Source of the DNA: Sphingomonadaceae bacterium PASS1
GTDB taxonomy: Bacteria > Pseudomonadota > Alphaproteobacteria > Sphingomonadales > Sphingomonadaceae
Reading direction: 5' to 3'
Length of the DNA stretch: 64,000 bases
NCBI GenBank assembly: GCA_002255985.1
Contig: NKIR01000007.1
Location: 1-64,000, forward strand
The translations under genes were made by a program, and so were the position numbers. The notes under the pieces were generated by a model, which saw only the letters and a list, made by a program, of their open reading frames with translations, was not told the DNA's origin and ran no database searches. Numbering within the stretch: the stretch's first letter is position 1; each line of letters starts with the position of its first letter. This document shows, in pieces, positions 1 to 64,000 of this stretch.

Positions 1-46
1 GAAGCACGCCTATAATCTGTTCTTCTGTAAACCGTGATCGCTTCAT
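1..46 (-). CDS. IS3-family transposase OrfA, N-terminal fragment (runs off window)
   Basis: Reading leftward from the ATG at 46 gives MKRSRFTEEQIIGVL, the very typical opening of IS3-family (IS407/IS51-like) OrfA helix-turn-helix proteins that bind the element ends. Upstream on the minus strand is a purine-rich AGAAGGACGGAACG ribosome-binding stretch. Only 15 codons lie in the window, so completeness of the transposase and presence of OrfB cannot be judged. The family call rests on the N-terminal motif alone. Confidence 0.65.
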   Translation of the reverse strand, partial: MKRSRFTEEQIIGVL

Positions 47-107
47 CGTTCCGTCCTTCTCTCAAGGGCCGGACTCTAATTATAAATGGAGGGAATTTAA
101 GGGGTCA
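1..107 (-). mobile_element. Left end of an IS3-family insertion sequence, cut by window edge
   Basis: On the minus strand the element begins at about 107 with TGACCCCTTAAATTCC, the TG-initiated terminus usual for IS3-family inverted repeats, followed by a short leader and then the first codons of a transposase OrfA at 46. Only one end is visible, so neither the second terminal repeat nor a target-site duplication can be tested. The boundary at 107 is inferred from the TGACCCC start and could be off by a few bases. Confidence 0.6.
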
Positions 108-471
108 CGTCATGTGGTCAAAATGTCACTCCGACATACGGCGACAGCGGTTTGCCCAAAAATTGCCGTGCGATCATTAAGGCAAATATTGACGGTTGGC
201 GGTCTGGCGCCAACACAGCCGAAGGCGCCTTAGCTTCGATAGATCGAAACTGTGGCGAAAACGGTTATTCTTGGGGGCTCTAGAGTTGGTTTTTATATTT
301 GTTAAAAATCCACATAAGGCTGTGCCAAAGAAAGCCGAACAGCCAAGGGGTTCATTGCGCTCCCAATGTTAAAAGTGTCTCACTGGTTCTGTCTGGTGCA
401 GTTTGTTTGGCGGTATAGAGCCTGATGATTGCTATGAGTGTTGTCAGACTAAGGGATGTAATTAATTCGAG
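108..471. other. Intergenic stretch without recognisable genes
   Basis: Between the IS end and the stop codon of the protease-like gene there are about 360 bases with no open frame longer than about 20 codons that has a convincing start, and no recognisable RNA gene or repeat. Composition is mixed, with an A/T-rich patch around 290–320. It is probably residual accessory-region DNA. Nothing further can be supported. Confidence 0.5.
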
Positions 472-2175
472 CTAGGGTGCTTCATCGATCGATACTGCAA
501 AGTTTAGATTTCCTGTTTCGCCTGCACGCCATGTGGTGATTCCGATAAGCCGACCCTGTGCATCGAAGAGAGCGCCACCAGAAGAGCCCGGGGCGATGGG
601 GGCAGTGACCTGAATAGAACGCACACGACCGTCTAGGCGAAGTGCTGAGACTATTCCCTCAGAAAGAGTATTTTCTAAACCGTTCGGAGATCCAATTGCG
701 TAAACCTTTTCTCCGACTTTTAGTGTTTCGTAACTACGAAATTCCGCAATCGGATTTACGCGCTCTTTGGTTTTATAAATGCACAGATCGGCCTCTTTTT
801 TAGACTTAAAATCAGTCATGTTATTGATTTTATTGTCTTTTACGATTCCATAATATTGCATTCCGTCGGTTACATGGCAGTTCGTTATAACCATATTGCT
901 ATCAATCGCTACCGCAGAACCTTGGCTACTATCATCTGATTCTTCTTTGATTGCTGCAATTTTAAACACACTCTGAGAGTGCCTTTGATAGATCTCAACT
1001 GGGGACAGTTCACGCATTGCGATGATTGGTCTAGAGGGCGACCTCGGAGCAGTTGTTGGCGCTGCCCCAGATGTTGGGTTGTAGACAATGTCAAACTTGG
1101 AGAAGAGTAAATTTCTTGCTTCTACCAACCCCGCGTCGGCGGCAGTCTTATATAACTCAATAGCAGTTGACGTGCTTTGTTGAACACCAAGGCCTTCTGC
1201 AAAGAGATTTCCGAGGTTCAATGCCGCCTTTGTTGAACCTAATGATATAGCCTTTTGAAAGTGATCAGCCGCCGCGGCGTAATCGGGCCGAGAGGAGTTT
1301 CTCGGTGGAAACGCGGCATATTGTCCGAGAGAGTTTTCTGCGTCTGGATCGCCTTGATCAGCGGACCGCTGAAGCCACTCTAAGGCCTCTGTAGGAGGAG
1401 CTTTCGCGATCTCCATCAATAGCAGTCCATAAAAACGTTGGGCATTGGCATTCCCTGAACGAGCCGCGAGGAAAAACCACCCGCCTGCTTCTTGTAGATC
1501 GTCAGGCTTTCCCTTTGTCAAAAGTAACAAAGCTAGTTCGAGTTGAGCTTGCTCATTCCCGCGCCGAGCATGCCAATTGAGGGCTGTTCGGGCTTTTCCT
1601 AGATCGCCCGAGTTCAGAAATTGAAATGCCGTTGCAAGGCTGGAAGGAGCGATTTGCTCTTTTGGTGGCGAGAACAAAACTGTGCGTGATGCAAGTATTA
1701 CCTCAGGGAAAAGCTGAAGAACCTCCAGAGCGGCTGCACTACCTTGATCACCAAGATCTCGCGCTTTGATGAAAAATGGAACGGCTTCAGTCCGTTTAAC
1801 TACCTGAGTTCCCTCGAAACCAGTCATTAACTGATAGCCCATCTGCCAATTAGCAATTTTTGCCCAAGTCGGATCTGCGCTATCTGCTGCAATCGCGAGA
1901 TAATGTAATGCTGCGTCAATATTCTTGGGGGTTCCCATTCCGTTTAAGTAATATTTGTAAAGTTTGTATGCTGCTGAGGCCGCGAGTTCCGGACTGCTGC
2001 CTTCCACTACCTTCATATAAAGCTTTGCAGCCTTGGCGTAGTCCCCACTCTCGTCGGCTTTGTTGGCTGAAAGATAAGCGCTGTTATTCAAAAAACCTGC
2101 TTGTGCCGGTTGGGCTAATCCAAGCATTAGAGCCGAAATTAGGGCTATGGGTTGGGGCCTAACATATTTCGACAC
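472..2175 (-). CDS. Exported Sel1-repeat protein with C-terminal trypsin-like serine protease domain
   Basis: The GTG start at 2175 has a good GGGAG ribosome-binding site 7 bases upstream. The 567-residue product opens with a signal peptide (cleavage likely after AQPAQA, residue 26). Residues about 30–350 carry several Sel1/TPR-like alpha-helical repeats (for example AALHYLAIAADS, EALEWLQRSADQGDPDAENSLG, AIELYKTAADAGLVEARN). Residues about 400–567 form an S1-type (trypsin/HtrA-like) protease domain with His434 in TNCHV, Asp463 in EADLCI and Ser532 in PGSSGGALF, so the catalytic triad is complete. No PDZ domain is visible. A periplasmic protease whose repeats recruit partners or substrates is a reasonable inference; substrate unknown. 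It sits between an IS end and a tRNA-derived attachment scar, so it is probably accessory. Confidence 0.8.
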   Translation of the reverse strand: MSKYVRPQPIALISALMLGLAQPAQAGFLNNSAYLSANKADESGDYAKAAKLYMKVVEGSSPELAASAAYKLYKYYLNGMGTPKNIDAALHYLAIAADSADPTWAKIANWQMGYQLMTGFEGTQVVKRTEAVPFFIKARDLGDQGSAAALEVLQLFPEVILASRTVLFSPPKEQIAPSSLATAFQFLNSGDLGKARTALNWHARRGNEQAQLELALLLLTKGKPDDLQEAGGWFFLAARSGNANAQRFYGLLLMEIAKAPPTEALEWLQRSADQGDPDAENSLGQYAAFPPRNSSRPDYAAAADHFQKAISLGSTKAALNLGNLFAEGLGVQQSTSTAIELYKTAADAGLVEARNLLFSKFDIVYNPTSGAAPTTAPRSPSRPIIAMRELSPVEIYQRHSQSVFKIAAIKEESDDSSQGSAVAIDSNMVITNCHVTDGMQYYGIVKDNKINNMTDFKSKKEADLCIYKTKERVNPIAEFRSYETLKVGEKVYAIGSPNGLENTLSEGIVSALRLDGRVRSIQVTAPIAPGSSGGALFDAQGRLIGITTWRAGETGNLNFAVSIDEAP

Positions 2176-2241
2176 ATTGATGCTCCCGACTAATTTGACC
2201 CATCAGTGGGGACATACGTGATCTTGGAGCAATATGTTAGG
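2158..2241. repeat. 10-bp inverted repeat around the protease gene start
   Basis: CCTAACATAT at 2158–2167 is the exact reverse complement of ATATGTTAGG at 2232–2241, separated by 64 bases. It spans the first codons and the upstream region of the Sel1-protease gene. It could be an operator pair or a recombination trace, but a 10-bp pair can also be chance. Reported at low confidence. Confidence 0.25.
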
Positions 2242-2418
2242 CGCGAGTCAATGGTAGCAAGCGCAAGCTGCCACGAGCAATGAGTGCCACAACCAAGCAA
2301 CTGGCGCATTATTTACGCCTTCTATAGCAGCGCTTTTTTGCTACAATTTGAGATCATAACTTATTAAATAAACGCTGCCATCAATGCCAATTGTTCTCAT
2401 GATAGACATGTGAAGAAG

Positions 2419-2844
2419 TCAATTATAAATGGCAGGCTGCCATATTGATTGATCACAGTTAGGTTCGTATTTTTTGGAGGCGTCTGTATTTCGACTATAT
2501 TTATCTATAAGTCGGTTAATTTTTTTTAATCCAGTACAAACTTTGGCTGAGCTTTTGAAGGGTTGCGGATCTGGAGTTATATAGACCTTGCTGCATTTTA
2601 ATCTTTGAGCAGCCGAAGCTAGAGCCTCTGCTTTGGTGTATATTGTCTGATTTTGTGTTGCCAAAACTGATGCCCGGGCTGCGGAGTCTTCTTGTGCCAT
2701 ATCTGCTTCGTTTTGAGCAAGATTCCGATCCAGAGCATCCCAATCTGAGGCAATCTTATTGCATGCGTCCTGTCCCAAAGCAGGTGTTGGCGAGAGGGCG
2801 GTTACAGCTATCGCCAGAGCTATAAATGAAAAGAAAGCGCGCAT
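2419..2844 (-). CDS. Small predicted exported protein of unknown function
   Basis: The start is placed at the ATG at 2844, giving 141 residues that open with MRAFFSFIALAIAVTALSPT, a clear signal peptide ending near ALGQ (residue 25); GGAG lies about 10 bases upstream. The open frame extends further upstream to 2940 but that part is not signal-like. The mature protein is mostly helical and polar, with four cysteines (DACNK, LKCSK, KVCTG, NCDQ) that could form two disulfides in the periplasm. I do not recognise a family. It is followed on the same strand by the Sel1-protease gene, which is also exported, about 240 bases downstream. Confidence 0.6.
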   Translation of the reverse strand: MRAFFSFIALAIAVTALSPTPALGQDACNKIASDWDALDRNLAQNEADMAQEDSAARASVLATQNQTIYTKAEALASAAQRLKCSKVYITPDPQPFKSSAKVCTGLKKINRLIDKYSRNTDASKKYEPNCDQSIWQPAIYN

Positions 2845-2980
2845 ATCCCATATTCTCCGATAACTGCTCAATTTTCGTAACTGATCCAGTACGTGGATAC
2901 AAGCAGGCTTTGGCAAGCCCCTGTTGCTCAATGATCTCACTCGATCTACCTACTGCCAAGATCTTATGGAGTAAGAGAGT

Positions 2981-3142
2981 ATGGAATACATTGTCTGGAT
3001 ATGCATTGTTGTATTCGTCGGGTTGTGGCCGCTGCTGGCAATTTACTTGAAGCTCAAGGATATAAAAAATAGCGTAGATGAAACCAACAGGCTGCTGATT
3101 GTTCTGCTTACAGAAATCCAGCGCGTCATCGATAGGCGGTAG
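2981..3142 (+). CDS. Short single-pass membrane protein (53 residues)
   Basis: An ATG at 2981 preceded by ATGGAGTAAGAGAGT (GGAG about 9 bases upstream) opens a 53-codon frame ending in TAG at 3140–3142. The product begins MEYIVWICIVVFVGLWPLL, one strong transmembrane segment, followed by a charged amphipathic tail (LKLKDIKNSVDETNRLLIVL, then TEIQRVIDRR) with coiled-coil character. It lies divergently from the small exported protein gene, 136 bases away. The combination of a good ribosome-binding site and a membrane-then-helix design supports a real gene, but no family is recognised. Confidence 0.5.
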   Translation: MEYIVWICIVVFVGLWPLLAIYLKLKDIKNSVDETNRLLIVLLTEIQRVIDRR

Positions 3143-3364
3143 CGGCCGGAGCTTCACCGTCCAAATTCCAAACAAAGCAGCGCAAAGCGGGAAATGATGT
3201 TGCCAACAGGATAGGTACGAATTGGAGTTTGCATTCAAGCCAGTGCCCTTTCGGTGTTTGCGAACGTATAAATGGCCAACCGATGGTGGAACAAATGGTG
3301 GAATGAATTGAATATTGAAATTCTATTTGTATAAAATGTAATAAATACAGTGTTATAAATTAAT

Positions 3365-3389
3365 AGTTCGAATCCCTATCTCTCCGCCA
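3365..3389 (+). other. tRNA-Ser 3'-end fragment, probable attachment site of an integrated element
   Basis: Bases 3365–3389 read AGTTCGAATCCCTATC then TCTCCGCCA: a T-loop (TTCGAAT), the 3' side of the T-stem, the 3' acceptor strand TCTCTCC, discriminator G and encoded CCA. A 5' acceptor GGAGAGA, as in tRNA-Ser, would be needed to pair with it, but the 100 bases upstream contain no tRNA body and are AT-rich. A tRNA tail without its gene is the usual product of integration by a tyrosine recombinase into a tRNA 3' end. The intact tRNA-Ser and an integrase gene would be expected to the left of this window. Confidence 0.75.
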
Positions 3390-3408
3390 ATTTATTTGGC
3401 GCTTTTTT
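3385..3408 (+). terminator. Rho-independent terminator of the former tRNA-Ser gene
   Basis: CGCCAA at 3385–3390 pairs with TTGGCG at 3396–3401 around a 5-base loop and is followed by CTTTTTTC. The stem uses the tRNA CCA end, as is common for tRNA terminators, which supports the reading of the preceding 25 bases as a genuine tRNA tail. Confidence 0.7.
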
Positions 3409-3433
3409 CAGCGGTTGTGACCTAGTCACTGCA

Positions 3434-3823
3434 TCATAAAGTCAGCAAATAGGCGATGACCTGTTCACGCACTTTGCGGTCTTGAATGCCGTTAAAGGGC
3501 ATCTTGGTGCCTGGTACCGTCTTCTTCGGGTCAGTTAACCATCGGTCTAATGTTTTGGTGTTCCACGTCAGCCCAGACGCCTTGACTGCGGGGCTGTAGG
3601 TATATCCTTCAAGCGAGCCAGCGCGGCGGCCGCCGACGCCCGCTAGGCTTGGACCAAAGACTGTCTTTCCAGCCTGGGTCGAATGACAGCCAGCGCACAC
3701 CGCAAATGTGGGTGGGCGTGCCTGCTGTGCCGTCGCCGGACTAAGTAGCGGTGTTGCCGCGAAGAATATGGGAAACGCGGCAAGAGCCACCGATAGCGGG
3801 AAATAGCGCACGCTTAGCCTCAC
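3434..3823 (-). CDS. Class I c-type cytochrome, exported
   Basis: A 129-residue protein with an N-terminal signal/anchor segment (residues 1–33, ending LLSPATAQQ) and one haem-c site, Cys43-Ala-Gly-Cys46-His47. The sixth ligand is probably Met108 in GTKMPFNG, the pattern of cytochrome c2/c-550-like electron carriers. It would act in the periplasm as a small soluble electron donor or acceptor. The start is a GTG at 3823; a second GTG at 3811 is possible. It lies downstream of katG on the same strand with a hairpin terminator between, so it may be a read-through cistron or independently expressed. A link to peroxide reduction is only suggested by position. Confidence 0.85.
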   Translation of the reverse strand: MRLSVRYFPLSVALAAFPIFFAATPLLSPATAQQARPPTFAVCAGCHSTQAGKTVFGPSLAGVGGRRAGSLEGYTYSPAVKASGLTWNTKTLDRWLTDPKKTVPGTKMPFNGIQDRKVREQVIAYLLTL

Positions 3824-3846
3824 CAGTTAAGTTGATAGATAGAATA

Positions 3847-3878
3847 AAGGCGACGGCAGGATGACCCGCCGTCGCCTT
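3847..3878 (-). terminator. Hairpin terminator downstream of katG
   Basis: An 11-bp perfect stem (AAGGCGACGGC with GCCGTCGCCTT, 10-base loop) lies just after the katG stop codon and is followed on the minus strand by TTTATTCT. The U-tract is short, so termination may be partial and allow read-through into the cytochrome gene. Confidence 0.6.
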
Positions 3879-3887
3879 CAATATGGT

Positions 3888-6101
3888 TTATTGGAAGCGA
3901 TCTGCGTCCATGACCTTGGTCCATGCCGCGATGAAATCGGCCACGAACTTTTCTTTCGCATCGTCCGAAGCATATACTTCGGCGACGGCACGCAGCTCGG
4001 CATTCGACCCGAAAACGAGGTCGACCGGTGTTGCGGTCCACTTGGCCGCACCGGTTGCCCGGTCCTTGCCTTCATATAAACCAGCATCGGTCGCCGACTT
4101 CGCCCAGACTGTGTCCATGGACAGCAGATTGGTGAAGAAGTCGTTGGTCAGCGTACCTGGTTTGCTCGTGAAAACACCGGCAGTCGAACCGCCTGCATTT
4201 GCGCCCAGAACGCGCATACCGCCGACCAATACGGTCGTTTCTGTTACGGTCAGGCCAAGCAAGTCCGCCTTGTCGATCAGCGCTTCGGTTGGACCGAAAT
4301 AGGCGTCTGATGCAAAGTAGTTACGGAAGCCGTCGGCTTTTGGTTGAAGCTGATTGAAGGAGTCCGCATCGGTTTGGTCCTGTCCTGCGTCGACCCGTCC
4401 GGCCTTGAACGGAACGGTGACATCCTGCCCAGCAGCCTTCGCAGCTTGTTCGATGGCCGCATTGCCGCCAAGCACGATTAAGTCAGCGATGCTGACCTGC
4501 CGGCCGCCCTTTGCACCCTTGTTGAACGCAGCGCGGACCGTTTCAAGCTTAGCCACAACCTTGCTGACTTCGGCAGGGTCATTGACTGCCCAACCCTTCT
4601 GCGGCGCAAGACGCAGGCGGCCGCCGTTGGCTCCGCCACGCATATCGGTTGAGCGGAAGGTTGATGCCGATGCCCATGCTGTCCGAACCAATTCAGCGGT
4701 CGTTAGCCCTGATGCAAGAACACTGGCCTTCAATTGGCCGATGTCCTGCGCACTGATGGGCGCATAACTTGCCTTCGGTAGAGGGTCCTGCCACTTCAAG
4801 GTCACTTTTGGCGCGTCCTTACCAAGGTAACGGGCTTGTGGGCCCATGTCGCGGTGGGTGAGCTTAAACCATGCGTGTGCAAACGCATCGGCAAATTCTT
4901 GCGGGTTCTTCTGCCAGCTCTGCGTAATTTTCCGGAATCCGGGGTCTTCACGCAACGCAATGTCGGTGGTGAACATTATTGGCGCATGACGGACGTCTGG
5001 ACGATGTGCGTCTGGAACCATGTTCGCTCCGGATGGATCACTTGGAATCCACTGTACCGCGCCAGCAGGGCTTTTGGTCTTTACCCATTCAAAGCCATAA
5101 AGATTATCCAGATACTGCGTGGTGAACGCGATTGGGTTGGACGTCCACGCACCTTCAAGGCCGCTTGAGATTGTATCTTCCGAATGGCCCTTGCCGCATT
5201 TGTTGGTCCAGCCTAAGCCTTGCTTTTCAATCGGCGACACGCCGGGGTCACCGGCAACGCACTCTTCTGGCTTCTTTGCGCCATGTGCTTTTCCAAAGGT
5301 GTGGCCACCGGCGATCAGCGCAGCGCTTTCGGCGTCGTTCATCGCCATCGCACCAAATGCACGGCGGATGTCGGTTGCCGCGGCGAGGGGGTCAGGAACG
5401 CCGTTTGGACCTTCTGGATTGACGTAGATCAGACCCATCTGCGTTGCCGCCAATGGACCCTTCAAATTGCCCTTTGCGTCGCGGCGTTGGTCCGTTAGCA
5501 ATTTGGTTTCGGGCCCCCAAAATACCAGATCTGGCTGCCAGGTATCGATGCGACCACCAGCAAAGCCAAGGGTTTTGAAGCCCATGTCTTCCATGGCAAC
5601 ATTGCCGGCGAGAACCATCAGGTCGCCCCACGATAGTTTACGGCCATATCTCTGCTTGATTGGCCACACCAAGCGGCGGGCCTTGTCGAGGTTTACGTTA
5701 TCTGGCCAAGAATTAAGCGGTTCAAAGCGCATTTCGCCGCCGTCAGATCCACCGCGACCATCCCCGGTGCGATAGGTGCCGGCGCTGTGCCATGCCATGC
5801 GGATGAAGAACGGACCATAATGGCCGTAGTCAGATGGCCACCAAGGCTGCGATGTTTTGAGGACGTTGCGAATGTCTGCCTTGACCGCATCAAGGTCGAG
5901 TGTGGCAAATTCGGCGGCGTAGTTAAAGTCGTCACCATAGGGGTTTGCGCGCGCTTCATTTTGGCGCAGTGCGGTCAAGTCGACCTTCTTTGGCCACCAT
6001 TCGGCCTTTGGTTCGGCGGTTTCGGCGTGTGCAGCAGATGCTAGGGCCACTGGTGATGTAGCGGCAAGCAACGCGACGAGGGCGATGTTGCGTATTTTCA
6101 T
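3888..6101 (-). CDS. katG: Catalase-peroxidase with N-terminal export signal
   Basis: A 737-residue bifunctional haem catalase-peroxidase that removes hydrogen peroxide. I place the start at the ATG at 6101, with GGGAG about 9 bases upstream; an earlier in-frame start at 6131 would add ten charged residues. The two-domain class I peroxidase layout is full length. Distal-site Arg101, Trp104 and His105 ([11 protein letters not shown]), the Trp104-Tyr226-Met252 cross-link residues ([14 protein letters not shown]) and proximal His267 ([10 protein letters not shown]) are all present. Unlike ordinary cytoplasmic KatG it starts [20 protein letters not shown] and then [10 protein letters not shown], a standard Sec signal peptide, so the enzyme is predicted to be periplasmic. 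No oxyR-like regulator is adjacent. Confidence 0.95.
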
Positions 6102-6343
6102 GGATTTCTTCTCCCGTTTAACCGTGGACACCTCATGGGTGTAGGATGCATTTACTGGAGATGCGTCGTCAAACCCAACGAGATTGATTTGTTACAATAA
6201 TCGATTGCGTTGATAACATCGACCGCAGGCGGGATCGGAAGAAGGAGGTGCGACGATGGTTTCATTCGCGAGAACACAAAAGGGGTGGCTTTACTTTTCG
6301 TGCTTCGCTAGCAGCAGAACCGGACGTTTTTTGGGAATCATTG

Positions 6344-7066
6344 ATGCGTAAACTGATAGTTCTTCTTGCTTTGTCTTCTGCATTGACCGCCTGCGGCAGT
6401 TCGCAACTTGGCGGAACCGGAAGTGTTTCGGACATAAAGGTAGTCGAGAGCGACGTTTTACCAGAGCCTACGCGACTTGATCTTTTTGAACAGAACCGGC
6501 CGTATCTTATTGGGCCGTTTGATAAGTTAACCATCGACGTGTTCGGCATTGAAGAGCTGAGCAAACAAGAAGTCCAAACGGACGCGGGCGGACGCATATC
6601 GTTTCCTTTGGCAGGCATCATTGAAGCTGCCGGTAAAACACCCGGTGAGCTTGAAGAAGAAATCGAGGGCCGGCTTCGCGGTCAATATGTACGCGACCCG
6701 CAAGTTACCGTAAACCTCAAGGAAACTGTCAGTCAGGTGGTCACTATTGACGGCCAGGTACGTGAACCCGGATTATATCCGGTCATCGGGAAAATGACGC
6801 TAATGCGCGCAGTCGCGATTGCCAAAGGTACCGCGGAATTTGCGAAGTTGGATGACGTTGTCATTTTCCGTACCGTGAATGGCCAGAAGATGGCTGCATT
6901 GTACAATCTGAAGTCAATTCGCCGCGGAATTTACAATGACCCGGAGGTGTTTGCGAACGACGTGGTCGTGGTCGGTGACTCGCAGGCCCGGCGCATTTTC
7001 AAGGATGCGTTGCAGGTGGCACCAACCTTGCTAACGCCACTCGTTTATATTTTAACCACAAACTAA
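6344..7066 (+). CDS. Polysaccharide export lipoprotein (Wza/GumB-like, Poly_export and SLBB domains)
   Basis: The start is set at the ATG at 6344 because it begins a lipoprotein signal, MRKLIVLLALSSALTACGSS, with lipobox LTAC and predicted lipidated Cys17; the frame is open further upstream to 6248 without signal character. The 240-residue protein has a polysaccharide biosynthesis/export domain at about residues 50–130 (YLIGPFDKLTIDVFG ... YVRDPQVTVNL) and an SLBB-type beta-grasp at about 135–185 (TIDGQVREPGLYPV). Proteins of this type form the outer-membrane secretion channel for capsule or exopolysaccharide. The usual Wzc/Wzx/Wzy partners are not next to it. It lies upstream of the DSF-synthase-like gene on the same strand, 150 bases away. 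Confidence 0.88.
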   Translation: MRKLIVLLALSSALTACGSSQLGGTGSVSDIKVVESDVLPEPTRLDLFEQNRPYLIGPFDKLTIDVFGIEELSKQEVQTDAGGRISFPLAGIIEAAGKTPGELEEEIEGRLRGQYVRDPQVTVNLKETVSQVVTIDGQVREPGLYPVIGKMTLMRAVAIAKGTAEFAKLDDVVIFRTVNGQKMAALYNLKSIRRGIYNDPEVFANDVVVVGDSQARRIFKDALQVAPTLLTPLVYILTTN

Positions 7067-7216
7067 TTTGCGATATCGGACGCGTTTCGGAGCCCGTTGC
7101 TTCGATAATTAGTGTATTCCCTCCATTTCGGTAAGTTTATAGCTTGCAAAATGGAATATCGTGCTATGACGCCGTTATTGGCTGGGGTGGCCGAACACTG
7201 ATTTTTCGGGGGCTTT

Positions 7217-8167
7217 ATGTCATTCCACTCCCGCGCCCGCGGTGGCGCCGTTGAAATTAATGTGCACAGCTTCCCTGAGCGCAGCTTAGGCGTTCCAATA
7301 GTGGGGCGTAATTTTAATGAAATTGTTGTCCGTCATGACCAACAGGACAAGATATTCTGGTGTTTCATGAACCAGAGCGGGCGTCCCAGTTATACCTACA
7401 GTCTGGGTGCGGAAATCCAGCAAGTGCAGGATTGGGTTGCCGACAACTATGCGCTCCCTGCAAATGGAGGGCCCGACGATCTAAGTTATTTCGTGTGCGG
7501 TTCGAAAACGCCCGGCGTCTATAATCTCGGCGGTGATCTGCGCCATTTTGCCGAATGTATTCGCGCCGGGGACCTCGGGGCAATGCGAAAATATGCGGAA
7601 ACCTGTGTGCGCATGCAATATGTGAACAGCCAAGGATTTGGTGCGCCAATTATCACGATCGCGCTTGTTCAAGGGGACGCGTTGGGCGGCGGTTTTGAAC
7701 ATGCCCTAGCGTTTGATATTTTGGTTGCTGAACGCAGTGCACGCCTCGGCCTGCCGGAAATCATTTTTAACCTGTTCCCCGGCATGGGTGCCTACAGCTT
7801 TCTTGTTCGCCGTGTTGGCCGCAAAATGGCCGAGAATTTTATCCTTGAAGGTAAGATTCACACAGCTGAAGAGCTGCACGCGTTGGGCATCGTCGACATT
7901 TTGGTGGAAGACGGTGAAGGCGAAGCCGCTATTGTTGATTATTGCCGACGCAACCAGCAGCGCTTTGCTGCTGAACGCGCAGTCTATTTGGCGCGACGTG
8001 TATCGTCTCCGGTGGAGATTGATGAATTGCTAAAGATAACGAATATATGGGCTCAAACAGCCATGTCGCTTACCGATGCCGACGTTCGAAAGATGGAGCG
8101 ACTTGCCGATGCACAGGAGCGGCGAATGCAGCGTGGTCTTCGGACCGTTAGCTCGCATGAGCATTGA
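7217..8167 (+). CDS. rpfF: RpfF-like DSF synthase (crotonase fold)
   Basis: A 316-residue crotonase-superfamily protein. RpfF proteins make cis-2-unsaturated fatty-acid signals (DSF family) from acyl-ACP through thioesterase and dehydratase activities. The core GDALGGGFEHALAFDILVAE followed by RSARLGLPEIIFNLFPGMGA matches the RpfF signature closely: Glu161 and Glu181, 20 residues apart, sit where the Xanthomonas catalytic Glu141/Glu161 lie. Ordinary enoyl-CoA hydratases do not have the NLFPGMGAYSFL motif. The ATG at 7217 follows a GGGGGC stretch. The last 20 bases overlap the 3' end of the convergent rpfC-like gene, the same convergent rpfF/rpfC arrangement as in Xanthomonas. Signal production itself is inferred, and the exact product chain length cannot be predicted. 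Confidence 0.85.
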   Translation: MSFHSRARGGAVEINVHSFPERSLGVPIVGRNFNEIVVRHDQQDKIFWCFMNQSGRPSYTYSLGAEIQQVQDWVADNYALPANGGPDDLSYFVCGSKTPGVYNLGGDLRHFAECIRAGDLGAMRKYAETCVRMQYVNSQGFGAPIITIALVQGDALGGGFEHALAFDILVAERSARLGLPEIIFNLFPGMGAYSFLVRRVGRKMAENFILEGKIHTAEELHALGIVDILVEDGEGEAAIVDYCRRNQQRFAAERAVYLARRVSSPVEIDELLKITNIWAQTAMSLTDADVRKMERLADAQERRMQRGLRTVSSHEH

Positions 8168-10652
8168 CGCTATTTGATAAGGCATACACGTCGGATTTCA
8201 GGGCATCGACTGCCCGTGCGGCTTCGTGCTCCATTTTCTGCAGATAGCTGAATCGATGCTCAAAGAAGTCGGCTTCACTGACTTTTTCAAGCTGCCCACA
8301 TAACCGCGATAGCGAACTGGCACCCATGTTGTTGCCCGAACTTTTGAAAGCGTGCGCGCAGAAGCGGAATTCGGCAACCTGTCCATCCGCGACTGATTTA
8401 CGCAATGGATCAAGCGTTTGATCGACATCCTCAACAAATCCTTCAATCATCGTATTGACGAACGCTTGGTCACCGATTGACCGCAGATATTCAATTTGCT
8501 CTTGGTCGATTGGCGCGTCCGCTGGTGGAATGTGCCCAGAGATGGATACGACTTTATTGAATGGATCAATTGGCAATACCTGCTGCATTAGAGTCCCATT
8601 CGTCTCCCCGCAGCAATATTCCTCGATGGTGCTGAGAAGCATTTGTGCGTTCACTGGTTTAGTTATGCGCATATCCATGCCAGCATTCCGGCACTGCATC
8701 TCCGTTTCTGAAGTCGCGTCGGCTGTTACGCCAATAATCGGCAGATGGTTGCGGCCGCCTTCAATCTGCCGCCACATGGAACACGTGTCGATGCCGTTAA
8801 GTCGCGGCATGTTTACATCGAGCAATAATATATCGATGCCACCTTTTTCCATCTCCTCAAGCGCTTCATCGCCGTCGGTGACCATGACAACGGTATGGCC
8901 CGCAGCCTCTAGAATCGCGGACAGAACGTTCCGGTTCGTCCGGTTGTCATCGGCAACCAAAATCCGTTTTGGCGTGTAGCTTGGCGAGTGCTGCTGTTCA
9001 CCCCCATGCGTTATGCGCATTTGCCGAGCAAAAGAGCAGCCTATGCGAATGGCACTGCGGAGTTCCGCAAAGTTCGGCATGGCGGGTATAATAGACGCAA
9101 ATGCGGCCCTTAGCTCAACGTCGTCCAGTTCCACAGCCTCGTGCTCAGACACGAGTACAGGCGCAATCTCCGCCCTGGCGAAGATGGACCAGACAGCGTC
9201 TTCTGAATCGATATCTTGAACAACAGACTCCGCCATGAGCGCAACGCTGAATTCGGCTAGATCGATGCTTGCGAGCGCCGAAACAAGTTCCTGTCTATTG
9301 GTGCAAGGCACATGATGGACAAAGAAGTTTTCATGTGACGGCGCGCTGGCCAGTAACTCAGGTTTCATATGACCAAATGACAGGATTTTTACAGCGTCTG
9401 CCGGATACACGAAATCAGCAACAGGCTCGCCATCGATCAATTTGATGGGTATTTCGACGCGGAACGTACTGCCTTGGCCTATTTGGCTTTCAACAGAAAT
9501 CTTCCCGTCAATTTGTTCTATAAGCTGCTTGCAGATGGAGAGACCAAGGCCTGTACCGCCAAACCGGTTTAAAACACTGTCATCGGCTTGCTGGAAAGGC
9601 TGGAAAATGCGCTCACACGCAGTTTCGCAAATGCCAATGCCCGTATCCGTCACAGTAAACCATATGTGGCGCTTATCATTTTTGATGATGATGCCGCTGT
9701 TAAGTTTAATTGATCCTGACTCGGTGAACTTGGTAGCGTTACCGACCAAATTCAGGAGGATGTTCCGGATGGCGCCGTTCGGCCCTTCAACGATCCGGTC
9801 GCTCATGGGTTCTGCCTGAAGATGCAGGCTAAGGCCTTTCTCTTCCGCCCGGACGGTCATGATATCGCGAATTTCGGTTAACAGATCCGTGGGCCGGAAT
9901 GTAGCCGTCGTCACGTTCATGGTTCCCGTTCCGGTTTTGGCAACATCAATCAGCTGTTCAATCAGGTGCAACAAATGTTCACCGGCAAGAACACTTGCCT
10001 CAACCATTTCCTTTTGCCCCCGTGACATCTCCGATTGGCGCAAATGGTTTCCGTAACCGATGATGGCGTTCAACGGCGTTCGCAATTCATGGCTGACGCT
10101 GGCGAGGAAATAACTCTTTGCTTTGCTTGCCTCTTCGGCCTGCTCTTTTGCATGAGAAATTTTGCTAATGAGTGTCGAGCAATAAGCGGGAATGGCGATT
10201 AAGGCGAACGCGAGCGCAATCCCCAAAAATTGGTTCTGTTGCCAATAAGCAGTTGAAAAAACAACAATGCTAAAAGTCGCCGTTGAGAGTGCCGATGCAA
10301 CAAATAGCCATTTAATGCCATATCGAAAGCCATTGCCCAAGATCATCCACAGAATGATCGGATAGAAGATTGATAAATGCTCGGGCTCGCGCAGCATGAC
10401 GGTGAAGGCCATCATCACGTCCAGTATGATGGCCCCAAACCAGCGATTTTCTGGCTGCCAAATGCCATAACGCTGCATAGCGTAGAGTGCGGCATTGCAT
10501 GACAAATACGCAAAAAACGCTGAAAAAATGAGCGCGTCAAATGCGAAAAAGTAGCAACCGATGCCTGAGATGCCGCCCATGACGAGCCGGTTGCGAAGGA
10601 TCTCCTGTTCAGGTGTTAAATCACCGCGCAGCTTTTTCAAAAAGGATGTCAT
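8148..10652 (-). CDS. rpfC: RpfC-like hybrid sensor histidine kinase (HK-REC-HPt)
   Basis: An 834-residue membrane kinase. The N-terminal 165 residues hold four to five transmembrane segments, including YPIILWMILGNGFRYGIKWL, which strongly resembles the input region of Xanthomonas RpfC, the DSF receptor. Then come a HisKA domain with His188 (SVSHELRTPLN), an HATPase domain (N-box NLVGNATKF at about 301, DTGIGI, FGGTGLGLSI), a degenerate linker of about 150 residues, a receiver domain with Asp612 (LLLDVNMP) and an HPt domain with His767 (CAHAFKSSG). All phosphorelay residues are intact. It overlaps the stop of the upstream response-regulator gene by an ATGA and is convergent with rpfF. Role: DSF perception and phosphorelay to the adjacent regulator (inferred from family and context). 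Confidence 0.87.
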   Translation of the reverse strand: MTSFLKKLRGDLTPEQEILRNRLVMGGISGIGCYFFAFDALIFSAFFAYLSCNAALYAMQRYGIWQPENRWFGAIILDVMMAFTVMLREPEHLSIFYPIILWMILGNGFRYGIKWLFVASALSTATFSIVVFSTAYWQQNQFLGIALAFALIAIPAYCSTLISKISHAKEQAEEASKAKSYFLASVSHELRTPLNAIIGYGNHLRQSEMSRGQKEMVEASVLAGEHLLHLIEQLIDVAKTGTGTMNVTTATFRPTDLLTEIRDIMTVRAEEKGLSLHLQAEPMSDRIVEGPNGAIRNILLNLVGNATKFTESGSIKLNSGIIIKNDKRHIWFTVTDTGIGICETACERIFQPFQQADDSVLNRFGGTGLGLSICKQLIEQIDGKISVESQIGQGSTFRVEIPIKLIDGEPVADFVYPADAVKILSFGHMKPELLASAPSHENFFVHHVPCTNRQELVSALASIDLAEFSVALMAESVVQDIDSEDAVWSIFARAEIAPVLVSEHEAVELDDVELRAAFASIIPAMPNFAELRSAIRIGCSFARQMRITHGGEQQHSPSYTPKRILVADDNRTNRNVLSAILEAAGHTVVMVTDGDEALEEMEKGGIDILLLDVNMPRLNGIDTCSMWRQIEGGRNHLPIIGVTADATSETEMQCRNAGMDMRITKPVNAQMLLSTIEEYCCGETNGTLMQQVLPIDPFNKVVSISGHIPPADAPIDQEQIEYLRSIGDQAFVNTMIEGFVEDVDQTLDPLRKSVADGQVAEFRFCAHAFKSSGNNMGASSLSRLCGQLEKVSEADFFEHRFSYLQKMEHEAARAVDALKSDVYALSNSVNAHAS

Positions 10653-12790
10653 TTCGCCGCCAGCCTGAACGGTTCTGCACCGCCCTTGAACAGATTGTGC
10701 AGATCATAGACAGACAGCGGCCGACCCATGAGATATCCTTGAACCTCGTCGCAACCTGAAGCGCGAAGCAGCGTAAATTGGGCTTCTGTCTCAACGCCCT
10801 CTGCGACGACCCGCATATTCAGCGCATGGGCCAAATGGGCGATAGTGGAGATGATTGCGCGATCGGTAGCCGATGTCTCGATCCGCGAGATAAAGGTTTG
10901 GTCAATTTTCAAACGGGTCGCTGGCAAGTCCCGTAAATATTGCAGCGACGAATAGCCCGTGCCAAAATCATCGATAGAGATCTGAATGCCGCCCGCGCGC
11001 AACATTGCCAATTGCTCGTGCACCTTCTGGCTGTTGTCAATTAACAGCTCTTCGGTGATTTCAATCGCCAGCTTGCCGCGTGGAATGGCATATTTCGCAA
11101 CCAAATCGAGCATCTCGGAGCACATCGCGGAATATTGAAACTGCTTCGGCGACACGTTGACGGCTACATGTGGGAGCTCAATGCCTTCGTCGGCAAACAA
11201 CGCAATTTGCTTGCACACGGCTTCGACGACCCATGTGCCGATACGGCCAATTAAGCCGGAATCATTGGCTACTTTGATGAAGTCAGCGGGGCTCAAACGT
11301 CCCCTGACTGGGTGGTTCCAACGCAACAAAGCCTCAAGACCTGCATAATTGCCTGAGGCGGTGTCGACTATCGGCTGATATTCCAGGAACAACTGATCGC
11401 TGTTGAGCGCGTCACGAAGGTCGGTCTCGATACCTGCATTCATTTGTGCGATGTGGTTCATTTGCGGCGAAAAGAAGCAGAAGCAATTTCGGCCTGACGC
11501 TTTGGCTTCATACATGGCAAGGTCAGCCAGACGCAGCAGTTCGTCGGGTGAGGTGCCATCTTCGGGAATACGTGCAACGCCGATGCTTGCACCGATGGTC
11601 TGCTCAACGCCGCCAATGGTATATGGCTCACCAATTTTTGCGAGCAGCTTGGTGCATATGTCTGCGGCACTGCTATTGTCATCGAGATTTTGAAGAACAA
11701 TGGCGAATTCGTCGCCGCCGATGCGTGCGGCAAAGCCGTTGCTGTCCAGCGCCGAGATAAGGCGCTCGGCCACCTGGCGGAGCAAAACATCGCCTGTCTG
11801 GTGTCCGCGGGTGTCATTGATGACTTTAAACCGGTCTAGGTCGAGCAGCAGCAGCGAGGCAGCTTTGCCGCTGGCGTTGCTCTCATCAATGGCGGTGCGC
11901 ATCTTTTGCGCAAGTAAGGTGCGGTTGGGAAGGCCTGTGAGCATATCATGCAACGCCAGATGCGTCCGGTGTTCCTCGGCAAATTTGCGCGCCGTGATAT
12001 CAAGACCTGTCGTCAGGATACCTATGGTCTGGTTATCTTTGTTGAGGAGGGGTGACTTGTTGCATTGAAAAATGAGTTCAATACCTTCGCTGACAAACTT
12101 TTCTTCGAAGTTAGGTATCGAGTTTCCCGTTTCGAGAATGACGTTATTCCGGTGCGCTTCGCGTTCAACCAAGTCGGGTTCCATGATTTCCGAAATGGAT
12201 CTACCTACCAGTTGTTCCGGCTCGCGACCGAAAAGCGCAGCTTGATATGAATTTAAAAACAGAAACTTACCGTTTCGGTCAGTCGCGTTGATCAAAATCG
12301 GCGTTGTGTCGATGATTTGCTCCAGCATCGACTTGCTGCTTTTGTCGTCGCCATCTGCGCCATCAGACCCCGCCCGATTGCTCTCAAGCGATTGCTTGAG
12401 TTCCTGCTGACGATAATGCTGCCCCAAGAGCAATAATGCGCGATCGCGAAATTCGATGTGGGATACGGGCGTCTGCAAAAAGTCGGTCGCGCCGGCGTCC
12501 AGAGCGGTGATCCGGCATTCCCGGTCTTGCCGTGCAGTGATGATAATCGCTGGGATGTGCGCGCCGACGGTGCGAGAACGGATTTTGCTGATGAATTCCG
12601 CACCGTTCATTTCTGGCATACGGTAGTCCACGACAAGTAGGTCTGTCGTCTCGGTCTCAAGCCATTCCAAAGCCTCGATCGCGCTGTGAAAACACTTCGC
12701 GGAGAACTCCGGACCCATCATCGCAACATAATGCGCATAAACGCGCAAGTTGGTTGATCTGTCGTCTACAATGACAATACGAGCATGCAT
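10649..12790 (-). CDS. Response regulator with PAS, GGDEF and EAL domains (c-di-GMP turnover)
   Basis: The ATG at 12790 gives 713 residues beginning MHARIVIVDD; an in-frame TTG at 12817 is less likely. Order of domains: receiver (about 1–120, phosphoacceptor Asp55 in LLVVDYRMPEMNG), PAS (about 155–270), GGDEF (about 275–440, intact GGDEF at 358–362, no RxxD inhibitory site seen) and EAL (about 455–700, intact EALLRW at 486, DDFGTGYSSL, VAEGVE). Both cyclase and phosphodiesterase motifs look catalytically complete. It is the first gene of a two-gene operon with the rpfC-like kinase (4-base overlap), the place RpfG (REC-HD-GYP) occupies in Xanthomonas. It is therefore the probable phosphorelay target that converts DSF sensing into a change of cyclic di-GMP. 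Confidence 0.9.
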   Translation of the reverse strand: MHARIVIVDDRSTNLRVYAHYVAMMGPEFSAKCFHSAIEALEWLETETTDLLVVDYRMPEMNGAEFISKIRSRTVGAHIPAIIITARQDRECRITALDAGATDFLQTPVSHIEFRDRALLLLGQHYRQQELKQSLESNRAGSDGADGDDKSSKSMLEQIIDTTPILINATDRNGKFLFLNSYQAALFGREPEQLVGRSISEIMEPDLVEREAHRNNVILETGNSIPNFEEKFVSEGIELIFQCNKSPLLNKDNQTIGILTTGLDITARKFAEEHRTHLALHDMLTGLPNRTLLAQKMRTAIDESNASGKAASLLLLDLDRFKVINDTRGHQTGDVLLRQVAERLISALDSNGFAARIGGDEFAIVLQNLDDNSSAADICTKLLAKIGEPYTIGGVEQTIGASIGVARIPEDGTSPDELLRLADLAMYEAKASGRNCFCFFSPQMNHIAQMNAGIETDLRDALNSDQLFLEYQPIVDTASGNYAGLEALLRWNHPVRGRLSPADFIKVANDSGLIGRIGTWVVEAVCKQIALFADEGIELPHVAVNVSPKQFQYSAMCSEMLDLVAKYAIPRGKLAIEITEELLIDNSQKVHEQLAMLRAGGIQISIDDFGTGYSSLQYLRDLPATRLKIDQTFISRIETSATDRAIISTIAHLAHALNMRVVAEGVETEAQFTLLRASGCDEVQGYLMGRPLSVYDLHNLFKGGAEPFRLAAK

Positions 12791-12896
12791 GACGCGGTGG
12801 TATCGGGAGAACCTCAAGGAATGGTTAAAATCCGGTTTGTATTTCAGGGCTACCGCGATGAAATATTTGGCGCAGGTTAACGCCCAGCCTTGCTTT

Positions 12897-15025
12897 TTAC
12901 ATTATGTGGATATGGTTAGCGAACGCATGAATGGCTTGATTTAACATTGGGGCTATTTGCCCATGGATCGACCGCAGACCAGATTGCGCGGGGCGGGGTG
13001 CTAACCATCCCATTTCCGCTGCTGATGCCGAGCCAATGTGTCGGGGGTTCATACCACATGCAGCGCTAATCTGATGGGCGAATTCGAACCAGTTGAGCGT
13101 TTCGCCGTTGCTGATGTGAAATAGGCCGTGCGCGCGATCAATGATGCAGTCCAGCACGATATCTGCGAGATGCGGTACATAGGTTGGCGAAACCATGTGG
13201 TCAGGCGATGCCAAAAATGTCTCACCGTTTCTGAGGGTCGCGATCAGCCGGTGCGCAAAATTATATCTGTCGAATGGCGAGAAAAATGCGGATGTTCGCA
13301 CGACCAGCGGCGTCGCCATTTCTAGTAATCCCGCGTCAGCGATTGCCTTGCTCTCCCCATAAACACTCAACGGGCTTGTGACTGCATATTCGCTGTACGG
13401 GGTGTCTGACTTGCCATCAAAGACCAGATCGCTGGAGAAGTGTGCGTTTGGGATGCCGCGCTCCTCACAACATTGCGCGAGCCTTAGCGCTCCTGCTGCG
13501 TTCGCCGACATGCAGGCGTCATAAGCGCGTTCTGCCTCGTCAACCTTAACCCAACCCGTGGCATTGATGAGGGCCCAAGGGTTGTACTTTTGGAGTGCGG
13601 CATCGATGCTCCTGCGGTCATCCAGTGCCAATTGATGGCGTGATGTGGTCACTATGCGAAGGCCACGATGCTTAGCTGCAAGTGCTAAGGCCTGCCCAAG
13701 CGATCCTGTTATGCCTGCAATCAAGAGGGGCGCATCGGGTGTAAGATTGTGTGTGCGAACAACCGGACCGGCCACAGGCGCAGGCGGAAATTTCAACCGG
13801 TCTTCGCGTTGCCACCAGCCAGGCCCCGAAACCGCAGCAGGAAGGGCGATGTTATGTGCAAGCGCCTTAATGGTTTCCGCAACGGCGGTTGGCCTGATAG
13901 TTCCCCCGCGGGGATCGAATACGCCCCCTTCGAAATCAACCAGTTCTTGCGTGAGCAAGTTGGACCAACCCCGGGCGCCCATAAGGGTCCATATTGTGAT
14001 CGAAACGATGGAGCCGCCAGCAGCATTTAGTGCTTCGGCACCATGCCACGCGTCACGTACCCACCGCATTTGCTCTTCCCGGGTGCATCCATTGTGGCAT
14101 TCGGTCAATGCGACGGGAATTTTGTAGCGTTCCCAAGCTTCTGACAATGCAGTCTTAAGGCCATTAGTGGGGGCTGATAAGACCCGGATAGCCTCAACAT
14201 CTGCAAAATCCCGGCGACCGTTGGTTCCAATATTTTGCACTGGGTAACGCTCTATCCGATGGTCGAGAAAGCGGTCACTGGTCAGGTAATGGTTCACGCC
14301 GATGATGTCAGGGGGGCAGGGTGCCGTTGCAATTCTATCAAGTTGGTCTTTGAATCCCAAAGCACATAGCCCATCGTAAAAAGTATGATCCCGGCCAACG
14401 AGGCCGCATAGCAGATCCCACGTCATCCAGCGTCGTTGATTGTCATAAGCTGCCTGGTCCGACATGGCAGCTGTTGCATATGTTGTTCCAAGATCTTCTG
14501 TCTGGATCAGCTTCGCCTCTGGATTTACCAGCCGGATTTCGCGCATAGCGGCGATGGTTGCTTCAGTCTGATTGAGGAGTGCGGTCCAAAACGACACCTC
14601 ATCGCGATTGTGCGGATACCAATGCCCGTAAAGCGCTGAAAAACGAGCGGTGGTGAGCGGTTCATTGATGGGGGTCCAATATTCGATTGTAGGCAACTTG
14701 CGTGCGATTTCGCGGGCATGTGCCCCATTCCGTCGATAAAATTGTCCGAAATCAAACTGGTGTCAGCCGGTCCGCTGCCGTGGTGGAGCAACCCGATAAT
14801 CGGCTTAATGTTATGCGATGTGAGCAACGCGATGTCCTGTGCCACGGTATCCCACGGTGTTGAAACATCATCCCAGGCGATGCGATACCTAAATGCAGTG
14901 ACCCCGAGCGCGGGTAATGACTCAAGGCAATGGGTTCGCTTTTTACGTTCGGTTGGCAGCAACTGGTCCTGAAAGCGGTCGCCGACCCGATTAAGGGTGC
15001 ATTCAAACCCGGCCCACATTTCCAT
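12897..15025 (-). pseudogene. Glycoside hydrolase family 1-like/RmlD-like fusion gene with an apparent frameshift
   Basis: Two overlapping minus-strand frames belong to one gene of about 709 residues. The first starts at the ATG at 15025 (GAGGGA about 9 bases upstream) and reads MEMWAGFECTLNRVGDRF ... GLLHHGSGPADTSLISDNF; the second continues with YRRNGAHAREIARKLPTIEY and then WTPINEPLTTARFSALYGHW. Adding one base to the run of four A at 14738–14741 joins them seamlessly. The N-terminal half is GH1-like (acid/base Glu in INEPLT, nucleophile candidate in LTECHNG). The C-terminal half, from about residue 430, is an RmlD/dTDP-4-dehydrorhamnose reductase-like Rossmann domain (GITGSLGQALA, YGESKA). 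It is divergent from the glf fusion gene, implying a role in surface-glycan synthesis. A homopolymer sequencing error is possible. Confidence 0.8.
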
Positions 15026-15111
15026 CGCATGTCCCTCAATTCATCGTGAAATACGGGAACCATCGGGGTGAGCATTGGTTTCATAGAAGATATGAACCTG
15101 GGATAAAAAAT

Positions 15112-17454
15112 ATGTTTATTGCCGCGACAGATACAAACAAAATAAATCATGCCGATAAATCTATTTTGATTTGTTTTAGCCATTTGCGATGGAGCTTTGT
15201 ATTTCAACGTCCGCAACATATAATGTCTCGGTTTGTACGTGATTTTAAAGTTATTTATTGGGAGGAACCAAATTTCATTACTGGTTCCCAACCGCTGCTT
15301 GATATGCAGACGTGCAAGGACAGTGGTGTCACTGTCGCTACGCCGCAGTTGCCTGAAGGCTTATCGGTAAAGCAGCAGGAAATAGCGCTTCGGGGTTTGC
15401 TTGATAAACTGGCTTTGTCCGGCCTTAATAAACTGGTTCGCTGGTATTACACCCCAATGATGCTGCCGTTCTCACGTCATTTGAAAGCGACATCGATTGT
15501 CTATGATTGCATGGACGAGCTAAGCGCGTTTCGTTTTGCGCCTCCGGAGCTTCTCCAACGTGAGGCCGAACTGCTTGAGGAAGCAGATCTCGTCTTCACT
15601 GGCGGCAAAAGCCTGTATGAGGCGAAGCGCAACCGTCACGCCTCGGTCCACTGTTTCCCGTCCAGTGTCGACGTCGCGCATTTCGCAGCAGCGCGGACGC
15701 ATACCGAAGATCCTGCAGACCAAGCGGACATAGCGTTCCCCCGCCTTGGCTATTACGGCGTTATCGACGAACGTATTGATCTTGAACTGTTGTCACAGCT
15801 TGCCGATGCGCGGCCCGAATGGAACTTCGTCATGATCGGGCCGGTTGTTAAGGTTTCAGAAGAAGAACTGCCGCGTCAGCCCAATATTCACTGGCTTGGT
15901 AGCAAATCTTACAATGAATTGCCCCAATATCTCGGTGGATGGGATGTGGCGCTGATGCCATTCGCCCTTAACGAATCTACGCGGTTTATCAGCCCGACCA
16001 AAACCCCTGAGTATCTGGCCGGTGGCAAGGTCGTTGTGTCCACGCCAGTGACCGATGTCGAGGCAGGCTATGGCCAATGTCCACGCGTGTGCATTGCATC
16101 AACACCTGAAGGCTTTGTCGCCGCGTGCGAAATGGCGCTGATATTCGCGAAAACAGGTGAAGGCACGAAGGTCGCCGATGCCATGATCGCCGCAACCAGT
16201 TGGGATAAAACCCAGTCTGAAATGGCGAGCTTGATAGTCGATGTGCAATCATCTGAGTTACGGGTCCATCCGATTACAGCGCCCTTGTCATGGCCAGCAC
16301 CCGCGCAAAAGCATTATGACTGGGTTGTTGTCGGCGCTGGTTTTGCCGGATCGGTGATGGCCGAACGCCTTGCCGCGGGATCTGCATATAACGTGCTTGT
16401 TGTCGATCGCCGCCCGCATATCGGCGGGAATGCGTTTGATGAACGGAACGCGGTAGGGCAGTTGTACCACAAATATGGTCCGCATATTTTCCACACGAAC
16501 TCGGCGGACGTTTTCGAATATTTGTCGCGGTTCACCAAATGGCGCAAATATGAACATCGGGTTTTGGCGCGTGTCGATGGCACATTGGTGCCAATCCCCA
16601 TCAACCGGACAACAATCAACACATTATACGGCCTCGATTTGCAGACCGACGAAGACGTCAAAGCGTGGCTTGCGGCAAGGGCCGAGCCAGTAGTGACGAT
16701 AGAAACATCGGAAGACGTCGTCGTGTCCGCTATTGGCCGCGAATTGTATGAAAAATTCTTTCGTGGATATACCCGCAAGCAATGGGGTCTCGACCCAAGC
16801 GCATTGGACAAATCTGTAACGGCGCGAGTGCCAACCCGGACGAATGCCGACGACCGATATTTCACGGACAAATATCAAGCCATCCCAGCGGAGGGATACA
16901 CCAAGATGTTTGAAAACATTCTGGATCATCCGAAAATCGACGTAATTACGGGTGTAGATTTTGCGGAAATAAAGGATGCGTATTCCTATGACCATCTCGT
17001 TTATACAGGGCCGGTCGATGAATATTTTGCGTTCTGTTATGGCGCGTTGCCATATCGATCACTTCGTTTCGACCATGCCATTGTCGAGCAGGAAAATTTC
17101 CAGCCGGTGGCAACAGTGAATTATCCGGACGAAGCGACGCCCTATACGCGCATCACCGAATATAAGCATTTCACTGGCGATACCGGCGGCGTGACCAGCA
17201 TTACGACCGAATATCCGGCCGCCGAAGGTGACCCTTATTACCCAATCCCGCGTCCGGAAAATCAGAATCTTTACAAACGCTATGAAGCATTGGCGATGGC
17301 TGAAGAAAATACGTTGTTTGTGGGCCGCCTTGCGACTTACAAATATTACAACATGGACCAGGTTGTTGGTCAGGCCCTTGCCACATGGCGTAAGCGCGTC
17401 GTTGCTGAGCACGATACGATAGCTGCTATTTCTCCGGTACATGCGGTAGGGTAA
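15112..17454 (+). CDS. glf: Fusion of glycosyltransferase and UDP-galactopyranose mutase
   Basis: The ATG at 15112 gives 780 residues; a GTG at 15046 would add 22 residues but leave only 20 bases to the divergent gene. Residues about 20–385 form a GT-B glycosyltransferase-like domain (FSHLRWSFVFQRPQHIMSR; ISPTKTPEYLAGGKVVVSTP near the donor site). Residues about 402–780 are a complete UDP-galactopyranose mutase: FAD-binding VVVGAGFAGSVMAERLA, then HKYGPHIFHTNS, RKQWGLDP, and C-terminal YYNMDQVVGQAL. Glf converts UDP-galactopyranose to UDP-galactofuranose, so the protein may both make and transfer a galactofuranose donor, or pair Glf with a different transfer step. It faces the GH1/RmlD fusion gene across a short shared promoter region. 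Confidence 0.88.
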   Translation: MFIAATDTNKINHADKSILICFSHLRWSFVFQRPQHIMSRFVRDFKVIYWEEPNFITGSQPLLDMQTCKDSGVTVATPQLPEGLSVKQQEIALRGLLDKLALSGLNKLVRWYYTPMMLPFSRHLKATSIVYDCMDELSAFRFAPPELLQREAELLEEADLVFTGGKSLYEAKRNRHASVHCFPSSVDVAHFAAARTHTEDPADQADIAFPRLGYYGVIDERIDLELLSQLADARPEWNFVMIGPVVKVSEEELPRQPNIHWLGSKSYNELPQYLGGWDVALMPFALNESTRFISPTKTPEYLAGGKVVVSTPVTDVEAGYGQCPRVCIASTPEGFVAACEMALIFAKTGEGTKVADAMIAATSWDKTQSEMASLIVDVQSSELRVHPITAPLSWPAPAQKHYDWVVVGAGFAGSVMAERLAAGSAYNVLVVDRRPHIGGNAFDERNAVGQLYHKYGPHIFHTNSADVFEYLSRFTKWRKYEHRVLARVDGTLVPIPINRTTINTLYGLDLQTDEDVKAWLAARAEPVVTIETSEDVVVSAIGRELYEKFFRGYTRKQWGLDPSALDKSVTARVPTRTNADDRYFTDKYQAIPAEGYTKMFENILDHPKIDVITGVDFAEIKDAYSYDHLVYTGPVDEYFAFCYGALPYRSLRFDHAIVEQENFQPVATVNYPDEATPYTRITEYKHFTGDTGGVTSITTEYPAAEGDPYYPIPRPENQNLYKRYEALAMAEENTLFVGRLATYKYYNMDQVVGQALATWRKRVVAEHDTIAAISPVHAVG

Positions 17455-17594
17455 CGTCAATCAACGAAATGACGGGGTGCCGACTGGAAGGCATCCCGCC
17501 CGCTTCGTTTGCATAAAGGCGTCTAAGTGCATGTAACCAACGGTGATGCATTCCGACAGTTGCCAAAAACATGCGCTGGCCTTAGCATTGGGGC

Positions 17595-18527
17595 ATGCAC
17601 AATATGCCTCATTATGAAGAGCAATATCTATCGTTGATGCGCCGCATTTGGACCGAGGGTGCTGTTCAGCGCGATCGGACTGGTGTTGGCACCAAAGCGT
17701 TGTTTGGCGCCACTATGCACTTCTCGCTGGCAGACGATGCTATTCCTCTGTTGACCACCAAGCGGGTGTTCTGGAAAACAGCGGCGCGCGAGATGCTCTG
17801 GTTTTTGACCGGCAACACAAATATCCAGCTCTTGCTTCAACAGAATGTCAAAATCTGGACCGACTGGCCTTTGGCGCGATATCGGCGCGAAACGGGCGAA
17901 GACATCACGCAGGATGCATTTGAGCAACGCATCGTCGAAGATGATGCCTTTGCCGCTCAATGGGGTGACTTGGGGCCGGTCTACGGCGCGCAGTGGGTCA
18001 ACTGGCCGCGTTATGAGGCAGCGGACAACGGACTGTTCCGCCGTGCCGAGAAAGGCATCGATCAAGTCAGTCTGCTGGTCGAAAGTCTGAAGAATAACCC
18101 GGGTTCGCGCCGCCACATCATCGAAGGCTGGAACGTTGCCGAGCTCGATCAAATGGCGCTTCCGCCTTGCCACAAGACATATCAGTTCCATGTCGCGGAC
18201 AGTGTCTTGAGCTGCATCCTATTTCAGCGTTCTTGCGACCTGGGCCTCGGATTTGCGTTCAATGCATTTTCTGCCGCTTTGTTGACGCGGATGCTCGCTG
18301 CGGTCTGTGGGTACAAGGCGGGCGAACTGATCTGGCAGGGTGGCGACGTGCATTTATATCTGAACCATGCACCTTTGGTTGAGGAGCAGTTGAGCCGCAC
18401 ACCATCCGGCAACCCCAAGCTAAAGCTTTTGCGCACGCCCGACAGCATTTTTGACTTCCGTATCGAAAATTTTGAAGTGTCGGATTATCATCCGCAATCG
18501 CACATTTCTGCGCCAGTTGCGGTCTAA
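17595..18527 (+). CDS. thyA: Thymidylate synthase
   Basis: A 310-residue ThyA that methylates dUMP to dTMP using 5,10-methylene-tetrahydrofolate. The active-site Cys192 lies in MALPPCHKTYQFHV; the phosphate-binding DRTGVGT (residues 27–33), SRRHIIEGWN and CDLGLGFAFN nucleotide-binding stretches, and the substrate motif GGDVHLYLNH are all present. It is longer than the 264-residue E. coli enzyme because of an insertion near residues 90–150, a common variant length. Start at ATG 17595; a second ATG three codons later is equally possible. It stands alone on the plus strand with 140 bases upstream. Confidence 0.97.
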   Translation: MHNMPHYEEQYLSLMRRIWTEGAVQRDRTGVGTKALFGATMHFSLADDAIPLLTTKRVFWKTAAREMLWFLTGNTNIQLLLQQNVKIWTDWPLARYRRETGEDITQDAFEQRIVEDDAFAAQWGDLGPVYGAQWVNWPRYEAADNGLFRRAEKGIDQVSLLVESLKNNPGSRRHIIEGWNVAELDQMALPPCHKTYQFHVADSVLSCILFQRSCDLGLGFAFNAFSAALLTRMLAAVCGYKAGELIWQGGDVHLYLNHAPLVEEQLSRTPSGNPKLKLLRTPDSIFDFRIENFEVSDYHPQSHISAPVAV

Positions 18528-18636
18528 TTGAGCATTAGGGCAGCTATATTGACCTAAAGGACCGTTTGAAATATTATAACAACCGTCGATAATAAACCAC
18601 CTGAGTCGTTTCGGGTAGGTGACTGCGGAGATGGTG

Positions 18637-19923
18637 ATGGTGCACGGTATCAAGAACAATCTCGCGCCGCTTCATCTCCATGTGCCGGAACCCAAGTTCC
18701 GTCCGGGCGATAAGGCCGATTTTAGCGACATCATTATCCCCGAAGTGGACGCCATTACGCGTCCAGATGAGCGCGCCAGCCCAGCGGACATACATGCACT
18801 GGCTTACGGCCTTGTCCGAGTCTTGGACGATGACAATCGGGCGGTTGGCAGTTGGAATCCCGGGTTAGATGCAGATACGCTGCGTAACATGCTCCGCAAG
18901 ATGTTGCTATTGCGCGCCTTTGATGACCGGATGTTCCGGGCACAGCGCCAGGGCAAAACCAGTTTCTATATGAAGTCCTTTGGTGAGGAAGCGACGTCGG
19001 TTGCAACCACGATGGCGCTGCATTCGGATGACATGTGTTTTCCAAGCTATCGCCAGCAAGGCATTCTGATTACGCGGGATTATCCGCTCGTTGATATGAT
19101 GAACCAGATTTATTCGAACAGTGGCGATCGTCTGAAGGGGCGCCAGCTGCCCATCATGTATTCCGCCAAGGATTACGGATTTTTCAGTATTTCGGGCAAC
19201 CTGACAACGCAATATCCGCAGGCGGTGGGTTGGGCCATGGCGTCTGCATCGCGCGCCGATACCCGTATCTCTGCGGTGTGGTGTGGTGATGGGTCGACAG
19301 CGGAAGGTGACTTTCACAGCGCGCTGACATTTGCCGCCGTGTATAATGCGCCGGTTATCTTTCAGGTCGTGAACAACCAGTGGGCGATTTCGTCATTCTC
19401 CGGTTTTGCAGGCAGTGAGCGGACGACGTTCGCCGCGCGTGCCATTGGCTATGGCATCGCTGGATTGCGCGTGGACGGCAATGACGCGCTGGCCGTTTTT
19501 GCAGCCATGCAGTGGGCGGCCAACCGCGCGCGCACAAATGGCGGGCCAACATTGATTGAATATTTCACCTATCGCGGCGAAGGGCATTCGACGTCGGATG
19601 ACCCCGGCGCTTATCGTGCGGCGGAAGAATATGCCTTGTGGCCGCTTGGAGACCCTGTGACGCGCCTCAAGGATCATTTGATAGTGATCGGCGCATGGAG
19701 TGACGAACAGCATGAGGCGCTCATTCTGGAACTGTCAAACTCCGTAAAGGCGACCCAGAAAGAGGCGGAGCAGAACGGGATTTTAGGGCATGGCCTGCAT
19801 CACCCAATGGAAACCATGTTCGAAGATGTGTTCGAGGAAATGCCATGGCATTTGAAAGAGCAATGCGAACAGATGTTGGAAGAACAGCGCGACAAATTCG
19901 GCCCTGAATGGGAGGCGCGCTGA
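18637..19923 (+). CDS. bkdA1: Branched-chain 2-oxoacid dehydrogenase E1 component, alpha subunit
   Basis: A thiamine-diphosphate enzyme subunit of about 428 residues that, with the beta subunit, decarboxylates 2-oxoisovalerate and related branched-chain oxoacids. The TPP motif runs from GDGSTAEGDFHSAL to VVNNQWAIS, and FMKSFGEEA-type and YRGEGHSTSDDP stretches typical of BCKDH E1 alpha are present. I choose ATG 18637, 6 bases after GGAG; GTG 18619 and ATG 18631 are alternatives. The stop overlaps the E1 beta start (TGATG). The length beyond 400 residues and the long N-terminal extension favour branched-chain over pyruvate dehydrogenase. Confidence 0.92.
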   Translation: MVHGIKNNLAPLHLHVPEPKFRPGDKADFSDIIIPEVDAITRPDERASPADIHALAYGLVRVLDDDNRAVGSWNPGLDADTLRNMLRKMLLLRAFDDRMFRAQRQGKTSFYMKSFGEEATSVATTMALHSDDMCFPSYRQQGILITRDYPLVDMMNQIYSNSGDRLKGRQLPIMYSAKDYGFFSISGNLTTQYPQAVGWAMASASRADTRISAVWCGDGSTAEGDFHSALTFAAVYNAPVIFQVVNNQWAISSFSGFAGSERTTFAARAIGYGIAGLRVDGNDALAVFAAMQWAANRARTNGGPTLIEYFTYRGEGHSTSDDPGAYRAAEEYALWPLGDPVTRLKDHLIVIGAWSDEQHEALILELSNSVKATQKEAEQNGILGHGLHHPMETMFEDVFEEMPWHLKEQCEQMLEEQRDKFGPEWEAR

Positions 19924-20951
19924 TGTCTGAGCCCGCGACCAAAAGTATGAACATGATTGAGGCGATCAATAGCGCCTTGGACGTGATGCTTGAGAAAGAC
20001 CCCGAAGTTGTCATCATGGGCGAAGACGTTGGCTATTTCGGCGGCGTGTTCCGCGCGACTGCGGGCCTTCAGAAAAAGCACGGCAAAACCCGCGTTTTTG
20101 ACACGCCCATCAGCGAATGTGGGATCATCGGCGTTGGCGTTGGCATGGCGGCTTATGGCCTTCGCCCCGTGCCCGAGATTCAGTTTGCGGATTACATCTA
20201 TCCCGGGCTTGATCAGTTGGTCAGCGAGGCCGCGCGCATGCGCTATCGTTCTGCCAATGACTTTATCTGTCCCATGACCGTGCGTTCGCCCTTTGGCGGC
20301 GGCATATTCGGGGGTCAGACGCATAGCCAAAGCCCCGAAAGCCTGTTCACGCATGTGTGCGGGATCAAGACGGTTATTCCAGCGACACCTTATGATGCAA
20401 AGGGGCTGCTGATTGCCGCGATCGAAGACAATGACCCAGTCGTGTTTTTTGAACCCAAGCGGATCTATAATGGGCCGTTCAGCGGCTATTATGACCGCCC
20501 GGTCGAGCCATGGTCCAAACATGATGGCAGCGCCGTTCCAGAAGGCTATTATCGCATAGACTTAAGCAAGGCTGCTGTTGTGCGGGAAGGGGAGGCTGTC
20601 ACGGTCCTGACCTATGGCACGATGGTGCATGTTGTGAAAGCCGTCGTCGCCGAGCATGGCATTGACGCCGAAATCATCGACCTGCGGACATTATTGCCAT
20701 TGGACATCGAAACCATTGAGGCATCGGTCAAGAAAACGGGCCGCTGTATGGTTGTGCATGAAGCGACCCGTACCAGCGGATTTGGCGCTGAATTGGCTGC
20801 GCAGGTGCAGGAACGGTGCTTCTATCATCTCGAGGCACCAATAGAACGCGTGACAGGGTTTGATACGCCATATCCACACAGCCTCGAATGGGCATATTTC
20901 CCCGGCCCCGTGCGGCTTGCCCGTGCATTTGACAAGATCATGAAGGACTGA
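19923..20951 (+). CDS. bkdA2: Branched-chain 2-oxoacid dehydrogenase E1 component, beta subunit
   Basis: 342 residues from the ATG at 19923, which overlaps the E1 alpha stop. It contains the transketolase pyrimidine-binding region (MGEDVGYFGGVFRATAGL, PISECGIIGVGVGMA) and the C-terminal transketolase domain (DLRTLLPLDIETIEASV). It pairs with the alpha subunit to form the E1 heterotetramer. EDVGYFGGVFRAT and the PFGGGIFGGQTHSQSPESLF loop are characteristic of branched-chain oxoacid dehydrogenases. Translational coupling with its neighbours fits a fixed stoichiometry. Confidence 0.93.
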   Translation: MSEPATKSMNMIEAINSALDVMLEKDPEVVIMGEDVGYFGGVFRATAGLQKKHGKTRVFDTPISECGIIGVGVGMAAYGLRPVPEIQFADYIYPGLDQLVSEAARMRYRSANDFICPMTVRSPFGGGIFGGQTHSQSPESLFTHVCGIKTVIPATPYDAKGLLIAAIEDNDPVVFFEPKRIYNGPFSGYYDRPVEPWSKHDGSAVPEGYYRIDLSKAAVVREGEAVTVLTYGTMVHVVKAVVAEHGIDAEIIDLRTLLPLDIETIEASVKKTGRCMVVHEATRTSGFGAELAAQVQERCFYHLEAPIERVTGFDTPYPHSLEWAYFPGPVRLARAFDKIMKD

Positions 20952-20955
20952 CTTT

Positions 20956-22215
20956 ATGCCCACATTCATATTCAACTTACCGGATATTGGCGAAGGCATA
21001 GCCGAGGCAGAAATCGTTACATGGCATGTAAAGGTTGGCGACAGCATTTCTGAAGACCAGCCACTGGCGGACATGATGACGGACAAAGCGACCGTCGAAA
21101 TGGAAAGCCCGGTGGCGGGGATCGTGACCAAGGTTGCTGGCGAGATGGGCGATGTCATCGCCATCGGGTCTATGCTCGTGGAGATTGAAACCGCGACTGA
21201 CGTCAGTCAGGTGGAAAGCACGGTAAAGGTAGAGGCGGTTGCGACGGTGGAAGACGAGCTGTCACATGCGCCTGAACCAGTCGCAACTGAACCAGAGGTC
21301 GTGCAAGAAAGGCCTACGGTTGTGCCGGCCCAGTCGCCTAGCATAAGCGCCGACCATAAGATTACAGCGTCGCCCGCAGTGCGCCAACGTGCCAAGGAAC
21401 TCGGCGTGGAATTAACTGACGTCAAGGCGGCAGGCGGGCATATCCGGCACGCTGATCTCGATGCGTTTCTGGCCTATGGAAGCGGGCAGGGCTATCGCGC
21501 ATCACATATCAGCGCGCGCCGCGACGACGAGAATGTCAAAGTCATCGGCATGCGCCGGCGCATTGCGGACAATATGGCGGCGTCAAAGCGCCACATCCCG
21601 CATTTCACCTATGTCGAAGAAATTGACGTCACCGCGATTGAAGCGATGCGCGCCGACCTAAACGCCAATCGCGGCGCAAGGCCAAAGCTGACGATGCTCC
21701 CATTGCTTATCGTGGCGATCTGCAAGACCATCCCGCAATTCCCGATGATCAACGCCCGCTATGACGACGAAAATGGCGTCGTGACGCGCCATGGCGCGGT
21801 GCATCTGGGTATGGCAACGCAAACCGATGCCGGATTAATGGTCCCTGTAATCCGCGATGCGCAGGATAGAAATATTTGGCAGCTTGCAACGGAGATTGCG
21901 CGCCTTGCCAACGCTGCGCGGAGCGGCTCAGCGAAAAGTGAAGAGCTGTCGGGCTCCACGCTTACAGTGACGTCACTTGGCCCCTTGGGCGGGATTGTGA
22001 CCACACCTGTCATCAATCGACCTGAGGTCGCGATCATCGGACCCAATAAGATTGTCGAACGTCCGATGTTTGTCGGCGACACTATTGAGGCACGTAAACT
22101 GATGAACCTGTCGATGAGCTGCGACCATCGTGTGGTCGACGGTTGGGATGCGGCCAATTATGTTCAGTCGCTGAAAAAGCTTATGGAAACGCCCGTTTTG
22201 TTATTCGCCGATTAA
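20956..22215 (+). CDS. bkdB: Branched-chain 2-oxoacid dehydrogenase E2 (lipoamide acyltransferase)
   Basis: A 419-residue E2 core protein. One lipoyl domain at residues 1–78 with the lipoylated lysine Lys44 in MMTDKATVEME, a Pro/Glu/Val-rich linker, a peripheral-subunit-binding domain at about 135–172 (ASPAVRQRAKELGVELTDVK), and the catalytic acyltransferase domain from about 190 to the end with the SCDHRVVDGWDAA active-site motif. It transfers the branched acyl group to CoA. It is four bases downstream of the E1 beta gene. No E3 (lipoamide dehydrogenase) gene follows, so E3 must be supplied from elsewhere in the genome. Confidence 0.94.
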   Translation: MPTFIFNLPDIGEGIAEAEIVTWHVKVGDSISEDQPLADMMTDKATVEMESPVAGIVTKVAGEMGDVIAIGSMLVEIETATDVSQVESTVKVEAVATVEDELSHAPEPVATEPEVVQERPTVVPAQSPSISADHKITASPAVRQRAKELGVELTDVKAAGGHIRHADLDAFLAYGSGQGYRASHISARRDDENVKVIGMRRRIADNMAASKRHIPHFTYVEEIDVTAIEAMRADLNANRGARPKLTMLPLLIVAICKTIPQFPMINARYDDENGVVTRHGAVHLGMATQTDAGLMVPVIRDAQDRNIWQLATEIARLANAARSGSAKSEELSGSTLTVTSLGPLGGIVTTPVINRPEVAIIGPNKIVERPMFVGDTIEARKLMNLSMSCDHRVVDGWDAANYVQSLKKLMETPVLLFAD

Positions 22216-22298
22216 ATTTTGTAAGTCTAGATGCTGGTGGTGAAAAGGCTGGGCTTGGAATTCATTTGCCCGAAAACGACCTTTTACGACAAATGCCG

Positions 22299-22325
22299 TT
22301 GACAGAATCTTGCGCCGCTTATAGT
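22299..22325 (+). promoter_or_regulatory. Probable sigma-70 promoter of tRNA-Asp
   Basis: TTGACA at 22299–22304 is followed 15 bases later by TATAGT at 22320–22325, about 20 bases before the tRNA start. The -35 box is consensus; the spacing is shorter than ideal. Confidence 0.5.
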
Positions 22326-22344
22326 GCGCCTCCACCGCAAGTTA

Positions 22345-22421
<77 letters not shown>

Positions 22422-22433
22422 CTTCCCTGAAAA

Positions 22434-22670
22434 TCAGGTTGTAGGTGGTGCGCGGAACGAACCTGTTTCCATCCAGATCATCAGTGGGCGCATCGGCGCA
22501 ATCCAGATCACGCCAGCTATCAAATAAATGACACTCTGCAACAATATGTGCAGTTGGCCGATGAATTCAGACGCGCTGACGATCAGCACCGCCCAAACCA
22601 AAATAATCAGCAATATCGCCAGCATGCCCGCGGGTTTACGCCATGTCGGTTGCTTCTGTGGTCCATTCAT
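22434..22670 (-). CDS. DUF2842 family small membrane protein
   Basis: 78 residues from the ATG at 22670, which overlaps the stop of the upstream fau gene (ATGA). The sequence MNGPQKQPTWRKPAGMLAI, a first transmembrane span (ILLIILVWAVLIVSA), a second span (LLQSVIYLIAGVIWIAPMRPL) and the ending MIWMETGSF match the DUF2842 pattern (WRKP-G ... W-LP-RPL-RWME) that is common in sphingomonads. Function unknown. It is the last gene of the zapA–6S–fau block and ends 12 bases from the tRNA-Asp gene on the other strand. Confidence 0.75.
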   Translation of the reverse strand: MNGPQKQPTWRKPAGMLAILLIILVWAVLIVSASEFIGQLHILLQSVIYLIAGVIWIAPMRPLMIWMETGSFRAPPTT

Positions 22671-23236
22671 AATGTTATCCAGGATTTTTCTGTAAGTACG
22701 GCGTCGAGCGGGACGTCCCAAATATCCGATGCGAGTACAGAGGCGAATTGAACCGACCAAGCAAGGCCGATGGCGATGGAATGATCCAGCACACTCAGTG
22801 CACGGTCATAATGCCCCGCTCCCTGGCCAAGCCGGATGAGCCTGTCGTCATAGGCCAGCATAGGAACAAGGACTATATCGGGTTTACACTCAGGGGCTGT
22901 CTCAGCAGGCTGTAGAAGGCCGAATGCGCCCGGGACAAGGTCGTCATCGGACGACCAGCGTAGAAATCGCATTGGTGCGCTTTTGCTGGTTACATGGGGC
23001 AGGGCAAGGTCGCAGCCCATGGCATGCGCTTGTGCAAGGATCGCCGCGGGATCGACTTCAGATCCTTTTGCGACATAGCCCGCCACGATTTTACCGGGCG
23101 TTAAAAATTTGGCCAAGGGGCTGGGGATTTTAGAAAAGGCCAGCGCGCGGTCCTGATCTGTCAAATCATTGACGTAAGAGTCGCGAATTTGCCGAAACGC
23201 GGCGCGCTGTGTTGGTTTGTCTAATTTTGAAGTCAC
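22667..23236 (-). CDS. fau: 5-formyltetrahydrofolate cyclo-ligase
   Basis: The enzyme makes 5,10-methenyl-tetrahydrofolate from 5-formyl-THF with ATP. The frame is open up to 23347, but that upstream part is the 6S RNA gene, so I use the GTG at 23236 (GGGA about 9 bases upstream), giving 189 residues, the normal family length. Seen motifs: KPTQRAAFRQIRD near the N-terminus (ATP/phosphate-binding region), IVAGYVAKGSEVDP, and the C-terminal GQGAGHYDRAL, which corresponds to the conserved GxGxGYYDR. Location downstream of zapA and 6S RNA is the conserved ygfA/fau position in many proteobacteria. Confidence 0.88.
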   Translation of the reverse strand: MTSKLDKPTQRAAFRQIRDSYVNDLTDQDRALAFSKIPSPLAKFLTPGKIVAGYVAKGSEVDPAAILAQAHAMGCDLALPHVTSKSAPMRFLRWSSDDDLVPGAFGLLQPAETAPECKPDIVLVPMLAYDDRLIRLGQGAGHYDRALSVLDHSIAIGLAWSVQFASVLASDIWDVPLDAVLTEKSWITL

Positions 23237-23252
23237 AGCATTTCCCGAAATC

Positions 23253-23432
23253 GGTTGGCGGAACCACCATGGGTCGTTTTCCGGAATATCCTCTGACGCC
23301 AGCACGTCAGGTGGGCACCGTGTGATCTGGACCTTAAGGTCGCCCAAATGGCCCAGGCAGGGACAGCTCCCTTAGATAAATAATCGCCTCAGGGATGTTC
23401 TCATCAGCTCGTACCGGGCAGTTCCGCCAAAG
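23253..23432 (-). ncRNA. ssrS: 6S RNA
   Basis: A transcript of about 180 bases between zapA and fau, the classical ssrS position. A perfect 10-bp closing stem is visible: TTGGCGGAAC (minus strand, 23430–23421) pairs with GTTCCGCCAA (23264–23255). The 5' half contains CATCCCTGAGGCGATTATTT and the 3' half GATCACACGGTGCCCACCTG, both resembling alphaproteobacterial 6S elements that flank the central bubble, plus an internal CTGACG/CGTCAG hairpin. 6S RNA mimics an open promoter and sequesters sigma-70 RNA polymerase in stationary phase. The exact ends are inferred from the closing stem and the promoter. Confidence 0.85.
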
Positions 23433-23434
23433 CC

Positions 23435-23462
23435 AATATAGGCGCCTTACGTTAATTCTCAA
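23435..23462 (-). promoter_or_regulatory. Sigma-70 promoter of 6S RNA
   Basis: On the minus strand TTGAGA (23462–23457) and TATATT (23440–23435) are separated by 16 bases, and the first base of the predicted 6S closing stem lies 5–8 bases downstream of the -10 box. The -35 box overlaps the last codons of zapA. Confidence 0.65.
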
Positions 23463-23772
23463 GCTTTTGTGCCAGATTTTCTAATCGGGTGGCTAAGCCT
23501 TCCAAAGCTTCCGCTATTTGCGATGATTTAGCCACTGTCTGAGGAATATCCGCGACGGCTTGCGTTCCGTTAACCACGTCTTGCAGGCGGTCGGCCAGCA
23601 GCAAGGCCGAAAACAACAGGCTGCGGGTTTCATTCAGCCCGCCCGACCCGCCACCAGCTTCGCGGGCCTTTTCATCAACCATGGCTCCCAAGGCCAGTAG
23701 CCGCGTCTCTTCACCGTCATTGCAAGCTACTGAATATTGGCGGCCAGCGATGGAAAGTTTAACCTCAGCCAT
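23452..23772 (-). CDS. zapA: Cell division protein ZapA
   Basis: A 106-residue ZapA, which binds and bundles FtsZ at the division site. The N-terminal domain (MAEVKLSIAGRQYSVACNDG ... LLALGAMVDEKAREA) matches the small alpha/beta ZapA head, followed by a long coiled-coil (RSLLFSALLLADRLQDV and after). Its start overlaps the stop of the small upstream gene by one base, indicating translational coupling. The 6S RNA promoter begins inside its 3' end. Confidence 0.9.
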   Translation of the reverse strand: MAEVKLSIAGRQYSVACNDGEETRLLALGAMVDEKAREAGGGSGGLNETRSLLFSALLLADRLQDVVNGTQAVADIPQTVAKSSQIAEALEGLATRLENLAQKLEN

Positions 23773-23957
23773 CAGTTTGCACCCGACAACATCTGGTCGA
23801 TGCCGCGAATGGCGTCCAACGTCTCTTTCTTGAGGCGTGCATGGCGATCCGCCAGATCTGTATCATGCGGGTTTGCGGGCACAGTAACCAGTTTTTCGAC
23901 CCGTGACAGCGCACGTTCTATGCGACCGATCGCAACAATTAATCGTTCATCTGCCAT
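23772..23957 (-). CDS. Small helical protein upstream of zapA
   Basis: 61 residues, MADERLIVAIGRIERALSRV onwards, predicted all helical with heptad-like leucine/isoleucine spacing and a short Pro-containing break (VPANPHD), so probably a short coiled-coil protein. It is translationally coupled to zapA (one-base overlap). Small coiled-coil genes are often found directly before zapA in sphingomonads, which suggests a division-related role, but no family function is known to me. Confidence 0.65.
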   Translation of the reverse strand: MADERLIVAIGRIERALSRVEKLVTVPANPHDTDLADRHARLKKETLDAIRGIDQMLSGAN

Positions 23958-24179
23958 GGCTTACATCCTCTTGGTAAGATGTTGTAACAGACTAAAGATG
24001 TCATGCAAATGCAACAAAGTACATCGGGCAGCAGATTCCCCGCAGGAAATGCGCGCCCGTCCCTTGACGCTGCGCACTTGCGTCCGCAAAGGGTTGGCAC
24101 CAAACGACTCGGCGGTATCGCATATGTTGTATGCGCCCGCCTCCCGCTCCCAAACTGGAGTATTTTGTGGGGATAGAAC

Positions 24180-26138
24180 ATGACCGTTAGTGATCAGCAA
24201 ATGGCCAATGCAATCCGGGCGCTGGCCATGGATGCTGTACAGGCCGCAAACAGCGGCCATCCCGGCATGCCGATGGGCATGGCCGACGTCGCAACGGTAC
24301 TCTATTCAAAGTTCCTGAAATTTGATCCGAAAGCCCCGCACTGGGCCGATCGCGACCGTTTCGTGCTTTCCGCGGGGCACGGGTCCATGTTCGCATATGC
24401 GACCTTGTATCTGACCGGCTATGCAAGTCCGACCATCGATGACATTAAAAACTTCCGCCAGTTGGGTAGCCCATGTGCGGGCCATCCAGAGAATTTTTTG
24501 ATCGATGGCGTTGAGTGCACGACCGGACCGCTAGGGCAGGGGCTTGCCATGGCGGTGGGCATGGCTGTTGCCGAACGGCACCTGAATGCGCGCTTTGGCG
24601 ACGATTTGGTCGATCACCGGACATGGGTTGTGGCTGGCGATGGTTGCCTGATGGAAGGCATCAATCATGAAGCAATCGGGCTTGCCGGACATTTAGGTCT
24701 TGGCCGTTTGATTGTATTCTGGGACGATAACCGCATCACCATCGATGGCGCGACTGACCTTTCGACGAGTGAAGACATCGCCGCACGCTATCGTGCGAGC
24801 GGATGGCATGTTGAGGCATGCGATGGCCATGATTTCAACGACATAGAGCGCGCAATTCATGCTTCGCTTGCAGATAATCGTCCATCGTTAATTGCCTGCC
24901 GGACACTTATCGGCAAAGGTTCGCCAAATAAGGAAGGCACAAAAGCGCCGCATGGTAGCCCATTAGGCGCAGACGAGATCGTCGCGACGCGGGCTGCTAT
25001 CAACTGGCCCTATCCGGCGTTTGAAGTTCCTGCGGATATTTTAGATGCTTGGCGTGCAACCGGTCAGGCAGGGGCTGAGGCTCATGCCAGCTGGGCGAAG
25101 CGGCTTGCTGCTTCAAATCATGCGGAAACCTTCTCAAAGACCATGTCCGGAGAGGTTAATTCCGCATGGTTAAAGCCGCATCTTGAAAGCCTGATCGCCG
25201 CACCGCAGAATATCGCGACGCGTAAGGCATCGGAAATCGCTCTGACGGCGGCAACTGCCGCATTGCCAGACCTGCTCGGCGGATCAGCTGATTTGACGGG
25301 TTCAAACTTTACCCGAACTTCGTCAACCAATACGTTGGATAAAAACGATTATTCTGGTCGCTATGTAAATTACGGCATTCGTGAATTCGGTATGGCCGCT
25401 GCCATGAACGGCATGGCGCTGCATGGCGGCATCATTCCTTATGGCGGCACGTTCCTGATCTTCTCTGATTACTGTCGTGCCGCCATTCGTCTGTCTGCGC
25501 TTCAGGAAACCCGCGTCGCCTATGTTATGACGCATGATTCAATTGGCGTTGGTGAAGATGGCCCGACCCACCAGCCAATCGAACAAATCATGTCGCTGCG
25601 GCTCATTCCCAACCTCGACGTGTATCGTCCATGTGATACCATCGAAACCGCAGAATGCTGGGCGCTCGCTATCGAAAGCGCGCATACGCCGTCGGTATTG
25701 GCGCTATCGCGTCAAAACTTGCCGCAGTTGCGCAACGACATTAGCGAAAATATGTCCGCCAAGGGTGGCTACCGCCTCCGCTCAGCAAAAGCTGAACGTA
25801 AAGTCGTGCTGATTGGTACTGGCTCTGAAGTTGCTATCGCTGTTTCGGTGGCCGAGCAGCTTGAAGGAAAGGGTATTGGCGCCGACGTCGTCTCGATGCC
25901 CAGCTGGGAGCGCTTCGATGCACAGTCGCCTGCCTATAAGGCTGACGTTCTGCCGTCGGATAGTTTGCGCGTATCTGTCGAGGCGGGCACGACGATGGGC
26001 TGGGAACGTTATGTTGGTGACGGTCTTCGGATCGGGATCGATAGTTTTGGAGCATCGGGCCCAATCGATGCACTTTATGATCATTTCGGCCTGACCGCCG
26101 ATAAGATTACCGCGCAAATTCTCGCTAAACTTGGCTGA
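24180..26138 (+). CDS. tkt: Transketolase
   Basis: A 652-residue thiamine-diphosphate transketolase that moves two-carbon units between sugar phosphates in the pentose phosphate pathway. The N-terminal [15 protein letters not shown]-binding [15 protein letters not shown] ... WDDN, central pyrimidine domain ([17 protein letters not shown]) and C-terminal domain are complete. ATG 24180 follows GGGGATAGAAC. It heads a run of sugar-metabolism genes (gap, pgk, fba) on the same strand, 11 bases before gap, and is divergent from the zapA block. Confidence 0.97.
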
Positions 26139-26149
26139 TTGGAGCACGC

Positions 26150-27157
26150 ATGACTACTAAAGTAGCTATTAACGGATTTGGCCGCATCGGTCGTTTGGTC
26201 GCGCGTGCGATTTTGGAGCGCGATGACCATGATCTGGAATTGGTGGCGATCAATGATCTTGCGCCAGCCAAGGCGAACGCATTATTGTTCAAGCGCGATA
26301 GCGTTCATGGCCCGTTCCCCGGTACAGTAGAAGCCGATGGCAATGACATCATCGTCAATGGCAAGCGCATTCACGTCACCGCCGAACGAGATCCAGCCAA
26401 TTTGCCGCATGCCGCAAATGGAGTCGATATTGCTTTGGAGTGCACCGGCTTCTTCACTGACCGGGCGAGCGCAGAAAAGCATCTCGCTGCGGGAGCAAAG
26501 CGCGTTTTAATCTCGGCACCTGGTAAAAATGTCGACAAAACCGTCGTGTTCGGCGTCAATCACGACGTTTTGACATCAGCCGATGTCATCGTTTCGAACG
26601 CGAGCTGCACGACCAACTGCCTGGCACCACTTGCGAAAGTGCTGAACGACGCAATTGGTATTGAACGCGGCCTGATGACCACGATCCACAGCTACACCAA
26701 CGACCAGAAAATTCTTGACCAAATCCATGAAGACATGCGCCGCGCACGCGCTGCTGCGATGTCGATGATTCCAACAACGACGGGCGCTGCACGTGCGGTC
26801 GGCGAAGTTATGCCCGAACTAAAGGGTAAGCTTGATGGATCGGCCATTCGCGTGCCGACACCTAATGTCAGCATCGTCGATCTGACCTTCACGCCTGCGC
26901 GCGATACCACGAAGGAAGAGGTCAATGCGCTGTTAAAGGCGGCATCTGAAGGCGCTTTGAAGGGCGTTCTGGCCTATTCCGACGAACCGTTGGTATCGAT
27001 TGACTATAATCACTGCCCAGCCAGCTCGACCATCGACAGTCTTGAAACAGCCGTAATCGATGGCAAGCTTGTCCGTGTCCTCAGCTGGTATGACAATGAA
27101 TGGGGCTTCTCCAACCGGATGGTTGATACCGCCGGCGTCATTGGAAAGTTGCTTTAA
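26150..27157 (+). CDS. gap: Glyceraldehyde-3-phosphate dehydrogenase, type I
   Basis: 335 residues. NAD-binding [11 protein letters not shown] and Asp36 in AINDL (NAD preference), catalytic Cys153 in [13 protein letters not shown] and His180 in TIHSYTND are present. It oxidises glyceraldehyde 3-phosphate to 1,3-bisphosphoglycerate. GGAG lies 6 bases before the ATG. It sits between tkt and pgk with gaps of 11 and 2 bases, so the three are almost certainly co-transcribed. Confidence 0.97.
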
Positions 27158-27159
27158 CC

Positions 27160-28356
27160 ATGGCTTTTCGCACGCTCGACGATCTTGGTGACATTAAAGG
27201 AAAGCGCGCACTTGTTCGCGTGGACTTGAACGTGCCGATGGCCGACGGGCGTGTGACCGACGAAACGCGTTTGCGGGCGTTGTTGCCCACCGTCAGCGAA
27301 CTCGCTGATAAGGGTGCCAAGGTTCTATTGCTTGCCCATTTCGGTCGTCCGAAGGGGGCGAAGCATAGCGAAATGTCGGTTTCCATGGTTTTGGATGCGC
27401 TGCAAGAAGTGCTTGGCCGCGAAGTTATGTTCGTGCCAGAGATTGCCGGTGACATCGTCGCGCAATCCATTAGCATATTGGCGGACGGCGACATTGCCTT
27501 GCTTGAAAACACTCGGTTCTGGCCAGGTGAGGAACAAAACGACCCCGAACTTGCGCGGGCAGTGGCTGCGAATGGCGATTTGTATGTGAATGACGCGTTT
27601 TCGGCTGCACATCGCGCGCATATGTCGACCGAGGGCCTCGCACATATCTTGCCGGCCTATGCCGGTCGTTCGATGGAAGCGGAACTGAAGGCGTTGGAAT
27701 CCGCGCTGGGTTCACCGGAGCATCCGGTCGCTGCTGTTGTTGGTGGCGCGAAGGTCTCGAGCAAACTCGACGTCCTGAACAATCTGGTAAAGCAGGTGGA
27801 TCATTTGATCATTGGCGGCGGCATGGCGAACACCTTTCTCGCCGCCCGAGGGATCAATGTTGGCAAGTCGCTGTGCGAGCATGATCTTGCCGACACGGCG
27901 AATGCCATTTTGGAAGCGGCGGACGTTGCAGGCTGCACGGTGCATTTGCCCTATGATGTCGTGACGTCAGTCGAATTCCGCGCAAATCCGCCCGTGCGGA
28001 CGGTCAATGTCCATGAAGTGGCGGCTGATGAAATGATCCTTGATGTTGGCCCTGCGGCGGTTGAGGCACTCGCTGATGTCCTGAAAACATGCCGGACCTT
28101 GGTCTGGAATGGACCGCTCGGCGCATTTGAGATGGAGCCATTCGACGCGGCGACGGTCTCATTGGCACGCACGGCGGCGGCGCTGACGCGTGAAGGCTCG
28201 CTTGTCTCGGTTGCGGGCGGCGGCGATACGGTTGCGGCGCTCGCCCATGCTGGTGTGACGGAGGATTTCACCTTTGTTTCGACCGCTGGCGGCGCATTTT
28301 TGGAATGGATGGAAGGCAAACCGCTTCCGGGCGTTGATGCTTTGAATATAATTTAA
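27160..28356 (+). CDS. pgk: Phosphoglycerate kinase
   Basis: 398 residues, two bases after gap. N-terminal substrate-binding [20 protein letters not shown], and C-terminal nucleotide-binding [11 protein letters not shown] and [10 protein letters not shown] motifs are all intact. It transfers phosphate from 1,3-bisphosphoglycerate to ADP. A strong terminator follows directly, separating it from fba. Confidence 0.97.
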
Positions 28357-28361
28357 ACATG

Positions 28362-28384
28362 CGGGGCCTTGCCCCGTTTTTTTT
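28362..28384 (+). terminator. Rho-independent terminator after pgk
   Basis: CGGGGC and GCCCCG form a 6-bp GC-rich stem with a 3-base loop, followed by eight T (28377–28384). It ends the tkt-gap-pgk transcript, so fba may have its own promoter or rely on read-through. Confidence 0.85.
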
Positions 28385-28432
28385 CGGATGGCAATGCATA
28401 CGTATGCAGTGCCAAGGTATAAGGAAAAGCGG

Positions 28433-29320
28433 ATGAACCACCAAGAGATGTTCGAAAAAGTAGCGACTGCAACAGGCTTTATTGCTGCGCTTGACCAAAG
28501 TGGCGGTTCTACGCCCAAGGCGCTTCGTGGTTATGGCATCGAAGAAGATGCTTATTCGAGCGAGGAGGAGATGTTCGGGCTCATTCATGACATGCGTTCG
28601 CGCATCATCACATCGCCAAGCTTTTCCGGCGACAAGGTGTTGGGTGCAATCTTATTTGAGCGCACAATGGACGGCGATGCCGACGGCAAGCCAGTGCCAG
28701 ACGCACTGCGCGATCGCGGCGTCGTGCCCTTTTTAAAGGTCGACAAGGGCCTAGAGGATGAAGCAGACGGCGTTCAAATGATGAAGCCAATGCCAGATTT
28801 GGATGCGCTGCTCGCGCGTGCCAAAGCAAAGGGCGTTTTCGGAACGAAAAAGCGGTCTGTCATCAACAAAGCCTCGCCATCGGGTATCGCCGCAATCGTG
28901 CAGCAACAATTTGATGTGGCGGAGCAAATCCTCGCCCACGGCATGATGCCTATCATTGAACCTGAAATTAATATCAAAAGCGCCGACCGTGCGCAAAGCG
29001 ATGTCATACTGCGCGACGAAATACTGAAAGCGCTCGATACCGTTTCGGGTGACAACAGGGTGATGTTGAAACTGTCGATCCCTGCTGAGGCGGGCACTTT
29101 TGATGCGCTGGTTAGCCACCCCCGCGTGCTGCGCGTTGTTGCCTTGTCCGGCGGATTTGCGCGTCCAGAGGCTTGCGCAGAGCTTGCCAAGAACAAGGGC
29201 ATGATCGCCAGCTTCTCGCGCGCGCTGTTGGAAGATTTGCGTCACCAAATGACCGCAGCTGAATTTGATGCCGCGCTCGGTGGTGCAATTGACGAAATTC
29301 ACGCCGCGTCGGCGACATAA
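28433..29320 (+). CDS. fba: Class I fructose-bisphosphate aldolase
   Basis: 295 residues from the ATG at 28433 (AAGGA 7 bases upstream; an in-frame ATG at 28388 lies within the pgk terminator region and is rejected). This is the bacterial single-domain class I (Schiff-base) aldolase: FIAALDQSGGSTPKAL near the N-terminus, FLKVDKGL, and the candidate Schiff-base Lys213 in VMLKLSIPAE. It cleaves fructose 1,6-bisphosphate. No zinc-binding His motif of class II aldolases is present. It continues the glycolytic gene set after a terminator. Confidence 0.92.
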   Translation: MNHQEMFEKVATATGFIAALDQSGGSTPKALRGYGIEEDAYSSEEEMFGLIHDMRSRIITSPSFSGDKVLGAILFERTMDGDADGKPVPDALRDRGVVPFLKVDKGLEDEADGVQMMKPMPDLDALLARAKAKGVFGTKKRSVINKASPSGIAAIVQQQFDVAEQILAHGMMPIIEPEINIKSADRAQSDVILRDEILKALDTVSGDNRVMLKLSIPAEAGTFDALVSHPRVLRVVALSGGFARPEACAELAKNKGMIASFSRALLEDLRHQMTAAEFDAALGGAIDEIHAASAT

Positions 29321-29331
29321 GTTTGGAGAGG

Positions 29332-29368
29332 GGCCGGCGGCAAATGCGCAAGATGTTTGCCGCCGGCC
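29332..29368. terminator. Long hairpin downstream of fba
   Basis: A perfect 13-bp stem, GGCCGGCGGCAAA paired with TTTGCCGCCGGCC, with an 11-base loop, lies 11 bases after the fba stop. Only TTAA follows, so it could terminate weakly or protect the fba mRNA 3' end. It lies just before thiE. Confidence 0.6.
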
Positions 29369-29391
29369 TTAAGCCTCGCTAAGAGCGCGGC

Positions 29392-30015
29392 ATGAAAGAA
29401 TTTCCCTGCCAGTTATATCTGATCTCGCCGACCGATGTTGGCGGAGATTTCCCGCAAATCCTCGTAACTGCGCTGTCCGCCGGGCCGGTTGCAGCGTTTC
29501 AGTTTCGCGTCAAGGAGGTGGACCAGCATGAAGCTGCTGCCTTAGCCGAACCATTGCAAGCGATATGCGCCGCGCATGATGTGGCGTTCATCGTCAATGA
29601 CAGCGTCGCGCTCGCCAAGCGGCTGAAGGCCGATGGTGTGCATCTGGGGCAGGGCGATGGCGACGTTCGCGAAGCCCGCGAAACGCTTGGCCCTGACGCG
29701 CAAATTGGCGTTACCTGCCACAACAGCAGGCATCTTGCGATGGAGGCAGCGGAGGCTGGCGCCGATTATGTCGCCTTTGGTGCGTTCTTCCCGACGACCA
29801 CCAAAAAGGTTGATCATATTGCGGAACTGGACACGGTTCAGAAATGGGCGTTTGTGACTGAAGTGCCATGCGTTGCGATTGGCGGCATCACCCCCGAAAA
29901 TGCAAAGCCGTTGGTAGATGCAGGCGCGGATTTCCTCGCCGTTAGTAGCGGTGTTTGGAACCATCCAAACGGCCCTGCCGAGGCGATAAAGGCATTTAAC
30001 GCTTTGCTTGCCTAA
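29392..30015 (+). CDS. thiE: Thiamine-phosphate synthase
   Basis: A 207-residue TIM-barrel protein that couples HMP-pyrophosphate with thiazole phosphate. Diagnostic segments are FIVNDSVALAKRLKADGVHL followed by GQGD, FGAFFPTTTKK and the phosphate loop VAIGGITPENAKPLVDAGAD. The enzyme supplies the cofactor used by tkt and the bkd complex nearby. No TPP riboswitch is visible in the 70-base upstream gap, which is filled by the hairpin. Confidence 0.9.
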   Translation: MKEFPCQLYLISPTDVGGDFPQILVTALSAGPVAAFQFRVKEVDQHEAAALAEPLQAICAAHDVAFIVNDSVALAKRLKADGVHLGQGDGDVREARETLGPDAQIGVTCHNSRHLAMEAAEAGADYVAFGAFFPTTTKKVDHIAELDTVQKWAFVTEVPCVAIGGITPENAKPLVDAGADFLAVSSGVWNHPNGPAEAIKAFNALLA

Positions 30016-30096
30016 TTGCGCTGTCGTCGTTAAAGGCCGCGTCCAACGGCACGTATTTGCGTGTCTGCTCTTTCCATCTGTTAAGCGAGTGCTCTC

Positions 30097-30660
30097 ATGA
30101 AAATCAACGCGGTTGAAATCAAGCCGGGTAATATTCTGGAATATGAAAACGGTCTGTGGCGCGTGGTGAAAACCGCGCATACCCAGCCGGGCAAGGGCGG
30201 CGCTTATATGCAGGTTGAGCTTAAAAACCTGCGCGATGGTCGTAAGAACAACATCCGTTTCCGTTCGGCCGAAAGCGTCGAAAAGGTCCGCCTTGACCAG
30301 AAAGACTTCCAGTTTTTGTATGCCGAAGGCGACAATCTGGTGTTCATGGACAAAGAAACCTATGACCAGGTAACGCTTCCGACGGACTTGTTGGGTGATG
30401 CTGCGGCATTCCTTCAGGACGGCATGGACGTTGTCATGGAAATGTATGACGACGAAGCATTGTCGGTTGCATTGCCAGACCAGATCGAAGCGACAATTGT
30501 CGAGGCCGATGCCGTTGTTAAAGGACAGACAGCGTCTTCGAGCTACAAGCCAGCGATCTTGGATAACGGCGTGCGCGTTATGGTGCCGCCATTTATCAGT
30601 GCGGGTACGCGCATTGTCGTCGATGTTTACGAACGGGAATATGTCCGGAAGGCCGACTAA
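30097..30660 (+). CDS. efp: Translation elongation factor P
   Basis: 187 residues with the KOW-like N-terminal domain and two OB-like domains ([21 protein letters not shown]-terminal [19 protein letters not shown]). The tip loop reads TQPGKGGAY with Lys33 at the position modified in other EF-P proteins. EF-P relieves stalling at polyproline. Its stop overlaps the start of the next gene (TAATG). Confidence 0.96.
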
Positions 30661-31478
30661 TGCCAGCGCTTACCGGTCTGTTGACCATTATGGAAAAAGC
30701 CGCCCGTAAGGCGGGTGGCAAATTGCGCCGTGACTTTGGGGAAATCGAACATCTGCAGGTTTCACAAAAGGGCCCGGCAGACTTTGTTTCAAAGGCTGAC
30801 GAACGCGCAGAAGATACGATCTTCCGCGAACTGGAAATCGCGCGTCCCGACTGGGGCTTCCTGATGGAAGAAGGCGGTGAAATCGCAGGGGCGGAGGGCA
30901 AGCCTCGCTTCATCGTCGACCCGCTTGATGGCACCAGCAACTTTCTGCACGGTATTCCGCATTTTGCGATTTCGATCGCGGTGCAGGATCCAAAGCCCGA
31001 TGGTTCGGGCTGGGGCGATATTTTCGCTGGCTTGGTCTACAACCCGATCACCGACGAAAGCTTTTGGGCAGAGCGCGGCAAAGGCGCCTGGCTCGGCAAC
31101 CGCCGTCTTCGGGTGTCTGCGCGTCGCCAGTTGAACGAAGCGCTGATCTCTACGGGCACGCCGTATAAGGGGCATGGCGACTTTGACGAATGGGGCAAGA
31201 TTTTTGCTGCTATCGGTCCATCCGTCGCCGGAATTCGGCGCTTTGGGGCGGCCAGCCTCGATCTCGCATGGCTTGCCGCAGGGCGCTATGACGGCTTTTG
31301 GGAAAGCGGTTTGTCGCCTTGGGACACGGCTGCGGGATGCCTGCTGGTGCGTGAAGCAGGCGGCTTTGTGACCGACTATCGCGGACGTAGCCCGCATATC
31401 GCAGACGTTCAGGTTTTGGCGGCAAATGACATCTTGCATAGTAAGCTGCACAAGCTGCTTGTTGGGGCGATAAAATAA
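30660..31478 (+). CDS. suhB: Inositol monophosphatase family protein (SuhB-like)
   Basis: 272 residues, translationally coupled to efp. The Mg-dependent phosphatase motifs are complete: LMEEGGE (metal-binding Glu), IVDPLDGTSNFLHGIPHFAI and the C-terminal SPWDTAAGCLLVREAGG. Family members hydrolyse inositol monophosphates or related sugar phosphates, and E. coli SuhB also acts in rRNA antitermination; which role applies here cannot be told. Confidence 0.92.
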   Translation: MPALTGLLTIMEKAARKAGGKLRRDFGEIEHLQVSQKGPADFVSKADERAEDTIFRELEIARPDWGFLMEEGGEIAGAEGKPRFIVDPLDGTSNFLHGIPHFAISIAVQDPKPDGSGWGDIFAGLVYNPITDESFWAERGKGAWLGNRRLRVSARRQLNEALISTGTPYKGHGDFDEWGKIFAAIGPSVAGIRRFGAASLDLAWLAAGRYDGFWESGLSPWDTAAGCLLVREAGGFVTDYRGRSPHIADVQVLAANDILHSKLHKLLVGAIK

Positions 31479-31579
31479 AGCACTAAAATGGCTGAAAAAA
31501 TGCCGAGTCTTGGCCTTGCGGGGCGAGATTCTTATGCCTAAAAGCGCCGCAACTTACGGGGTCCGGAAGCGAGTCTGAT

Positions 31580-31954
31580 ATGACTGATTTGTCGCAATAT
31601 TTGCCCATTCTACTTTTTCTGGTGGTCGCGCTCGCGCTTTCATCAGCGTTTGTGTTTTTGCCGATGGGCGTATCGCGCCTGACAGGCACGCACAAACCGA
31701 CCGAGGCAAAGCTTACCGAATATGAATGTGGCTTCCCTGCATTTGAAGATTCGCGCAGTCAGTTTGACGTCCGCTTTTACCTCGTCGCGATCTTGTTCAT
31801 TATTTTCGACCTTGAAGCCGCATTCTTGTTTCCTTGGGCCGTTAGCTTGGGTGAAACGGGCTGGATTGGTTGGGGCACGATGATGCTGTTCCTGTTCGAA
31901 CTGGTCATTGGCTTCATTTACGCATGGAAAGTGGGAGCACTCGAATGGGAGTAA
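31580..31954 (+). CDS. nuoA: NADH-quinone oxidoreductase subunit A
   Basis: 124 residues with three transmembrane spans and the conserved loop between the first two ([20 protein letters not shown], containing the hallmark Cys), followed by [20 protein letters not shown]. First gene of the complex I operon; it overlaps nuoB by 10 bases. A purine-rich GGAAGCGAG precedes the ATG. Confidence 0.96.
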
Positions 31955-32481
31955 TCACACCCGCACTGACGGACGCGCAGGCGCCCGATGCAGCGTTCTT
32001 CAAGGATATTGAGAGCGAAGTGAACGACAAGGGCTTTGTCGTTTCGTCGACGGAAGACCTGTTCAATTGGGCGCGCACCGGTTCTTTGTGGCCAATGACT
32101 TTTGGTCTGGCGTGCTGTGCGGTCGAAATGATCCACGGCTATATGCCGCGTTATGACTTTGAACGTTTCGGTATCGCACCGCGCGCGTCACCGCGCCAAT
32201 CGGACGTTATGATTGTGGCCGGTACGTTGTGCAACAAAATGGCCCCGGCCTTGCGCAAGGTTTATGACCAGATGTCGGAACCGAAATATGTCATTTCCAT
32301 GGGCAGCTGCGCCAATGGTGGTGGCTATTATCATTATAGCTATAGCGTTGTGCGTGGTTGCGACCGGGTTGTCCCTGTGGACATTTATGTACCGGGATGC
32401 CCGCCAACAGCGGAGGCTTTGTTGTACGGCATTATGCAGCTTCAACGCAAAATCCGACGTGTAGGGACAATCGAACGGTGA
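31945..32481 (+). CDS. nuoB: NADH-quinone oxidoreductase subunit B
   Basis: 178 residues from the ATG at 31945. It carries the terminal Fe-S cluster N2 that hands electrons to quinone: ligands Cys57, Cys58 (LACCAVEM), Cys122 (GSCANGGG) and Cys152 (PGCPP). The two start candidates upstream in the same frame lie in nuoA coding sequence and are not used. The stop overlaps the nuoC GTG start. Confidence 0.97.
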
Positions 32482-33260
32482 GCCATTCCGCGCCCCTAAT
32501 TCACACGCCCGATGGCACAATTGCAGCCATCACCAAAGCACTTGGCGCCAACTTGGTATCCATTGAGGAAGCTAATGGCGAAGTCGCGGTGCACATCCAC
32601 CGTGACTCGCTCGTCGAATGCATGATCCAATTGCGCGACGAGTGCGCCTATCAGCAGCTGATGGAAATGGCTGGCGTTGACTGGCCTGATCGTGATCCAC
32701 GGTTTGAAGTCGTCTATTGCTTGCTCAGCCTGACCAAGAACCACCGTATTCGTGTGCATTTGGCAACAAATGAAGATCATCCCGTGCCTTCGGTTACCGG
32801 CATTTGGCCGGTTGCCGGATGGTTGGAGCGCGAAGTGTTCGACATGTATGGCGTGCTGTTTTCGGGCAATTCCGATCTGCGCCGCATTTTGACCGATTAC
32901 GGTTTTTCAGGGCATCCGCAGCGTAAAGACTTCCCGCTGTCGGGCTATGTTGAGCTGCGTTATTCTGAGGAAGAAAAGCGCGTCAAATATGAGCCGGTCC
33001 AACTGGCGCAAGATTTCCGTAACTTCGATTTTCTCTCGCCATGGGAAGGTGCAGATTATGTCCTGCCCGGCGACGAAAAAACTGGGGAAGGCGCAACCCA
33101 GCAGAAGACTGCTGAAGAAGTCAAAAAAGAACCCGTGAAACCAAGTGCAACGCCAAAGACGACGGACACCGCCGCGCAAACCGGTGCGGGTAAAGCTGCC
33201 AACAAGGAATCGGTAAAGCGGACTGTTCGTAAGCAAAAGGCGACGGGAGACAAAGCATGA
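32478..33260 (+). CDS. nuoC: NADH-quinone oxidoreductase subunit C with Lys/Thr/Ala-rich C-terminal tail
   Basis: 260 residues from GTG 32478, which overlaps the nuoB stop (GTGA). Residues 1–195 are the 30-kDa subunit fold with the signature [20 protein letters not shown] and [18 protein letters not shown]. Residues about 200–260 are a low-complexity, charged tail ([20 protein letters not shown] and after) not part of the conserved fold. The subunit is part of the peripheral arm. The end overlaps nuoD (ATGA). Confidence 0.95.
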
Positions 33261-34468
33261 GCATGCAGCAAGATCTCGCCCCGACAACTGGCGATGAAGT
33301 CATCCAAAACTATACTATCAACTTTGGTCCGCAGCATCCTGCCGCGCACGGCGTTCTGCGTCTGGTCATGGAGCTCGATGGTGAAATCGTCGAGCGTTTG
33401 GACCCGCATATCGGCCTGTTGCACCGCGGTACTGAAAAGCTGATCGAGTATAAAACCTATCTGCAGGCTTTGCCCTATTTTGATCGGTTGGATTATGCGT
33501 CGCCGATGGCGATGGAACATAGCTATGTTCTGGCCGTCGAAAAGCTGCTCGATCTCGATGTGCCCATCCGCGCGCAATATCTGCGCGTATTGTTCGCCGA
33601 ATTGACGCGTATCAAAAACCATACGCTGAACATCGCACACCACATTATCGACGTTGGTGCGATGACGCCGCCTTTGTGGCTGTATGAAATCCGTGAAGAT
33701 TGCATGGCGTTTTATGAGCGGGCAAGTGGCGCGCGTATGCATGCCGCGTGGTTCCGCCCCGGTGGTGTGCATCAGGATGTGCCGTTAAAGCTTTTGACCG
33801 ATATCGCTGAATGGCTTGATGATCGCATGCCGCGTCTGTTTGAAGATGCGATGTCATTGGTGGTCGACAACCGTATTTTCAAACAGCGTAACGTTGATAT
33901 CGCCATCGTCTCCAAAGAAGACGCGATCAAATGGGGCTTTTCCGGTCCAATGATCCGTGGTGCGGGCATTCCATGGGACATCCGCAAGAGCCAGCCATAT
34001 GACGTGTATGCCAAAATGGATTTTGACATTCCTGTCGGCACGCGCGGCGATTGTTACGACCGGTTCATGGTCCGCGTTGAAGAAGTGCGTCAGTCCGTCC
34101 GCATTATGAAGCAATGCCTTCAGCAGATGCCTGAAGGCCCTGTCTGCAGCGACGACCGCAAGGTTTCGCCACCAAAGCGCGGGGAAATGAAGCAGTCGAT
34201 GGAAGCGTTGATCCATCACTTCAAACTCTATACCGAAGGCTTCAAGGTTCCTGCCGGCAGCGTCTATGTCGCGACCGAGAGCCCCAAGGGTGAGTTCGGC
34301 GTCTATTTGGTCTCTGACGGCACCAACAAGCCATATCGTTGCAAAATCCGCCCGACGGCATTCTCGCATTTGCAGGCAATGGATTTCATGACCCGTGGGC
34401 ATATGCTTGCGGATACGACCGCGATTTTGGGCGCGCTCGACATCGTGTTTGGGGAGTGTGACCGGTGA
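33257..34468 (+). CDS. nuoD: NADH-quinone oxidoreductase subunit D
   Basis: 403 residues, the 49-kDa subunit lining the quinone pocket. [40 protein letters not shown] and the C-terminal FGECDR ending are canonical. ATG 33257 overlaps the nuoC stop. Its own stop overlaps the GTG of the following non-canonical gene, so that gene is translationally coupled to complex I. Confidence 0.97.
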
Positions 34469-34797
34469 GCAAGCTGTCAATCGCCACCCAGATGATCGCG
34501 CATTACAACGCACAGGACGCAGATGCCTATGTGGCTCTGATGACCGATGATGCCTGCGAAGCGGGCTATCGCGGTGCCGTTGTCCGTGAAGGCAAGGAAG
34601 GCACGCGGGCGGGGCTAAACGCGATGTTTGCCGAATATCCCAAGAACCGTGCAGAAATCCTCAAAGGCTATGAACTGGGCGCATTTGTTGCGCTGCACGA
34701 GCGCGTATTTCGTTCCGCAACTGCCGAGCCGTTTGAAGTTATGTCGATCTACAGTTTTGAAGGCGACAAGGTGTCGCGCGTGGAGTTTGTCCGATAA
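34465..34797 (+). CDS. NTF2/SnoaL-like protein inserted in the nuo operon
   Basis: 110 residues from GTG 34465, overlapping the nuoD stop by four bases; its own stop overlaps the nuoE ATG. The sequence [20 protein letters not shown], a central [18 protein letters not shown], and a C-terminal beta strand set ending [20 protein letters not shown] follow the SnoaL/NTF2-like cone fold (steroid-isomerase-like superfamily). No catalytic residues can be assigned with confidence. Such a protein is not a standard complex I subunit. Coupled translation on both sides argues for a function linked to complex I assembly or stability, but this is inference. Confidence 0.75.
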
Positions 34798-35468
34798 TGG
34801 CCGAAGCGACCCAAATTCCGAATGAAGCCGAAACGCGCGCTCAATTTGGCGCTTTTGCGTTTTCTGCTGAAAACAAGAAGACTGCCGACATGTACATCGG
34901 ACGCTATCCTGCCGGACGTCAGCAGTCTGCCGTTATGGCGCTACTCGACCTTGCGCAACGTCAGGTGTGCGAAGAAACGCACACGCAAGGTTGGTTGCCG
35001 GTTCCCGTGATCGAATATGTCGCAAGCTATCTCGGCATGCCATATATGCGCGCGTACGAGGTCGCGACGTTCTATACCATGTACAATCTCTCGCCGGTTG
35101 GCCGTTTCCATGTGCAAGTGTGTGGCACAACGCCTTGCATGCTGCGTGGCTCGGACGATATCATGGCGGCATGCAAGAACCGGGGCCTCGTCAAAGGCGC
35201 AACAACACCCGATGGCATGTTCACGCTGAATGAAGTTGAATGCATGGGCAACTGCGCCTCTGCACCGATGGTTCAGATCAACGACGATAATTACGAAGAT
35301 CTCGATTACGACAGCATGACCGCCATTTTGCAGGACTTGTCGGATGGCAAGCAGCCAAAGGTCGGCACACAGCTGCCCGGACGCCACACGGTTGAACCTT
35401 ATGGCGGCGCTACGACGTTGCAGGCGATGGTTGACAAGAACCATGATTATCGGGGGGAATGGAAGTGA
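34797..35468 (+). CDS. nuoE: NADH-quinone oxidoreductase subunit E
   Basis: 223 residues, the 24-kDa subunit with a thioredoxin-like [2Fe-2S] domain. Ligands Cys109 and Cys114 (VCGTTPCML) and Cys149 and Cys153 (VECMGNCASAP) are present. The C-terminal extension of about 50 residues (GKQPKVGTQLPGRHTVEPYG) is typical of alphaproteobacteria. Start overlaps the previous gene. Confidence 0.96.
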   Translation: MAEATQIPNEAETRAQFGAFAFSAENKKTADMYIGRYPAGRQQSAVMALLDLAQRQVCEETHTQGWLPVPVIEYVASYLGMPYMRAYEVATFYTMYNLSPVGRFHVQVCGTTPCMLRGSDDIMAACKNRGLVKGATTPDGMFTLNEVECMGNCASAPMVQINDDNYEDLDYDSMTAILQDLSDGKQPKVGTQLPGRHTVEPYGGATTLQAMVDKNHDYRGEWK

Positions 35469-35488
35469 ACCATTTCGTTCCCACCCTA

Positions 35489-35574
35489 CGTCACCCTGAA
35501 CTTGTTTCAGGGTCTTACTTTTCTGCGCCAGTAGCTGGAATAATTAAGATGCTGAAACAAGTTCAGCATGACGG
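35489..35574. repeat. Palindromic intergenic repeat pair (REP-like) inside the nuo operon
   Basis: Two related palindromes face each other: CGTCACCCTGAACTTGTTTC then AGGGTC at 35489–35514, and GATGCTGAAACAAGTTCAGC then ATGACGG at about 35549–35574. Each contains its own stem around an ACTTGT/ACAAGT core, and the two are inverted relative to one another, so the whole can fold into a large cruciform. Elements with this TGAACTTGTTTCA core look like the dispersed intergenic repeats of sphingomonad genomes. It occupies the only sizeable gap between nuoE and nuoF. Confidence 0.7.
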
Positions 35575-35598
35575 AAATATGGATGGAGTTCAGTCCTA

Positions 35599-35736
35599 AT
35601 GGAATTTCTCCCCCTCATCGGCGTTCTTGTGGCTGCGTTCGTGGCATGGAAACTGCTCAAGGGCATAATTAAACTTGCCGTCATTGGGCTATTGATTGCT
35701 GGCGGCGCATGGTTTCTTCTTGGAGGTTTGGGCTGA
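35599..35736 (+). CDS. 45-residue membrane peptide between nuoE and nuoF
   Basis: ATG 35599, preceded by GGAG about 11 bases upstream, encodes [20 protein letters not shown] followed by [20 protein letters not shown] and LGGLG, i.e. two hydrophobic segments separated by a Lys-Gly turn. Its TGA overlaps the nuoF ATG (TGATG). Too short for routine gene calls. The coupling to nuoF and the membrane hairpin design favour a real gene; a structural or assembly role in complex I would be speculation. No family is recognised. Confidence 0.6.
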
Positions 35737-37031
35737 TGCTCGCTGACAAAGACCGCATTTTTACCAATCTTTACGGCTATCAAGATTTCGGCTTGAAAGC
35801 TGCGCAGGCGCGCGGCGATTGGGACAAAACCGCCAATTTGATGAAGGCCGGACAAGACGCCATTATCGAAGAAGTGAAGGCATCCGGGCTTCGTGGCCGA
35901 GGTGGTGCTGGATTTCCGACGGGTATGAAGTGGAGCTTCATGCCCAAGGCACCGACGGCGGATCGTCCGAACTTCCTCGTCATCAATGCCGACGAGTCTG
36001 AACCCGGTTCGTGCAAAGACCGCGAAATCATCCGCCACGATCCGCACAAGCTAATCGAGGGAGCACTGATCGCCGGTTTTGCGATGCGCGCGCGTGCTGC
36101 CTATATCTACATTCGCGGCGAATATATTTTCGAAGCAAAGGTGCTCGAAAAGGCTGTTGCCGAGGCATATTCAGCCGGGCTGCTGGGCAAGAATGCCGCG
36201 AAGTCAGGCTATGACTTTGACGTGTTCGTCCATCGCGGCGCAGGCGCCTATATCTGCGGCGAAGAAACCGCGATGATCGAAAGCCTTGAAGGCAAAAAGG
36301 GGCAGCCCCGCCTGAAACCGCCATTCCCTGCAGGCGCAGGTCTTTATGGCTGCCCAACGACGGTGAACAATGTCGAGAGCATTGCTGTTGTTCCAACAAT
36401 CCTGCGTCGCGGCGCGGCGTGGTTCAAAAGCTTTGGCCGCGAAAACAACCATGGCACCAAGCTGTTCCAGATTTCGGGCCATGTGGAAAAGCCATGCGTC
36501 GTCGAAGAAGAAATGGGCATTCCGTTCCGCGAGCTGATCGAAAAGCATTGCGGGGGTATCCGTGGTGGTTGGGATAATTTGCTCGCCGTCATCCCGGGTG
36601 GGTCTTCGGTGCCCTTGGTACCCGCTGCCATGATGATGGACGTACCCATGGATTTTGACGGCTGCAAGGAGGTAGGCTCTGGCCTTGGTACCGCAGCGAT
36701 CATCGTTATGGACAAGTCGACGGATATCGTCCGCGCAATCTCGCGCCTGTCCTATTTCTACAAACATGAAAGCTGCGGCCAGTGCACACCGTGCCGCGAA
36801 GGTACTGGCTGGATGTGGCGCGTCATGGAAAAGATGCGCACGGGCAATGCCGAGATTGGCGACATTGATACCCTGTACGATGTAACCAAGCAGGTCGAAG
36901 GCCACACCATTTGTGCGCTTGGCGATGCCGCTGCGTGGCCAATTCAGGGCCTCATCAAACATTTCCGTCCGGAAATGGAACGCCGCATTCACGAAGCCAA
37001 GGGCGATGATATGTTGGAGGCAGCAGAGTGA
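35736..37031 (+). CDS. nuoF: NADH-quinone oxidoreductase subunit F
   Basis: 431 residues from ATG 35736 (GGAGG about 10 bases upstream), coupled to the small membrane ORF. The 51-kDa subunit binds NADH and [23 protein letters not shown] glycine-rich loop and [19 protein letters not shown]. The [4Fe-4S] N3 ligands are in [15 protein letters not shown] plus a fourth Cys in GHTICALGD. Complete. Confidence 0.97.
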
Positions 37032-37729
37032 TCCGCCCGATATTAATCTCTGCGGCATTATTAGCGTCTACGTCGGCGTTTGCAGGAAAAGCCGATGATC
37101 AGGCGATGGAACGCAAAGTACTGGCCGAATTCGGCAAATGCGTTGTGAAGCTTGATCCCGTATCGGCAAAAACGGCGGTTTTGTCCGACCTTGAATCAGC
37201 GGAAATCTACAAAAATCATAAGAAACTGATGGATTCGAGTTGTTTGCCATCAACCGTTGGCAGCGGTATTCGGCTGCAAATGGACGACGTTTCATTGAAG
37301 GCGGCGATAGCACAGACGCTGATTTATCGCGATTTGCAGAACAGCCAGTTTAACGATTTTACGCAAGCGCCGCCGCTGACCCATCGTCAGCCTTATCCGC
37401 TAAAAACGGTAAACGATAAAACGGGTCTGCCGTTGAGCGAAAAAGCTATTAAAAGCCAGCAAGAGGCAATAGCCCGCAAAACATTGGCCTACACCGTGTC
37501 GCGGTTTGGTGAATGTGTTGTGCGGTCGGATCCTGCAAGCGCCCGGAATGTTGTATTTGCACGCATTGGAACTCCCGAAGAGATGGCCGCGATGAAGGCA
37601 ATGGCACCGGTTTTATCGAGCTGCATTGCAAAGGGCGAGAATGTGGCGTTCACCCGCCTCAGCATTCGTAACACATTGGCTGTGAATTATTACCGATTGG
37701 CGAACGCCATGCCAGGGGGCACCCAATAA
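37028..37729 (+). CDS. Exported protein with internal duplication, inserted between nuoF and nuoG
   Basis: 233 residues from GTG 37028, overlapping the nuoF stop by four bases; its stop overlaps the nuoG ATG (TAATG). The start [20 protein letters not shown] is a signal peptide. The mature chain contains two related segments of about 50 residues, [20 protein letters not shown] ... SSCLP and [20 protein letters not shown] ... SSCIAKG, each with a pair of cysteines in equivalent places, so the protein is an internal duplication of a small helical disulfide module. It is predicted to be periplasmic, hence not part of the cytoplasmic arm despite its position. Family not recognised. Confidence 0.7.
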
Positions 37730-39729
37730 TGCCTAAAGTCACCGTAGACGGTTTAGAACTCGAAGTTCCTGCAGGCGCGACTGTGCTTCAGGCATGTGAG
37801 ATGGCGGGGAAGGAAATTCCGCGCTTTTGCTATCATGAGCGGCTGTCCATTGCGGGCAATTGCCGCATGTGCTTGGTCGAGGTTGCCCCTGGGCCGCCAA
37901 AGCCGCAGGCAAGCTGTGCGCTGCCCGCCACCGAAGGGCAAATTATCAAGACCGACAGCCCTATGGTCAAAAAGGCACGCGAAGGTGTGATGGAGTTTCT
38001 GCTCATCAATCACCCGTTGGATTGCCCGATTTGCGACCAAGGTGGTGAATGCGATTTGCAGGATCAGAGCGTGGCTTATGGTCGCGGTGCATCGCGCTTC
38101 GAAGAGAACAAGCGTGCGGTCACAGAAAAATATATGGGCCCAATCGTCAAAACGGCGATGACGCGTTGCATCCAGTGCACACGTTGCGTTCGGTTTACGG
38201 AAGAAGTCGCTGGCATTGAAGAAGTCGGCGCGATTGGCCGTGGCGAGAATATGCAGATCACGACCTATCTGGAGCACGCCATGCAGAGCGAGCTTTCAGG
38301 CAATGTTGTTGACCTGTGTCCGGTTGGTGCGCTGACGTCGAAGCCTTATGCTTTCGAAGCACGCCCATGGGAGTTGAAAAAGACACCAAGCATCGACGTG
38401 ATGGACGCGGTTGGTACCAATATCCGCCTTGATAGCCGGGGCAGGGCCGTATTGCGGGCGCTTCCACGCATCAATGATGATGTGAACGAAGAATGGGCGT
38501 CGGATAAGACACGCCACGCCGTGGATGGCCTTACGCATCGTCGTTTGGACAAGCCGTATATTCGCAAGGATGGAAAGCTTGTTGCAGCAAGCTGGGCAGA
38601 GGCATTTGACGCAATCAAGGCTAATTGGTCCGGCGATGCTGCGGTAATCGCAGGCGATCAGGTCGATTGCGAAACAATGTTTGCGGCGCGCGCGCTTGCA
38701 GGCGCGTCCATGCTTGAGGGCCGTCAAACTGGGCTATCGTACTATACGTCATCGCTGTCGGCGGTAAACTTCAACACCACCATCGCGGGCATCGAAAATG
38801 CGGACGTGATTTTGTTGGTCGGTAGCGATCTGCGCCGTGAAGCACCTTTGGTGAACACGCGTATCCAAAAAGCGATCCGTAAGCGCGGTGCAAAGGTGTT
38901 TGCCATTGGGCCAGTAACGGATTTGACGTACAAGGTTGAATGGCTCGGCGATGATTTGAGCGCACTGGCGAAAGCGCCAAAGGCTCTTGCAGATGCGTTG
39001 AAGACCGCAGAACGCCCAGCGATTATCGTTGGTGGCGGCGCGCTGCGTTATGAAGGCGTCCATGGCGCGGCATTGGCGTTTGCATCGAAATATAAGCTTA
39101 TCCGTGATGGATGGAATGGCTTTAACGTGTTGCACTTTGCGGCAGCGCGCATGGGCGGACTTATGTTGGGATATGCGCATGATGGCGGTATCAAGGCGTT
39201 GGCGGCGAAGGCGCCCAAGCTGGCGTTTTTCTTGGCGGCTGATGAAGCTGATTACAGCCTGTTTGCGGGCAGCTTCAAAGTTTATGTTGGCCATCATGGC
39301 GACAATGGCGCGCATCATGCTGACGTCATTTTACCAGGTGCAGCATATAGCGAAAAATCAGGCACCTACGTAAACCTCGAAGGCCGCGTGCAGCGCGGAG
39401 AGCGTGCGGTGTTCCCACCCGGCGATGCGCGTGAAGATTGGGCGATATTCCGCGCCTTGTCGGATGTGCTTGGCAAGCGCTTGCCGTTTGATAGCCTCGC
39501 AGCGCTCCGCGTTGAAATGTTCAACGTTGTCCCTGATTTGGGCATCGAAGGGCTTGCCGATTATGGCTGGGCTGAAGCTACATTGCCGTCAGCCGTAAAT
39601 GGCAAGATCGCCGATTATCCGATTAAGGATTTCTACCTGACCAACGCAATCTGCCGCGCGTCAGAAACGATGCAGAGGTGCTCGGCGGAACTGGTGCACG
39701 GCACGCAATATCTGGAGGCAGCGGAATGA
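37729..39729 (+). CDS. nuoG: NADH-quinone oxidoreductase subunit G
   Basis: 666 residues. N-terminal [2Fe-2S] domain ([20 protein letters not shown], then CALPA), the His/Cys-type [4Fe-4S] region ([17 protein letters not shown]), a further [4Fe-4S] site ([13 protein letters not shown] ... CPVGAL), and a molybdopterin-oxidoreductase-like C-terminal part without cofactor. The length matches the shorter alphaproteobacterial/mitochondrial-type subunit. Its stop overlaps the nuoH start. Confidence 0.96.
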
Positions 39730-40772
39730 CATCTTTCTTCCAAACCCTTGGGATGAGCTACGAAGCTGCATGGTTCACCGCAACCATTGCAGGCATATTG
39801 CTCATTGCATTGCCGCTGATGCTGGCCGTCGCCCTCATCATTTACGCCGAACGCAAATTGTGGGCAGCCTTCGCTCTTCGTAGAGGTCCCAACGTGGTTG
39901 GTCCTTTCGGTGTCCTTCAGTCGTTCGCTGACGGACTTAAGGTGTTTTTGCAGGAAACAATCATTCCGAGCGCGTCGAACCGCGGACTGTTTCTGATCGC
40001 GCCTATTATTACCTTCACCGTCGCTTTGATGGCGTGGGCGGTTATTCCGTTTGCAGACGGCGTTGTGCTTTCCAATATCAACGTGGGCTTGCTCTACATT
40101 CTAGCGATTAGCAGCCTTGGCGTATATGGCGTTGTCATCGCGGGTTGGGCTTCAAACTCAAAATACCCGTTTTATTCCGCCATGCGTGCTGCGGCGCAGA
40201 TGATTTCGTATGAAGTCTCGATTGGTTTCATTCTGATCTGCATTGTGCTTTGGGCCGGTACATTCAATGTTAGCGGCATTGTCGAGGGCCAGCGGGGCCA
40301 TATCTTTGGCTTCATCAACGCCTATGCGTTCAACCCGTTGCTGTTCCCGATCGCTATCATGTTCCTCATCAGTTCAATGGCAGAAACGGCGCGCGCGCCT
40401 TTCGATTTGACCGAAGCTGAAAGCGAGTTGGTTGCGGGTTACCAGACGGAATATTCGTCGATGGCGTTCGCTTTGTTCTGGCTGGGCGAATATGCCAACG
40501 TGCTGTTGATGTGTGCGCTTAATGCCATTCTGTTTTGGGGTGGATATTTGCCGCCAGTGGATTGGGCGCCATTATATGCTGTTCCCGGCATCATCTGGTT
40601 CTTTGTCAAAATCCTTTTGATGTTCTTTGTCTTCGCTTGGGTGAAGGCGACTGTACCGCGTTACCGTTACGACCAATTGATGCGTCTGGGTTGGAAGGTG
40701 TTCCTGCCAATCTCGCTGTTCTGGGTCTTTTTGGTGAGCGGCTATCTTATGTTCACAGGACATTTCGCATGA
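39726..40772 (+). CDS. nuoH: NADH-quinone oxidoreductase subunit H
   Basis: 348 residues from ATG 39726, which overlaps the nuoG stop (ATGA). About eight transmembrane spans. The conserved [20 protein letters not shown] loop and [20 protein letters not shown] then GYQTEY, which shape the quinone entry channel with subunits B and D, are intact. The stop overlaps nuoI. Confidence 0.97.
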
Positions 40773-41257
40773 CCACCATCGCGCATCTCATCAAAACCTT
40801 CACCCTTTGGGAATTCGTCAAGGCGCACTGGTTGACCTTGCAATATTTCTTCAAGCCAAAGGCGACGATCAACTATCCGTTCGAAAAGAACCCGTTGAGC
40901 CCGCGTTTTCGCGGTGAGCATGCTTTGCGGCGTTATCCAAATGGCGAAGAGCGGTGCATTGCGTGCAAGTTGTGCGAAGCGGTATGTCCCGCCTTGGCTA
41001 TCACCATCGAGTCAGAACCGCGCGAAGACGGCAGCCGCCGTACGACGCGCTATGACATTGACATGACCAAGTGCATCTATTGCGGTTTCTGCCAAGAAGC
41101 TTGCCCAGTAGATGCGATTGTCGAAGGACCAAACCTCGAATTTGCAACCGAAACACGCGAGGAATTGTTTTATGACAAGGCCAAGCTTCTCGACAACGGC
41201 GCGAAATGGGAACGGGCAATTGCCGCGAACCTTGCCGCCGATGCACCCTATCGTTAA
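40769..41257 (+). CDS. nuoI: NADH-quinone oxidoreductase subunit I
   Basis: 162 residues from ATG 40769 (overlapping the nuoH stop). Two 8Fe-ferredoxin-type motifs carry clusters N6a and N6b: Cys63/66/69/73 in [13 protein letters not shown] and Cys102/105/108/112 in [13 protein letters not shown]. An amphipathic N-terminal helix docks the protein to the membrane arm. Complete and typical. Confidence 0.97.
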
Positions 41258-41269
41258 GGGCGGCCCATC

Positions 41270-41890
41270 GTGATCCAACTCGTCTCATTCTATATTTTCG
41301 CAAGCATCGTCATCGCGTCAGCCGCGATGGTCATCTTTGCCCGCAACCCCGTGCACAGCGTGCTTTGGCTGATCGTCGCGTTCTTTAACGCCGCTGGCCT
41401 CATGATCCTGATCGGCGCGGAATTCATCGCGATGCTGCTCGTCATTGTGTACGTTGGCGCAGTCGCCGTGCTGTTCCTGTTTGTGGTGATGATGCTCGAC
41501 ATCGACTTCGCCGAACTGCGCGCGGGTTTTGTGAAAAACGTTCCGCTTGGTCTGCTGCTCGCCGTTGTTCTCGCTGCAGAGCTCGTGCTGGGCGTTGGCG
41601 CATATCAAGCTGGCGCAGTTACATTGGGCACGCCAGAAGCAGGCGCAGCCACCGTGTCGGCGGCTGTTCCCAATATCGAGGCGATTGGCGGATTGCTGTA
41701 CAGCAAATATGTTTTCATGTTTGAAACTGCGGGCCTCATTCTTTTGGTGGCAATGGTCGGCGCGATTGTTCTTACCCATCGTAAAAGTCATGGCACCCGA
41801 GGCCAGAGCATCAGCAGCCAGGTACAGCGCCGTCCCGAAGACGCGACGCGCAACGTCAATCAACCGGTAGGGCAGGGGATCGAGTTGTGA
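41270..41890 (+). CDS. nuoJ: NADH-quinone oxidoreductase subunit J
   Basis: 206 residues from GTG 41270, 12 bases after nuoI. Five transmembrane spans with the conserved [20 protein letters not shown] and [20 protein letters not shown] segments. The hydrophilic C-terminus ([20 protein letters not shown]) is typical. The stop overlaps the nuoK GTG. Confidence 0.95.
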
Positions 41891-42192
41891 TTGGTATCGA
41901 ACATTATCTCGTGGTGAGCAGCATCCTGTTCGTCATGGGTGTGCTGGGCATTTTCCTGAACCGTAAAAATGTGATCATCATCTTGATGGCGATTGAGCTC
42001 ATCCTGCTGGCGGTAAATATCAACCTCGTTGCGTTCAGCGTCTTTCTTGGCGACCTTACGGGCCAGATTTTCGCGATGTTCGTGCTGACGGTGGCTGCTG
42101 GTGAAGCGGCTATCGGCCTTGCCATATTGGTCATCTACTTCCGTGGCCGGGGCACTATTGCCGTTGACGATGTCAACCGGATGAAGGGATAA
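41887..42192 (+). CDS. nuoK: NADH-quinone oxidoreductase subunit K
   Basis: 101 residues from GTG 41887, overlapping nuoJ. Three transmembrane spans with the conserved membrane glutamates in [20 protein letters not shown] and [13 protein letters not shown] that take part in proton translocation. Confidence 0.95.
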
Positions 42193-42198
42193 CATCCA

Positions 42199-44235
42199 GT
42201 GACTTCGATCCATATCATTGTTTTTCTACCGCTTTTGGCTGCGCTTGTCGCGGGTCTCGGCCAACGCTTTATTGGCGCGGTTGCTTCCAAGACCATTACC
42301 ACAGCGGGCCTATTCACGGCGTCCTTGCTGAGCTGGCCGATTTTTATCGGTTTCCTCAACGGCAGCGAAACCGCTTATGTCGCGCCCGTGATGAACTGGG
42401 TTCAATCGGGTGATTTGTCATTCGATTGGGAACTGCGTGTTGATGCGCTGACCGCGGTTATGTTGGTGGTCATCACCACCGTTTCCGCGCTCGTCCATCT
42501 GTATAGCTGGGGCTATATGGAAGAAGACCCAGATCAGCCGCGTTTCTTTGCGTATCTGTCGTTGTTCACCTTCGCGATGTTGATGCTCGTGACCGCCAAC
42601 AATCTTGTCCAAATGTTCTTTGGATGGGAAGGGGTTGGTCTTGCATCCTATCTGTTGATTGGTTTCTGGTACAAAAAGCCAAGCGCGAATGCCGCGGCGA
42701 TCAAGGCATTTGTTGTGAACCGCGTTGGCGACCTTGGTTTCATGCTGGGTATCTTCGGCGTGTTCTGGTTATTTGGCACGGTTTCCATTCCGGACATTTT
42801 GGCGGCGGCACCTGACAAGGTCGGATCAAGCATTGGTTTCCTCGGGTTCCGCGTCGATACAATGAGCTTGCTGTGCATATTGTTGTTCATCGGTGCGATG
42901 GGCAAATCTGCGCAGCTGGGCCTGCACACATGGTTGCCCGACGCGATGGAAGGTCCGACACCTGTGTCGGCGCTTATTCACGCGGCAACGATGGTTACCG
43001 CTGGTGTGTTCATGGTTTGCCGCTTGTCCCCATTGTTTGAAACAAGCCAGTTTGCGCTCGACGTTGTGACAATAGTCGGCGCGACAACTGCCATTTTCGC
43101 AGCGACCGTTGGTCTGGTGCAAACCGACATCAAACGCGTCATTGCTTATTCAACATGCTCGCAGCTTGGATATATGTTCTTTGCAGCGGGTACGGGCGCA
43201 TATGGCGCGGCGATGTTCCACTTGTTCACGCACGCGTTCTTTAAGGCTTTGTTGTTCCTTGGCGCGGGCTCAGTCATCCACGCGATGCATCATGAACAGG
43301 ATATGCGTTATTATGGTGGCTTGCGGAAACATATCCCGCTGACCTTCTGGGCGATGATGGCAGGGACCTTGGCGATTACCGGCGTCGGTATTGTTGGCGT
43401 TGGCGGTTTCGCTGGTTTCTATTCCAAGGATGCGATCATCGAAGCCGCATTTGCGAGCCACTCAACCTTCCATATGTATGCGTTTGGCATTGGCGTTTTG
43501 GCTGCATTGTTGACCAGCTTCTACAGCTGGCGCCTGATGTTCCTCACATTCTTCGGAACGCCGCGTTGGGCGCAGTCGGAGCATATTCAACATGCGATGC
43601 ACGACCATGGTGACCATGATGCGCATGCGCATGATCATGCCCACGACGCGCATGGTGACGGCACCGCTGGTTATCATCCACATGAAAGCCCGCTGCCTAT
43701 GTTGATCCCGTTGGGCGTGCTGACATTGGGCGCGGTTTTCGCAGGTTTTGTATTCCACGGAGGCTTCATTGAAGCCGAAACCGGCAAGGCATTTTGGGCG
43801 AACAGCACATTGTTCTTCAACGAACATTTGATGCACGCCATGCACGAGGTGCCGTTGTGGGTGAAGCTGTCGTCGACAGTGGCCATGCTGACCGGCTTGT
43901 TGGTTGCTTATTTGATGTATCAGCAGTCAAAGGATGCGCCGCAGCGTTTGGCTTCGGCCTTTGCGCCATTGTACCGCTTCTTTCTGAACAAATGGTATTT
44001 CGACGAACTGTATGAAGCGGTCTTTGTCCGCCCGGCCTTTTGGTTAGGGCGCCTTTTCTGGAAGCAAGGCGACATCGGCATTATCGACCGGTTTGGACCA
44101 AATGGTTCGGCTGCCGTCGTTTCCTTTGGCAGCAAGCTCGCGGTTAAAATGCAGTCGGGTTATCTTTATACATATGCGCTGGTGATGCTTTTGGGCCTTG
44201 TCACAGCGGTTAGCTGGATGATGGTGAGAACATAA
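42199..44235 (+). CDS. nuoL: NADH-quinone oxidoreductase subunit L with histidine-rich loop
   Basis: 678 residues from GTG 42199, the distal antiporter-like proton-pumping subunit with the long lateral helix at its C-terminus. [20 protein letters not shown] and [15 protein letters not shown] are canonical. Between two late transmembrane segments (about residues 464–498) there is a loop with 11 histidines in 35 residues, interleaved with Asp and Ala, that might bind metal or simply be a surface loop. The stop overlaps the nuoM ATG. Confidence 0.96.
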
Positions 44236-45794
44236 TGAACGCCGCTGATATTCCTATCCTGTCAATCATGCTCGCCATTCCGATGGTGGCGGCGGCATTG
44301 TGTTTGTTCGTCCGTGCTGAATTGGCGCGCCCTATTGCGGTTGGTGCGACCCTCGCCAACTTCATTCTCGGTGGGGTGTTGTGGATCAGCTATGATCCCG
44401 CAGGCGCGCAGTGGCAGTTTACCGAAAGCGCGCAGTTGTTTGGCCCGATTGGCTGGAAACTTGGCATTGACGGTATTTCGTTGACGCTCATCATGCTGTC
44501 GGTGTTCCTGATGCCCATTTGCATCGGCGCAAGCTGGAACAGCATTCAGAAGCGTGTCGGCGAATATATGGCGGCTTTCCTGTTGATGGAAACGCTGATG
44601 ATCGGCGTATTCGCCGCGCAGGACTTGTTGCTGTTTTATATCTTCTTTGAAGCCGGTCTGATCCCGATGTATCTCATCATCGGCATTTGGGGTGGTCAGG
44701 ATCGCATTTACGCGTCGTACAAATTCTTCCTCTACACCTTGCTTGGGTCGGTGGTGATGCTGATCGCGATGTTGTGGATGATCCAGTTTGCCGGCACCGC
44801 AGACATCCCGAATTTGCTCAACACAGATTTCCCTGTGCAGGCGCAGACATTGTTGTGGTTGGCATTCTTTGCCTCATTTGCGGTAAAGATGCCGATGTGG
44901 CCCGTGCACACATGGCTTCCCGATGCGCACGTTCAGGCGCCAACTGCGGGTTCAGTCATTCTGGCTGGCGTATTGTTGAAAATGGGTGGCTACGGCTTCC
45001 TGCGTTTCTCTTTGCCGATGTTCCCGGAAGCGAGCGCAAACTTCATTCCTTTGGTGTTCGGCCTGTCGATGGTCGCCGTTGTCTACACATCGCTCGTGGC
45101 GCTGGTGCAGCAGGATATGAAGAAACTGATCGCATATTCGTCGGTCGCCCACATGGCGATCGTGACGGTCGGCCTCTTCACCTTTAACCAGCAGGGGATT
45201 GAAGGCGCGATTATCGTGATGCTCAGCCACGGTTTGGTTTCGGGCGCGCTCTTCCTTTGCGTGGGCGTGATCTATGACCGTCTGCACACACGCGAAATCA
45301 GCCGTTACGGCGGCATCAGCGTGAATATGCCCAAATATGCATTGCTGTTCATGCTGTTCACCATGGCCAGCGTCGGCTTGCCCGGAACAAGCGGATTTGT
45401 TGGGGAGTTTCTGAGTCTCGCGGGTTCGTACAAGGTGTCCACTTGGGCCACGCTGATTGCGACCACGGGCATCATCCTTGGCGCTGGATATATGCTGTAT
45501 CTTTATCGTCGGATCGCATTCGGGCCGCAGGTCAATGCAGACGCGGCCGCGATGCAGGATATTGGCGGCCGTGAAATGTGGTTGCTTGCGCCGATTGCGA
45601 TCGTTGTGTTGTGGATGGGCGTATATCCTGAAACATTCCTCGCCCCCATTCGCCGCGATGTTGCAACAATTGTTGATCGTATTGAACGGGCGGCTCCAGC
45701 TGGCGACAGTAAATTGATGGCGGTCGATCCGACCACAGCGCGCTTTCGCGTTGCTCATGAACCTAAAAAAGACGTGGCTGAGGGGAGCCATTAA
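44235..45794 (+). CDS. nuoM: NADH-quinone oxidoreductase subunit M
   Basis: 519 residues with about 14 transmembrane spans, an antiporter-like proton-pumping subunit. YIFFEAGLIPMYLIIGIWGG contains the essential membrane glutamate; WPVHTWLPDAHVQAPTAGSV and HMAIVTVGLF follow the family pattern. Overlaps nuoL by one base. Confidence 0.97.
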   Translation: MNAADIPILSIMLAIPMVAAALCLFVRAELARPIAVGATLANFILGGVLWISYDPAGAQWQFTESAQLFGPIGWKLGIDGISLTLIMLSVFLMPICIGASWNSIQKRVGEYMAAFLLMETLMIGVFAAQDLLLFYIFFEAGLIPMYLIIGIWGGQDRIYASYKFFLYTLLGSVVMLIAMLWMIQFAGTADIPNLLNTDFPVQAQTLLWLAFFASFAVKMPMWPVHTWLPDAHVQAPTAGSVILAGVLLKMGGYGFLRFSLPMFPEASANFIPLVFGLSMVAVVYTSLVALVQQDMKKLIAYSSVAHMAIVTVGLFTFNQQGIEGAIIVMLSHGLVSGALFLCVGVIYDRLHTREISRYGGISVNMPKYALLFMLFTMASVGLPGTSGFVGEFLSLAGSYKVSTWATLIATTGIILGAGYMLYLYRRIAFGPQVNADAAAMQDIGGREMWLLAPIAIVVLWMGVYPETFLAPIRRDVATIVDRIERAAPAGDSKLMAVDPTTARFRVAHEPKKDVAEGSH

Positions 45795-45796
45795 TA

Positions 45797-47239
45797 ATGG
45801 AACTTAATGCTTCGCTCTCCTTGGTGCGTCCTGAGATTATTCTCAGTTTCTCCGCGCTTGCATTGCTTTTGTTGGCTGCCTGGATGGATCAGGCCGGACG
45901 CCTCATCAGCATATTGGCTGTTGCTGCTCTGGGCGCCGCCGCTGCTTTGACCGTAAGTTTGCTTGGTTCGGGCTCCAGCGCGTCGGCCTTTGATGGTTTG
46001 ATGGTGAATGATGCTTTCGGCAATTTCTCCAAGCTGCTGATTTATATTGCCGCGGCTGTTTCTCTGACCATTGCCCCGCGGTTCTTGGAGAAAGCAGGCG
46101 CGATGCGCGCTGAATATCCGGTTCTCATCGTGCTTTCCTGCATTGGCATGGGCGTGATGGTATCGGCGACGGACCTGATTTCATTATATATCGGTCTGGA
46201 GCTTCAAAGCCTCTCGGCCTACGTCCTTGCAAGCTTCGTGCGCTCGGATGGCCGTTCGGCCGAAGCGGGCCTGAAATATTTCGTCCTTGGCGGTCTTGCG
46301 AGCGGCATGCTGCTTTTCGGCGCATCCTTGGTCTATGGCTTTGCCGGTTCGACCAACTTTGCCGCAATCGGCCTGGCGATGGACAAGGAAGTCGGCCTTG
46401 GCCTTATCTTTGGTATCGTGTTCATCCTATCCGGATTGGCATTCAAGATTAGCGCCGCGCCATTCCATATGTGGACGCCCGACGTTTACGAAGGTGCACC
46501 CACGCCCGTCACCGCGTTTTTTGCGAGCGCACCAAAGGTTGCAGCCATCGCTTTGTTGATGCGCATTGTTCTTGAGGCATTTGGTTCGCAGGTTCTGGTG
46601 TGGCAGCAAATCATTATTGCGGTTGCTTTGATGTCGATCATCATCGGCGCGGTTGGCGCAATTGGTCAGCAAAACCTCAAGCGTCTGATGGCGTACAGCT
46701 CGATCAACAATGTCGGCTTCATCCTCATCGGTCTTGCCACCGGAACAGAGCAGGGCATCGCTGCCATGCTTGTCTATCTGACTATTTATGTGGCCATGAC
46801 CTTCGGCGGCTTTGTGTGCTTGATGCAGTTGAAGGACAAAGACGGCAACTATCGCGAAGAATTTTCCGATATCGCTGGCTTGTCCAAGACTCGTCCCGGA
46901 CTTGCCGCAGCCTTTGCCATTTTCATGTTCAGCCTCGCGGGCATTCCGCCATTGTTCGGTTTCTGGGGTAAGCTGGTTGTATTCAATGCTGCTGTCGCCG
47001 CCGGCCTGCTGCCATTGGCCGTCATTGGCATCTCGGCTTCGGTTATTGGCGCATTCTACTACCTTAAGGTTGTCAAAGTGATGTATTTTGATGACGCGGT
47101 CGATGTGATCGCCGAAAGCGATGACAAGGTATTGGTCTGGACTGGCGGTATTCTTGCTGCGGCGAACTCACCGCTTGGTTATTTTGCCATTCCCGTACTT
47201 GGTGTTTGGACAGCCGTTGCAGCAAAGGCGCTGTTCTGA
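45797..47239 (+). CDS. nuoN: NADH-quinone oxidoreductase subunit N
   Basis: 480 residues, the third antiporter-like subunit. YIGLELQSLSAYVLASF and KISAAPFHMWTPDVYEGAPT are conserved. It ends the nuo operon, yet the birA gene overlaps or abuts its stop, so transcription probably continues into birA, coaX and the RNase J gene. Confidence 0.96.
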   Translation: MELNASLSLVRPEIILSFSALALLLLAAWMDQAGRLISILAVAALGAAAALTVSLLGSGSSASAFDGLMVNDAFGNFSKLLIYIAAAVSLTIAPRFLEKAGAMRAEYPVLIVLSCIGMGVMVSATDLISLYIGLELQSLSAYVLASFVRSDGRSAEAGLKYFVLGGLASGMLLFGASLVYGFAGSTNFAAIGLAMDKEVGLGLIFGIVFILSGLAFKISAAPFHMWTPDVYEGAPTPVTAFFASAPKVAAIALLMRIVLEAFGSQVLVWQQIIIAVALMSIIIGAVGAIGQQNLKRLMAYSSINNVGFILIGLATGTEQGIAAMLVYLTIYVAMTFGGFVCLMQLKDKDGNYREEFSDIAGLSKTRPGLAAAFAIFMFSLAGIPPLFGFWGKLVVFNAAVAAGLLPLAVIGISASVIGAFYYLKVVKVMYFDDAVDVIAESDDKVLVWTGGILAAANSPLGYFAIPVLGVWTAVAAKALF

Positions 47240-47952
47240 CGCTGATATTCGAAGAGGTTACGCTCACAGGGTCAACGAACGCGGATTTGTTGACGCGCGC
47301 GGCGCAAGGCGCCCCTGAAGGATTATGGCTTCGCGCTGATGCGCAGGACGGCGGCAGAGGTCGTCTCGGCCGCAGCTGGGAAAGCCCAAAGGGCAATCTG
47401 TTCGCGAGCACCATCGTTCGTTTGCGCGATACCGACCCTGCGGCAGCCAGCCTGGCTTTTGTAACGGCGTTGGCCGTGTTCGATGCTATCCGGCAGATCG
47501 CGCCGCATGTCGATATTTCCCTGAAATGGCCAAATGACATTCTTTCGCGCGATGGGTCCAAATTGTGTGGGATATTGTTGGAACGATCGGCCGATGCGGT
47601 CATTGTTGGCATTGGGCTGAACCTGGTTTGGCATCCGGAAAATCTTGACCGCAAAGTGTCAGACTTGCGTGCGCTCGGTGCAACACCACCTGACGCGCAG
47701 TCGAGCGTGGAAATCGTCGCCGATGCCTTTGCGCGGTATCTGACGATCTGGCGGCTGTCGAGCACGGGACCGATTATCCGGCAATGGGAAGAATGTGCGC
47801 ATCCGCGTGGAACAGCACTGTCGGCGCGATTGCCGGATGGCGAAGAATTGCATGGGCTTTTTCAAGGCTTGGACGATCAGGGTGCGCTGCGGCTTAGCTT
47901 GGCGGACGGCGCAATTCGTGCCATTCACGCAGCAGATGTTTTTCTAGTGTAA
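47206..47952 (+). CDS. birA: Biotin–[acetyl-CoA-carboxylase] ligase (ligase domain only)
   Basis: About 235–248 residues. [37 protein letters not shown] and KLCGILLE are the biotin- and ATP-binding motifs of the BirA catalytic domain, followed by the small C-terminal SH3-like domain. There is no N-terminal DNA-binding domain, so it is a pure ligase (biotinylates the carboxylase BCCP), not a repressor. There is no ATG in a suitable place: in-frame options are TTG 47206 (34 bases inside nuoN) or CTG 47236 overlapping the nuoN stop. I list the longer form. Confidence 0.88.
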
Positions 47953-47963
47953 AGGGGTGGGCG

Positions 47964-48746
47964 ATGTTGCTCGCAATAGACACGGGTAATACCAACGCGA
48001 AGTTTGCTTTGGTCGACGACAGCGGCGAGATATTGCACCGCTGGCGCATCGCCACAGACGCACGCCGCACTGCCGATGAATATGCGGTTTGGCTGGATCA
48101 ACTGATCCAGATGGCGGGGTTCAAGCGTTCGGATATCGACGCGGTTATCATCGCGACCGTCGTGCCGCGTGCGCTGCACAATCTACAGCTTTTGGCGACG
48201 CGCTATTTTGGGTGTGAAGCCCTTGTCGCTGGGCGCGGGGCTGTTGCTTGGGGCATTCAGCTGCGTGTTGCTGAACCACAGTCGGTTGGCGCAGACCGCG
48301 CCGTGAATGCCATTGCGGCACATGCGCTCGCAGACGGGCATAAGTTCGTGGTCAGCTTCGGCACGGCGACGACATTTGATTATATTGGCCCCGATGGCTC
48401 TTATCGGGGCGGAAGCATCGCGCCCGGCGTCAACCTGTCGCTTGATGCCTTATATGGCGCAGCGGCGATGCTGCCGCGAATTGCAATCGAACCACCGCCG
48501 AATGAAAGTGTCATTGGCACAACCACTGTTGGACAAATGCAGATTGGTATCTATTGGGGCTATGTGGCAATGATCGAGGGAATGATTGCCCGAATGAAGA
48601 ATGAAATTGGCGAACCGGTATCGGTCATTGCAACCGGCGGTTTGGCGATCTTGTTTCAGCAACATGGCCATTTATTTGACCGGGTAGAACCCGATTTGAC
48701 GCTGCGGGGGCTGGCGCTTTTGTACAGGAATAGAGAAAAAACATAA
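47964..48746 (+). CDS. coaX: Type III pantothenate kinase
   Basis: 260 residues. The ASKHA-type phosphate loop [19 protein letters not shown] at the N-terminus, [14 protein letters not shown] and [20 protein letters not shown] are characteristic of CoaX, which carries out the first step of coenzyme A synthesis and is insensitive to feedback by CoA. The stop overlaps the ATG of the RNase J gene (TAATG). birA–coaX adjacency is common in bacteria. Confidence 0.95.
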
Positions 48747-50389
48747 TGACGACCCCAAAAAATGAACTGCTTTTCCTTGCTCTTGGCGGGTCAAATGAAA
48801 TTGGCATGAACGTCAATTTATATGGTTGCGATGGCAAGTGGGTGATGGTCGACCTTGGCCTCACCTTTGCCAATTCAGAGTATCCCGGCATTGACCTCGT
48901 GCTTCCAGATCTAGAATTTATCGAGAAACGCAAAAAAGACCTTTTGGGTATCGTACTGACGCATGGTCATGAAGACCATATTGGCGCCGTAGCCTATTTT
49001 GCCGCTGACCTCGGCGTGCCTTTATATGCGACGCCATTCACAGCAACGCTCATTCGCGGCAAGCTTGAGGAAGAAGGCATCGCCGATATTGTGGAGCTGA
49101 ACGTCATTCCCATGGAAGGCGCATTCTCCATGGGACCGTTCGATTTTAAATTTGTGACGCTGGCGCACTCCATCCTAGAAATGAGCGCGTGCTTGATCAC
49201 CACGCCTTACGGGAAGATTTTCCATACCGGCGACTGGAAATTGGACGAACGGCCTGTCTTGGGCCGCCCCGCGACCGCCGACGCGCTAACCGCGATTGGG
49301 AACACGGGGATATTGGCGATGGTGTGTGATTCCACCAACGTCTTCAATCTTGAAAATAGCGGCAGCGAAGGCAGTGTTAAGGACGACCTGTTAAAGTCCG
49401 TCAAGGCCGCGAAGGGCCGGGTTGTGGTTACAACTTTCGCTTCCAATGCGGCCCGATTGCAGACGTTGGGTGAAGTTGCGCGCGAGAGCGGGAGGACGTT
49501 GTGCTTTGCGGGTCGCTCGCTGCACCGAATTCTTGAGGCGGCGCAGGCCAATGGCTATTTGAAAGACCTGCCCAAAACCATTGATATGGAAAAAGTGGAT
49601 AGCCTCGCGCGCCACGAAGTCATGGTTGTCGCGACAGGCGGGCAGGGCGAAGCCCGCGCTGCACTGGCGCGGATTGCAGAAGGCAATCATCCCGTGAAGC
49701 TGGAGGAGGGCGACACCGTCATCTTCTCGTCCAAGCAGATCCCGGGCAATGAAATCGCAATCGGTATCATTATGAACAAGCTGGCGGAGCGCAACATTCT
49801 GACGGTTACCGAAAAGCAGGCACATGTCCATGTATCGGGTCACCCAGGCCAGCCGGAACTGGCGGCTCTATATGATTGGATCCGGCCTGAAATCCTCGTC
49901 CCAGTGCATGGCGAACGCCGGCATATGGCTGAGCAGGCGCGTTTCGCGCGTGCGCATGGTGTTCCAAAGACTGTCGTGCAGTCGAATGGTGACGTCGTGC
50001 GTTTGGCCCCTGGCGAACCGAAGACGATCGGCAAGGAACGTACTGGTCGTCTCATCCTCGATGGTGACACCATCATCGCGGCGGACGGTGCAACGTTGAA
50101 CGAACGCCGGCGGATGTCGTGGTACGGATTGATTTCGGTCGCGTTTGCGCTTGGTGCGAATGACAAATTGCTGGGCAGCCCGGAAATCCGCTTGCATGGC
50201 GTTCCCATCGAAGAAGATTTGGATGATTTTATCGACGAAGCGACGACCGCTGCCGTAAAGGCGATTAAGGACAATCGTGGGGATTATGAAAAGCTGCGCG
50301 AATCCGTTCGTTTGGCCGTTCGCCGTGTAGCCGTCAGCTGGACGGGCAAAAAACCTATAGTTGATGTGATGATATTGGAGACAGCATGA
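48746..50389 (+). CDS. rnj: Ribonuclease J
   Basis: 547 residues. Metallo-beta-lactamase/beta-CASP RNase with the zinc motif HGHEDH (residues 73–78), SNEIGMNVNLYG near the N-terminus, the ILEMSACLITTPYGKIFHTG then DWK segment, and beta-CASP motifs around HVSGHPGQPEL and VPVHGERRHM. It is an endo- and 5'-3' exoribonuclease used in rRNA maturation and mRNA decay in alphaproteobacteria. The stop overlaps the start of the DUF1467 gene. Confidence 0.93.
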   Translation: MTTPKNELLFLALGGSNEIGMNVNLYGCDGKWVMVDLGLTFANSEYPGIDLVLPDLEFIEKRKKDLLGIVLTHGHEDHIGAVAYFAADLGVPLYATPFTATLIRGKLEEEGIADIVELNVIPMEGAFSMGPFDFKFVTLAHSILEMSACLITTPYGKIFHTGDWKLDERPVLGRPATADALTAIGNTGILAMVCDSTNVFNLENSGSEGSVKDDLLKSVKAAKGRVVVTTFASNAARLQTLGEVARESGRTLCFAGRSLHRILEAAQANGYLKDLPKTIDMEKVDSLARHEVMVVATGGQGEARAALARIAEGNHPVKLEEGDTVIFSSKQIPGNEIAIGIIMNKLAERNILTVTEKQAHVHVSGHPGQPELAALYDWIRPEILVPVHGERRHMAEQARFARAHGVPKTVVQSNGDVVRLAPGEPKTIGKERTGRLILDGDTIIAADGATLNERRRMSWYGLISVAFALGANDKLLGSPEIRLHGVPIEEDLDDFIDEATTAAVKAIKDNRGDYEKLRESVRLAVRRVAVSWTGKKPIVDVMILETA

Positions 50390-50658
50390 ACTGGACATCA
50401 ATTGTCGCTATTTACGTGCTTTTTTGGGTGATGACCGCGTTTGTCATTCTTCCCATCGGTGTGCGTACGCATGAGGAACTAGGGCTACCCAAAGTACCCG
50501 GACAAGCCGACAGCGCCCCCGGTAATTTTAAACCCGGCACAATTGTTTTGCGGACAACATTGTTATCCGCCGCGCTGTTCGGGCTATATTACGCCAATTA
50601 TGTCTATGGCTGGGTTGACCGCCACAGTTTTGACTGGCTGATAGATAGGCCTGTTTAA
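50386..50658 (+). CDS. DUF1467 family membrane protein
   Basis: 90 residues, coupled to the RNase J gene by an ATGA overlap. Two transmembrane spans (SIVAIYVLFWVMTAFVILPI and TTLLSAALFGLYYANYVYG) flank a polar loop that includes GVRTHEELG and VPGQADSAPGNF, the usual DUF1467 signature. Function unknown; it frequently follows the RNase J gene in alphaproteobacteria, so a link is possible but unproven. Confidence 0.8.
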   Translation: MNWTSIVAIYVLFWVMTAFVILPIGVRTHEELGLPKVPGQADSAPGNFKPGTIVLRTTLLSAALFGLYYANYVYGWVDRHSFDWLIDRPV

Positions 50659-50661
50659 GGT

Positions 50662-52950
50662 TCAGTTCCGCAGCCGTTCGATTGCTTGGGCAAGCGCAAC
50701 ATATAGTTTACCGATATCGGACGACAAAAGCGTGACGCCAATGGCGTTGCCATCACGTGTGCTGAGCAACAGGCGCATGATGGCTTCAAAATCGTGCACA
50801 TAGCGATTCACATGCTCGCGGAATTCGCTGTCATCGCCATAATGATTGGCGATGATCTTTGCTTCTCCAGAATCGAGGAGGCGCACGGCACGGCGCGTAA
50901 ACACGCCTCTGTCGCCCTTGAGATATGACGCCCATGCGGTGTCGGTGATGTCGTTCGACAATATTTTGGCAACATCGATTGCCGTGGAATTCAGCGATTC
51001 CGTCAACAACACCATGCGACGGGCGAAGCTGTCATCATGAACCGATTCAAAACTGTTTTTGCTATCGGCAATACGGCTTTCAAGACTCGTGGTCATTTCA
51101 CCCAGCTCGGCCAGCTGCTTGACGACCAGACCGGACGCAGCTTCGGATAGCTCTACATTGCGGTCAATCGCTTCCTGAACGGCAGCATTCATAGATGCAA
51201 CTTGCGCATCCAATGCATTGGCAAGAGCGGTTCGATTCTGCTCGGTCAGCTGCTCGGAAATATGGGCAAGTTCATCATCCAATATCTTCCGGCTGCTTTC
51301 CGCAGCAGCGCGTGTGGATTCGCGGACACGCAGCAATGCGGTCACAAGTTGGCCATTTGCTTCGTCCGACATTTCCTGAAGAAGCGATTGTGTCTGTCGC
51401 AGCGAAGACCCAAGCGCATCAACTTGTTCATGGCGGGCGGCAAAATGGGCATCGCTCTGGCTCATGAGTGCGTCCACAGAGTCGCGCTGGGTCGCAATGA
51501 GCTGCTCCAGCCCATTCAGCTTCTCAAGCATGCTGCCACTCAATTCCTCAAGCGATTCCGCGTTTGATAAAGCGGACTTTATCTGCGCGACGCCATCGGA
51601 CAATTGGACGCTGAGGACATCCATGGCTGCAGGAATGGTCTCGCTGATTTCATGATTTGCTGTGCCAAGCGACTCCAGCAGCTTGTGGGACTGTTCAATC
51701 AGTTGTTGGGTAATAAGTTGGTTGTTGGTTAGTGCAGAGCCAACGGAACGTGTGCTTTCTCCCAATGCGGATACGGCAAAGGCCAGCTTCGAAGTTTGTT
51801 CGGTTGCAACGCGATCAACCTCTGAAATCTGCTCCGCGCTTGAATGAATGTGCGCGCTAATCGTCGCAATCATAGCACCAATGCGCGCTTTTTCCTGTTC
51901 AGTCTGGCTACCAACTTCGCCAAGTGCCTGCCGCAATTCCGTAAGGCTCGACTTTATATGTTCCTGACTATCTGTGAATATCGAGTCGATGTCACCTGAT
52001 GCCTTGGCGATACCGTTGGCTATGGCTTGCGTTGCGCTGTCCATCAAGGTCGCCATTTCGGCGCTCCGGTCGAGCGCTTCGGTACTTCGAACGTCGAGCA
52101 ATTTTGCACTGCTGCTGAGCGACTGTTCTAATTTAACCGCCATATCGTCCGCGCGCACTTCAACGCCGTCAATATAGTCGTGAACAGATTTTCCTGCATC
52201 GCTGACGCGTTCCAAAGATGCGATCAGCTCTTTGATATGGATCTGGGCGTTGTTACCAGCGCTTCCGATCTGGTTGGTAACATCTTTCGCTGCGCTTGTG
52301 ACGACAGGCAAATGCTTGCGAAGTTGCTCCAAATTCGTGTTTGCGGTTTGGCTTACAGCCTCAAGGATCTTTGCTTTTTCGTCGCTGTCGGCAAGCGCGG
52401 CTGTAAGCACTTGTGCTGAATCCATCAATTTCTGCGATGACTGGCGTCCAAGCGACTCCAGATCGCGTGCATTTTGCGATAAAAACTCCCGCGCTAAGGA
52501 AATTTCTTCGTTCACTGTACGCATCCGCTGGTTCAATGCAACGCTTTCGTTGCGCAATAACGCCGCTACATTGCCAAATCGAGTAGCTTCGCGGCTGCTA
52601 TTACGCATCATCAACAACCACGACACGGCGATCAATAAAGCGGGGACGGCCCAATTCACAATGAGCTCAACAACCCGATTATTGTTGAGGCCGGTTTGCG
52701 CCTCAGGCCAATATGTCAGTGCGAAAAATGCAGTCCAGCCCGCGAATGCAAGGATAAGCAAAGCCGGTAACACATATGCGAGAGCACTACGCCGCGGTTC
52801 TTGAAGTTCATACTCGTCAACGTAATTATCTGAATAGACGTCGTCCGGAAGCAGTTCCTCCGTCGCGTTCGTTTCCTCCACGACATCGTTGTGCGAGGAT
52901 TGGTCTGAAATATGCTGCGTCAAGCCGACGATTTTTGAACGAGTGGTCAT
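50662..52950 (-). CDS. Large membrane-anchored coiled-coil protein of unknown function
   Basis: 762 residues. An acidic N-terminal tail (residues 1–50), two transmembrane spans (about 57–80 and 92–114), then about 500 residues of heptad-rich helix with Ser/Gln/Ala-rich repeats reminiscent of methyl-accepting chemotaxis proteins or SMC-like coils but without an MCP hairpin tip. The final 110 residues (TDTAWASYLKGDRGVFTRRA ... SDIGKLYVALAQAIERLR) form a compact, more conserved-looking domain. Topology suggests a cytoplasmic coil anchored in the inner membrane. It is divergent from the Hpt-like gene, and its stop is four bases from the convergent DUF1467 stop. I do not recognise the family. Confidence 0.75.
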   Translation of the reverse strand: MTTRSKIVGLTQHISDQSSHNDVVEETNATEELLPDDVYSDNYVDEYELQEPRRSALAYVLPALLILAFAGWTAFFALTYWPEAQTGLNNNRVVELIVNWAVPALLIAVSWLLMMRNSSREATRFGNVAALLRNESVALNQRMRTVNEEISLAREFLSQNARDLESLGRQSSQKLMDSAQVLTAALADSDEKAKILEAVSQTANTNLEQLRKHLPVVTSAAKDVTNQIGSAGNNAQIHIKELIASLERVSDAGKSVHDYIDGVEVRADDMAVKLEQSLSSSAKLLDVRSTEALDRSAEMATLMDSATQAIANGIAKASGDIDSIFTDSQEHIKSSLTELRQALGEVGSQTEQEKARIGAMIATISAHIHSSAEQISEVDRVATEQTSKLAFAVSALGESTRSVGSALTNNQLITQQLIEQSHKLLESLGTANHEISETIPAAMDVLSVQLSDGVAQIKSALSNAESLEELSGSMLEKLNGLEQLIATQRDSVDALMSQSDAHFAARHEQVDALGSSLRQTQSLLQEMSDEANGQLVTALLRVRESTRAAAESSRKILDDELAHISEQLTEQNRTALANALDAQVASMNAAVQEAIDRNVELSEAASGLVVKQLAELGEMTTSLESRIADSKNSFESVHDDSFARRMVLLTESLNSTAIDVAKILSNDITDTAWASYLKGDRGVFTRRAVRLLDSGEAKIIANHYGDDSEFREHVNRYVHDFEAIMRLLLSTRDGNAIGVTLLSSDIGKLYVALAQAIERLRN

Positions 52951-53020
52951 AATCCTTTATTTACCATATTATTGCGAGAGAGAAACGCAAACTTAACACT
53001 ATGTGATGTAAACGCGAAGA

Positions 53021-53332
53021 ATGTCGTTGGATCATGGCTCATTTGACACAGCGTTGAAGGCTGCAGTCGGGGATGATGCATCCTTAATGGCGGAACTGCG
53101 TTTGTCCTTCGTTGAGAGCGCAAAGCGTCAAATTAGCCTGTTATCGCGGTCGCGTTGCGATGCGAATTGGCAGTATTCCTGCTGGCGCTTAAAAGGTTTG
53201 GCGGCAAGCTTTGACGCCGTACACCTCATGACTCTGGCTGACGAAGCAAGCGAAGGTGCGCCCGGTGATCCTGTCGTTATTCGCAAACTCAACAAGGCTA
53301 TATGCGATATCGAACATTTCATTGTTCAATGA
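53021..53332 (+). CDS. Hpt-like four-helix protein lacking the phosphoacceptor histidine
   Basis: 103 residues. The segment YSCWRLKGLAASFDAVHLMT and then LADEA fits the histidine phosphotransfer signature (A-H-x-L-K-G-x-A-A-x-F-G-A-x-x-L), but the histidine position is Trp55 (TGG). The rest of the four-helix bundle (residues 8–100) is preserved. It therefore cannot act as an ordinary phosphotransfer protein; it could be a scaffold or inhibitor of a phosphorelay. It is the first of four plus-strand genes, followed by a nucleotidyltransferase-like membrane protein, DUF2336 and a kinase-like protein that also lacks its histidine. Confidence 0.7.
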   Translation: MSLDHGSFDTALKAAVGDDASLMAELRLSFVESAKRQISLLSRSRCDANWQYSCWRLKGLAASFDAVHLMTLADEASEGAPGDPVVIRKLNKAICDIEHFIVQ

Positions 53333-53389
53333 TTGTCCGTTTTTGTAGATTTTCATTGGCAAAAGATACCTAACCTTCATATCTGGCCT

Positions 53390-54616
53390 ATGGTGTCTAC
53401 TCGCATTCCGGAAAAGCTGTCTGTGGCTTTGCTCTCCGTCACAGGCGGAGATGTATCCGCGGCGCGAACGCCCAATGACAAGGCGAATACCGAGTTGGCG
53501 GGCGGTTCACTCGTGGAGTATCAGATCAAAACACTTTGCCGCGTTGGCATTACACGGTTTCTCGTTGAAGTGGAGAATGTCGATGGGGCAATGTTGGCCT
53601 TGGCAGACCGATTTCGCCAACAAAATGTCTTTGTCGATTTCGTACGTACGGGTGCGGATATTCAGCACTATTTGAAGCTAGACGATCGCATTTGGGTTCA
53701 GTCAGGGCAGTTATATGTGCAGCCTGACTTTGTTGAAACGCTTTCGAAATCGACTGACAACTTCGTGGCTACAGTGGACGGCCGCGACGAGAATAGCCTT
53801 TTTGAGCGCATCGATTTGAATACGCGCTGGGCTGGTATCTCAATTGTAGGTGCCAGCACGATAGCGATGCTGAAAGATCTACCTCAAGACTGGAGCATCA
53901 TTTCCTCGCTGCTGCGGCAAGCCATCCTCGCGAATGTGCCGTTGAAACTTTTGTCGCAACAACATGTCAACAACGGAACCTTGAACATCGTCCAAGGTCC
54001 GCAGGATTTTGTCCAGCTGAACAAACAAATTTTACGCAGGCGGGTTTTAAGTCAGCCGGGCGTTGTTGAAGCTAGGGTTTTGGGTCCAGTATCCGCAAAA
54101 TTGATTCCGATTATATGGCAAAGTCCGATCGCACTGAATCTTGTCAAACTTGCTGGTCCGATTTTTGCGTTGGGCGCTGTGGCGCTAGGGGTGTCGGGCT
54201 TTGATCTAGCAGCAACCGGCGCTGCGTTAGGAGCGGTTGCAACCAATTCTCTACGCCTTACAACGACTGACGATCTGAACGGGCAAGGAAAAATGCCCAG
54301 CCTGACGTCTGTCACCTTAGCGCTGCTTGTCATCGCGATGTTTGGCGCGGCGTATATGGACACCTCTTACACGAATGACGGCCTATTTGCGGCGTTCGCG
54401 GTGGCATCCATTGCATGGATTAGCATGCGTATCGTGTTGCCGCGTTGGGCGGACGGGCTCCTGCGGTCGCCAGCTTTGCTGTCCATTTTGGCCTTAGTTG
54501 GCACTGCCGGTCTCGATTTCACGAATGCGCTGCAATGGATTATGGTAGCGCAGTTAAGCGCGTTTATGTTTGCATGCTATGATAGCGGCCCAGATAAAAA
54601 GGCAGATCAGCCTTAA
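53390..54616 (+). CDS. Membrane protein with N-terminal nucleotidyltransferase-like domain
   Basis: 408 residues from ATG 53390 (the frame is open from 53333). Residues about 1–120 read like a GT-A nucleotidyltransferase: SVALLSVTGGD, ELAGGSLVEYQIKTLCRVGI, then TRFLVEV and a later IWVQSGQLYV that sits where an acidic metal site would be expected. The classical GxGxRL loop is not present, so activity is doubtful. From about residue 240 on there are four to six transmembrane segments (for example LALLVIAMFGAAYMD and LFAAFAVASIAWISMRIVLP). Function unknown; neighbours are signalling-like genes. Confidence 0.6.
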   Translation: MVSTRIPEKLSVALLSVTGGDVSAARTPNDKANTELAGGSLVEYQIKTLCRVGITRFLVEVENVDGAMLALADRFRQQNVFVDFVRTGADIQHYLKLDDRIWVQSGQLYVQPDFVETLSKSTDNFVATVDGRDENSLFERIDLNTRWAGISIVGASTIAMLKDLPQDWSIISSLLRQAILANVPLKLLSQQHVNNGTLNIVQGPQDFVQLNKQILRRRVLSQPGVVEARVLGPVSAKLIPIIWQSPIALNLVKLAGPIFALGAVALGVSGFDLAATGAALGAVATNSLRLTTTDDLNGQGKMPSLTSVTLALLVIAMFGAAYMDTSYTNDGLFAAFAVASIAWISMRIVLPRWADGLLRSPALLSILALVGTAGLDFTNALQWIMVAQLSAFMFACYDSGPDKKADQP

Positions 54617-54672
54617 AGCGCCGTTAACCGAAAAAACCTATAACGGCCGCCATGGACAGCACTGGATAGGCT

Positions 54673-55623
54673 TTGGACGGTTTACTTGGCCCTCAAGATG
54701 ATTTGCTCTCAATCGCTTGCGCACATGCACGTGATGTAGATGCCCTGTGCCAAGACGTTGCATCCACTATACTTCCATCAGCGATACACACACCATCCGA
54801 GGCGACGATAAGCGCAGTTTCGGTCAAGCTGTTGCAAATTGTGCGAGACATTGAGGCAAGGCTGCAGGGGGCCGCCCAGGAATCGATTACCGGTCCATTG
54901 CTTGCCCGGTCCGGGTTTTTGCGGGAAACCGACATTGTTGATTTCGCGCTAGCCCGTGTTGCTGAAGACAATTTGACGGCACGGCTTGGGGGCGGGTTTT
55001 CCCAATTGGCTGTCGATCTGCTGGATCATACCGACAAATGCGTCAAGGAAGCAGCACAAGCGTTGCTTGCTGCGGATAGCTTGCAGTTGCGGTCGCAGGG
55101 CCGATCTTTTCTGACGCTGCCGCCTGAGCTTTTGTATAAAGTATGTTGGCGGATTGTCGCCGCGTTTGAGGTGTTGTCGGGAAGCCGGTCTGATCAGATC
55201 ATCAATAGCGCGCGCGCGTTGATTGCAAGCTATGACGAGGCACGGACAGCCCCGGCATCCGCGCGAAAAATTGTGCACTTTTTAGGTGCGGAAGATCGCG
55301 ATTCGCTGTCGAATCCACATCATGCCGGGATCCATCTTTTTGTGGCCCATCTCAGCGCGGACCTGAATATTGTACATGATCATATACTTCGGTTGATAGA
55401 TTTTGAGTCTGCATTTCCAATGATGGTCATGTTGGCAGCCGCAGGCGTTCCCAAGGGCGCTGCCCTGAAGACTATGATCGATTTGAGAGCTCAGATACTC
55501 TCTCCCCGGGAAGCGGCGCTCTTTGAAGCGGAGTATCTGCATTTCATTCCTGAAATGGCGCGCGAGCAGCTCAGCAATTGGTCTGCGGCCCGGGCGTTAT
55601 CTTTAAGCTTTGGCAAAATATGA
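54673..55623 (+). CDS. DUF2336 family protein
   Basis: 316 residues from TTG 54673 (GGATAGGC just upstream; no better start seen). An all-helical protein with the pattern of DUF2336, a HEAT-like family found in alphaproteobacteria, often beside signal-transduction genes: ARSGFLRETDIVDFALARVA, ALLAADSLQLRSQGRSFLTL, and the C-terminal VPKGAALKTMIDLRAQILSP. Its stop overlaps the start of the kinase-like gene (ATGA), so the two are translationally coupled and probably interact. Function unknown. Confidence 0.7.
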   Translation: MDGLLGPQDDLLSIACAHARDVDALCQDVASTILPSAIHTPSEATISAVSVKLLQIVRDIEARLQGAAQESITGPLLARSGFLRETDIVDFALARVAEDNLTARLGGGFSQLAVDLLDHTDKCVKEAAQALLAADSLQLRSQGRSFLTLPPELLYKVCWRIVAAFEVLSGSRSDQIINSARALIASYDEARTAPASARKIVHFLGAEDRDSLSNPHHAGIHLFVAHLSADLNIVHDHILRLIDFESAFPMMVMLAAAGVPKGAALKTMIDLRAQILSPREAALFEAEYLHFIPEMAREQLSNWSAARALSLSFGKI

Positions 55624-56966
55624 ATGCTGCAGAGCCTTTAACGCGCGCTATCACAGGCGAGGTGTCGTCGGTCGGTATCTTGCTGCGTGCGGACGACGCT
55701 TTGCAGCAGCTTCATATGCGGGCAGGGGGCGAGCTTGGGGGCACACTTGCGTGCCCAGCTTTGTTTGGCCTTACACAAATGGTCGCAAGTCTTCGGATGC
55801 GGCTCGCCCGCGCTGTTCGGGTGGCGGACGGTGCAGACACTCTTGAACTTTGGGTGGAAGCCGAGCCTTTTGAAAAGGACGTTAAACTTTCCATCTTGAG
55901 CTGGCGCAAAATTGATAATGTTGCGGATAGGACAAAGTTGCGTGATGTATGGCCCGATCAAGATCACGAACCAGTCAGGTTAAGATTTGATCAAGCCTTG
56001 CGCCTTGTTGACGCCCGCGGGCCAGTTGAAGACATTGTAAAAAACACAGATTTTGGTTCCTCATCTAAAGCTATGCTCGGCCGACTTTTTGGTCCTAACG
56101 TCGTTCCTGCATTGCAAGATGTTGAAAAATTTCTCCCGGTCACGCGTCGGAGCGTTCGTACCGTCAACGACGGTAATTTACTGGTGTGGGGGCAGGCCGA
56201 ACGAAATACTGAAGGTGAGCTCTCTGGTTACACTTTGTTTTTTGCGCAGAATGATAACGTTGAAGCTGCTAACTTTGCCGGAGCCGCTGGATCATCCTCG
56301 GGCGCTCTTTTTGGCAAACAGCTTGCTCCAGTTCTGCGGCAGCCGCTGAACCGTATCATTGCGAATGCCGAAACGATTGGTAGCGAATTGTTGGGCCCAA
56401 TTCGTGAAAACTATGCATCATATGCTAGCGATATTGCAAATGCGGCTCGGCACCTCACCGCTCTTGTTGAAGATCTGGGCGATTTAGAGGCCGTCGAGCG
56501 ACCGGGCTTTTCTACGGCAAAGGACGATATCGAACTGGGAGATGTTGCGCGGCGTGCTGCTGGTTTGCTTGCGTTAAAGGCAGCAGATCACAGTATCACG
56601 CTCTTGGTGCCCGACGACCAAACATATGTTCCGGCGACAGCCGAATTCAGGCGCGTGCTGCAGGTAATGCTGAACCTTATCACCAATGCGATCCGATATT
56701 CGCCCGATGGGACTGAGGTTCAGGTGGAAGTCGGCGCCGAGGGTGGATCGGCATATATATCCGTCGCCGATCAGGGGGCAGGCGTTGGCACCGAAGACTA
56801 TGAACGCATATTTGCCAAATTTGAACGCTTGGGACGCACTGGCGATGGAGGAAGCGGGCTCGGCCTCTATATATCACGACGCTTGGCACGCGCGATGGGC
56901 GGCGACCTCACCGTTGCGGCTGCAAAAGGCGGAGGCGCGAAATTCACGCTCCGCCTTCCACAATAA
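55620..56966 (+). CDS. Histidine-kinase-like protein without a recognisable phosphoacceptor His
   Basis: 448 residues from ATG 55620, coupled to the DUF2336 gene. Residues about 1–240 form a PAS-like sensory region. The dimerisation helix reads GKQLAPVLRQPLNRIIANAE, where an ordinary kinase would have S-H-E-L-R-T-P; the histidine position is Pro. The HATPase domain is intact: N-box MLNLITNAIRYSPDGTEV, G1 VADQGAGVG, F-box IFAKFERLG, G2 GGSGLGLYISRRLA. No transmembrane segment is obvious. It may be a pseudokinase that binds ATP, or phosphorylate an unusual residue. Convergent with gltA, zero-base gap. Confidence 0.8.
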   Translation: MNAAEPLTRAITGEVSSVGILLRADDALQQLHMRAGGELGGTLACPALFGLTQMVASLRMRLARAVRVADGADTLELWVEAEPFEKDVKLSILSWRKIDNVADRTKLRDVWPDQDHEPVRLRFDQALRLVDARGPVEDIVKNTDFGSSSKAMLGRLFGPNVVPALQDVEKFLPVTRRSVRTVNDGNLLVWGQAERNTEGELSGYTLFFAQNDNVEAANFAGAAGSSSGALFGKQLAPVLRQPLNRIIANAETIGSELLGPIRENYASYASDIANAARHLTALVEDLGDLEAVERPGFSTAKDDIELGDVARRAAGLLALKAADHSITLLVPDDQTYVPATAEFRRVLQVMLNLITNAIRYSPDGTEVQVEVGAEGGSAYISVADQGAGVGTEDYERIFAKFERLGRTGDGGSGLGLYISRRLARAMGGDLTVAAAKGGGAKFTLRLPQ

Positions 56967-58253
56967 TTAACGCTGGTCGAGGCCCGGATAAGGGCGGTGG
57001 TTTGGACCTGTGTACAATTGACGCGGGCGACCGATTTTTTGTGCCGGATCGGAAATCATTTCATTCCATTGCGCGACCCAGCCCACAGTGCGGGACAGTG
57101 CGAACAATACGGTGAACATTTCCGTCGGAAAACCAATCGCCGACAAAATGATGCCGGAATAGAAGTCAACGTTCGGGAACAGCTTCTTTTCGATGAAATA
57201 TGGGTCGTTTAGCGCCATTTCTTCAAGCTGCATCGCAACATCGAAGATCGGGTCGGTAATATTGAGCTCGGTCAGAACCTCACGCACAGTTTTCTGCATG
57301 ACTGACGCGCGCGGATCGTAGTTTTTATATACACGATGTCCAAAGCCCATGAGGCGGAAGGGATCGTTCTTGTCCTTGGCGCGCTCGATGTAATGCGGAA
57401 TGCGGTCCGGCGTGCCGATTTCGCGCAGCATGTTGAGTGCGGCTTCGTTTGCCCCGCCATGCGCTGGGCCCCAAAGGCAGGCAATGCCGGCAGCAATACA
57501 TGCAAACGGGTTGGCGCCCGATGAACCCGCAAGACGGACGGTCGATGTCGAAGCATTTTGTTCGTGGTCGGCATGGAGGATGAAAATCCGGTCCATCGCG
57601 CGTTCAATGACCGGGTTCACAACATATTCTTCGGCAGGAACGCCAAAGGTCATACGCAGGAAGTTACCGGTATAGGACAGGCTATTGTCGGGATAGACAA
57701 ATGGCTGACCAACGGAATATTTATAAGCCATTGCGGCGATCGTCGGCATTTTGGCAATCAAACGATGGCTGGAAATCATGCGATGCGTTGGGTCGCTGAT
57801 ATCGGTCGAATCGTGATAAAATGCTGATAGTGCGCCGACGACACCGCACATAATCGCCATTGGGTGTGCGTCCCGGCGGAAGCCACGATAAAATGTTGCC
57901 AACTGCTCGTGCAGCATCGTGTGGCGTGAAATCGTGTAGCTGAAATGATCAAGCTGCGCCTTGTTTGGCAGTTCACCGTTCAGCAGCAGATAAGATACTT
58001 CCATGAAGCTGGACTGCTCGGAAAGTTCCTCGATGGAATAACCACGGTGCAAAAGAATGCCCTCGTCGCCGTCAATGAACGTCAACGCGGATTCGCAGCT
58101 TGCGGTCGACGTGAAGCCAGGGTCGAAGGTGAAATGATCCGATACGGCATATAATTTACGGATGTCGATTACGTCGGGTCCTTCCGAACCCTTCATGATC
58201 GGCAATTCAAAGCTGCTTTCGCCAACGGTAAGAGTTGCGTTATTCTCGGCCAT
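56967..58253 (-). CDS. gltA: Citrate synthase (type II)
   Basis: 428 residues. Catalytic residues His265 ([13 protein letters not shown]), His306 ([15 protein letters not shown]) and Asp363 (NVDFYSGII) are present, and the N-terminal NADH-regulated-type extension of gram-negative enzymes is retained. It condenses acetyl-CoA with oxaloacetate to start the TCA cycle. The upstream 245 bases separate it from the divergent comEC gene and hold its promoter. Confidence 0.97.
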
Positions 58254-58498
58254 TTTTAAACTCCATACATTGCTACCCGATATCGCGGGCTGCCCAACCG
58301 GGCATATTTCCGTTTAAGACACAGGACGCTCAAAACGTCGTTTGCGACTGCTTTCGGCCCTACAAATGCCACTATTTCATGGGGAGAAAATGGCTTTGTT
58401 GTTGGCTAGCCCAATGGTGGCAAATTTAGCGGCCGTCAAGGCAAACCATAGGCAAAAATGAGAGCGTTATTTGCTACGCTCCATATTGATGGTACACA

Positions 58499-60655
58499 GT
58501 GATTGTGGTGGGGATATCGCACATTTTGACCATCAACAATTTGCCCGGTGGACGTGCAGGGCATCCGTGGTCGAACGTCCTCGAAAACGCGCTTGATCGG
58601 GAGCGCGATCAGTTACCCCTTTGGTTACCGGTTGGCATAGGAGTTGGGGTCGCCATTTGGCAATTTTACGGAACTTCGGCAATTTCAAGATTACTGTTAC
58701 TGGCACTCGCGGTTGGGCTGTTTGCGTTGTCGGCCAAACCACATAGCCGCATCCGCCAGTTTTTAGGGATCGCTGCAGTCAGCATGTTGCTTGGTTTTGC
58801 TTTGATTAGTCTGAAATCGGCGGCCGTGGACCAACCCGTGCTGGGCAAGGTTTGGATCGGGGAATTTTATGGGCGGATTGAAGCCGTAGAGAATATCACA
58901 GCGCGCGAGGTTGTCCGGCTGCGGCTTGCCACGAACGTGGATGCCGGATTGCCGCCAGTTGTTCGCGTAAATCTTACGCCCGAGCAATATCAATCAACAT
59001 TCCAAACAGGCGCGGTCATTAGATTGCGGGCGAGATTGATGCCACCTGCTGGCCCAACTTTGCCCGGCGGGTATGATTTTGCGCGTAGGGCATGGTTTCA
59101 AAAGATCGGTGCGACTGGCTCTGCATTGGGACGCGTAACGTTGATTGAGCCCGCAAAATCCAATGCGATGTTGTCGGCAAAGCGGGCGCAACTCACGCAG
59201 CATATTTTTACATCCATACCGCCTGATGCCGGCGCAATTGGCGCGGCGCTTGTGACGGGGGATCAGGGGCACATACGCGAGGCGGATGCACAAGCGATGC
59301 GTGACAGCGGATTGGCGCATCTGCTCTCGATCAGCGGGCTTCACGTAACGGCAGTCGTTGGATTTATTTTCTTCGCGGTTAGCCGATTGCTGTCATTTTC
59401 GTCATGGCTTGCCTTGCGGATTTCAGTGCCAATCTGTGCCGCGGCAGCCGCCGCAATGGGTGCGCTGGCGTACACGCTTCTAACGGGTGCAGAGGTGCCG
59501 ACGATACGATCCTGCATTGCAGCGATTCTGGTCCTCGTTGCACTGGCTCTAGGCAGGGAGGCGCTCACCTTGCGTCTGGTTGCATTTGGCGCGTCGATTA
59601 TGCCGCTATTCTGGCCTGAGGCATTGGCCGGACCTAGTTTTCAACTCAGTTTCGCGGCCGTGGCCACGATTGTCATCGTTCATGAACTGGCATTGGTGAA
59701 GCGGTTTACCGAACGGCGTGACGAGCCGACCCGATATCGACTTGCCCGGGGCGTAGCTTCACTTGTGCTCACAGGTCTCGCCATCGAAATAGTCTTGGCC
59801 CCGATCGCGTTGTTTCATTTTCATAAGACAGGACTTTATGGTGCCTTCGCGAATGTGGTCGCTATACCCATGACCACCTTTGTTATTATGCCGTTGGAAG
59901 CATTGGCACTTGCTTTCGATTTGGTCGGGCTTGGCTTGCCGTTCTGGTGGCTGGCCGGACAAGGAATTGCCGCGATATTGGCGTTGGCACATTTTGTGAG
60001 CGGTCTACCCGGCGCGGTTTCGATGATGCCTGAAATGCCAATCTGGTCTTACGCGGCATTCTGGGCGGGGGCGCTGCTATTTGGCCTGCTTCAAACGCAC
60101 ATCCGTTATGTCGGCATTCCTATATTCCTACTCGGCATTTCCGGAATGATATTGGCGCCACGGCCCGATATATTGGTCACGGGTGATGGAAAACATCTGG
60201 CTCTCGTCACAGCTGACGGAAAAATCTCGCTACTGCGCGGAAAGGCTGGCGATTTTGTTCGGGACATGATCTCCGAAAAAGCCGGAAGCAATGCTGTTGC
60301 CACTCCGATAGCAGAATGGCCGGGCGCAAACTGCACATCCGATAACTGCGTTATATCGATTGTTGCGTACAACCGGACCTGGACCATATTGGCAACGCGC
60401 ACAGCCTATCAAGTGCCCGCCATGGAGATGGCTGCGGCCTGCAAGCGCGTCGACATTGTCATTAGTGACCGATGGTTGCCGCAAAGCTGCCGCCCCAAAT
60501 GGATCAAAGCCGACCGCGCGCTGCTGGAAAATACCGGAGGCCTCGCTTTTTATTTGGCAGACCGACGCGTGATAACAGCTAACGAAAACCGAGCGCATAT
60601 GCCATGGGTTCAAGCGGCCAAAGCCGCGCAGCAGAACGCAGATTTAAATCAATGA
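58499..60655 (+). CDS. comEC: ComEC/Rec2 family DNA-uptake channel protein
   Basis: 718 residues from GTG 58499; GTG 58505 or 58508 are alternatives. N-terminal DUF4131-like region (about 30–230, with membrane spans and an OB-like beta part), then the Competence domain (about 240–540) with the hallmark [18 protein letters not shown] and many transmembrane helices. The C-terminal part (about 550–718) is soluble; I do not see an HxHxDH metallo-beta-lactamase motif, so the nuclease domain of some ComEC proteins is absent or degenerate. Role: transport of single-stranded DNA across the inner membrane during natural transformation. Its end overlaps the convergent lexA end by 7 bases. Confidence 0.9.
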
Positions 60656-61335
60656 TATCTGCGCAACAGGCCCGCTAGCTTACCCTGAACCTCAACCTCA
60701 TGCTGTTCATAATATTGCGGCTCATAGGCGCTGTTGGCGGGGTCCAAACGGATTTTCTGGCCTTCGCGGCGCAGATATTTAAGTGTTGCTTCTTCACCGT
60801 GAACCAGTGCTACCACAATCTCTCCATCGCGCGCGGTCGTGGCTTTACGGATAAGCGCGTAATCTCCATCGAATATCCCCGCCTCGATCATCGAGTCGCC
60901 GGAAACTTCGAGCGCATAATGCTCGCCAGCCCCCAACAGCGCCATGGGGACGGACAAGGAACTTTGACCTTCCAAAGCTTCAATTGGGACACCGGCAGCG
61001 ATTTTGCCATGCAGTGGGATTTCCATGACGTCATTTGCAGCCACCGGCAAATGGACCTGCGCCTTGTTGCTGGCAACCGCGGGCGTCAGCTTGGTAACAT
61101 TATCGCTGCGCAAGTTGCCGCCGTCGGGTAGCTTCATCACTTCGAGTGCACGGGCGCGGTTTGCAAGACGGCGGATAAAGCCGCGTTCTTCCAAAGCACC
61201 AATCAACCGATGCACACCTGACTTGCTTTTCAAATCCAGCGCTTCCTTCATTTCTTCGAATGAGGGGGAAATACCGCTTTCATCAAGTCGCTGGTTAATG
61301 AACACAAGCAGTTCATGCTGTTTGGCTGTGAGCAT
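60649..61335 (-). CDS. lexA: LexA repressor
   Basis: 228 residues from ATG 61335 ([19 protein letters not shown]); an upstream in-frame start at 61383 would put coding sequence across the operator. N-terminal winged helix-turn-helix (residues 1–65), hinge, and S24 peptidase domain with autocleavage site Ala114-Gly115 (KIAAGVPIE), Ser148 ([10 protein letters not shown]) and Lys186 (EATLKYLRR). It represses the SOS regulon until RecA-stimulated self-cleavage. Tandem LexA boxes lie 20–46 bases upstream of the start. Confidence 0.96.
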
Positions 61336-61355
61336 ATTCAGGGTTCCATCATGTT

Positions 61356-61381
61356 GAACATGAGAAGAACGATTAGAGAAC
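61356..61381 (-). promoter_or_regulatory. Tandem overlapping LexA (SOS) boxes upstream of lexA
   Basis: On the plus strand GAAC occurs at 61356–61359, 61367–61370 and 61378–61381, each pair separated by exactly 7 bases. On the minus (coding) strand this is GTTC-N7-GTTC-N7-GTTC, i.e. two overlapping copies of the alphaproteobacterial SOS box. It should mediate autorepression of lexA. Confidence 0.85.
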
Positions 61382-61428
61382 AAATGGGGTTAAGTCAAGA
61401 ACATTTGTGCCCGGTAAGCGCGCCGCGC

Positions 61429-62610
61429 TCAAAACAACCGATGATATTGAACAACCGCATCTGTGGCCGTGGCAGGTGCATATACATCACGGATAATCAG
61501 CGCATTGCTTTGCGATAGCGGCGAGACCAATCCGCTATCGCGGGTGTTAAATGGGGTAATGGCTCCGTCTTCGACCTTTCCTCGCACATATTCTGCCCTG
61601 CTTCCGCCCATAGCTAATGCGTTGGTGGTCTTGGCTTCAAAGATTTCGGGGAGCGGCGAAAGGCTTCCCGCCATATACCGTATCAGAGGCAGCAGGAACA
61701 GAAACGCCGTTACGAATGCAGAAGTCGGATTGCCCGGCAGACCGAGAACTATTGTGTTGCCGACTTTTCCCGCCATAACGGGTTTCCCGGGTCGCATTGC
61801 AACCTTCCAAAAGTCCATATCTGCGCCAACATTGCGCAGCGCAGCCTGGACCAAATCGTGGTCGCCAACCGACGCGCCACCCGTTGTGACGATAATATCG
61901 GTGGTTGATGCGAGTGCGCTAAGGCGTGTTTCCAGCTCATTCAACCGGTCGGGAATTATGCCCGCATCCGTGATTTCGCATGGCAGGTTTGATAACATCG
62001 CATGCAGCATCGTGCTGTTTGATGATGGTATTTGCGCCGAACTGCATTGTATGCCTGCGGGCAGAAGCTCGTCGCCTGTCGCGACAATCGTTACATGCGG
62101 CCAACGGCCAACCTGAACGGAGCCGTGGCCGGCCATAGCTGCCAGAGCGCAGGGTCCAGCCTCCAGCATAGTGCCTGTCGCGAGAACCGTATCGCCGGAT
62201 GAAAAATCGCCACCCGCCGTGCGAATATGCATGCCCGGTGCAAGTGCATCCTTCGCCGTAGCCATCAGCGTGTCGCCGTCCCGCGAAGCATCTTCCTGGA
62301 TTAAGGTGGCATCTGCGCCAGCGGGGACATGCGCACCCGTAAAGATGCGCACGGCTTGGTTATGTTCCAATACGCCCGCAAAGGGCCGCCCTGCGGCGCT
62401 CTCGCCGATAACGTGCCAAGGCCCGGGAAACGCAGCAGATGATAAAGCGTATCCATCCATCGCGGAGAGATCAGCCGCAGGTTGTGTGCGTGTCGCACGG
62501 AGCGCGCCATGCAGATAATGCCGCGCAGCCTTGGTGAGTTCCAGTTCGACAGACGGCAATGGCGAAGCCAGCGCCAATAATCTGGCCTGCGCTTCGGCGA
62601 CCGAAATCAT
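61429..62610 (-). CDS. moeA: Molybdopterin molybdotransferase MoeA
   Basis: 393 residues from ATG 62610, which overlaps the moaC stop (ATGA); an in-frame start at 62619 is also possible. [49 protein letters not shown] and [10 protein letters not shown] are the typical MoeA motifs. It inserts molybdate into adenylylated molybdopterin to give the molybdenum cofactor. Last gene of the trpD-trpC-moaC-moeA run. Confidence 0.95.
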
Positions 62611-63074
62611 GCGTGCCAATCGCCCGATTTGCCGCCCGTTTTGGACAGCAATCGTATGTCGGAAATCACCATCGCCTTATCGAGCGCCTTGGCCATGTCG
62701 TAAAACGTGAGCAAGGCAACCGACACAGCGGTCAAAGCCTCCATTTCGACACCCGTTGGACCATTTAAGCGCACACGCGCCTCTGCCCGGATGCCATGGT
62801 CTTCAAATTCAAACGCGATGGCAATTTTGGACAGCATGAGCGGGTGGCAAAGCGGTATGAGCTCGCTCGTCTTTTTCGCGGCCATGATGCCGGCAATCCG
62901 CGCGGTCCCAAGCACATCGCCTTTTTTGATATTGCCATCGCGCACAGCGTCAAGGGCTTCTGCGGACATAGTGATGCGTCCTTCAGCGATAGCCTCTCTG
63001 GCCGTATCGGCCTTGGCCGACACATCCACCATATGTGCGGAACCATCAGCACCCAGATGCGTGAGATCAGCCAT
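62607..63074 (-). CDS. moaC: Cyclic pyranopterin monophosphate synthase MoaC
   Basis: 155 residues. [67 protein letters not shown] and [20 protein letters not shown] are the canonical MoaC blocks. It forms cyclic pyranopterin monophosphate, the first committed Moco intermediate. It overlaps trpC by 8 bases. Confidence 0.97.
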
Positions 63075-63849
63075 GTCCGGTCAATAACCTTTGAGTGGCA
63101 AGTTTAACATCGGCGTTACGCATGAGGCTTTCGCCGACGAGGAACGTGTTGACCCCAGATGTGGCCATGCGCTGGCAATCGGCATGCGTCGAAATGCCGC
63201 TTTCGCACACAAGCAATATGTCGGCAGGCACATATTTTGCCAGACGCTCGGTAGTCGCCAGATCGACGTCAAATGTCTTCAAATTGCGGTTGTTCACGCC
63301 GACCAATTTTGATTTCAGATGAGTGAGCGCGCGATCCAATTCGGCCTCATCATGCACTTCCACAAGGACATCCAACCCCTCGGCAAAAGCCGCATCTTCT
63401 ATTTCGACCATGGCAACATCGTCCAATGCCGCGACGATAATCAATATCGCATCACCGCCCATTTGGCGCGCCTCGGCGCACTGCCATGGATCGACCATGA
63501 AATCCTTTCGGATGACCGGCAGGTCGCAGGCGTTGCGCGCAGCGATGAGATAATCCTCATGCCCCTGAAAATACGGCGCGTCGGTTAATACGGACAGGCA
63601 AGCAGCGCCACCCGCCTGATAGGCCTTTGCATGTGCTGCAGGATCGAAATCTGCGCGGATCAGACCTTTTGACGGGCTGGCTTTTTTGATTTCCGCAATC
63701 AACGCAAAGCCAGATGCGCTTTTGGAACGCAGCGCCGCTTCGAAACCACGCGGCGGCGACGGGGCAGGCCAGTGCGACAAGCCCTTTGGCTTTCGTTCTG
63801 CGACTTCCGTGCGCTTGGTCGCGCATATTTCCGCAAGCTTGTCGGTCAT
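63067..63849 (-). CDS. trpC: Indole-3-glycerol phosphate synthase
   Basis: 260 residues from ATG 63849, overlapping the trpD stop (TGATG). TIM-barrel enzyme of tryptophan synthesis: [67 protein letters not shown] and VCESGIST are the active-site loops. It converts CdRP to indole-3-glycerol phosphate. Confidence 0.96.
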
Positions 63850-64000
63850 CAATATTTCACCCAACAGTTCAGCAACGCATTGGCAAGACCCTTGTCGATT
63901 GCCTCTGCGGCCTCTTCAACGCCATCGGGCATGGTTTCAACTACGCCGGCGACCAACAAAGCTTCCGCGGCATTGAACAGAACGGCGTCGCGATAGGCGC
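63849..64000 (-). CDS. trpD: Anthranilate phosphoribosyltransferase, C-terminal fragment (runs off window)
   Basis: The minus strand entering at 64000 encodes [20 protein letters not shown] ... [20 protein letters not shown] and a TGA that shares its last base with the trpC start. [13 protein letters not shown] is the conserved C-terminal helix of TrpD. Only about 50 residues are inside the window. Confidence 0.9.

Follow-up and report, generated by a model that had tools for sequence, protein, structure and literature searches.

Does the rpfF-like locus of Sphingomonadaceae bacterium PASS1 (contig NKIR01000007.1) encode DSF-type signalling and, if so, through which kind of receiver? Two core DSF receivers, RpfC/RpfG and RpfR, are described in the review PMC4504480. 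We have analysed a window of 64,000 nucleotides, i.e., the whole stretch of DNA studied here, and propose with a probability of about 0.8 that its cluster is a DSF-type cell-cell signalling system having its own receiver layout. The open reading frames lie where the original prediction had placed them, namely rpfF, a convergent kinase gene with a 20-bp overlap, a regulator gene, and a lipoprotein gene upstream on the rpfF strand (Table 1).

Table 1 Features of the cluster and its surroundings in the window.
Feature	Position	Strand	Remark
Polysaccharide-export lipoprotein ORF	6344-7066	+	longer ORF from GTG 6248
Crotonase rpfF ORF	7217-8167	+	316 aa
Hybrid kinase ORF	8148-10652	-	834 aa
Kinase membrane input (sensor) region	10143-10652	-	residues 1-170; W102-G106-G108-F-R110-G112 motif
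Response regulator ORF from its ATG	10649-12790	-	longer ORF from TTG 12817
Overlap shared by the 3' ends of rpfF and the converging kinase gene	8148-8167	.	20 bp, from coordinates
thyA and branched-chain 2-oxoacid dehydrogenase E1a/E1b/E2	17595-22215	+	identified by reading ORF sequences

The regulator and kinase genes run in the same direction with a 4-bp overlap (10649-10652) and are probably co-transcribed, and by the ORF coordinates this pair is convergent with rpfF. On the far side, thyA adjoins the cluster in 17 of the 21 same-genus loci having the regulator; thyA and the 2-oxoacid dehydrogenase genes are syntenic neighbours rather than established members of the system. A sequence scan gave 7 promoter-like sites (6.0 expected) and 6 terminator-like sites (8.4 expected), and is uninformative since both counts are near expectation.

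We have first to decide whether the crotonase is of the RpfF family. When it was searched against the PDB, the scores were 190 bits for 7zq7, 183 for the RpfF of 3m6m, and 158 for 5fus and 6dgn, while the next crotonase reached 64. In a tree of 93 rows, 85 RpfF-like rows, including the 3m6m, 7zq7, and 5fus fragments, are split with a support of 100/100 from eight enoyl-CoA hydratases of the own genome (8 of 21 other matches). The crotonase thus stands with the solved RpfF proteins as anticipated, and this split rules out an ordinary enoyl-CoA hydratase. The predicted glutamates, Glu161 and Glu181, lie 20 residues apart and are presumably the catalytic pair of RpfF. They are invariant, together with the signature LFPGMGA (F187-A192 within), in an alignment of nine sequences including one PDB RpfF fragment. 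With the NCBIfam RpfF equivalog model the crotonase scores 216 bits, under the cut-off of 550, and the RpfF of locus L062 is likewise under it with 208 bits; PRK08788, a wider crotonase model, gives 350 bits, over its cut-off of 177. These scores count against calling the protein simply an RpfF. Overall, the assignment to the RpfF family is supported as far as sequence can tell.

The kinase carries the Pfam domains HisKA, HATPase_c, Response_reg, and Hpt, and H188, D612, K665, and H767 are present in 48/48 aligned kinases. A profile built from seven RpfC input regions, with the kinase core removed, matches the window kinase with 79.5 bits (E 1.3e-24), which bears out the proposed RpfC-like input region and rules out a kinase unrelated to RpfC. 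All 47 scored kinases of the three-gene layout reach at least 70.5 bits, while non-RpfC kinases in the same loci stay at or below 0.6, where 7 of the 20 kinases first set as negatives turned out to be RpfC-type in other layouts and were reassigned after the scores had been seen. One kinase adjoining an RpfF (L208) scores 0.6 bits and is without an RpfC-type input region; therefore, kinases next to RpfF are not always RpfC-like. A simple hydropathy scan of the input region gave overlapping segments and no clear helix number. As for single frames, the kinase frame is short in genome G684 (239 aa) and split in G672.

PMC5391125 reports that DSF binding by Xanthomonas RpfC needs R15, D17, S18, E19, and Q22. 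With this numbering, and with the sequences manually anchored at the Glu, the window kinase has D, T, P, E, and I at these positions, so that only the Glu is kept. Across 48 kinases of the three-gene layout, the contact residues are found as R in 28, D in 38, S in 17, E in 47, and Q in none; for eight HD-GYP-paired kinases the counts are 6, 5, 4, 8, and 8, respectively. The five residues are incompletely kept even among the HD-GYP-paired kinases. Since four of the five are replaced in the window kinase, its ligand may differ from Xanthomonas DSF.

The original prediction had described a complete set of synthase, sensor, and response regulator. All three genes are indeed present, but the regulator departs from that of Xanthomonas. 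Its Pfam domains are Response_reg, PAS, GGDEF, and EAL; without an HD-GYP domain in the Pfam search, identity with RpfG is rejected. D55 and the EAL residues E486, N545, E577, D607, D608, K628, E664, and Q684 are found in 49/49 aligned regulators, and the putative phosphorelay residues of kinase and regulator are supported as complete by the alignments. The conserved Lys of the REC domain is absent (Thr107 in the window; Ser or Thr in 49/49), while eight HD-GYP regulators have Lys (7) or Arg (1) at this position. As the usual Lys is missing, the phospho-switch of the regulator may work differently.

These regulators form a single clade (support 97/90). RpfR, a PAS-GGDEF-EAL receptor, is recognised by having no REC and needing no kinase; here a REC is present and a kinase gene adjoins, so the regulator is not RpfR either. 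Its GGDEF-EAL part is placed as sister of RpfR with 91/83, against a small background that mistakenly included a duplicate of the window regulator and two other regulators of its family (L114 and L118), and this possible sister grouping is unproven. The PAS domain scores 27 bits against the RpfR N-terminal region, where two of five RpfR-type N-termini passed the anchor pattern and were usable, and the background has a median of 25 and a maximum of 46. With a score inside the background range for these two sequences, an RpfR-type signal pocket in the PAS domain is unsupported.

To see how widely the layout recurs, the gene contexts of 160 RpfF loci were classified with motif patterns and BLAST. 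The arrangement of RpfF, RpfC-type kinase, and REC-PAS-GGDEF-EAL regulator is found in 48 of them, of which 47 are distinct; going by their titles, nearly all are alphaproteobacterial. This number is not a frequency because the 80 named loci, being those most similar to the window RpfF, were chosen for that likeness. Such recurrence is beyond chance; the idea that DSF clusters are an oddity in Alphaproteobacteria did not hold, as they are commonly found there in the RpfF loci examined. Considering the tree, the input-region profile, and the layout in 47 distinct loci, an accidental pairing of an ordinary enoyl-CoA hydratase with an unrelated hybrid kinase has a very small probability. In searches of the open literature, no title or abstract opening came up that describes a GGDEF-EAL regulator coupled with an RpfC-type kinase.

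Genomes of the same genus tell whether synthase and sensor go together. Of 45 such genomes, 22 carry rpfF, and the sensor was matched in all 22. In the 23 without rpfF, 19 give no sensor match, two have altered kinases, each with three near-invariant sensor residues changed, and two retain REC-Hpt stubs from which the sensor and kinase domains are gone; in one genome (G181) the whole trio is missing between the lipoprotein gene and thyA. The presence of rpfF changes four times on the regulator tree, and at least three changes are forced by well supported branches. The evidence for sensor loss consists of four genomes and 3-4 events, and the 19 near-invariant positions were picked on rpfF-bearing kinases, which somewhat favours the result. 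A kinase with rpfF present (L150) also shows 15 changes at such positions, probably a cutting or alignment error of the script because its N-terminus carries the usual motif. The L274 sensor, at 45% to the window against 45-57% for rpfF-bearing relatives, stands out only at the invariant positions. Since the input region is RpfC-type, and has disappeared or changed in the genomes that lost rpfF, we infer that synthase and kinase form one circuit, which would fit a secreted and an internal product alike.

Judging by its relatives, RpfF would make a free cis-2-unsaturated fatty acid from 3-hydroxyacyl-ACP. The kinase would sense this product via a short N-terminal stretch and the membrane helices, given the homology and the changed sensors of genomes without rpfF. 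Phosphate may then pass from His188 via Asp612 and His767 to Asp55 of the regulator, a path of which the residues are seen. Because the GGDEF and EAL motifs of the regulator are both complete, perceiving the signal should alter c-di-GMP, and the likeliest route is activation of the EAL phosphodiesterase, in keeping with both known DSF receivers.

The upstream lipoprotein had been taken as a sign of density-dependent control of surface polysaccharide. It matches Poly_export (84 bits) and SLBB (37 bits) of Pfam, and no NCBIfam export model is over its cut-off, the best being TIGR03027 (92 bits, cut-off 180). The gene adjoins rpfF in 7 of the 22 same-genus carriers, so the GumB link is rejected as a conserved feature outside one group of the genus; the gene also occurs, 91-93% identical, in G181, G687, and G693, same-genus genomes without an rpfF match. 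We regard it as a local neighbour of the GumB/Wza/EpsE type whose part in the DSF system is doubtful, and polysaccharide control by the cluster as weakly indicated. The same order also has a separate RpfF clade, not nested with that of the window, in which 35 of 59 loci are exosortase-A exopolysaccharide loci, and two tree rows of this XRTA group (L087 and L092) show no exosortase markers within the stretch fetched. These loci keep a general polysaccharide link alive, and are no evidence for the window copy.

These same exosortase-A loci, which are without any kinase, suggest other uses of RpfF products. It could be that the crotonase is metabolic (chain-shortening, membrane-lipid, or cofactor) and that the kinase senses the membrane or fatty-acid state instead of a secreted signal, as a private lipid switch with no part in cell-cell communication. 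The mostly replaced DSF-contact residues fit this reading as well, and so does the crotonase passing PRK08788 but not the RpfF model. We consider it unlikely, since the input region is lost or altered with rpfF as in one circuit, a point silent on secretion. Less likely still is a kinase whose main cue is the RpfF protein rather than a diffusible product. In Xanthomonas, RpfF binds the receiver domain of RpfC, and PDB 3m6m has a chain of each; the joint loss of sensor and synthase would be explained by protein contact as well. In L244, however, the membrane input region has fallen to 49% to the window, whereas the receiver domain, the site of the known contact, keeps 76%, equal to rpfF-bearing relatives.

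DSF-type signalling with its own receiver layout would extend this signalling to many soil, plant, and water bacteria. In addition, one genus offers a natural series for the input of the sensor: intact, synthase lost with sensor altered, sensor and kinase deleted, and all lost. A further group of six loci, alphaproteobacterial by title, joins RpfF and an RpfC-type kinase to a REC-PAS-HisKA regulator. Like the window, they have RpfF, the RpfC-type input, and a closely related REC-PAS (hhalign E 7e-39), with Ser for the Lys (6/6), but they carry a second histidine kinase module as output where the window regulator has GGDEF-EAL. We tentatively suggest, at somewhat less than even odds, a third class of DSF circuit in Alphaproteobacteria, in which an RpfC-type kinase would act by phosphorelay on a regulator with PAS, cyclase, and phosphodiesterase. 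Its remodelled contact stretch would read a non-Xanthomonas signal, GGDEF-EAL and histidine kinase outputs would have been exchanged on one REC-PAS chassis, and lineages losing the signal would disarm the sensor while keeping relay and output for other inputs.

Compared with the Burkholderia/Cronobacter RpfF-RpfR system, the window shares the RpfF family, but its enzyme has a REC and a dedicated kinase gene adjoining, and its PAS, judged by the two usable sequences, is not markedly closer to the RpfR N-terminal region than background proteins are. With the Xanthomonas/Stenotrophomonas RpfF-RpfC-RpfG system it shares the RpfF-family synthase, the RpfC-type input region and, according to PMC4504480, regulator and kinase genes together and convergent with rpfF. 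It differs in the replaced contact residues of the kinase (four of the five given in PMC5391125), and in a regulator that is REC-PAS-GGDEF-EAL with Ser/Thr for the REC Lys, not REC-HD-GYP. The c-di-GMP task of the HD-GYP regulator in Xanthomonas would fall to REC-PAS-GGDEF-EAL here and in many Alphaproteobacteria, and judged by its domains this adds a third receiver layout to the RpfC/RpfG and RpfR ones.

The four ORFs of the cluster (rpfF and the genes for export lipoprotein, hybrid kinase and response regulator) are all present where they had been placed, in a draft assembly of 3.07 Mb and 30 contigs. Judged from its sequence, this is very probably a real DSF-type cluster, in which RpfC-type sensing would be coupled to a GGDEF-EAL regulator.

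Features of the cluster and its surroundings (positions in the window unless a locus is named)
Feature	Position	Strand	Remark
Export lipoprotein	6344-7066	+	contains polysaccharide-export domains
rpfF	7217-8167	+	
Hybrid kinase	8148-10652	-	sensor: residues 1-170
Response regulator	10649-12790	-	REC-PAS-GGDEF-EAL
Glycosidase-like/RmlD-type gene	12897-15025		split into ORFs 12897-14696 and 14525-15025, in different reading frames
Regulator-to-thyA interval	12897-17454		preceding gene and a glycosyltransferase/UDP-galactopyranose-mutase fusion
Branched-chain 2-oxoacid dehydrogenase genes	18619-22215		near the cluster
RpfC-derived stub, locus L275	8784-9839		beside full regulator
RpfC-derived stub, locus L276	9973-11037		beside full regulator

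In a maximum-likelihood tree of 93 rows, 85 RpfF-like rows (including fragments of PDB 3m6m, 7zq7 and 5fus) are split 100/100 from 8 same-genome enoyl-CoA hydratases, and the window crotonase is placed with RpfF, within a sphingomonad group of trio loci (rpfF, RpfC-type kinase and REC-PAS-GGDEF-EAL regulator). A PDB search with it returns RpfF proteins on top (158–190 bits), followed by a crotonase at 64 bits. The predicted pair Glu161 and Glu181 is invariant in all 9 aligned sequences. Its genome has 22 Pfam ECH_1 matches, and at E 1e-30 the protein matches only itself there. The closest named RpfF within the 80 best loci of the genome collection (81% identical) is from a Sphingorhabdus metagenome assembly, followed by uncultured Sphingomonadaceae and Novosphingopyxis baekryungensis, which makes Sphingorhabdus or a near relative the probable source of the window. 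Counting against the RpfF label, the curated NCBIfam RpfF model gives 216 bits where 550 are required.

The kinase N-terminus is related to RpfC as well. A profile built from the input regions of 7 RpfC-type kinases that have HD-GYP regulators as partners, with the kinase core removed first, scores the window kinase at 79.5 bits (E 1.3e-24), every trio kinase scored at no less than 70.5 bits (n = 47), and same-locus kinases that are not RpfC-like at no more than 0.6 bits; 7 of the 20 kinases initially taken as negatives were RpfC-like, in other layouts. All 48 trio kinases that were aligned have His188, Asp612, Lys665 and His767. Overall, crotonase tree and input-region profile uphold the DSF assignment of the original prediction.

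Asp55 is invariant across 49 REC-PAS-GGDEF-EAL regulators, as are E486, N545, E577, D607, D608, K628, E664 and Q684 of the EAL domain; each position of the GGDEF motif is conserved in 48–49. The usual REC lysine (window residue 107) is replaced in all 49 (Ser in 45, Thr in 4); the position holds Ser in 6 of 6 REC-PAS-HisKA regulators, whereas 7 of 8 HD-GYP regulators have Lys there and the eighth Arg. Since the PAS parts of the HisKA and GGDEF-EAL types are close (hhalign E 7e-39), there seems to be a single REC-PAS chassis carrying two kinds of output.

We have compared 160 RpfF loci, namely that of the window, a further 59 from its order, the 80 named loci with the RpfF most similar to that of the window and 20 from a phylum draw, with identical RpfF cores in three pairs. 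Convergent with rpfF are an RpfC-type kinase and REC-GGDEF-EAL regulator at 48 loci (47 distinct), a proportion that is no frequency because the named loci were chosen by RpfF similarity; a kinase with REC-HD-GYP at 8; with REC-HisKA at 6; GGDEF-EAL without kinase at 18; a kinase with no regulator found at 17; and two unclear regulator types at one each. None of these neighbours occurs at 61. By record title the 48 are nearly all Alphaproteobacteria (Roseomonas, Ancylobacter, Gluconacetobacter, Aureimonas, Microvirga, Pseudovibrio, Stappia, Inquilinus and others), plus one Burkholderiales and one Mycobacterium. An even draw of 296 genomes from the order gives 60 with an RpfF match; the trio is present at 5 of these 60 loci.

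Among 45 same-genus genomes, rpfF is found in 22, all of which belong to the 26 with a sensor match. The four others (G693, G691, G131 and G683) are informative. G693 has the lipoprotein gene, kinase and regulator, with 35 bp in place of rpfF and no remnant found by tblastn; its sensor is 49% identical to that of the window, versus 76–80% in five relatives that have rpfF and whose regulators are about as distant, and its HisKA and REC domains remain at 92% and 76%. Out of 19 near-invariant sensor residues, G693 has three altered (N21, W102, G106) and G691 likewise three (P98, G106, R110). Among the 61 kinases accompanied by rpfF, 52 show no such change, five show one, three two, and one (locus L150) fifteen, probably a cutting or alignment fault. 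G131 and G683 retain the regulator (91% and 89%), and their kinase gene is cut down to 351–354 aa (N-terminal stretch, linker, REC, Hpt), most of the input region and the kinase domains being gone. A short ORF resembling the rpfF end is seen in G131, none in G683. From its domains, this REC-Hpt stub is apparently a relay retained after loss of sensor and synthase. In G181, thyA directly follows the lipoprotein gene and the entire trio is missing. On the regulator tree rpfF presence switches four times, and well supported branches require at least three of these switches. Together, the altered, reduced or missing sensors in genomes without rpfF say that sensor and synthase are one circuit, whether or not the signal is secreted.

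Seven of the 22 rpfF carriers of the genus have the lipoprotein gene immediately upstream of rpfF; for the remaining 15, the best match lies on a different contig, lies at least 86 kb off, or is weak. Three genomes of the genus that have no rpfF match (G181, G687, G693) also carry the lipoprotein gene, at 91–93% identity. The lipoprotein is thus a neighbour of rpfF in one group of the genus, and the prediction of cell-density control of surface polysaccharide is weak. Within the order, a separate clade of RpfF is located in exopolysaccharide loci of the exosortase-A/PEP-CTERM type (L062 and 34 further loci; one locus annotated with family models), often straight after an amidotransferase gene: amidotransferase and exosortase are both present in 35 of 59 loci, in 27 of which the former lies within 600 bp upstream of rpfF on the same strand. 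No kinase is found in these 35. The window genome has an exosortase A on a contig other than that of the cluster.

In other families of the order, four RpfF (L043, L044, L046, L048; L044 shares a contig with locus L163) form one clade (100/100) with a fused C-terminal heme-oxygenase-like domain (PF14518; best PDB 3dde, 58 bits; Glu/His/Asp positions conserved). All four adjoin a REC-PAS-HisKA regulator, with an RpfC-type kinase also present where the contig extends (L043, L044). We found no description of such a fusion in openly accessible literature; it could possibly give a modified DSF signal. Beside the window cluster, the two genes of the regulator-to-thyA interval are present only in the window and L245 among loci examined, and the split gene is a single 709-aa ORF in L245.

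Enzymes of the branched-chain 2-oxoacid dehydrogenase type provide branched primers for fatty acids. Their genes and thyA adjoin the cluster in 17 of 21 same-genus loci, which may be mere synteny. In Xanthomonas RpfC, R15, D17, S18, E19 and Q22 are required for DSF binding (PMC5391125). At these positions the window kinase reads D, T, P, E and I, sharing Glu alone; across 48 trio kinases R is kept in 28, D in 38, S in 17, E in 47 and Q in 0. With these residues replaced, the contact stretch would have been remodelled, most strongly in the window's genus, and the signal may differ from Xanthomonas DSF.

The available text of a review names only RpfC/RpfG and RpfR as core DSF receivers (PMC4504480). 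Twelve sphingomonad loci with rpfF convergent with a kinase-less GGDEF-EAL gene (L045, L047, L049, L050, L051, L053, L056, L058, L065, L066, L069, L072) are like RpfF-RpfR in layout, although their GGDEF-EAL protein lacks likeness to the RpfR N-terminus. Unlike RpfC/RpfG, the window pairs an RpfC-type kinase with a GGDEF-EAL regulator.
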